Origin: Deltaproteobacteria bacterium
GTDB lineage: Bacteria; Myxococcota_C; UBA6777
DNA: 32,640 bases
Assembly (NCBI GenBank): GCA_002731275.1
Contig: PCBK01000102.1
Location: 1-32,640, forward strand
Reading direction: 5' to 3'
Positions 1 to 32,640 of the stretch are shown here, piece after piece. Within the stretch, counting starts at the first letter, position 1; each line of letters opens with the position of its first letter. Below the pieces are notes generated by a model. That model made no database searches. It was given only the letters and a program-made list of their open reading frames with translations, and was not told the origin of the DNA. The position numbers and the translations under genes were made by a program.

Positions 1-37
1 AACGGCGGAAGCTGTGGGCGCACATGGCTGTGAGTCG

Positions 38-1114
38 TCAAAAAAGAAGGTCGCTCACGCGACTGGAAGCTCGCTCCTTTAGGCGCGAGTAGTTCACCAG
101 TGGTGTCAATTCCTGTTCGAGCAACGTCCTCACAAAAGGCACACAGAGCGTGTCTTTTGTCGGTCCTGCGAAGGCTGGCTTGTGAAAAAGAACATGAACC
201 AAACACAAATAGGGTCGCGTTCCAATTGCCTTCAACGCGGCTTTCACACCATCCACGTGGCTTCCATGATGGAGTGTTCTCACCCCATTGACCCACGAAT
301 GAGTTGTCATTGTCCTTGGAGAGTCATCCCCCCACCAAACAGCCAACTCATACTGGACACCATCAACACAACCCTCCAAATGACAAGGTGGATATGTACT
401 CCGAGAACCAGTACCTCGCATTGAACCCCGAAGAATCGGCCCCAAACTCTTCAGTCCACCAGGTGCGATAAACACCTCTTCATTTAACATCAACTTTACG
501 CCGGAGAACACGTGGGCAGCCTCAAACAATATAGACCGAACCTCTTCATATCTCGGCTGAGCCGAAAAGATCTTTGGATCGGGAACACACCAGATCTTCG
601 TCCCGCGCCCATCACCCTCCTCTATGACTTCAGGGGCCGTAAGCGCGACCCCTTCTTCGTAGATCTGTCTCCAAAGCTTTCCGGCTCTCCACGAATTCAC
701 CTCAAAACGCCCCGAGAGAAAGTTAACAACCGCTAATCCAACCCCAAGCAACGCGAGATGAACGTGAGGCGCGTGATCATCTGCGGTTGCCGAGTGATGG
801 ATCGTCTTCAAGAAATACTCCGCAAGACTTCGTTCCGGCACCACACTCCCCTCATCAAATGGCAACCCCGGTCCATCGTCACAAATCTCAAAACCCTCCC
901 CCTTCAACTCCACAGAAACGTATGTCACCTCACCTCTGTAATACTGGTCAATCCCATTCGCGACAAGTTCGTAAATAAGCTGCTCAAGACCCCGCGCACT
1001 TGTCGTCCCAAGAAACATGCCTGGACGCTTACGTACAGCCTCACGCGACGACAACAAGATCACACGATTATCTTCATACTCAGAACCAACCTGCTCGACT
1101 CCATCAATACCCAA
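38..1114 (-). CDS. Stand-alone GyrB-like GHKL ATPase (no TOPRIM)
   Basis: The protein matches the N-terminal half of GyrB/ParE. It has the segment REAVRKRPGMFLG near residues 24-36, an ATPase helix YELVANGIDQ that keeps the family's catalytic Glu and Mg-binding Asn, DDGPGLP for the adenine-binding loop, LGVGLAVVNFLS for the ATP lid, and FAGPTKDTL matching the transducer QTK loop. It stops soon after the transducer, so the TOPRIM and DNA-gate regions of type II topoisomerases are absent. I place the start at a TTG (about 358 residues) because GGAGG lies at 1121-1125, six bases upstream, and a good -10 lies at 1150-1155; the ATG at 1189 would be upstream of that promoter. GyrB residue R76 is replaced by Pro. 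It is divergent from tetR-P450. An ATP-driven dimerising clamp role is inference; the substrate is unknown. Confidence 0.8.
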   Translation of the reverse strand: MGIDGVEQVGSEYEDNRVILLSSREAVRKRPGMFLGTTSARGLEQLIYELVANGIDQYYRGEVTYVSVELKGEGFEICDDGPGLPFDEGSVVPERSLAEYFLKTIHHSATADDHAPHVHLALLGVGLAVVNFLSGRFEVNSWRAGKLWRQIYEEGVALTAPEVIEEGDGRGTKIWCVPDPKIFSAQPRYEEVRSILFEAAHVFSGVKLMLNEEVFIAPGGLKSLGPILRGSMRGTGSRSTYPPCHLEGCVDGVQYELAVWWGDDSPRTMTTHSWVNGVRTLHHGSHVDGVKAALKAIGTRPYLCLVHVLFHKPAFAGPTKDTLCVPFVRTLLEQELTPLVNYSRLKERASSRVSDLLF

Positions 1115-1149
1115 ATCGCACCTCCAACATTCAATGAAACGAAGTCCAC

Positions 1150-1178
1150 AGTATACACCAAATCCCCCCTTACTTGAA
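1150..1178 (-). promoter_or_regulatory. Sigma70-like promoter of the GHKL ATPase gene
   Basis: Read on the minus strand, TTCAAG (1173-1178) and TATACT (1150-1155) are separated by 17 bp. The -10 matches the consensus at five of six positions; the -35 is weak. Transcription would begin near 1143, leaving a leader of about 29 nt before the TTG start at 1114. Confidence 0.45.
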
Positions 1179-1230
1179 CCATAAAACACTTAAAATAAGA
1201 TATATTTATCAACCCCCTACAAGATAAACA

Positions 1231-1274
1231 TTGACAAAAAATGACTACGTGAATACTTTTTGACTCGCAAGTCA
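1231..1274 (+). promoter_or_regulatory. tetR-P450 promoter with palindromic operator
   Basis: A perfect -35 TTGACA lies at 1231-1236, with a weak -10 TACTTT at 1254-1259 (17 bp apart). The palindrome TGACTCGCAAGTCA (5-bp arms, 4-bp centre) spans 1261-1274 and covers the predicted start site near 1266. An extra TGACT half-site lies at 1242-1246. This layout suits TetR autorepression. The link to this regulator is inferred from position. Confidence 0.5.
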
Positions 1275-1319
1275 TTTTTTGAAGTTCGCGTTTTCATGAC
1301 GCGACAAAGAGAGACCAAT

Positions 1320-1949
1320 ATGACCGCAGAAAAAGACAACAAAACCAATCAAAAACGTTCACTTAAGGAGAGACAGAGAGCGGAGCGAGAGCAACTGATT
1401 TTGGAGTCCGCCAACACCATCCTCCTTGAGAAGGGATACACAGCCACCTCGATGGACGAGATCGCCAGAGAGGTAGGCATCTCAAAAGGTACATTGTACC
1501 TGCATTTTTCGAGCAAAGAAGACCTTGTCCTCGCCCTCTTCGAGGAGAAACTTAGCGCTTTTTTGCAGCTTCTCGATCAAGTGCTCGAAGAAGAACCCAC
1601 CACACAAAAGAGACTCGAACGACTCCTCCTGGAAACGTACAAGGAGATCATCGAAGGTCGACAAATGTTGATCGCGCTCCAATCGATTGGGATGGACCGA
1701 AATTCCTTTCGTGAACGTGTCAATCACGAGACATCAGCCGGAAGTCTGACCCAACGAATCACCGCACTCTTTGACGAAGGAAAACAATCAGGCGAGTTCG
1801 ACGAGAGCATCCCGACCTCCATCATGGTCTCGATGCTCTTCGCGTTGATGGGAATGTTTGATCACTGGAAACAGTCGGAGCTACCATCCGCCGAAGTCCT
1901 CACACAATCAGTCTGTCAGCTTTTATTCAGAGGTATCCTGGCACAATAG
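1320..1949 (+). CDS. TetR/AcrR-family transcriptional regulator
   Basis: The N-terminal helix-turn-helix is clear at about residues 30-65 of the 209-residue form: MDEIAREVGISKGTLYLHF followed by SSKEDLVLALFE is the classic TetR DNA-binding signature. The C-terminal alpha-helical domain (about 70-209) should hold the ligand pocket and dimer interface and is not specific enough to name a ligand. The start at 1320 is preferred over upstream in-frame ATGs at 1260 and 1296 because the promoter and operator lie at 1231-1274 and a GAGAG sits just before it. The P450 gene follows after 36 bp, so this is probably a local, autoregulated repressor of the P450 that responds to its substrate or a related hydrophobic compound (inference). 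Confidence 0.9.
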   Translation: MTAEKDNKTNQKRSLKERQRAEREQLILESANTILLEKGYTATSMDEIAREVGISKGTLYLHFSSKEDLVLALFEEKLSAFLQLLDQVLEEEPTTQKRLERLLLETYKEIIEGRQMLIALQSIGMDRNSFRERVNHETSAGSLTQRITALFDEGKQSGEFDESIPTSIMVSMLFALMGMFDHWKQSELPSAEVLTQSVCQLLFRGILAQ

Positions 1950-1985
1950 TCCAGACCTGAACACAATCACTTTGGAGGCGATCCC

Positions 1986-3356
1986 ATGATCGTTTTAGAT
2001 AAAGTCAAACCACTGCCTGGCCCCAAAAACTTCTTTGGACTCAAAAACATCCGTGCACTCGGTCAAAAAGGAATCCTCGACGCCATGCACGACTTCTGGA
2101 AGGAGTACGGCGATCTCTTCGAAGTGCAGGTTGGTCCCAAGAAGATCGTTGTCGCTATTCATCCCGAACACGTCCGCCATATCACGATGACAAACTCCAA
2201 GAATTACGAAAAACTCGAAAGCTACGACCCTGTCCGAAAATACATCATCGGAAACGGCATCGTCACGAGTATCGGCGATCTCTGGAAACGGCAACGTCGC
2301 ATGATGGCGCCCTTTTACACCCCCAAAGGAGTACAGGATTACTCGGACATCATGCTCCGGGATACGATCGATGTCGCCGCTCGTTGGGAACGCCTCGCCA
2401 AAGAAGCTCCTGATGTCGAGATGTTCGACGAGATGGCCATGATCACAGCCTCAATCATCCTCAAAGCGGTGTTCAGCACAGAGTCAGAGGATGATATCCT
2501 CCAGATCAAAGAGGCTGTGGAGACGATGGTGAGCTACTCAGGGACGATCCAGGCAAGTGTACTCAAAGTTCCAGATTGGTTCCCGACCAAGCGCAACCAA
2601 ACCTACTGGAAAGCTCGTCAGATTACACATGACTATATCAATGGGATTCTTGATGAACGCCTCGCGATGGACGAAGCAGATTATCCAGATGATCTTCTCA
2701 GCAAGTTGATCACCCTCGAAGATCCCGAGACCGGCGAACGTATGTCTCGTGAACTTCTCTTGGACGAAGCGTTGACCAACTTCTTTGCGGGATATGAAAC
2801 ATCAGCCCGTACAATGAGTTATGCTTGGTATGCGCTCTCAACATTCCCAGAGGTCAAGGCCAAACTCCACGAAGAGCTCGACAGTGTCCTCGGTGATGAA
2901 CCTCCAACACTCGACACACTCAAAAAGCTCCCTTACACCCTCCGCGTGATCAAAGAAACACTTCGCCTTTACTCACCAGCTCCGGCCTACGCCAAAGATG
3001 TCGTGGATGATGATGTCATCGATGGATATCGCATTGAAAAAGGCACAATGGTGATGTTGTTCCCCTACCTCACACACAGACACCCTGACTTTTGGGAAGA
3101 TCCCCTACGCTTTGACCCCGATCGTCACTCACCTGAAGCCACCAAGGCACGTCACTCACAAGCATACCACCCGTTCGGGGCAGGCGCACGGATCTGTATT
3201 GGCAACCACTTCTCCCTCCTCGAAACACATATCATCCTCGCGATCTTAGGCAAACAATTCGACCCACAATTACCTGCCGACTACAAAGCCAACTTTGTCA
3301 TGCAAGGGATGCTTCACATCACCAATGGACTCCCCATGAAGATCGTCAAACGCTAA
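1986..3356 (+). CDS. Cytochrome P450 monooxygenase
   Basis: This is a full-length soluble bacterial P450 of 456 residues. The I-helix oxygen-activation motif AGYET is at residues 268-272, the K-helix ExxR is at E324-R327 (KETLR), and the heme-binding loop FGAGARICIG carries the thiolate ligand Cys404. There is no N-terminal membrane anchor; the chain opens with a Pro-rich hinge-like segment (PLPGPK). GGAGG at 1974-1978 gives a strong ribosome-binding site seven bases before the ATG. It forms an operon with the TetR gene. No ferredoxin or reductase gene lies nearby, so electrons must come from elsewhere. A fatty acid, lipid or xenobiotic substrate is plausible but cannot be read from the sequence. 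Confidence 0.95.
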   Translation: MIVLDKVKPLPGPKNFFGLKNIRALGQKGILDAMHDFWKEYGDLFEVQVGPKKIVVAIHPEHVRHITMTNSKNYEKLESYDPVRKYIIGNGIVTSIGDLWKRQRRMMAPFYTPKGVQDYSDIMLRDTIDVAARWERLAKEAPDVEMFDEMAMITASIILKAVFSTESEDDILQIKEAVETMVSYSGTIQASVLKVPDWFPTKRNQTYWKARQITHDYINGILDERLAMDEADYPDDLLSKLITLEDPETGERMSRELLLDEALTNFFAGYETSARTMSYAWYALSTFPEVKAKLHEELDSVLGDEPPTLDTLKKLPYTLRVIKETLRLYSPAPAYAKDVVDDDVIDGYRIEKGTMVMLFPYLTHRHPDFWEDPLRFDPDRHSPEATKARHSQAYHPFGAGARICIGNHFSLLETHIILAILGKQFDPQLPADYKANFVMQGMLHITNGLPMKIVKR

Positions 3357-3411
3357 GCACCCAGCACTCACGCCAAAACCTTGCCCACCAAGCCCCCACC
3401 CTCATCGATAC

Positions 3412-3599
3412 ACCCACACAACATCCAGGCAAGCGGAGCGCGCCAGTAGCAAACCCACACAACATCCAGGCAAGCGGAGCGCGGCAGCAGCGCTCGTAGA
3501 GCGCAAAACAGACGATACGGAGTATCGTGGGGTCTGGGGGCAACGACCCCAGGCGGGTGTGGGTGGCAAACCCACAATGCCAAGCGAAGCGCGGCAGTA
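3412..3599. repeat. 41-bp direct repeat with a degenerate third copy
   Basis: Two nearly identical copies begin at 3412 and 3453 (period 41); each contains ACATCCAGGCAAGCGGAGCG. A shortened, diverged copy lies at 3570-3599, after the hairpin cluster. These open a gene-free stretch (3357-3772) that is repeat-derived throughout. Open frames across it translate as repeated low-complexity peptide and are not credible genes. Confidence 0.8.
3490..3550. other. Three consecutive hairpins
   Basis: Three inverted repeats follow one another: GCGCTC-GTA-GAGCGC (3490-3504), ACGATAC-GGA-GTATCGT (3512-3528) and GGGGTC-N10-GACCCC (3529-3550). All arms pair perfectly. No T-run follows on either strand, so a standard intrinsic terminator is not indicated. 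They are embedded between copies of the 41-bp repeat and are probably part of the same repetitive element. Confidence 0.65.
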
Positions 3600-3604
3600 T
3601 GTAA

Positions 3605-3724
3605 GGGCGAGTGGCAACTCGCCCGTCCATAGCGAGTGGCAACTCGCCCGTCCATAGCAAGTGGCAACTCGCCCGTCTATAGCGAGCGGAAACTCGCCCG
3701 TCCATAGCAAGTGGAAACTTGCCC
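3605..3724. repeat. 25-bp tandem array of hairpin units
   Basis: ACTCGCCC-like cores recur at exact 25-bp steps at 3617, 3642, 3667, 3692 and 3717 (the last reads ACTTGCCC). Each is preceded by its complement across a 4-nt loop, giving hairpins such as GGGCGAGT-GGCA-ACTCGCCC at 3605-3624. Substitutions between units keep pairing in a minus-strand transcript: two become G-U wobbles and the last unit changed both arms. The array lies about 50 bp past the stop codon of the minus-strand transglycosylase gene and would fall in its 3' untranslated region. Confidence 0.85.
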
Positions 3725-3772
3725 AAAAAAAGAAAGGGGATGGTTTGTGTTGTCGGGAGGTAGGGAGGGGGT

Positions 3773-4846
3773 TTAGCGGATACGAGCGCGGACTTTGGCA
3801 GCAGCTTCTTGTGCGGTGACGCGGCCGTCGCCATTGGTGTCGAGGCCACTGTTTTGTCTGTAAGCTGCGGTTCCTTGGCGGAACAATGTGTGAGAGGGTC
3901 CTCTACCAACTGCAGCGGGCCAGAGAACAGCCATGTACGCATCTTCGACAGTGTTCATTTTACCGGCGTAGGGTTCGAGGTATTTTTCGACATAATCGAG
4001 TTGTTGCATGGGGGACATTTGTGCAAGCTCAGAAGTCGATGTTCCGAGTCCTCTCGCCGTGCTTGGCATGAACTGAATCAAACCTGTCGCACCAGATGTT
4101 CTGTTGCGCTCGGAGGGGCTAAATGAACCACCTGTTTCGAAGCTCATGACAGCCATCAAGTGAGTGGGGTCCATGCCCAAACGACCGGCAATTTCAGCGA
4201 CCTTTGCGCGGAACTCAGGTGTCGTATTTTCCGAACCAATGACATCACCAACCTGTCCAGCCGCAGCGGGATTTGTGGGGGCTGCAGGCGCTGAAGGATC
4301 TGCAGGAGTGGCAGGAGCTGAAGGATCTGCGGGATTAGCTGGTGCTGATGGATTGGCTGGTGTCGCCGGAGTCGCTGGTGTGATCTGACCAGATTGAACT
4401 CTTTCGAGTTGACCAAGAGTTTCTGGACCGACAAGACCATCAACTTTAATGCCGGTACGCTCTTGGAACTCCATGACCGCGCGGCGTGTACGGCGACCAA
4501 AGACGCCGTCTGTTTCGAGAGGAGGATTGATACCACTTTGATTGAGCAGCGTTTGCAGCTCACGAACCTGATCGCCTGATTGACCACGTTTGACCAAACC
4601 ACCACCTTGAACAGTGGCCGTCATGTTTGGTGCAGCCTCTTGGAGTGATTGTGTTGAAGTGGTTTGGGGAGCCGCAGCACTGGCGCTGGCTGCGAGCTGT
4701 GCGTCTTTACCTGGATCGAGGACGCGGCTGGTGCCTTGCGCGTTGACGAACCCATTGGACATATCTTGGAGGTTCTGCATTCTGGGCTGGGAGAGTGCGT
4801 TTTGGCGAGCTTGTTCGAAAATGGTTTGATTGGGTGCGATTTTCAT
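3773..4846 (-). CDS. Leaderless lytic transglycosylase with PG-binding domain and EF-hand
   Basis: The 357-residue protein has a peptidoglycan-binding domain near residues 85-150 (KRGQSGDQVRELQTLLN, then FGRRTRRAVMEFQ), a Pro/Ala repeat linker, an SLT-type lytic transglycosylase domain with likely catalytic Glu237 in SFETGG and the motif GATGLIQFMPSTA, and a C-terminal canonical EF-hand loop DTNGDGRVTAQE (336-347). It should cleave the MurNAc-GlcNAc bond of peptidoglycan. The start at 4846 is chosen because GAGGAAG lies just upstream. There is no hydrophobic signal peptide or lipobox, so its route to the wall is unclear; a second leaderless hydrolase lies at 28679-30283. The stop is followed by the hairpin repeat array. 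Calcium control through the EF-hand is inference. Confidence 0.88.
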   Translation of the reverse strand: MKIAPNQTIFEQARQNALSQPRMQNLQDMSNGFVNAQGTSRVLDPGKDAQLAASASAAAPQTTSTQSLQEAAPNMTATVQGGGLVKRGQSGDQVRELQTLLNQSGINPPLETDGVFGRRTRRAVMEFQERTGIKVDGLVGPETLGQLERVQSGQITPATPATPANPSAPANPADPSAPATPADPSAPAAPTNPAAAGQVGDVIGSENTTPEFRAKVAEIAGRLGMDPTHLMAVMSFETGGSFSPSERNRTSGATGLIQFMPSTARGLGTSTSELAQMSPMQQLDYVEKYLEPYAGKMNTVEDAYMAVLWPAAVGRGPSHTLFRQGTAAYRQNSGLDTNGDGRVTAQEAAAKVRARIR

Positions 4847-4938
4847 AGTCTCTTCCTCTCTATACCGTAAGGCCGACATTCGGCTTGTTGATTGGTTCGT
4901 ACTATGATTATCGGTCTCCCTCTCAACTTGTTGCGAAG

Positions 4939-4951
4939 AAATTACACAAAA
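4939..4951. promoter_or_regulatory. Shared 13-bp motif upstream of the transglycosylase
   Basis: AAATTACACAAAA occurs 93 bp upstream of the transglycosylase start. The identical 13-mer is found upstream of the other leaderless peptidoglycan hydrolase (30430-30442). A regulator-binding site common to the two genes is possible but untested; the motif is AT-rich. Confidence 0.3.
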
Positions 4952-4983
4952 TTACAATCCCCGACATTTTTTGTGATCTTTTT

Positions 4984-5027
4984 GGGAGAATCACGAGGCC
5001 CCACTAGGGAGAATTACAAGGCCCCAC
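4984..5027. repeat. Two-copy 21-bp direct repeat at the end of the Lon-like gene
   Basis: Copies at 4984-5004 and 5007-5027 (period 23) differ at two positions; both contain GGGAGAAT and end GGCCCCAC. The second copy includes the stop codon and last codons of the Lon-like gene, so the first looks like a duplicate of the gene's tail. No hairpin is formed. Confidence 0.75.
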
Positions 5028-7458
5028 GGCTCTCTTTGCTGATCTGGTAGAAGTGGTCGAGGCGCTTTTGCACAAGCTGAAACAAACTCCCCTCAGTCCA
5101 CACACCATCATCGTCACGATCACCAGCTTCAATGTTCATCAGGATCTCAATACCTTCAAAGACGTGCTTGATCGCCCAGATATGGAATTGACCGGCTTCA
5201 ACAGCTTCGATGACTTCGTCACGCAGCATCAAATGTTCGACGTTTGGTTCTGGGATGATCACACCTTGTCGACCTGTCAGGCCGCGTTTTTTACAGATCT
5301 TGAACATCCCTTCGATCTTCTCGTTGACACCGCCAATGGGTTGGACCAGTCCTTGTTGGTTGATCGAACCAGTCACGGCGATCCCTTGGTGGATGGGAAC
5401 CTCAGCGAGACTCGACAGCAAGGCAAAGAATTCGGCACAAGAAGCAGAGTCCCCTTCGATTTCACCGTAATTTTGCTCAAATGTGATGCTCGCATTAAAA
5501 GCCAGTGGATGCTCTTGTGCACAGATACCACCGAGAAGACCGACGAGAATCATCGTCCCCTTGTCGTGGATTTCACCGGACAGCTGTGCTTCACGATCGA
5601 TATTCATCACACCACGGACACCTGCATACGTTCGCGCCGTGATCTTGGCAGGCACACCAAATTGATGATCAAGCGCGATGTACACGAGCAAACCATTCAA
5701 TTGGCCGACAACGTCACCGTCCGTATCGATCATCATAAAGCCCTTCTCGATCGACTCCAACACAGTCTGTTCTAGAGACTCATGTCGATAATCGCGAAAG
5801 GAGAGGGCTTTCTGGACATCAGCCAGCTCGATAAAGTCGTGTCCTTCTTTGCGTGCCCAGTAGTCAGCCTCTGTGAGCAAATCAATGCCTGAGACGATAG
5901 ATGTTGAGAGCTTATTTTGTGACCCCGCTTCTCGCGAAGATTCTTCGACGAGCGCGGCGAGACCTTCCTTGGAGACCTTCAACAGGTTTTCTTCTTCACA
6001 TAGTCTTTGGAGAAAGTGACAGTAGGCGCTCTCATGTGCGGTGGTGCGAGATAACCACGTCTCAAACTCCGCCTTGACTTTGAACACACGAGAGAAATCT
6101 TCGTCTTCGTGCATCAACATGTAATAGGACTCAGCACTACCGACCAATACAATCTTGAGCCGCAGAGGAGTCTCAAGAGGTCGAATCATCCCACGAATAC
6201 GTGGTTTTTCAGGGGAAGATGTGGCGTCATGGATGCGGATCTCTTTGTGTCTGAGCGCTTGCTTGAGTGAGTCCCAGACATGTGGACGGCGGATCAAATC
6301 GGACGCCTGCAAGATCAAGAATCCACCATTGGCACGGTGCAATGAACCCGCTCTTACCAACATGTGGTCTGTCCCAAGCCCCCCCATCCCAGTGCTGCCG
6401 TATTCTTCCTGGTATTCAAGGTAACCAAAAAGATGCTCTGCTGTCGGTTCCTTCTCGACGATGACAGGGACACCGTCCTCTTTGAACTCTTTGAGAATAT
6501 TCACTCTATATGGGAGCGGGAGCGGCGCTTCTTCGCCATTTTCGGCGGACTCTTCGTTATCATCGAGCAAAAGCTCGCGATAATCATTCATCAGGTATTC
6601 GTGCATACCGTCGATATAAGAGAGGATCTCTTCGCCTGTCTCTTGAAGGGTCGTCTTGAGAGCTTCAAACACAGTATCGACGAGTCCCTGAATGGCCCAG
6701 CGTTCGAGACGAGTCAAAGACTCCTGTCGTTCGCGCTCTTGTTCTCGTTGGGCCTTGATCAGGGGTGCAGCTTCGTTTTGGAAGGCAGAGATCTGCTCCT
6801 GCAACGTCTCCTGTTGCTCCAAGGACAACTCTTCGAAGACATCGGGTTCGATAGGCTCACCATCGATCAACGGTACAACGAGAAACTGTTCCCCTTCGCG
6901 CTCCAGACCGAGACCGTGTTTGTTGGCGATCTCTTCCATGCGAGAGAACACGTCGACAGCTTTCTCTTCAGCACGTTCGGAGAGCTTGGAGGCCTTTTCG
7001 GTGAAGGCTTCGTCGAACAACGTGCGAAAGATGGACTTGGCGAGTCCACGAATGGCGTGCTCGATCTCCGTCTCGATCATCGACGCCATGCCGTTGGGGA
7101 CGAGGATAGGACGAGGACAATCGGGATCCTTGAAGTTGTAGACAAACAAGATGTCTTGTGGACGAGCGAGATCTGCGGCTTTCTCTTTCAAGAGTTTGAG
7201 GACAGTGCTGGTTTTGCCTGCTCCCCCAGGTCCCATCACGAAGATGTTGTAGCCTTTTCCTTGCACATTCAAACCAAAATCGATCGCTGACAACGCGCGA
7301 GATTGAGCAAGCGGTGTAAACAATTGCTCCTCGGTTTCCCCAATCATCACGCTCTCAGGCAGACTTGAAGGCTTACAACGTCGTTTCAAATTCTCGACTG
7401 ATATAACGAGCTCAGACGCTTTTGCCACAGCCACTCCCTTTCCGGATCCTAACTTCAT
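5014..7458 (-). CDS. Lon-like ATP-dependent protease (AAA plus Lon Ser-Lys domain)
   Basis: The 814-residue form carries an AAA P-loop GPGGAGKT at residues 76-83 and a C-terminal Lon protease domain. In that domain GDSAS supplies the likely catalytic Ser671 and VNEKIEG supplies Lys714; the 43-residue spacing equals that in E. coli Lon (S679-K722). A long helical, Glu-rich insertion (about 160-330) and a LonB-type lid region lie between. The N-terminal LAN substrate domain of classical Lon is missing, which fits the AAA_32/LonB-like family (relatives of E. coli YcbZ). It should unfold and degrade cytosolic proteins. The Met at 7458 is preferred over the longest frame (7557) because AAAGAGG lies ten bases upstream and the extra N-terminus is not family-like. 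It precedes the transglycosylase on the same strand by about 170 bp. Confidence 0.92.
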   Translation of the reverse strand: MKLGSGKGVAVAKASELVISVENLKRRCKPSSLPESVMIGETEEQLFTPLAQSRALSAIDFGLNVQGKGYNIFVMGPGGAGKTSTVLKLLKEKAADLARPQDILFVYNFKDPDCPRPILVPNGMASMIETEIEHAIRGLAKSIFRTLFDEAFTEKASKLSERAEEKAVDVFSRMEEIANKHGLGLEREGEQFLVVPLIDGEPIEPDVFEELSLEQQETLQEQISAFQNEAAPLIKAQREQERERQESLTRLERWAIQGLVDTVFEALKTTLQETGEEILSYIDGMHEYLMNDYRELLLDDNEESAENGEEAPLPLPYRVNILKEFKEDGVPVIVEKEPTAEHLFGYLEYQEEYGSTGMGGLGTDHMLVRAGSLHRANGGFLILQASDLIRRPHVWDSLKQALRHKEIRIHDATSSPEKPRIRGMIRPLETPLRLKIVLVGSAESYYMLMHEDEDFSRVFKVKAEFETWLSRTTAHESAYCHFLQRLCEEENLLKVSKEGLAALVEESSREAGSQNKLSTSIVSGIDLLTEADYWARKEGHDFIELADVQKALSFRDYRHESLEQTVLESIEKGFMMIDTDGDVVGQLNGLLVYIALDHQFGVPAKITARTYAGVRGVMNIDREAQLSGEIHDKGTMILVGLLGGICAQEHPLAFNASITFEQNYGEIEGDSASCAEFFALLSSLAEVPIHQGIAVTGSINQQGLVQPIGGVNEKIEGMFKICKKRGLTGRQGVIIPEPNVEHLMLRDEVIEAVEAGQFHIWAIKHVFEGIEILMNIEAGDRDDDGVWTEGSLFQLVQKRLDHFYQISKESRGAL

Positions 7459-7627
7459 ATTTTTGGAACCTCTTTCAACAAGACAAATCACTTCAGGCTC
7501 TTCCAAAGCCTTACCTGGCCTTTTTTTCTGCAGCCATAAACTCCGCCCGTCTATCACACAACCGGCAAAACCACAACATCTTATTTGGTATCACACGACA
7601 TTGTGTCCGAGCATTTTAGGCAGGGTC

Positions 7628-8287
7628 TTAGGAGGAAGAGGTGTTGGATTGGTCACGTAGGGCACGGAGTATACGCGGCTGGATACTCATTTCGATGAAC
7701 CGTTCTTGGAGAGCATCTTTTTCATCGTCTGGCAGATCTCCATTGCTCCCAAAGGCAGCCACACGTTGCTGTACGGCTTCGTAAAGGGAGATCGCGACAG
7801 CGACAGAGACATTAAAACTCTGCGCAAAACCGAGCATCGGGATCTTGAAGCAACCATCACACGCGTCCACCATCTCCTGCGAGATTCCTTCTTTCTCGTT
7901 GCCAAATGCCAGGACAACTTTCCCTGTCAAATCCAACGACTGAAGGGGCACAGAGGCCTCACCAAGATGACTCGCCCAGATCTGGTATCCATCCGCACGA
8001 AGCTGCTCGATCGCTTCTTTTGTGTGTTGGTACCGATGGATATCCACCCACTTTTGCGAGCCACGTGCGATACTCCGCTTGGGCCGAAATCTCTTCTCAG
8101 AAGACGAGATCACATGCACATCTTGCACACCAAAGGCATCGCAAGAACGCAAGATCGCGCTCTCATTATGACCTTTGTGGATGGATTCGACGAGAACGGT
8201 CAACTGGCGGGTGCGATGGGAGAGGACTTCCTCGATACGTTCGACTCGCTGAGGAAGTAGTAATTCGGAAAGTTCGATGTCAGTCAT
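7628..8287 (-). CDS. trmH: tRNA (guanosine-18-2'-O-)methyltransferase, SpoU/TrmH family
   Basis: The 219-residue protein shows the three SPOUT motifs in order: motif 1 NESAILRSCDAFGV (about 41-54), motif 2 VVLAFGNEKEGIS (about 125-137) and motif 3 IPMLGFAQSFNVSVAVAISLYE, which form the trefoil-knot AdoMet site. Motif 1 should contain the catalytic Arg. Length and the C-terminal extension after motif 3 match TrmH (E. coli, 229 residues), which methylates G18 in the tRNA D-loop; other SpoU enzymes acting on rRNA or other tRNA sites cannot be excluded. It starts 18 bp after the stop codon of the upstream cysteine-rich lipoprotein gene, so co-transcription is likely although the functions appear unrelated. 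Confidence 0.88.
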   Translation of the reverse strand: MTDIELSELLLPQRVERIEEVLSHRTRQLTVLVESIHKGHNESAILRSCDAFGVQDVHVISSSEKRFRPKRSIARGSQKWVDIHRYQHTKEAIEQLRADGYQIWASHLGEASVPLQSLDLTGKVVLAFGNEKEGISQEMVDACDGCFKIPMLGFAQSFNVSVAVAISLYEAVQQRVAAFGSNGDLPDDEKDALQERFIEMSIQPRILRALRDQSNTSSS

Positions 8288-8305
8288 CGATAGATGATTC
8301 TCCGC

Positions 8306-9502
8306 TCAGGGAGCTTTGGGGATACAAACTTGCTCGTTGTTTGTCAGCTTACCACACTCTGGTGTAGGCGCTGAACAATCTTCGGGTTTGGTACACTTCG
8401 TCAGGCAAGTTTTGATCGTCGTAGTGGTCGAGACACACTCTGTACCGGTGGGACATTGGTCAGCGCGTGCATCTGTACAGTCACGCAAACAGATACCTGA
8501 CGTTTCTCCTTGCTTGACGACGAAGCAGTAATGACCTGCGGCGCATTTTTCGGCTTCTGTGGCATCAGATTTGGTGCTACATACTTCACCGAGCTTCACA
8601 GTCCCGACGTTGCCATCGACACAGAAGTTGGACTGACAGAATTTAGGCCACTGACAGTCTTCACTCTTGGTACAAGTTTTGGTACAAACTTTGTCGGTGC
8701 TACCGAGGCCTTTTTCGACACATCCGTATCCATCAACACAATCGACTTTTTTGCCATCGATGGTTCCACATGCCTGACCAGGACCGGCTTTATCGCCTGC
8801 TTTTCCACAGGTCTTTTTGCCGTTGGTTTGTTCGACACAGGACTCACCTGTGAGACAGTCTTCGTCTTTGGTACAAGTTTGTGAACAGACACCTTCGACG
8901 GGTCCAGTCAAAACACACTCAAGTCCAGTGTAACAGGGGATCGTCAGCTTGCCACCGGGTGTATCGTACTGACACTTTTCTCCGGTCGGTACACAGTACC
9001 CACCTGAACACACACGACCATCAGCACAGTCTTTGTTTTCGGTGCATGTTTTCCAGCACTTACTCGCGTTATCCGTCCATTTGACACAAGTCAACTCGGA
9101 GTTGCACTTTTTGGGGTTACAATCTTCGCCGATGCCCTGTCCTGGACCTTCATCAACGGGACCAGCGTCTTCTTTTTGGGCGGTCTGACAAGCACCTGTT
9201 GTGGTGTTGCACTCTTCGCCTTTATCACAGTCAAAGTCCGTCGTACACTTGGACTTACATTCGCTCTTATCGCAGATCAAGCCATCAACACATCCTGGCT
9301 CTTTGCCTTCTTCACAAGAATCGCCAAGCTCGCCACGTGCGACACATTTTTCCTCGACACAGGCTTGACCGTCACTACAATCGAGCGTACTCGCGCACTC
9401 TGCCTCTTTCTTCTCGGGACCACATGCGACCATGGGTCCAACAGAGAGCCAACCTCCAACGGCCAAAAGCGCCGCGATCATATGCCAATTTTGTTTTATC
9501 AT
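8306..9502 (-). CDS. Cysteine-rich repeat lipoprotein
   Basis: The 398-residue protein has an N-terminal hydrophobic segment ending at MVAC, so a lipidated Cys27 is likely. The mature chain is a string of small modules with regular cysteines of the form C-x5-DC-x(4-5)-C-x4-C, for example TTDFDCDKGEECNTTTGAC, resembling Dickkopf/EGF-like disulfide-rich modules common in Myxococcota surface proteins. There is no enzymatic motif. The start at 9502 has GGAGG eight bases upstream; the longer frame to 9619 would cross the promoter. A surface-exposed binding or structural role is inferred from architecture only. Confidence 0.8.
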   Translation of the reverse strand: MIKQNWHMIAALLAVGGWLSVGPMVACGPEKKEAECASTLDCSDGQACVEEKCVARGELGDSCEEGKEPGCVDGLICDKSECKSKCTTDFDCDKGEECNTTTGACQTAQKEDAGPVDEGPGQGIGEDCNPKKCNSELTCVKWTDNASKCWKTCTENKDCADGRVCSGGYCVPTGEKCQYDTPGGKLTIPCYTGLECVLTGPVEGVCSQTCTKDEDCLTGESCVEQTNGKKTCGKAGDKAGPGQACGTIDGKKVDCVDGYGCVEKGLGSTDKVCTKTCTKSEDCQWPKFCQSNFCVDGNVGTVKLGEVCSTKSDATEAEKCAAGHYCFVVKQGETSGICLRDCTDARADQCPTGTECVSTTTTIKTCLTKCTKPEDCSAPTPECGKLTNNEQVCIPKAP

Positions 9503-9550
9503 TACGTATTCCTCCAAACATACTTGCAATCGAGTGGAAACAGACAGGGC

Positions 9551-9579
9551 AATATTCCACATCATCAGGCACCGGGCAA
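9551..9579 (-). promoter_or_regulatory. Candidate promoter of the cysteine-rich lipoprotein gene
   Basis: On the minus strand, TTGCCC (9574-9579) and AATATT (9551-9556) are 17 bp apart, placing a start site near 9544 and a leader of about 40 nt. The match is moderate. It lies in the 228-bp divergent region shared with the DUF2520 gene. Confidence 0.3.
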
Positions 9580-9730
9580 GTTTTTTTGACCGACACCCCT
9601 TTTCATTGATACCAATCACATATCATGCACACATTTCTTTTTGAAGACAAGCCCCTTCACATCGCACCTCACAATCATCAACTTGCATCCAAAAGAAGCA
9701 CACATTCACTCAACACACCGGAGAGAAAGC

Positions 9731-10630
9731 TTGCACACACACCCTACACTTTGGCTCATCGGCGCAGGTCGTCTCGGCAGCGCACTTTGCCACTCTCTGT
9801 ACACACAAGGTTGGTCCCCAACAGGTATCTGGAACCGAAGTTCCCGAGACTTTTCACATCTCCCCTGCCATACCTCCACAGGCCCACACCCACCACAAGC
9901 TCTCTACGAGGCCGATGTGGTCCTCTTGACTGTGGCAGATGACGCGATCCAAAACACCTTCTCGCGCCTTCTCCAGAAATGGTCCACAAAAGCAAAGACG
10001 ATCTTTCTTCACTGTTCGGGGAGGCTGTCCTCAGACACGCTCTCACATGAAACCCACAGGACACTCTCCGTTGGTGGGTTCCACCCCCTACAAGCGATCA
10101 CAGACATCCAAAAGGCCCAACTCTTTGAGGACATTGCTGTTGGTATTGATGGTGAGCCAGATGCGTTTCAGCAAGCACAGGCTATCGTGGAGCTGCTCGG
10201 AGGCGAAGCATTTTCGCTTGAGGGTGTCGACAAGGCCCTGTACCACGCAGCAGCCGTCACAGCATCCAATTACCTCGTCACCCTCGCATCTGTCGCACAA
10301 GGACTGCTCAAAGACGCCGGTCTCCAAGGAGAAGGTCTACCGCTGCTCCTCCCTTTGATGAAGATCGCACTTCACAACATCGAAAGAAGAGGACTTCCAG
10401 AAGCCCTCACAGGACCACTCGCCCGAGCAGACAACGCGACGATAGCTGCACACTTACAGGCGCTAGAGAGTGTCAGTCCTGTACACAAAGATCTGTACGT
10501 CAAGCTCGCACAACACACCCTCCCACTCGCCACACAGCTCCAAATACAAAGAGAAGGAAACGATGAAGGATTGGACGCCATCAAAAAGATGCTCTCCACA
10601 AGCGAGGAGTCATCACGAAAACGAAAGTGA
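9731..10630 (+). CDS. Rossmann-fold/DUF2520 oxidoreductase-like protein
   Basis: The N-terminus holds a dinucleotide-binding GxGxxG (LIGAGRLGSAL, residues 9-19) of the 6-phosphogluconate/pyrroline-carboxylate dehydrogenase type. It continues with DVVLLTVADDAI and HCSGRLSSDTL, then GGFHPLQAI, which is typical of the Rossmann-like plus DUF2520 family. The all-helical C-terminal half starts around GVDKALYHAAAVTASNYLV. Substrate and reaction are not established for the family. I place the start at a TTG (299 residues) because GGAG lies seven bases before it and the fold begins within ten residues; the open frame extends to a TTG at 9641 but adds 30 residues without family resemblance. The next gene, EndoQ-UvrD, is 163 bp downstream with its own promoter. 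Confidence 0.82.
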   Translation: MHTHPTLWLIGAGRLGSALCHSLYTQGWSPTGIWNRSSRDFSHLPCHTSTGPHPPQALYEADVVLLTVADDAIQNTFSRLLQKWSTKAKTIFLHCSGRLSSDTLSHETHRTLSVGGFHPLQAITDIQKAQLFEDIAVGIDGEPDAFQQAQAIVELLGGEAFSLEGVDKALYHAAAVTASNYLVTLASVAQGLLKDAGLQGEGLPLLLPLMKIALHNIERRGLPEALTGPLARADNATIAAHLQALESVSPVHKDLYVKLAQHTLPLATQLQIQREGNDEGLDAIKKMLSTSEESSRKRK

Positions 10631-10715
10631 TAATCTTCGCGAGTTTATCACCTTCCGTATTCTTTTTTCACCCAAGGAGCTTGTGTGAGAAAAAATTGCC
10701 ATTTGAAAGAATTGC

Positions 10716-10743
10716 TTTACTCTTGGTCGTGTTTCCTTATAAG
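10716..10743 (+). promoter_or_regulatory. Candidate promoter of the EndoQ-UvrD gene
   Basis: TTTACT (10716-10721) and TATAAG (10738-10743) are 16 bp apart; the -10 matches five of six consensus bases. The start site would be near 10750, about 45 nt before the TTG start codon. Confidence 0.4.
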
Positions 10744-10793
10744 ACCCCTTTTACGTAGGGCATCTTACACAAAACCACCCGCAGGAGCGTTGG

Positions 10794-13700
10794 TTGTATT
10801 TTTTTGTTGATCTTCATGTACATTCAAAACATTCTCGCGCGACCAGCCGAGACCTCGATCTCGAACACCTGAGTATTTGGGCTCGTCGCAAGGGGATTCA
10901 TGTTGTGGGAACGGGCGACTTTACCCATCCAACATGGCGTGCTGAGCTGCAGAGTAAACTCGTCCCAGCGGAAGATGGGCTCTTTAGACTCACACCAGAG
11001 ATCGAAGCGACGCTCTTCGAAAAAGATCCGACTCTCCAAGATGTCCCACCAACACGTTTCTTTTTGACCGCCGAAGTCAACAATATCTTCCGCACCCAAG
11101 ACGGGTTGCACAAGATCCAAAGCATCCTCACTGTCCCTTCCTTTGAAATCGCCTCGCAGCTTTGTGAACAGCTCGCACAACATGGTGATTTGTTCGCAGA
11201 TGGTCGCCCAACGCTCGATCTGAGCGGACAACAACTCCTCGAATACGTCATCAGCCACCCACAGAGCTATCTCATCCCCTCCCATATTTGGAGCCCGTGG
11301 TTCTCTCTCTTTAGCCCACGAGGCGGTGTTGACAATATTCAAGATTGCTTTGGAGATTTGAGCACACACATATTCGCGTTGGACTCAGGTATATCAGCCG
11401 ATCCACTGATGAGTCGCAGGCTCTCGTCGCTCGATGCGTACACACTCGTCGCAGCCTCTGATGCTCACTCTCCATCGCGATTGGGTCGTAAGGTCAACCG
11501 CTTTGAAACGACGCTCTCCTACAAGGCGATCTTCGACGCGATCAAAGAAGGTCCAGGACACCACTTTCTTGGAACATACGAGACCCACCCAGCCGCCGCA
11601 AAATACTACTACGATGGACATCGAGCTTGTAGAGAGTGTTACGAACCACAAGAGACCCTTCACAGGAAATACATCTGCGCGGCCTGCAAAAAGCCCGTCA
11701 CACTCGGTGTCCTTCACCAAGTAGAGCAGAGAGCTGATCGCACACTGACACAGGCAGAACAACTCGCTCCTCCCTTCCGATATATCCTCCCCCTCGAAGA
11801 TCTTCTCGCCGAGTTACTCGAGCTCAGCCCAAAAGCCAAGAAAGTACAGCGACACTATTTTCAGTTGATCTACCGATATGGCCCAGAGCTTCCACTGCTC
11901 ATGGAACGCTCACTCGATGACATCGACTACAACGAACTTCCACTCTTTCGAGAAGCGCTCGCGAGATTGCGCCAGGGTGATATCCACATCACCCCCGGAT
12001 TTGATGGTCGCCCTGGCCTCATCGAGATCTTCCATCAAGATGAGACCAAGCAGGCACAGCAAACCCTCTTCCCCCATTCGGCGATCCCCCACACAGCCAG
12101 ACAGATGACGTTGTTTGACTTCCTCGCCCCTCCTGCTCCAGCGCCTGCACCACACATCCCGCAGCTCGATCTTTTCACGCCTCCAACGCCTCCACCACAA
12201 ACATCACTCCCCCTCCCTCCACCAGAGGAAACAACGCCCACACCTTCGGAGAAGCCGTCTCCTGTGCCCCCAAGTCCGTCATCTCCTATCCCAGAGCCGC
12301 CACAGACAGAGGAAGAGTCCTGGACTCCATCGACAGACTCCAAGCCACTCTTTCCAAGTCAACGAAACGCCCGGCAAATACGCAAGGCCTTCGCGAAGTA
12401 CGTGCTGCCACCAGCCAAACAACTGCTGTCTCCACTCAACATCGAGCAGCGCGCCCCTGTCAAACATTGGGGGTCTCCTATGCTGATCGCGTCGGGTCCT
12501 GGGACAGGAAAGACCTATACTCTCACGACACGTATCGCCTATCTCACGGCCAGCCGGCGACTCCATCCAACACACATCCTGGCATTCACGTCGACCAATA
12601 AGTCCGCACGACAAATGGCAGAACGGCTCGATGAGCTCGTTGGATTGTATAGAGGGGTGACCATTGGGACCTTCCACCGCTTTTGCCTCAATCTCCTCCA
12701 GGACGAAGAGTACGCCTATAGGTTGATCGGTGAAGCAGAGCGCATGATCCTGATGAGAGAACTCTCTCAACATCAACTGTCCTCGACGCAACAACGGCAG
12801 TACCTCGACAAAATATCCAAATACAAACAAAAGAGCCTCCTGCCCGACCAACTCGAAGACGAAGACGACGAACAATTTGTGAAGCTCTACCAGGCATACG
12901 AGCGCACACTCCACCAGGAAGAGCTGTACGATCTCGAAGACCTCTTGCTGCAATCCATCCAATTGCTCGAACAAGACCCCTCTTTATGTCATCAACTTCA
13001 ACTGCGCTTTCGTTCGATCCACGTAGATGATTACCAAGACATCAACGAGGCACAATACAGGCTGCTTCGACTGCTCGTATCTCCTGAGAATGACCTGTGC
13101 GTCGCAGGTGACGCAGATCAAAGTATCTTCGGGTTTCGAGGCGGCGCCCCCACATACTTGCGACACTTCGAACAAGATTTCTCCTTCGCAGGACGACCAG
13201 CCCGACGGTTCACACTGTGGCGAAATTACCGTTCTCCCGAATGTGTCATCGACATATCCCAACAAGTGATCGCGTCTCAATCCAACCAGCACAGGATCAT
13301 CCAAACATCGATCTTTTCGGGACTCTCTAACATTACCTATCTTCACACAGAAGATGAACACACAGAAGCGCGCTACATCGCCGAACAGATCCAACAACTC
13401 ATCTCTCCATCCACCGAAGACGAGGTGAGCACAGAAACTTCTTATACACTCGCAGACATCGCGATCTTGTATTCATCAAACCAGCAACTCCCCCCCATCC
13501 AAAAAGAACTCAAAAGACAGGGCATCCCCTACCGTATCGCGCAACCGATCAGTATCCCAGAGAAGCTCCCTGAACTTCGACTCTTTCTCGCTCTGCTGCG
13601 TTATTTATCTCCTCCTCACGGAGATTGGCTCGCCCTGTACGAATTGTTTTCCACGTGGCCCCATCTCAGCGCGATGACCTTCCCACAAATTCAGGCCTTG

Positions 13701-14354
13701 CGCAGCCAACACCCTCATCTGACACCAGATGATTGTCTCGCACATGCCCCAGAGTGGTTCGCCCTTGGCCCCAAACTCTCCCAAGAAGCCAAAAAACTAC
13801 GAGAGCTTATCCGTTCAATGAGGGCGAGTATCCAGACAGCCTCAGCGAAAGAGTTCTTGGAGCAACACCTCTCTCAAATGGAGGATATGCTCGACGAACG
13901 TTGGGTGCCAGGGAAGGAGACGCGCATTCTGCTCTATGAACGTGCCGCTGCGACCCCCTTCTTTTCGGACTTTTTACAGCATCTCTTACTCGAAGAAGAT
14001 CCGGATCCCTACATCCAACCAGCCGCACGTCTCTCTCTTCGAAGCCTGACCGCCGCCAAAGGGACCGAGTATCCAGTGGTCTTCTTACCCGGATGCGAAG
14101 AGTCTTTTATCCCTCCTTCCGATTCCCCCGAAGAGGAAGCTGAACACAGACGGCTCTTTTACGTGGGCATGACACGCACAAAGTCGAAGCTCTACCTGAG
14201 TCATGTCAAACACAGACAGCTCGATGGAGAACGTCAATCCCGTTCACCCTCTCGTTATATCCAGGAGGTATACGATCTCCTAGATACTCCCGATGAGGCC
14301 GAAGAGAACAGGCAGCAAGACATCTTCTCAATCATTCGTACAGAAGAACCATAG
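10794..14354 (+). CDS. EndoQ (PHP nuclease)-UvrD/Rep helicase fusion
   Basis: Residues 1 to about 415 match the TIGR00375/endonuclease Q family: the PHP metal site begins DLHVHSKHSRATSRDLDLE, continues GTGDFTHP, and a four-Cys zinc site follows (CRECYE ... CAACKKP). EndoQ nicks DNA 5' of deaminated bases. A Pro-rich linker (about 420-520) contains QQTLF (422-426), QMTLF (437-441) and QLDLF (457-461), all resembling the beta-clamp-binding QxxLF motif. Residues about 545-1186 form an SF1A helicase: Walker A GPGTGKT (568-574), motif II DDYQD, motif III GDADQSIFGFRGG, motif IV WRNYRSPE, motif V AAKGTEYPVVFLPG and motif VI FYVGMTRTKSKLYL. The TTG start has AGGAG six bases upstream. A role coupling nicking at deaminated bases to unwinding, perhaps at the replication clamp, is inference. 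Confidence 0.88.
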   Translation: MYFFVDLHVHSKHSRATSRDLDLEHLSIWARRKGIHVVGTGDFTHPTWRAELQSKLVPAEDGLFRLTPEIEATLFEKDPTLQDVPPTRFFLTAEVNNIFRTQDGLHKIQSILTVPSFEIASQLCEQLAQHGDLFADGRPTLDLSGQQLLEYVISHPQSYLIPSHIWSPWFSLFSPRGGVDNIQDCFGDLSTHIFALDSGISADPLMSRRLSSLDAYTLVAASDAHSPSRLGRKVNRFETTLSYKAIFDAIKEGPGHHFLGTYETHPAAAKYYYDGHRACRECYEPQETLHRKYICAACKKPVTLGVLHQVEQRADRTLTQAEQLAPPFRYILPLEDLLAELLELSPKAKKVQRHYFQLIYRYGPELPLLMERSLDDIDYNELPLFREALARLRQGDIHITPGFDGRPGLIEIFHQDETKQAQQTLFPHSAIPHTARQMTLFDFLAPPAPAPAPHIPQLDLFTPPTPPPQTSLPLPPPEETTPTPSEKPSPVPPSPSSPIPEPPQTEEESWTPSTDSKPLFPSQRNARQIRKAFAKYVLPPAKQLLSPLNIEQRAPVKHWGSPMLIASGPGTGKTYTLTTRIAYLTASRRLHPTHILAFTSTNKSARQMAERLDELVGLYRGVTIGTFHRFCLNLLQDEEYAYRLIGEAERMILMRELSQHQLSSTQQRQYLDKISKYKQKSLLPDQLEDEDDEQFVKLYQAYERTLHQEELYDLEDLLLQSIQLLEQDPSLCHQLQLRFRSIHVDDYQDINEAQYRLLRLLVSPENDLCVAGDADQSIFGFRGGAPTYLRHFEQDFSFAGRPARRFTLWRNYRSPECVIDISQQVIASQSNQHRIIQTSIFSGLSNITYLHTEDEHTEARYIAEQIQQLISPSTEDEVSTETSYTLADIAILYSSNQQLPPIQKELKRQGIPYRIAQPISIPEKLPELRLFLALLRYLSPPHGDWLALYELFSTWPHLSAMTFPQIQALRSQHPHLTPDDCLAHAPEWFALGPKLSQEAKKLRELIRSMRASIQTASAKEFLEQHLSQMEDMLDERWVPGKETRILLYERAAATPFFSDFLQHLLLEEDPDPYIQPAARLSLRSLTAAKGTEYPVVFLPGCEESFIPPSDSPEEEAEHRRLFYVGMTRTKSKLYLSHVKHRQLDGERQSRSPSRYIQEVYDLLDTPDEAEENRQQDIFSIIRTEEP

Positions 14355-14382
14355 ACAACGCCCAACAGAAAGAACCCCACAC

Positions 14383-15399
14383 ATGAGACCACTCATCCTC
14401 GCACTCATTTTGTGTCTGTGTACAGCTTGTCAGGAAGCACCTCTCGTAAAACAAACACCACGTCCTGCCCAAACCACATCGCGACCTTCCTTGATGAAAA
14501 AGCGCGTCACACCGCGCCCTATCGCAAGACAACGCTCCACACCTCGCCCCCTCCCTCGAAAACTGAAGAAGTCTCAAACCATCGCCTTTAAGTGGTATCG
14601 ACCGAAATACAAAGAGCGCCGTTTTCCACCACCAAAGATGAAGCTCAAAAAGCTGCTCAAACCAGGAAAGGGATTGCCCTTTGCGATCGACAACGGCACG
14701 CGAAAAAAGAAGCTGATCGCGCTGACCTTTGACGCATGTTCGACCATCTACAAAAGCCGCTTTGATAAAAAAGTCGCGGATATCATCATCAACACGAAGA
14801 CACCTGCGACGATCTTCTTTGGTGGCAAGTGGGTAAAAGATCGTCCCAAAGATGCGAAGAGGTTGGCCTCCCATTCATTTATCGAAGTCGCCAACCACGC
14901 CTACGTCCACGGACATCTCACGAGAGTGTCCAAAAAGCGTCTTATCCGAGAATTACGTTGGACACAGGAGATCATCTTTACCATCCTGGGCGTTGTACCA
15001 CGGTACTTTCGCCCCCCTTACGTAGAGTACAACAAGCGCGTCGTCAAAGAGGCCTCAAAGCTCGGCCTGATCACGATCAGCGGAGACCTCCCCTCTGGCG
15101 ATCCAGACAAGCGATTCACAAAGAAGATCCTGATCAAACACGTCCTGAAAGAAGCACGCCACGGTTCCATCGTGGTCATGCACATCAACAAGGGCGGTCA
15201 CCATACAGCCAAAGCGCTCCCTGAGATCATCAAAGGGCTCAAGAAGAAGGGATTTACACTCGTCACTGTCGGCACAATGATGAAAGAGGCGGGTTCACTC
15301 ATGAACAAAGAACTACGTCCTCAACCCAAAAAACGCAGGCGAAAACGAAGACGTAAACGAAAAAAACGCAAGAAGCGCAGAAAGCGAAAGGAAAAGTAA
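14383..15399 (+). CDS. Polysaccharide deacetylase lipoprotein (NodB-type) with polybasic tail
   Basis: The 338-residue protein has a short hydrophobic leader with a probable lipidated Cys16 (CTAC), a basic Thr/Pro/Arg-rich spacer and a NodB homology domain. Motif 1 reads LTFDAC (catalytic Asp117, with Ala118 where the classic TFDDG has a second Asp). Motif 2 is NHAYVHGHL with metal-binding His172 and His176, motif 3 is RYFRPPYVEYN, and VVMHINKGGHH supplies the late His. The family removes N- or O-acetyl groups from peptidoglycan, chitin or other glycans. The last 25 residues are almost only Lys and Arg. The ATG at 14383 is chosen because it begins the signal sequence; the longer frame overlaps the upstream gene. 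It follows EndoQ-UvrD by 28 bp and may be co-transcribed. Confidence 0.85.
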   Translation: MRPLILALILCLCTACQEAPLVKQTPRPAQTTSRPSLMKKRVTPRPIARQRSTPRPLPRKLKKSQTIAFKWYRPKYKERRFPPPKMKLKKLLKPGKGLPFAIDNGTRKKKLIALTFDACSTIYKSRFDKKVADIIINTKTPATIFFGGKWVKDRPKDAKRLASHSFIEVANHAYVHGHLTRVSKKRLIRELRWTQEIIFTILGVVPRYFRPPYVEYNKRVVKEASKLGLITISGDLPSGDPDKRFTKKILIKHVLKEARHGSIVVMHINKGGHHTAKALPEIIKGLKKKGFTLVTVGTMMKEAGSLMNKELRPQPKKRRRKRRRKRKKRKKRRKRKEK

Positions 15400-15419
15400 G
15401 GCTTTTCCAAGGAAAAAAG

Positions 15420-15537
15420 CGCACGAAAGAGGGCTGGCGACGGAGTTCTCAGGCAAGGCATGAGAAGGAGCTGTGGCATCGCCACTGCGACGACGAAGAA
15501 CACTGCACGAGGCTTCAGCAACAAGCTCTTTCGTGCG
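15420..15537. other. Candidate structured element closed by a 12-bp stem
   Basis: CGCACGAAAGAG at 15420-15431 is the exact complement of CTCTTTCGTGCG at 15526-15537. The enclosed 94 nt contain two further perfect hairpins, TTCTCA-N9-TGAGAA and GTGGC-ATC-GCCAC, giving a branched fold. It occupies most of the gap between the deacetylase and peptidase genes, upstream of the peptidase promoter. It may be a 3'-UTR structure, a small RNA or a mobile repeat; I do not recognise a known RNA family. Confidence 0.5.
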
Positions 15538-15588
15538 TCATTTTGACAACCGACTTTTTGACTTGGAATAGCCTAAACCAAACAGGCA

Positions 15589-15616
15589 TTGACGTATGTG
15601 CGCCTGTTGATAGGAT
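15589..15616 (+). promoter_or_regulatory. Candidate promoter of the M28 peptidase gene
   Basis: TTGACG (15589-15594) and TAGGAT (15611-15616) are 16 bp apart, placing transcription start near 15623 and a leader of about 47 nt. A second TTGACA at 15543-15548 has no good -10. Confidence 0.4.
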
Positions 15617-15669
15617 GGCGTCTCTACTATCGCAGTGAACTCATTCACGAGAGAAAGGAGAGATACAAT

Positions 15670-18600
15670 ATGCACATCCAATCCACATGGCGACATCTTC
15701 CAATCGCCGTAGGTGTCATGCTTTTTGCGCTTGTGAGCATCGCCAACGCGATGCCCACAAGCCGCCCCACCTCCCACCCCACCACACACAAAACCCATAA
15801 AGACCCACCAGCCGAACAACTTACATTTGTCGGCGTCAACGGTGAAGGGTACTTCTCACCTGATGGCAAACGACTGATCTTTCAATCCCACAGTCGACCA
15901 CAACACAAACACACTCAGCTCTACATGTACGACTTCGCAGCCAAAAAAGAGTGGCGTGTCACACACCACAATGGCGACGATACATGCAGCTTCTTCCACC
16001 CCACGAAGAAGCTGATCATGTACTCCTCCACCAAAGACGAAGTCCGTGAATCCTATAAATACAAGAAGTTTGACCCGAAAGTATACGTCCCCAAACAAGC
16101 CAAACAAAAGAAGAAGAAACGTAGCCATAGACGTAAGTACGAGTGGATCTACAAACCGTACGAAGTCTACGTCACGGACTTCAACAACAAGGCACAGAAG
16201 CGCGTCACACACGCCCCTGGATATGACGCTGAAGGTAGCTTCTCACCTGACGGCAAAAAAATCCTCTATAGCTCCCGACGTGATGGTGATCAAGAGCTCT
16301 ACATCATGAACGCCGATGGGACGAACCAACGTCGACTGACCTTCCGCAGAGGGAACGACGGTGGCCCCTTCTTCTCACCTAACGGACAAAAAATTACGTG
16401 GCGCTCCTTCGACCGACGTGGCAACGCACACGTCATGATCGCCGACCTCAAAGAAGACGGACTCCACAACATCAAACAGCTCACCTACAAACCTGGCATC
16501 AACTGGGCACCTTACTGGCACCCATCTGGACGCTGGCTCGTCTTCTCCTCCAACCGCGACAATCGCAAGAACTTCGACCTCTTTGTCGTCGATGTCGATG
16601 GCCGCTGCGTCAAAAAACTCACGCACCACGCCTCCGCCGACGTCCTCCCGGTCTTCTCGCCAGATGGTAAACACATCGTCTTTGTCTCCAAACGAGTCGG
16701 CAACAAAAGCCAACTCTTCCGTATGCCCTTCTCGCTCCCCAACGGCTGCGAATCCCCCTTTCAACACTACAAAACATCACGCGCACTTCGCTTCCCCAAG
16801 AAAGTCAAAAAACGCCACCGTGGCTATCATCACTACAAACGATACAAACGACATAAACGTTCCTATCATCACAAGAAACGTTCATACCATCACAAGAAAA
16901 AACGTTCATATCATCACAAGAAACGTTCATACCACCATCACAAGAAACGCTCCTATCACCATCATAAGAAGCGTTCCTACCACCATCACAAGGGGTACAA
17001 AGGACATAAAACACACCCTCACAAAAAAGACGCACAGCCCCACAAAGGACACCATCACAAGAAGCGCTCATATCACCATCACAAGAAACGTTCCTACCAC
17101 CATCACAAGAAGCGTTCCTATCACCATCACAAGGGACATAAAGGCCACCACCACAAACAGTACGCTTTCCACGGCCACCGCAAACAGAAGAAGTCAAAAG
17201 TCTACATGGCCGCGCCTACAGCACGTCAGGCGCTGGTGAGAGACCTGTACTTTTTGTCCCACCCGGCGCTTGAAGGCCGCGACGCAGGAAGCCACGGCAT
17301 CGAAGTTGCCGCGAACTACATCGCACACCAATTCAAACAACTCAAGCTCAAAAAAGCGGGAGACAAGGGCTCTTATTTTCAGTCTTTCACGACGACCATC
17401 GGTGTCAAACTGGGCACAAACAACGCCCTCTCAGCCATGATCGAGAAGAAGCTGACCAAGTGGACGATCAACAAAGATTTTGTGCCATTTGGGTTCTCTT
17501 CAAGTGGTACATTGCGCAGCAAGGTGGTCTTTGTCGGCTACGGTATCACGGACGAAAAGAGTGGCTACGATGACTACAAAGGTGTGGATGTCAAAGACAA
17601 GATCGTTTTGATGTTCCGCTACACACCACAATGGGAAAAGAAGCACTCTCTCTTTGGCAAACGTCGCGATCTGTACGCGAGTTTCCGTTACAAGTTGCTC
17701 AACGCCAGAACACACAAAGCCAAAGCTGTCCTGATCGTCGACCCACCAAGCGCGAAAGAGAAGGTCGCCCCCAAGCTGCTCAAACTTCGCATGAGTCGTG
17801 GATTGTCTGACGCCGGGATTCTGGCTCTTCACGTGAGCAGAGCTGTCGGTAAAGCGCTGCTCGGTTGCAAGGATGAGTTTGCCTCACTCTGGAACAAGAT
17901 CGAGAAGAACGGAAAACCACAAAGCCACGCACTCAAACACACGGTCTCTTTAAAAGTACAGCTCATCCACAAGCAGGTGAAGACCCGCAATGTCGTGGGG
18001 TATATTCCAGGAACAGACCCCAAGCTCAGAGATGAATACGTCGTCATCGGCGCACATTACGACCACCTCGGGTATGGTGGCGCAGGTTCATTCCCAGGAA
18101 ACCACGGTAAGATCCACCCAGGTGCAGACGACAACGCATCGGGAACAGCGGCGATCATCGCGATGGCTCGTGGCTTTGCCAAACATCCAACGAAACGCAG
18201 TTTGTTGTTTATCGCCTTCTCTGCGGAGGAGCGTGGTTTGCTCGGCTCTGCCTACTTTGTCCAGCACAGTCGTATCCCCAGAGCCAAATTTGTCACGATG
18301 GTCAATCTCGACATGGTCGGACGTATGAGAGGAAAGCGACTCGTCGTCCACGGCGCAGGAACCTCCCCTGGATTTGAGCAGATGCTGCGACGAAGAGGTC
18401 GACAAGCAGGACTTCGCCTACGTCTTGGACAAAGTGGATACGGTCCCTCTGACCACACATCATTTTACGCCCGAAAGATCCCTGTGTTGTTCTTCTTTAC
18501 AGGCGCCCATAGTGAGTACCACCGTCCGACAGATGTCTTCAAATATCTCAATGTGCAGGGGATTTCATGGATCATCCACATGGTCCAAGGCGTGGTGAGA

Positions 18601-18957
18601 GAGGTCGCAGATGGCACAAAACCATCGTACCGCAAAGTGATGGACCCAAGACCACGCAAAAAGATGAGAGGTCGGATGCGTGCATACCTCGGGACGATTC
18701 CGGATTATGGGACGAGAGGTATTGTAGGCGTAAAGCTAACAGGTGCTCGTTCAGGCGGTCCAGCAGACAAAGCAGGTGTAAAGGGAGGAGACATCCTCGT
18801 ACAAATCGGGAAGTTCCCTCTGCGCAACTTGTACGACATGGTGATCGCGCTCAAACACTACCGCGCAGGGGATAAAGTTGATCTTGTGGTCATTCGGGGA
18901 GGCAAGCGCATCAAGCTGAAGGCGACCTTCGGCAATCGCGCATCTCGATCACAGTAG
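15670..18957 (+). CDS. Secreted TolB-type propeller / His-rich / M28 zinc peptidase / PDZ protein
   Basis: This 1095-residue exported protein starts with a signal peptide ending near ANA-MP (about residue 27). TolB/PD40 beta-propeller repeats follow (about 50-370), recognisable by FSPDGKRLIFQS-type blades and NADGTNQRRLTF. Residues about 380-510 are a Lys/Arg/Ser/Tyr/His repeat (RSYHHHKK units). The M28 aminopeptidase domain has the expected zinc ligands: H796 in HYDH, D820 in GADDNASG, E853/E854 in SAEERG, D881 in NLDMVGR and H951 in HRPTD, with a PA-like insert before it. A PDZ domain closes the chain (about 995-1090). It probably trims peptides in the periplasm or outside the cell, with the propeller or PDZ recruiting substrate. 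AAGGAGA before the ATG supports this start; the longer frame begins inside the promoter. Confidence 0.9.
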   Translation: MHIQSTWRHLPIAVGVMLFALVSIANAMPTSRPTSHPTTHKTHKDPPAEQLTFVGVNGEGYFSPDGKRLIFQSHSRPQHKHTQLYMYDFAAKKEWRVTHHNGDDTCSFFHPTKKLIMYSSTKDEVRESYKYKKFDPKVYVPKQAKQKKKKRSHRRKYEWIYKPYEVYVTDFNNKAQKRVTHAPGYDAEGSFSPDGKKILYSSRRDGDQELYIMNADGTNQRRLTFRRGNDGGPFFSPNGQKITWRSFDRRGNAHVMIADLKEDGLHNIKQLTYKPGINWAPYWHPSGRWLVFSSNRDNRKNFDLFVVDVDGRCVKKLTHHASADVLPVFSPDGKHIVFVSKRVGNKSQLFRMPFSLPNGCESPFQHYKTSRALRFPKKVKKRHRGYHHYKRYKRHKRSYHHKKRSYHHKKKRSYHHKKRSYHHHKKRSYHHHKKRSYHHHKGYKGHKTHPHKKDAQPHKGHHHKKRSYHHHKKRSYHHHKKRSYHHHKGHKGHHHKQYAFHGHRKQKKSKVYMAAPTARQALVRDLYFLSHPALEGRDAGSHGIEVAANYIAHQFKQLKLKKAGDKGSYFQSFTTTIGVKLGTNNALSAMIEKKLTKWTINKDFVPFGFSSSGTLRSKVVFVGYGITDEKSGYDDYKGVDVKDKIVLMFRYTPQWEKKHSLFGKRRDLYASFRYKLLNARTHKAKAVLIVDPPSAKEKVAPKLLKLRMSRGLSDAGILALHVSRAVGKALLGCKDEFASLWNKIEKNGKPQSHALKHTVSLKVQLIHKQVKTRNVVGYIPGTDPKLRDEYVVIGAHYDHLGYGGAGSFPGNHGKIHPGADDNASGTAAIIAMARGFAKHPTKRSLLFIAFSAEERGLLGSAYFVQHSRIPRAKFVTMVNLDMVGRMRGKRLVVHGAGTSPGFEQMLRRRGRQAGLRLRLGQSGYGPSDHTSFYARKIPVLFFFTGAHSEYHRPTDVFKYLNVQGISWIIHMVQGVVREVADGTKPSYRKVMDPRPRKKMRGRMRAYLGTIPDYGTRGIVGVKLTGARSGGPADKAGVKGGDILVQIGKFPLRNLYDMVIALKHYRAGDKVDLVVIRGGKRIKLKATFGNRASRSQ
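16858..17145 (+). repeat. Coding 21/24-bp repeats for the His-rich linker
   Basis: Tandem units encode RSYHHKK (21 bp) in the first part and RSYHHHKK (24 bp) later, interrupted near 16994-17065 by a GHKTHPHKKD-type segment. Units differ mainly at synonymous positions such as TCC/TCA and TAT/TAC. The pattern suggests expansion by unequal recombination or slippage while the peptide is kept. Confidence 0.85.
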
Positions 18958-19009
18958 TGGGATAGGGGAAATGGGGGACAGTTCTTCTTGGCTCTTTTGG
19001 TGGGCAGCC

Positions 19010-19417
19010 TTAGTTACAAACGCGTTTGGAGTACCAACGGTAGGAGCACTTGCGATATCCGGGGACATAGCGCGTTGTGTAGTAGCAACGGCGATTGCGG
19101 TAGCGATACCCACGTCTATAGTAGCGTCTGGTCCGACAGTGACGTGAACGTACATTACGACCGGGGACCCAACGACAATATTTTCGACGAAAACGACGCA
19201 CAGAACATCGAGGCCGGCAGGAAGTATAGCGGCGAGAGCGATACGTACAGTAACGACGACCAAATCGGTAGTAGCAATGTTTCGAGCGACGGTAATATGT
19301 ACGGCAGTAGGCGTCTGCTTCGCTTGGCGCTGCAGTCAGGCCAAATGCGACGACACCAAGGCCAGCAAACAGGGTCATCCCCGTTGAAAAGATAAGTGAA
19401 TAGACGATTTTTTTCAT
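19010..19417 (-). CDS. Small secreted Arg/Tyr/Cys-rich protein
   Basis: The 135-residue protein begins with a clear signal peptide (MKK, a hydrophobic core, cleavage near SEADA at residue 36). My count for the 99-residue mature part is 32 Arg, 19 Tyr and 10 Cys, with almost no acidic residues; motifs such as RRYYRRGYRYRNRRCYY recur. The even Cys number suggests disulfides after export. AAGGAG at 19425-19430, seven bases before the ATG, is a strong ribosome-binding site, and a CRP/FNR-like box with a -10 lies upstream. I do not recognise a family. A polyanion-binding, matrix or antimicrobial role is conceivable from the charge but is speculation. It converges with the peptidase gene across a 52-bp gap. 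Confidence 0.8.
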   Translation of the reverse strand: MKKIVYSLIFSTGMTLFAGLGVVAFGLTAAPSEADAYCRTYYRRSKHCYYRFGRRYCTYRSRRYTSCRPRCSVRRFRRKYCRWVPGRNVRSRHCRTRRYYRRGYRYRNRRCYYTTRYVPGYRKCSYRWYSKRVCN

Positions 19418-19513
19418 CGAAGTACTCCTTCAACACACACATCAAGTGTGGGCTATGGCAAGTCGTAGGTTTGTGGAAACCTCTGTTTCAGAATCATAGA
19501 CGTAACTCGATAT

Positions 19514-19555
19514 ATTTTATTCCGAAAAAATCTTTATCAGCTTGATTTGCATCAA
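19514..19555 (-). promoter_or_regulatory. Class II CRP/FNR-type promoter
   Basis: TTGATTTGCATCAA at 19542-19555 is a perfect TTGAT-N4-ATCAA palindrome, the established FNR consensus. On the minus strand a -10 element TAAAAT lies at 19514-19519. If transcription starts at 19507, the box is centred at -41.5, the standard class II activator position. The predicted leader to the small Arg/Tyr/Cys-rich gene is 90 nt. Confidence 0.6.
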
Positions 19556-19573
19556 AGAACCTCCCCACAACTT

Positions 19574-21094
19574 TTACATCATGATGTTGAGATCGAGCTC
19601 TCTTTGGATCTTGGGCGTCTCAGGAAGCCAGATGAGGACGGTCGTCCCTTCACCCTCTTCACTTCGGATAGAAAATGTCCCGCCATGTGACTCGATGAAT
19701 TTCTTGGCCAGTGGCACACCCAACCCTGTCCCCTTCTCTTTTGTCGTAAAGAACGGCTCGTAGATTCTTTCGAGCTTATCCGCAGGAATACCGGGACCTT
19801 GATCGACAAGCTCGATCAAGTGCCCTTCCCCTTGTGGAGACGTTTTGATCGAGATGGTTGTGTCTTGCCCAGAAGCCTGGATCGCGTTTTGAATGAGATT
19901 CAAGAGCGCTTGCTGTAGGCGACTTCTGTCAAAATGAAGCGTCTTGGGAAGGTCTCCCTCGACTTTGAGAGAGATGTCTTTTTTGTCGAGGTCGCTCGCG
20001 AGCAACATACGCAACTCAAAGTAGAAATCTTCGAGATCATGGGGTTGGATGTCGAGGACTGTGGGACGGGCAAAGTCCAGGAAGCTGCTGACGACATTTG
20101 CGAGGTAACGCAGCTCGCGCTGAATGCGTCTTGCGTGTGAGAGTTTCTCTTCGTCGCCAGCGAGTTCTTCGATCAAGATCCCCGAAAACAGTTCCATACC
20201 ACCGAGTGGATTGCGCACCTCATGTGCAATCCCCGAGAGCATCATCTGCATTTGGTGGTCACGTGCGAGGATATTCTTACGCATCTCCTCCATCGTCTCG
20301 GCCAAAAATCCAATCTCATCTCGACTGAGTGAGGGAACAGGCTTGGTCAATTCTCCAGCGCCGATATCTTGTGCTGAGGTGACGAGTTTGGAGACAGGCG
20401 CGACAACCCATCGAGAGAACAAAAACATCGCAGCGATCACGAGCAGGAGGGTGAGGAAGGCGATCACAAAGAGCGAGCGCATCACGTCCTTTAAGATCGA
20501 AAAAAAGGACGCACTCCCCTCAACAGCGACGACAGCGATGACAGTTTTTTTGCCACCTTTTGTCTCGAATACCGGTGCGAATCCAGTCTTATAGTCCACC
20601 CCAAAACGATCGCGAAACAAGATACTGGCTTTCGGTTTTCCACCAAAGACTTGTTCCAGCTCAAGGGCGTCAAAGGACAGTTGAAAGTACTCTTTGCCGA
20701 TGGGGACGATTCTGGTATCGAGGAGGCTGCGTTTTTTGCGATTGAAGACGTAGATCCGCCTCGCACCAGTCGCGCGCTGAAGACGCAAGAGTTTACGACG
20801 AAGACTTCGGTAACTGCGAGAGGAGCTATCACCGGCCTGAAAGAAGGAGAGGATCTCAGTGGGAAGGAGTGGGACCGCGGCTTGTGCGACGCTAATCAGG
20901 CGTTGACCGAGCTCGCGCTCAAGTCCATCGCGTAATCGCATCCCAGCAAACAACACGACCCCAAGGAGGACGAAGAGGCCCGGCAGAAGAAAGGCCAATG
21001 AGACCTTGGCACGCAGCCCCCAAAAGTTTGAAGTCTTGCGGCGTTTGGCCTCATGTGGACTGATTGATGTCTCTGCCATTCCTGGTGTCCCCAT
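19574..21094 (-). CDS. Membrane sensor histidine kinase (orphan)
   Basis: The 506-residue protein has one membrane segment near 30-52, an extracytoplasmic sensor region of about 155 residues, a second membrane segment near 207-228, a HAMP domain (RWVVAPVSKLVTSAQDIGAGEL), a HisKA helix with phospho-acceptor His291 in GIAHEVRNPLGG, and a HATPase domain with N box NLIQNAIQAS, G1 DQGPGIP, F box EPFFTTKEKG and G2 GTGLGVPLAKKF. All catalytic motifs are intact. No response regulator gene is present, so the partner is elsewhere. An internal ATG at 21079 has GGGGA eight bases upstream and is an alternative start. It lies 46 bp after the MTA phosphorylase gene on the same strand. The sensed signal is unknown. 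Confidence 0.93.
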   Translation of the reverse strand: MGTPGMAETSISPHEAKRRKTSNFWGLRAKVSLAFLLPGLFVLLGVVLFAGMRLRDGLERELGQRLISVAQAAVPLLPTEILSFFQAGDSSSRSYRSLRRKLLRLQRATGARRIYVFNRKKRSLLDTRIVPIGKEYFQLSFDALELEQVFGGKPKASILFRDRFGVDYKTGFAPVFETKGGKKTVIAVVAVEGSASFFSILKDVMRSLFVIAFLTLLLVIAAMFLFSRWVVAPVSKLVTSAQDIGAGELTKPVPSLSRDEIGFLAETMEEMRKNILARDHQMQMMLSGIAHEVRNPLGGMELFSGILIEELAGDEEKLSHARRIQRELRYLANVVSSFLDFARPTVLDIQPHDLEDFYFELRMLLASDLDKKDISLKVEGDLPKTLHFDRSRLQQALLNLIQNAIQASGQDTTISIKTSPQGEGHLIELVDQGPGIPADKLERIYEPFFTTKEKGTGLGVPLAKKFIESHGGTFSIRSEEGEGTTVLIWLPETPKIQRELDLNIMM

Positions 21095-21140
21095 CTATAC
21101 AGGCCGGTCTGAGAAAAAGTGAGCGGCCGAAAAGATACGA

Positions 21141-22010
21141 TTAGTCGCGTTTCATGTATTTGCCGAGGAAGAGCCCAACCTCATTCCAGGCTTTCTCGGA
21201 GATCAGCTCTGGACTTGTCATCACGGCGTATTCGAGGGCGTTGGAGGCATCACACTCAGCTTCTTTCTCAAAAGGAATCTGGGGGATTGCGTACTTGAGC
21301 GCCTCTTTGACGTGGGCGATGTTGGCTTTTACGTTGTCGAGGACGGAGCCGACATCGACGTAATCTTCTTCGTACCAAACATCGTAATCAGTGGCCAAAC
21401 AGATGGAGGCGTAACACATCTCAGCTTCGCGCGCGAGTTTTGCCTCGGGGATTGCGGTCATACCGATGAGACTTGCGCCCCAAGAGCGGTGCATCTCACT
21501 CTCGGCTTTCGTGCTAAAGAGCGGGCCTTCCATACACACGTATGTCCCACCGTCGTGTGTTTTGACATCGACTTGTTTGCACGCATCGAGAAGGACTTTA
21601 CGCAGCATTGGGTGGAAGGGGTGGCTGAAGCCGACATGTACGGCGAGATCCGTAAAGAAGGTGTCAACACGGTGGCGTGTACGGTCGATCACCTGATCGG
21701 GCACAACGAAGTCACGAGGTGCGATCTCTTCGCGGAGCGAACCAACAGCAGAGACGGAGACGAGCCAGAACACACCGAGGGATTTCAGCGCCCAAATGTT
21801 AGCACGTACAGGGATGTTGGTGGGGTTGTAAACATGGCCTCGACCATGACGTGGCAAGAAAGCGACCTTACGATCGTTGAGCTTGCCGATGATGATCTTG
21901 TCCGAAGGCATACCAAACGGCGTCTCCACAGTCACCTCGTCGAGGGTCTCCATGCCATCGATTTCGTACAAGCCGCTACCACCAATGATTCCAATTTTAA
22001 TTTCATCCAT
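21141..22010 (-). CDS. mtnP: S-methyl-5'-thioadenosine phosphorylase
   Basis: At 289 residues this is a typical trimeric PNP-family phosphorylase. It has IGIIGGSGLYEI at the N-terminus, the phosphate-binding FLPRHGRGH, MEGPLFSTKAES, GMTAIPEAKLAREAEMCYA and CLATDYDVW. The Asp pair in TDYD is the feature of 6-aminopurine (MTA) specificity, against Asn in guanosine/inosine phosphorylases. It splits methylthioadenosine, the by-product of polyamine synthesis, into adenine and methylthioribose-1-phosphate for methionine salvage. GGAGA lies six bases before the ATG. No other salvage (mtn) genes are in the window. It sits between a HIT hydrolase gene upstream and the histidine kinase downstream. Confidence 0.92.
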   Translation of the reverse strand: MDEIKIGIIGGSGLYEIDGMETLDEVTVETPFGMPSDKIIIGKLNDRKVAFLPRHGRGHVYNPTNIPVRANIWALKSLGVFWLVSVSAVGSLREEIAPRDFVVPDQVIDRTRHRVDTFFTDLAVHVGFSHPFHPMLRKVLLDACKQVDVKTHDGGTYVCMEGPLFSTKAESEMHRSWGASLIGMTAIPEAKLAREAEMCYASICLATDYDVWYEEDYVDVGSVLDNVKANIAHVKEALKYAIPQIPFEKEAECDASNALEYAVMTSPELISEKAWNEVGLFLGKYMKRD

Positions 22011-22117
22011 GTCTACTCTCCAAATGTCTGTTCGTTGTCGGGCTTGCTGCTTCGCAAAGCCGTTTGTATATGTTCAATGTAGGCAAAATGTGCTGTGTGA
22101 TTGACAGAGACAGAAGC

Positions 22118-22468
22118 TCAGCCTGGAGGCCAGCTCAATTGACGGCCCCCTATCACGTGCATATGAAGGTGGTAGACAGTCTGCCCACCTCGCTCATTGC
22201 AGTTGATCACGAGCCTGTAACCGTCCTCCGCGATCCCCTCTTGTTTTGCGACTTGTGTTGCCACAAAGACCATGTGACCGATGATATGCTTATTGGACTC
22301 ATCGATGTCATTCATCGTCGGGATGTCATCCCGTGGGATCACAAGGATATGTGTGGGGGCAGCGGGGTTAATATCGCGAAACGCGATACAATGCTCATCT
22401 TCCCACACCCGATCACTTGGAATCTCACCACGTAGAACCTTACCGAAAATCGTATCATTTTGTGTCAT
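22118..22468 (-). CDS. HIT-family (HinT-like) nucleotide hydrolase/transferase
   Basis: The 116-residue protein is a complete HinT-type member: an N-terminal TIFGKVLRGEIPS, DINPAAPTHILVIPR in the middle, and the histidine triad HLHMH with His100, His102 and His104 near the C-terminus. HinT enzymes hydrolyse purine nucleoside phosphoramidates and aminoacyl-adenylates via a His-AMP intermediate. The ATG at 22468 is preferred over the TTG one codon earlier because GGAG is six bases upstream. It is followed after 107 bp by mtnP on the same strand, a loose purine-related pair. Confidence 0.92.
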   Translation of the reverse strand: MTQNDTIFGKVLRGEIPSDRVWEDEHCIAFRDINPAAPTHILVIPRDDIPTMNDIDESNKHIIGHMVFVATQVAKQEGIAEDGYRLVINCNERGGQTVYHLHMHVIGGRQLSWPPG

Positions 22469-22638
22469 CAATGACTCCAGAAATATGTGTAGTTTTGTTG
22501 GACATCAACACAAACAGATATGTATCATCTGCGTGGGTTTTAACCATGAAGGGACGCAATATGTCAAGACAACTCCCAATAAGCAGATCTTGAAAGGGTT
22601 GTACAAAAGAACGCTCGGAGCCACGAGTGGTCAGACTC

Positions 22639-22668
22639 TTGCGTTTTGCAAGCGGTTCTTGGTATGCT
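22639..22668 (+). promoter_or_regulatory. Candidate promoter of the Ser/Thr kinase gene
   Basis: TTGCGT (22639-22644) and TATGCT (22663-22668) are 18 bp apart, with a start near 22675 and a leader of about 46 nt. The match is moderate; AGGAG is 12 bases from the ATG. Confidence 0.3.
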
Positions 22669-22720
22669 GCACGTGATGTTGAATAAACGACGATTGTACA
22701 CGTAGGAGAAACGAGTCGGG

Positions 22721-24730
22721 ATGTCCAAAAGCAAGGCCAAATACGGAGCAGAAGCCTTTATCGGGCAGGTGCTCAAAGGCAACTACCGCCTTGACAAGCA
22801 AGTCGGAGCAGGCGGGATGGCGTGGGTTTTTAGCGCCACACACACCACCCTCGAAGAGGTGATGGCGGTCAAAATACTCCTCCCCCATATCGCACAAGAT
22901 GAAGAGGTCCGCACGCGCTTTATCAACGAAGCCAAGATTCAGTTTAAACTCAAACACAACAACATCGTCAGCGTCACCGACGTCATCGAAGAGGACGGTC
23001 TCATCGGGATCGTGATGGAGTGGGTCAACGGTGAGAACCTCAAACAATTCCTCAAACGTGTAGGTCTTCCCCTCCCACTACGTGACATCTGGTTGCTCAT
23101 GGCTCCAGTCCTCGATGCTGTCGGCTACGCCCACAAAAGAAGCCTCGTACACAGGGACCTCAAGCCACCCAACATCATGCTCCACAACGACCGCGAGCAA
23201 AAACAAGTCATCCCCAAAGTCACGGACTTTGGGATCGCCAAGCTCCTCGACGATGACAGCCATACACAGACTGGTATGGTCATGGGGACAGTCAAGTACA
23301 TGTCCCCCGAGCAAATGAAGGACAGCAAAGACGTCGACCACCGCTCCGATATCTACTCACTCGGTGTGATGATCTACCTGATGGCGACAGGACGACTACC
23401 CTACACAGGGAAAAATGATATGGTCATCTACAAGACCTTTCACGAGATCCCACCGCGCCCGTCGACCCTGAACCCCCGACTTCCCCCTGCATTTGACGCG
23501 ATGATGGAGAAGTGTCTGGCCAAAAATCCAGCCCAACGCTACCCCACCTGCTCGGACCTCTCCCATGCGCTCTCACTGACGCTCTTGAGCACCAGCGGCC
23601 AACAAGCCAGCGACAAAATGTCACCACTCGAAGTCCAACAGCGACTGCTCGAATTACCTGTCACTGAGCCCAGCCACATCTACCCCAAGGGTAGCTCCAT
23701 TTACGAAAGCTCAATCCGTAGACAAGTCGCTCGTAGCATCGAAGAAATGGCATCTGAGCAGTCAGGCAGTCACTCCAGCGGCTTCAAACAGATCAATAAC
23801 TCGTCTATTGACAACAGCAAACTCCCCACAGGCGTCCCTCTCAAACAAGGACTCGACGGCGCAAAAGAAGCCATCACCCCCAAACCTCTGGCACAAGATC
23901 TCGAAGCACCGCTCGATATCTTCGAGGTCGAAGAGGAACCAAAGAAAAAATCCAGCCCAAAACAAAGCTCGCCAGAGGACGAACCACCAAAGAAAAAAGG
24001 TGGGCTCTTTGCAGTCGTAGGACTTGTAGGCGTCATCGCTTTGGCTGGGCTTGGATTTGCGTTCTATCCCAAACAACCGACCTCACCAAAAGATGCAGGG
24101 ACACGAACCAAAGTCCCACCTCCCCGTCCACCTGTCGCGACAGCCTGCAACGACGGAGACCAACGTCCTTGCTACACAGCGGCCGTCGGATGCAAAAAGG
24201 TCAACGGTGTCTTCTCGTGTAAAGGCCCCTGTAAAGCTGGTGTGCGTGTGTGTGTGGGCGGTAAGTTTGGAGCCTGCAAAGGCGAAGTGAAGCCTGGCCA
24301 AGAGAGTTGCAACGGCAAGGACGATAACTGTGACGGAAAGGTCGACGAGACCTTCGAGAAAGCAGGAAAAGCCTGCGACACAAAGCTCGGAGATTGTATC
24401 TACAAAGGAGCTTGGAAATGTACGCCAAAAGGCGCACGTTGTGTACGCAGTGGCGGCTTCAAAAATCCAAACGCCCCAAGAGTCTTCCTCAAAGTGTCCC
24501 CAAAAAGGGCAAAAGTACGTGTGTCATTTAAAAAGAGAAATCGCCGCTTCAGCGGTGAGTATTGTATCGAAAATCACAAGTCGATCTGGATCAAATTTCG
24601 TTCGAGAAAATATCACGCTTGCGCACTCCGCCTGAAAGCACGTAGCAAGCCCTACTCCATCCGATTGAAAAGAGAGAAAAATGGTCTCCTCAGCATCGCA
24701 CCTCCGGCCAGCTACTGTCTCCGCAAATAG
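22721..24730 (+). CDS. Membrane Ser/Thr protein kinase with MopE-like cysteine-rich ectodomain
   Basis: The 669-residue protein opens with a Hanks-type kinase domain (about 20-290): glycine loop VGAGGMAWVF, ATP-anchoring Lys51, catalytic loop HRDLKPPN (H144-D146), DFG, and SPEQ in place of APE. All catalytic residues are present. A low-complexity Lys/Pro/Ser juxtamembrane segment leads to one membrane helix (about 429-449). The outer part has paired cysteines and the segment ESCNGKDDNCDGKVDE (from about 528), which matches the MopE-type putative metal-binding repeat common in Myxococcota. It probably senses an extracytoplasmic cue and phosphorylates cytosolic targets. The PEGA gene downstream overlaps its 3' end by 50 bp, implying coupled translation. 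Confidence 0.93.
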   Translation: MSKSKAKYGAEAFIGQVLKGNYRLDKQVGAGGMAWVFSATHTTLEEVMAVKILLPHIAQDEEVRTRFINEAKIQFKLKHNNIVSVTDVIEEDGLIGIVMEWVNGENLKQFLKRVGLPLPLRDIWLLMAPVLDAVGYAHKRSLVHRDLKPPNIMLHNDREQKQVIPKVTDFGIAKLLDDDSHTQTGMVMGTVKYMSPEQMKDSKDVDHRSDIYSLGVMIYLMATGRLPYTGKNDMVIYKTFHEIPPRPSTLNPRLPPAFDAMMEKCLAKNPAQRYPTCSDLSHALSLTLLSTSGQQASDKMSPLEVQQRLLELPVTEPSHIYPKGSSIYESSIRRQVARSIEEMASEQSGSHSSGFKQINNSSIDNSKLPTGVPLKQGLDGAKEAITPKPLAQDLEAPLDIFEVEEEPKKKSSPKQSSPEDEPPKKKGGLFAVVGLVGVIALAGLGFAFYPKQPTSPKDAGTRTKVPPPRPPVATACNDGDQRPCYTAAVGCKKVNGVFSCKGPCKAGVRVCVGGKFGACKGEVKPGQESCNGKDDNCDGKVDETFEKAGKACDTKLGDCIYKGAWKCTPKGARCVRSGGFKNPNAPRVFLKVSPKRAKVRVSFKKRNRRFSGEYCIENHKSIWIKFRSRKYHACALRLKARSKPYSIRLKREKNGLLSIAPPASYCLRK

Positions 24731-26105
24731 ACACCTGATCGCGCTCCTGCTTGGTGTCTGTCTGCTTTGCTTTGCGCCGCTCTCAGCAATGGCAGCCAAC
24801 TGTTACAAGCTTTACAGCGGTGGTCAACTCGGCCCGGCCGCAGACTGCTTCGCCCTCGAAGGCAAAAGTCTTGGAACGGGAAAGCTCGGCGCCGCCACGA
24901 GATTCAAAAAAGGACGGCTGCTGCAGAACGCGATCGTCCTTTACAGTCAGGCCGCCAAGAAGGCATCTGGACCAGCCGCCACAAAACTCAGACTCAAAGG
25001 CATCCAGTTGTTCAACGTCTATCGCACAGAACGACTCCACGACAACCGCGCCAAGCTTCGACAGCTCAGCAAACTCGTCAGTGATATGCGCCGAAAGGTC
25101 GGCTTCGCGACATTGACCATCCTCGCCAACCACAAACAGGCGAAAATATGCGTCAGTGGGAACCTCTTTCAAAAGTGTAAAACGGCGAACACGTGGACAC
25201 TGCGCATCCAACCAGGGTCTTTCACCATCAAGCTCACCTACCCCCTCTCTCCGCCTGTCCAAAAACAACAAGAGGTCAAACTCGCTCCCAACCAGAAGCT
25301 CACAAAGATCTTCTTTCCCCCTGTCAAAAAAGATGGCCAGCTGAGTGTTATCGCCAACCACCCACAAACACGAATGATTCTGGCTGGAGGCAAACTCTCC
25401 ACGCCGAAGACACACACCGGACCATTTTGGGCACTGACGTTGACGCAAGGGACCTACAAACTTCAGATCATCTACCCCAAGATGAAGCCCATCATCAAGA
25501 CGATCGAGATCAAGGCGGGCAAAACACAGACGGTCATGACCAATCCCCCACCACCTCCCGTCCTGAATATCGTCAGCGTCCCACGTGACGCGCGCGTCTT
25601 CATCAACGGCAGGTATCTCGGCAAGACACCTTTTCGGCAAAAAATCGATGTTGGGACTTACAATATCGAGCTCCAAAAGGGTTGTTACTTGACCGCAACA
25701 CGTAGCCTGAAAGTGTCTGGCGACAAAGCGATGGACATCAAATTTTCGCTCAAACGAGATCCAGTCCACCAACAATGGCAGCAACGAAAAAAGACCGCTC
25801 CCGGAAAGCAGATCATCGGCTGGACCACCATCGCAGCCGGTGTCGTACTTGGCGCAGGCAGTGTCTTTCTGAATGTCCTGGCAAACAACGAACACACACT
25901 CGCACAAAATGCCCGTCCATACGACTTTGAAGAGTTTAAGAGCCGCGGCGAACAAGGCAACACCTTCCGCACACTCGGTCTCGCAGGTGGAGTCGCCGGG
26001 ACAGCCTCACTTGGCTTTGGAATCTACAGCCTCGTGACTGCATTCCCTGCACCAGAATACAGACTCCCCTGCAAAAATAAGATGGAACTGTGGCGAATCG
26101 AATAG
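24681..26105 (+). CDS. Exported PEGA-repeat membrane protein
   Basis: The 474-residue protein has a signal peptide ending near AMA-AN (about residue 39). A Cys-containing helical region follows, where KLYSGGQLGPAADCFALEGK and QNAIVLYSQAAKKASG look TPR-like. Three beta-rich repeats come next: about 135-215, 220-290 and 295-360. Only the third is a textbook PEGA domain (VPRDARVFINGRYLGKTPFRQKIDVGTYNIE shows the VFING-x-LGKTP core). Two hydrophobic segments near the C-terminus (about 380-400 and 430-455) may anchor it. PEGA proteins often accompany Ser/Thr kinases in this group. The start overlaps the kinase gene by 50 bp and has GAGAG upstream. Confidence 0.82.
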   Translation: MVSSASHLRPATVSANRHLIALLLGVCLLCFAPLSAMAANCYKLYSGGQLGPAADCFALEGKSLGTGKLGAATRFKKGRLLQNAIVLYSQAAKKASGPAATKLRLKGIQLFNVYRTERLHDNRAKLRQLSKLVSDMRRKVGFATLTILANHKQAKICVSGNLFQKCKTANTWTLRIQPGSFTIKLTYPLSPPVQKQQEVKLAPNQKLTKIFFPPVKKDGQLSVIANHPQTRMILAGGKLSTPKTHTGPFWALTLTQGTYKLQIIYPKMKPIIKTIEIKAGKTQTVMTNPPPPPVLNIVSVPRDARVFINGRYLGKTPFRQKIDVGTYNIELQKGCYLTATRSLKVSGDKAMDIKFSLKRDPVHQQWQQRKKTAPGKQIIGWTTIAAGVVLGAGSVFLNVLANNEHTLAQNARPYDFEEFKSRGEQGNTFRTLGLAGGVAGTASLGFGIYSLVTAFPAPEYRLPCKNKMELWRIE

Positions 26106-26107
26106 AC

Positions 26108-26128
26108 CATACACCCTAACCCTGTATG
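26108..26128 (+). other. Short hairpin after the PEGA gene
   Basis: CATACA-N9-TGTATG forms a six-base-pair stem just past the stop codon. No T-run follows, so a terminator is doubtful; attenuation between the PEGA and lipoprotein genes is possible. Confidence 0.25.
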
Positions 26129-26177
26129 TCATTCGAACACAACAAAGATAACCTGTAACCTCCCCCGAGGCCCAAGT

Positions 26178-28646
26178 ATGAGACGCATTCTTTGGTTCCT
26201 TTTCTCACTCGCTCTCCTCCCTCTCATGGTAGTCTCTTGCTACCTCGATGTCTCTATCCAATGTGACGACGCCGCTGGCTTATCGTGCGCTACAGGTTTC
26301 GTTTGTCAGGACAATCGATGTGTTTGCCCGACCGAACAGACCGCCTGCCCAGGAACACAAGCGAACACAAAAGAGTGTGTCAACCTCAACAGCAACCCCT
26401 CTCACTGCGGAAGCTGTGGGGCGCTGTGTCAGTCTGGTCTCGTTTGCAACGCAGGAAAGTGCTCGACAAGCTGCTCCGACGGCGGAACCGTTTGTGACGG
26501 TGCATGTGTCTCTGACTTTCAGACAAACAACGAACACTGCGGAAAATGCGGAAACAAATGTGAAGGTGGTAAACAGTGTGTGAGCGGGACATGTGAATGT
26601 ACAGGAACAAAACCTGGTACATGCGATAACGTCTGTGTCGATCTCGCGAATGACACCAAACACTGCGGTGCTTGCGGAAAAGCATGCTCCGCCGGTCAAG
26701 CATGTGTCAACGGAAACTGCGGAACATGTGATGAGAGTGTCTTTTTGCGGTGTGATGGGACGTGCATCTCGACACCTGATCTAAAACTCAAGCACTGCGG
26801 CAAATGTAACACTGCCTGCACAGGCACAGATGTAGCCTGTTGTGGCGACAAAGACACACAAGCATGCCTCTCACTCACGACGGACGACAATTGCGGCGCC
26901 TGTGGCAACAAATGTAGCGCAGGGAGCAAATGTGTGGACAAAAAGTGTGCTTGTGATAATGGCTTCACAGCGTGCGCAGGAGACGGTTGTGTCGACGTAA
27001 AAAAAGATGCAAAGCACTGCGGTGCGTGTGGTGTAGCGTGCGGCTCCTCCGAAGATTGTGTCGACGGAAAATGTTGCTCTAAGGGTTCACTCAACTGTGG
27101 TGGTGTCTGCATCGATGTCCAGACCTCGCTGAGTCACTGTGGTGACTGCAATACCCCCTGTGATAAAGCCTGCGTATCCGGCTCATGTAAAGCTTGTACA
27201 GATGACACTTCCTGCGCTGGAAAGTACACCTGCAACACAGGCACAGGCGCTTGTGAGTGTGCAAAGGGTTGCGACTGGGCGATCCAATCGAGTGGAGAGA
27301 AAGGCTCAAGCAAAGCCAATGGCATCGTCGTGGATGACAAAAACAACAGTTATATCGTCGGGACATTCAGCGGTAATGGGATCTTTGGCAGTCAAAAGAT
27401 CGAGAGCAGAAAGACCTCAAAGGATATCTTCTTGCTCAAACTGAACGCAGGTGGAGACGTTGTCTGGGTCAAGACCTGGGGCGGCGATGCCCTGGACGAA
27501 GGCAAAGCCATTGCGATCAACAAAGCCAACGACACAATCGCAATCACAGGTTCATTTGCCTCAGCAGAGCTCACACTCAAAGGCACCACCTACACAAACC
27601 AAGGCAACCAAGATATCTTTGTGATGACTGTGAAAGCCAGCGACGGAAGTGTTATCTGGTCCTCCTCTCCACTCAAAGGCGCTGGAAATGACTACGCAAA
27701 TGGTATCGCCTTCAACTCCAATGGTGATATCATCATCACAGGCTCTCACAAAGAAGCTGTTGAGTTTGGCGGAACGTCTAAACTTCCAGCAAACACAAAC
27801 CGCTCACTCTATCTCGCCAAATATCTCAAAGACATGGCGACAAACTGGAGTCCATCGTGGGCACAGTCCGCTGGCATCGACTCAGAAGGGCACGCTGTCG
27901 CGATCGGGAGCAATGACTCTATCTATGTGACAGGCTCTTTTTCTGAAAACTTCGATCAAAATGGTGTCAAATTGACCTCCACCGGTTCAAGTGACTTGTT
28001 TGTCGCAAAGTTCAACAATGTCGGAGAAGTACAGTGGGCAGAAGGTAGCCTGGGAACAGCGACAGGGCTTACCATCGCGGTCAAGGCAGGTTCAACAGAT
28101 CAAGTCTTTTTGGCTGGAAATTATCAGGGCGGTGTCGGTTTAGGTATCAACGCAAGCTCCAAGTTGAATCTCAACGGGCCAACAGGCGCTTTCGGTGCGT
28201 TTGTCGCCAAGCTCGACGGGGACAAAGGGACTTTTACATGGAAGATGACCCCCAAAAACGATGACAGCGCGAGTACAGGCAGTTCATCATTCACAGGACT
28301 CGTTTTGTACGGAAACGATGAGATTGCGGTCACAGGCTACTTCAACAAAACAGTCAAATTCTCAGACGGTATTACGCTCAAAGCCGGGACAGCAGGCGAC
28401 GAAGGAGACAGAAGTTTTATCGCGAACTTCAAGGACGGAAGCTCCCCTTCGGCTTGGCAGGCAGCCAAGCAAGCGACCTCGACAGATCAAGGTGCAAGCC
28501 GTGGGCATGGTATCGCCGCAGATAGCCAACAAAGCCTCTACTCAGCAGGATACTTTTCGAAGAATATCACCTTCCCGATCAGTGGAGCTGGTTACTCGGC
28601 GCTTGGCAGTGAAGATTCGTTTGTTTGGAAAGACACTCTCCCCTGA
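26178..28646 (+). CDS. Stig1-like cysteine-rich lipoprotein with beta-propeller domain
   Basis: The 822-residue protein has a signal sequence with lipobox MVVSC (Cys21). Residues about 30-370 are repeated modules of the type HCGxCGxxCxxGxxCxxGxC, the Stig1-like pattern expanded in Myxococcota. Residues about 375-822 are glycine/asparagine-rich repeats such as KANGIVVDDKNNSYIVGTFSG and KGAGNDYANGIAFNSNGDIIITGSH, which fit SBBP-type beta-propeller blades. It is predicted to be a surface-anchored, disulfide-rich adhesive or binding protein. It follows the PEGA gene by 72 bp on the same strand and probably shares its transcript. Alternative database labels for such proteins are often misleading, so no enzyme activity is claimed. 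Confidence 0.85.
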   Translation: MRRILWFLFSLALLPLMVVSCYLDVSIQCDDAAGLSCATGFVCQDNRCVCPTEQTACPGTQANTKECVNLNSNPSHCGSCGALCQSGLVCNAGKCSTSCSDGGTVCDGACVSDFQTNNEHCGKCGNKCEGGKQCVSGTCECTGTKPGTCDNVCVDLANDTKHCGACGKACSAGQACVNGNCGTCDESVFLRCDGTCISTPDLKLKHCGKCNTACTGTDVACCGDKDTQACLSLTTDDNCGACGNKCSAGSKCVDKKCACDNGFTACAGDGCVDVKKDAKHCGACGVACGSSEDCVDGKCCSKGSLNCGGVCIDVQTSLSHCGDCNTPCDKACVSGSCKACTDDTSCAGKYTCNTGTGACECAKGCDWAIQSSGEKGSSKANGIVVDDKNNSYIVGTFSGNGIFGSQKIESRKTSKDIFLLKLNAGGDVVWVKTWGGDALDEGKAIAINKANDTIAITGSFASAELTLKGTTYTNQGNQDIFVMTVKASDGSVIWSSSPLKGAGNDYANGIAFNSNGDIIITGSHKEAVEFGGTSKLPANTNRSLYLAKYLKDMATNWSPSWAQSAGIDSEGHAVAIGSNDSIYVTGSFSENFDQNGVKLTSTGSSDLFVAKFNNVGEVQWAEGSLGTATGLTIAVKAGSTDQVFLAGNYQGGVGLGINASSKLNLNGPTGAFGAFVAKLDGDKGTFTWKMTPKNDDSASTGSSSFTGLVLYGNDEIAVTGYFNKTVKFSDGITLKAGTAGDEGDRSFIANFKDGSSPSAWQAAKQATSTDQGASRGHGIAADSQQSLYSAGYFSKNITFPISGAGYSALGSEDSFVWKDTLP

Positions 28647-28678
28647 TTCCCTTTCCCCTTTCTTCCAATGCAACAAGC

Positions 28679-30283
28679 TCAGCTAATCGCCTTCAACATG
28701 GCAAGAACACCAAGCTGTTGGTCTTTATGGTTGGGATCATACACACCATCTCGTACATACTTCCCACCTTTGTAGACCGTTGTGCCGGCGTATACGTAGG
28801 GTGAGATGCGGCCTTTGTTGTGATATCCCAGACCATTGTAGCGCTCTGCATACGCAAGCATGGCTGCGACATCTTGGCTATCGGCGCTCAGTGCGTAGCG
28901 GTTGCGAATGGACTTTTTCATATTCAGCGCATGAACAGCCGCCTTCTCCCAGTTGTGGAAGACTGGAATGTTGCGGGGTACGTGGACAGCAGGACGTCCA
29001 AGGGGATCACCCTGGTGGAGATAGCGGTCAAATCGGCCACTCGCCTCTCGCCAGTGAATCGCCGCGATAAGCTCCGCAGGAATGCCAGTCTGACGAGACA
29101 CAGACTCATAACGATGCCTGTTGTTTGCCCAGTTTCTCTTGAAGCTGGCCATTGAGCTTTGTTGTGTTCTGGACAGGTTCATTCCAGCCCGCTGGAAGTC
29201 CCTCTCATGATCGGTGTACACAGAGTCTCTTTGTGCTGAACCAGGGACGTGATCGAGTCCGGTGTTCTTTGGAGCCTCTACCTTCACACCCAAGACCGAT
29301 TTCATTTTAGCCCACGTTTTGGCACCAAACTTTCCATCTGCGACCAGACCATGTTTCTCCTGAAACTGACGAATACCTCTCTCAGTCCCTGGACCGAACT
29401 TTCCATCTGTACTAAGTTGTGGTGAAGCGCCCGCTGCGTTCAACAATTTCTGCAACTCTTCAACACTCTCTCCACCTGAACCACGCTTGATGGAACCACC
29501 AAAGTGCAAGGCGTTCTCAATGCTCTGTCCCAGACCAGCGGGGACACTGCCAGGAGTCGTCGTGTTGTCTACAGGCGTGTTGTTCGTCGTACCGCCAGTG
29601 TTGGTCGTCGTTCCGCCAGTGTTGTTCGTCGTACCACCGTTGGTTGTGGTGTTGCCAGAGAGAACTTGCTCAAGTGTGGCAAAAGTTTGGCGCCCGAATT
29701 TACCATCAACAGAGAGTCCGTGTTTGGATTGGAATGACTTCAACGCGCGCTCAGTCCCTGGACCAAATTTTCCATCTGCTGTCAACGCAGGACTCGCACC
29801 TGCACGGTTTAACATCATTTGGAGATCTTTGACCGCGGCGCCGCTGGAACCATTTCTCAAGATTTGACCGCCATCGACAGCACGTCGCAAGTTGTTTCCA
29901 AGACGGCTTGACGAGCCGGGACGACTTGTCGATGTGCCAAAACCTGAGTTTGTGGTGGGATTTGTTGTGTTGTTTGTGCTTGCACCTTCGAGGGCTTTTT
30001 GGAGTGCTGCGAGTGTCTGACGCCCGAATTTACCATCAGCAGAGAGCCCTTGCTTGGACTGGAATGACTTCAACGCGCGCTCAGTCCCTGGACCAAATTG
30101 TCCATCAGTTGTCAACGTGGGGCTTGCGCCTGCTTGGTTAAGCAGTCTCTGCAAATCCTTCACCGCAGCGCCGCGAGAGCCCTTCTTGAGGACCTGACCG
30201 GACTCAACAGCACGAAGCAGATCACTCGCAGTTTGGCTCATAGGCTGTACATTTGAGGCCGAGCGATTACGATTGATATTCAT
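28679..30283 (-). CDS. Leaderless peptidoglycan hydrolase with three PG-binding repeats
   Basis: The 534-residue protein carries three peptidoglycan-binding domains (about 29-100, 139-210 and 250-330), each with KGS-G-AV-DLQ-LLN-AG and TDG-FGPGTERALK-FQ signatures. They are separated by Ser/Gly- and Asn/Thr/Gly-rich linkers. The C-terminal domain (about 370-534) looks lysozyme-like: GIPAELIAAIHWREASG has the likely catalytic Glu in WREASG and resembles phage-type endolysin folds; the exact bond cleaved is unknown. AGGAG seven bases before the ATG at 30283 supports this start. As in the transglycosylase at 3773-4846, there is no signal peptide. The first two repeats share long identical DNA stretches. 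It converges with the Stig1 lipoprotein gene. Confidence 0.88.
   Translation of the reverse strand: MNINRNRSASNVQPMSQTASDLLRAVESGQVLKKGSRGAAVKDLQRLLNQAGASPTLTTDGQFGPGTERALKSFQSKQGLSADGKFGRQTLAALQKALEGASTNNTTNPTTNSGFGTSTSRPGSSSRLGNNLRRAVDGGQILRNGSSGAAVKDLQMMLNRAGASPALTADGKFGPGTERALKSFQSKHGLSVDGKFGRQTFATLEQVLSGNTTTNGGTTNNTGGTTTNTGGTTNNTPVDNTTTPGSVPAGLGQSIENALHFGGSIKRGSGGESVEELQKLLNAAGASPQLSTDGKFGPGTERGIRQFQEKHGLVADGKFGAKTWAKMKSVLGVKVEAPKNTGLDHVPGSAQRDSVYTDHERDFQRAGMNLSRTQQSSMASFKRNWANNRHRYESVSRQTGIPAELIAAIHWREASGRFDRYLHQGDPLGRPAVHVPRNIPVFHNWEKAAVHALNMKKSIRNRYALSADSQDVAAMLAYAERYNGLGYHNKGRISPYVYAGTTVYKGGKYVRDGVYDPNHKDQQLGVLAMLKAIS
29691..30140 (-). repeat. 330-bp-period duplication inside the hydrolase gene
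   Basis: Segments beginning at 29691 and 30021 share a near-identical stretch of about 80 bp, including a 39-bp identical block (29731-29769 and 30061-30099). The 110-residue period equals one PG-binding domain plus linker, showing recent duplication or gene conversion between the first two domains. The third domain (around 29330-29470) is more diverged. Confidence 0.8.
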
Positions 30284-30379
30284 CTGGACACTCCTGCTTT
30301 TTGATGCATCCATAAAGCGTTTGGGATGCGATGGGGTGGTATATTCTTTCTTTCCAACAGACAAACAAATTACAAATAC

Positions 30380-30442
30380 ATTTTACGACACACATATTGT
30401 GTAACAACTTGCAATCTGTTGTAGCAGTAAAATTACACAAAA
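30380..30442 (-). promoter_or_regulatory. Hydrolase promoter with palindrome and shared upstream motif
   Basis: On the minus strand TTGTTA (30402-30407) and TAAAAT (30380-30385) are 16 bp apart. The palindrome ACACA-TAT-TGTGT (30390-30402) fills the spacer, a position where a repressor would block polymerase. AAATTACACAAAA at 30430-30442 is identical to a site upstream of the transglycosylase gene; its core TTACACAA also occurs inverted at 30397-30404. Confidence 0.45.
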
Positions 30443-30557
30443 ACAACAACTTTTTCAAAAAGAAGTAACATCAACACATCACTCCTTTAAAAAGCACTCA
30501 AATGATTGGATATTTTCAGTTCACAAAGCAAAACAAAAAGGCTTACATCTCCCGTAA

Positions 30558-30578
30558 GGTCAGGCTTTACACCTGACC
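30558..30578. other. Perfect hairpin downstream of the DUF1501 gene
   Basis: GGTCAGG-CTTTACA-CCTGACC pairs over seven bases. A related, poorly paired copy with GGGCTTTATGTCTGAC lies at about 30627-30642. No T-run is present on either strand; it may be an interspersed repeat or a weak terminator for the DUF1501 gene. Confidence 0.4.
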
Positions 30579-30685
30579 GATCACCATAGACCTGATGGTA
30601 AAAATGGTTGAATCACCTGTCATGTTGGGCTTTATGTCTGACAAAGATGGGGAGGACGTTGTGTGGGAGGAGTGGTAGAAAGAAA

Positions 30686-32086
30686 TCAGGCTTTGCCGTT
30701 ACTGAGGACTTTGAGGGGTTTTTCGCGGAGATCGCTGGAGTCATAGCCGGCACCAGTCATGATGGAAGCCAGGATGTTTTGTGGGTTGAGGAAGACACCA
30801 CCTGTTTTCACAGCCGCGCCAGTGTTGGGGTTCACTTGGTAAGCGGACATACCGATATCAGCAGTCTTACCGATGACTTTGTTGTGGGGGATGCCAGCAC
30901 CGACAAGCAGACAACTGGAGACCAGGAAGTGGTCGCGACCATCTTTGCTGTTGATTTTGGGCGTACGAGCAAATTCACTGAAGCACATGATCGTCGTGTT
31001 ATCGAGGAGTGTTTTTCCTTTGTTCGCGAGGGTTGGATCGGGGTGTTTCTCTTTTTTGAGATCATCGACCAGTGTCGCGAGGGCTTTCCATCCACGCTGT
31101 TGGATATTGGGTTGATCTGTCGCCCAGTTATTGACGTGTGTATCCAACCCTCTCGCGAGCTCGATAGTGACACATTGTGCCAGACCGTGTTTGATGGACT
31201 GGAAAGCCAACGCCGCTTGTGCACCTGCATCAGTTGAAGACGCGATGTTATAGCGGTTTTTGATTTTCACCATCTCTGGCTTGCTCTTGTTGAGGAAGTC
31301 AAAGTAATCACCGAGCCCACTGTCGACAAGAGACTTGGCTTTCTTTTGGGCTTGCTGGACAAGCGCCATCATCCCCTCTTCATCGAGGACTGTCGGATCA
31401 CAGTTCTTAGAAGCGATGCGGTAGTCATCGAGCAGCTTGCGGTATTCAGCGGGGAGCGCGTCTGGACCTTTTCGCAGGGTCTTGATCAGGTCGGTGGTGC
31501 TTGTAGCCTTCAAACCTGTCGCGAATGTCGGCAAGTTTTTGTTGTATGTTTCAACGCGAAGGACGAGGTTGGGGATCTGGCGGTTTCCTTCTCCCTCTTG
31601 TGCGACAATGCGTGTCCCCCAAGAAGAGCCTTTCGCAGCGAGTCCCGCAGGCATCTCACCAGTAACGAAGTAACGACGACCAATATCGTGTGCGACTGTG
31701 TCCATCATGACACCGCGCACAACACAGCTTTGGTTGTAGTGCTTGGCAAAAGGCGCCATCGCAGGACCGAAAGAAATATTCGATCCGCTGGGGCGAATGA
31801 TATTGCGAGGCAATGTCGAACCATCTTCGAATTTGGTCGCGAGTCGCTTGTAACCAAGCTCGACCTGGTACTTTTTGATGTCCGCAGAAGAGTCAGTGAA
31901 GGTTTTGGGGTTACGAGGGTCGAGTGAGAGCAATTGATCCCACCCACCGTTGAAGTAACAGAAGATGAAGTTACGTGGGTATTTGGTCGCAGCATTCACA
32001 GTATGCATATCCCATGGTCCCATGAGCATGGTGCCTGTGGTCGCGAGACCCAAAGTCTTCAAAAAAGCACGTCTGTTGTGTTGCAT
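30686..32086 (-). CDS. Tat-exported DUF1501 protein
   Basis: The 466-residue protein begins with a twin-arginine leader (NRRAFLKTLGL, hydrophobic core, cleavage near VNA-AT). The body fits the DUF1501 family of the alkaline-phosphatase-like superfamily: NFIFCYFNGGWDQLLSLDPR near the mature N-terminus, RGLDTHVNNW in the middle and MCFSEFARTPKINSKDGRDHF towards the C-terminus, which may supply metal-binding Asp/His residues. Family activity is not established; such proteins are abundant in Planctomycetes and Myxococcota. GAGGAG six bases before the ATG is a strong ribosome-binding site. The upstream partner gene ends 18 bp before it, so the two are co-transcribed. Confidence 0.88.
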   Translation of the reverse strand: MQHNRRAFLKTLGLATTGTMLMGPWDMHTVNAATKYPRNFIFCYFNGGWDQLLSLDPRNPKTFTDSSADIKKYQVELGYKRLATKFEDGSTLPRNIIRPSGSNISFGPAMAPFAKHYNQSCVVRGVMMDTVAHDIGRRYFVTGEMPAGLAAKGSSWGTRIVAQEGEGNRQIPNLVLRVETYNKNLPTFATGLKATSTTDLIKTLRKGPDALPAEYRKLLDDYRIASKNCDPTVLDEEGMMALVQQAQKKAKSLVDSGLGDYFDFLNKSKPEMVKIKNRYNIASSTDAGAQAALAFQSIKHGLAQCVTIELARGLDTHVNNWATDQPNIQQRGWKALATLVDDLKKEKHPDPTLANKGKTLLDNTTIMCFSEFARTPKINSKDGRDHFLVSSCLLVGAGIPHNKVIGKTADIGMSAYQVNPNTGAAVKTGGVFLNPQNILASIMTGAGYDSSDLREKPLKVLSNGKA

Positions 32087-32104
32087 GATAGGCTCCTCTC
32101 TTGC

Positions 32105-32640
32105 TCAGTAAATGAAAAACTCAGGGGAAGTGATTGTTGCGATACAAACGAGTTCCCAGGCTTTATCTGTTGCCTGAGCAGTGTTGAGTCCTTTTTTCTT
32201 CGCGGCCGCCAACACTTTGTTATACAGATCGCGCAATTGCTGAATCTCTGCGGTCGAGTTACTCGCGACAAAGACACCGTGGAACTTCAGGCGAATGAAG
32301 CGAAGTGCTTTGTTGACGTCACTACCAAATCGCGCGAAGTCTCTTGCGCTCTCGGCTTTTTTGGCATCTGCTGGGATGACCTTTTTACAGACGTTGGTCG
32401 CCATGTCGTCCATCAACTTCATGAACAACTTGGTGACTTCGTTGTTGTTCTTTGTGACTTCGATGTAGTCAGCTTTTCCGAGTGTCAGAGAGAGCTGGTC
32501 AAACATGTTACGATTACGACTGTCGGTCCAGGTGATGCCGCCAAACAAGTAGGGGATGGTGGCTTTCAGTTTATCGAGGCTCATGCGACGCGCTGTACGG
32601 CTCAAGAAGACCTGCAGAGGTGCCTTTTTGGGCTTCTGTG
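32105..32640 (-). CDS. C-terminal part of the DUF1501 partner protein (truncated by window edge)
   Basis: The frame is open to the window end, so the 5' part of the gene lies outside. The visible 178 residues are helical and basic and end with AWELVCIATITSPEFFIY; this type of ending (an 'ATL-TSPEF' motif) is common in the large proteins paired with DUF1501, such as the DUF1592/DUF1800 types. The family assignment is tentative because the diagnostic regions are not visible. An internal TTG (32605) and ATG (32584) are not likely starts since coding resemblance continues upstream. It is immediately followed by the DUF1501 gene. Confidence 0.65.
   Translation of the reverse strand, partial: QKPKKAPLQVFLSRTARRMSLDKLKATIPYLFGGITWTDSRNRNMFDQLSLTLGKADYIEVTKNNNEVTKLFMKLMDDMATNVCKKVIPADAKKAESARDFARFGSDVNKALRFIRLKFHGVFVASNSTAEIQQLRDLYNKVLAAAKKKGLNTAQATDKAWELVCIATITSPEFFIY

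Follow-up and report, generated by a model that had tools for sequence, protein, structure and literature searches.

The window analysed here (the whole stretch of 32,640 nucleotides, contig PCBK01000102.1 of a Deltaproteobacteria bacterium) carries a gene in which an endonuclease Q (EndoQ) is joined to a UvrD helicase, with three peptides resembling sliding-clamp ligands in between. The question raised by this locus is whether its product is, as the initial annotation proposed, a single-polypeptide machine that docks on the clamp, nicks DNA at deaminated bases and starts unwinding at the nick, or whether only some of these functions have been kept.

Architecture and distribution of the EndoQ-UvrD fusion

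The fusion gene occupies positions 10794..14354 of the forward strand (10794-14351 without the stop) and consists of 1186 codons plus stop, with a TTG start preceded by AGGAG at 10783-10787. Its EndoQ module (residues 1-413; 10794..12032, forward strand) comprises a PHP domain, a Zn-binding domain and a C-terminal EndoQ part. It matched PfuEndoQ in phmmer (E 8e-36), and its predicted model was superposed on 5zb8 (PfuEndoQ) with Z 44.6 and rmsd 3.3 over 391 aligned residues, so that both comparisons recovered the three-domain EndoQ fold. A Pro-rich linker follows (residues 414-544; 12033..12425, forward strand), of which residues 428-521 were predicted to be disordered, and then a PcrA/UvrD-type SF1 helicase module (residues 545-1160; 12426..14273, forward strand) that matched PF00580 at 1.3e-63 and TIGR01073 at 3.5e-104 and whose predicted model resembled UvrD 4c2t with Z 48.7. 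Both domain calls of the initial annotation therefore hold. The AlphaFold2 model of the whole protein (36-sequence alignment, mean pLDDT 83, pTM 0.60) showed two confident bodies, with pLDDT below 50 at residues 428-521 and in the tail at 1171-1186.

Reviews describe EndoQ as a mainly archaeal enzyme found in 'a few bacteria' (PMC8438529). Among the sampled bacterial genomes it was present in 96 of 386, approximately a quarter of a kinship-weighted sample, and many of these proteins were fusions of approximately 950-1400 residues; because the fusions were sampled by pattern and kinship, the frequencies are only indicative. Carriers of the fusion include Desulfatitalea, Geobacter, Desulfovibrio, Moorella, Propionispora, Micromonospora, Salinispora, Treponema, Planctomycetota, KSB1 and Bacteroidales. 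No paper on an EndoQ-UvrD fusion was found in the open-licence literature searched, and no plasmid-borne relatives were detected at E below 1e-60. The fusion is a widespread but apparently undescribed bacterial architecture.

The family of the window was defined as five genomes (G000-G004), namely that of the window, two of genus g3 (L036 and L037) and two of genus g2 (L038 and L039), and EndoQ-UvrD orthologues were present in all five. They formed one group in the EndoQ tree (SH-aLRT 97) and in the two-module tree (100/100). In the EndoQ tree this group was nested within the region rich in fusions, and solo EndoQs lay toward the opposite side. Synteny around the locus is seen in genus g3, where a DUF2520 gene and two more neighbours are shared. 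In the window, the fusion gene is adjoined by a block at 5014-10627 encoding a LonB-like protein (5014-7557), a 437-residue protein without assignment (8306-9619) and a DUF2520/Rossmann protein (9641-10627), and this block is partly kept beside the orthologue in L036 and L037. Farther along, positions 26178-28646 encode a protein with a MXAN_6577-like Cys-rich domain and LipL53-like beta-propeller repeats.

Clamp-binding-like motifs at the junction and the C-terminus

The published consensus for clamp-binding peptides is QL[S/D]LF or QxxLF (PMC12309361). Three such peptides, QQTLF (residues 422-426; 12057-12071), QMTLF (437-441; 12102-12116) and QLDLF (457-461; 12162-12176), all on the forward strand, were located exactly where the initial annotation had placed them, the third being of ideal consensus. 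A fourth clamp-motif-like site, absent from that annotation, is QQDIF in the disordered C-terminal tail (residues 1174-1178; 14313..14327, forward strand). It lines up with the clamp motif at the C-terminus of other fusions; the column of Q1174 is nearly invariant among 36 fusions. Motif 1 occupies the position of the junction motif of other fusions, which is also that of the C-terminal motif of solo EndoQ. Motifs 2 and 3 lie inside the low-pLDDT segment (428-521) and motif 1 at the falling edge of pLDDT, and all three are predicted to be accessible. In composition-preserving shuffles of the linker (n = 200,000), three QxxLF motifs arose once within its 134 residues and never within its first 60.

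We then considered 69 dereplicated EndoQ-UvrD fusions (<70% identity). QxxLF occurred 28 times in their linkers (0.58 expected) and 41 times in their last 30 residues (1.0 expected), against 0 and 3 occurrences, respectively, of the reversed motif. It occurred once in the EndoQ cores (3.1 expected) and nine times in the helicase cores (9.2 expected). Clamp motifs are thus enriched only at the EndoQ/UvrD junction and the extreme C-terminus, with no enrichment in either core. With the broader pattern Q..[LIM][FL], a motif was present in the last 16 residues of 51 of the 69 fusions, within 25 residues of the EndoQ end in 26, at both places in 21 and at neither in 13, several of which end in near-variants (e.g., HLSLF and QLSFF). 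Half of the solo EndoQs (12/24) have a terminal motif of this kind, whereas none was found in 13 tails of ordinary PcrA/UvrD. Chance or composition bias as the origin of the motifs was ruled out by the shuffles, the reversed-motif control and the region controls, and the PcrA/UvrD tails likewise ruled out clamp docking as a general property of that helicase family. Three junction motifs were not found in any sampled fusion outside the family, where the maximum was two (L064).

Within the family, the array is most completely preserved in genus g3, in which QQDLF, QLMLF and QFDLF are located in linkers of 308-371 residues. All three motifs are thus kept at approximately 41% identity to the window in the EndoQ part. 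Genus g2 has T/S-LSLF at the first site, with Q replaced, and QLHLF at the third, and the middle motif is absent. The initial annotation had named the absence of the motifs from close orthologues as the observation that would speak against it; its reading stands fully in g3 and by half in g2, where two sites persist, one of them without its Q, and motif 2 is gone. Its expectation that the motifs be conserved while the linker diverges was also borne out, as dN/dS between L036 and L037 was 0.07 over the three-motif segment and 0.35 in the rest of the linker. These selection estimates were taken from the sister genus because the data contain no close relative of the window. The rest of the L036 and L037 linkers includes near-identical tandem repeats (PSSDIRQSDAS and EASPLSAARNS) that differ between the two genomes.

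The host genome encodes one DnaN ending in IMPMRL, whose pocket segments and C-terminus, judged by eye, are like those of known clamps. Its DnaE carries QFSLF at position 948 of the open frame, so that another client of this canonical clamp has a motif of the same type. Archaeal EndoQ binds PCNA at 55 nM via its C-terminal PIP box, and PCNA stimulates the enzyme; the same 2016 paper had already pointed out beta-clamp motifs in EndoQ homologues of bacteria (PMC4858679). The window protein would likewise be tethered by a peptide after the EndoQ module, but the archaeal system differs in having a PIP box, a trimeric PCNA, a single motif and no helicase. It is conceivable that the QxxLF peptides have a docking partner other than the clamp or arose as a side effect of the Pro/Gln richness of the linker, given that the motif is short, that motif 2 is not universal in the family and that the status of clamp ligand is a prediction. 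We regard this as the least probable of the readings considered here, because the peptides match the published consensus, their enrichment is confined to the junction and the C-terminus with no reversed motif in linkers, and both the host DnaE motif and the EndoQ-PCNA precedent point to the clamp. Given this concentration of motifs, their absence from the 13 PcrA/UvrD tails, the QFSLF of the host DnaE and the array shared with the sister genus, binding of the window protein to the clamp is very likely. The tether, which conservation, position, predicted disorder and controls strongly support, is the best-supported part of our interpretation.

The suggestion that the three sites contact several protomers of a single clamp does not apply literally to all three, because bacterial clamps offer two identical pockets (PMC12309361), and a dimer cannot hold three motifs at once. 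The affinities of two QxxLF peptides for one clamp were approximately 20-fold apart in the same study. The array would more plausibly raise the local probability of docking or leave a site for exchange.

Substituted catalytic residues in both modules

In PfuEndoQ, E76, H84 and H139 coordinate an essential Zn, and each of the substitutions E76A, H84A and H139A abolishes activity (reviewed in PMC8307549). At the position of His84, the window has a Gln codon, CAA (codon 109; 11118..11120, forward strand), in an ungapped KI[HQ] alignment, although this position is His in 127 of 127 complete homologues outside the family. Of the three Zn ligands, the window therefore retains two (E94 and H164). We scored seven PHP sites (H8, H10, E76, H84, H139, D193 and H195 in PfuEndoQ numbering). 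All seven were intact in the 127 complete non-family homologues, while each of the five family genomes breaks at least one catalytic PHP residue. H109Q is the only break in the window, in which H8, H10, E94, H164, D223 and H225 are kept, the last two within an intact Asp-Ala-His at codons 223-225 (11460..11468, forward strand; Pfu D193/H195). D223 is replaced by Asn in the four other family genomes, with H109R and H225Y in addition in L036/L037, no further break in L038, and H225R in L039. The same change, D193N, is carried by the chain of structure 7k31. The residue losses are thus not uniform: genus g2 keeps H109, and the window keeps D223/H225. A grouping of g2 with g3, by which D223N would have a single origin, was neither rejected nor favoured (p-AU 0.113). 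The base-pocket residues (Pfu H139, G169 and S171) are present in the window as H164, G199 and S201, the last being replaced by Met in L036/L037.

Of 45 columns invariant elsewhere, 7 are broken in the window, 12 in L036, 3 in L038 and 5 in L039, whereas a leave-one-out test on 95 other sequences, including long-branch rows, gave a maximum of 2. A long-branch artefact was ruled out as the source of the active-site loss, as the equally long branches L049, L050, L074 and L077 keep all seven sites. A search of G000-G004 for a second EndoQ was negative, which speaks against compensation by another intact copy. All family genomes are draft assemblies in which single-base errors are possible, though the losses recur across separate assemblies.

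The helicase module has changed as well. Codon 746 is GAT (13029..13031, forward strand), so that Asp replaces the catalytic Glu of motif II (Asp745-Asp746). This residue is Glu in 65 of 65 other fusions and Asp in the window, L036 and L037. The window shares with PcrA/UvrD (SF1A) the fold and most helicase motifs, including the Walker A Lys, Gln776 of motif III, Arg813 of motif IV and Arg1128 of motif VI, but differs from them in its motif II (DD instead of DE) and in F600S, H1086T and E1118H, three other changes at otherwise invariant positions. With Asp in place of the catalytic motif II Glu, the proposed unwinding from the nick is uncertain.

An active protein, bound to the clamp, nicking 5' of deaminated bases and unwinding from the nick, would have to tolerate both Gln109 and Asp746. 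The clamp motifs, the six intact PHP sites, the base pocket and the retained helicase residues listed above are all compatible with such activity. Set against them are the invariance of the His84 position in 127 of 127 other homologues and of the motif II Glu in 65 of 65 other fusions, the inactivity of the H84A enzyme, and the loss of the D193/H195 equivalents in the sister genera, including the D193N also seen in 7k31. We consider an active machine unlikely in the window. Nicking by the window protein is doubtful, because its His84 equivalent is Gln and all family members break catalytic PHP residues, and the nuclease of this family is, as judged from sequence, probably inactive. Gln can sometimes ligate Zn, so that H109Q may weaken rather than abolish cleavage. 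Because the defining catalytic residue is replaced, we did not class the window protein as an active endonuclease Q, though it is homologous to one. PfuEndoQ, TkoEndoQ and Bacillus pumilus EndoQ are like it in fold, Zn-binding cysteines, base pocket and a clamp/PIP motif just after the module; they differ in lacking its fused helicase and its Gln for His84, and in having one motif instead of three. Fusions of Thermodesulfobacteriota, Bacillota, Actinomycetota, Planctomycetota and others have the same domain order and QxxLF at the junction and/or the C-terminus, but those examined outside the family keep the PHP active site and the motif II Glu, unlike the window. The nick-and-unwind model fits these intact fusions better than the window protein.

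Selection on the family and a putative role at the clamp

The substitutions could also reflect neutral drift toward a pseudogene in a family that is losing EndoQ-UvrD. Otherwise invariant residues are indeed broken in both modules, and the helicase part of the L038 orthologue shows a frame break. Nevertheless, the fusion frame is open over 1186-1381 codons in several genera, synteny is kept, and dN/dS between L036 and L037 was 0.18 for EndoQ and 0.12 for the helicase, in addition to the low value over the motif array. Purifying selection on the protein is strong in the sister genus g3 (dN/dS 0.07-0.18), and gene decay is accordingly a very unlikely explanation, if marginally less so than a non-clamp partner. 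In L038 (G001; 2090-2845 and 2668-5913), the C-terminal part of the helicase is read in a different frame; this orthologue is either frame-broken or affected by a draft-assembly error.

We consider it moderately likely that the window encodes a clamp-tethered EndoQ-UvrD whose nuclease is probably dead and which works on DnaN as a lesion reader or a remodeller. In the fusions generally, one chain combines the EndoQ module for lesion recognition with a PcrA/UvrD helicase and would be tethered to DnaN by QxxLF peptides, in most lineages by one peptide at the junction, one at the C-terminus, or both. The other lineages would follow the nick-and-unwind scheme, in which the fusion rides on DnaN while EndoQ flips U, hypoxanthine or an AP site out of the helix and cuts the strand on the 5' side of the lesion. 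The helicase, with the polarity known from its biochemistry, would then track 3'-5' on the template strand and displace the lesion-bearing strand. The direction of displacement is that in which a clamp-bound polymerase would extend the new 3'-OH, and the two steps may be coupled. In the family of the window, the junction peptide appears to have been expanded to three copies along a long disordered linker, and one or two peptides would therefore always be free to bind or re-bind the two-pocket clamp. The nuclease step has most likely been lost, with Gln at the position of a Zn ligand, while the base-pocket residues are kept; the window protein would most likely recognise deaminated bases or abasic sites at the clamp and leave them uncut. 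It may remodel or flag the lesion site for hand-over to other enzymes, for instance the three UDG-superfamily proteins encoded in this genome. Tentatively, and with slightly less than even confidence, we further propose that selection dropped EndoQ cutting, probably weakened the helicase, and kept and multiplied the docking peptides, giving a non-cutting lesion reader or traffic controller riding on DnaN.

The frequency of EndoQ in the sampled bacteria, often with a helicase and clamp peptides, leads to the prediction that many phyla have a clamp-coupled machine for deamination repair. The family of the window may represent a natural separation-of-function experiment in which docking was kept and catalysis lost. 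If confirmed, it would mean that the parts of EndoQ that read lesions and dock on the clamp are of use even when the enzyme does not cut. The PHP domains of some DnaE polymerases are likewise non-catalytic. PF11799, the little-finger domain of Y-family polymerases, had no match in the window's own genome (94.65% complete), and three UDG-superfamily matches were present there (L175-L177), two of them approximately 21 kb apart on one contig.
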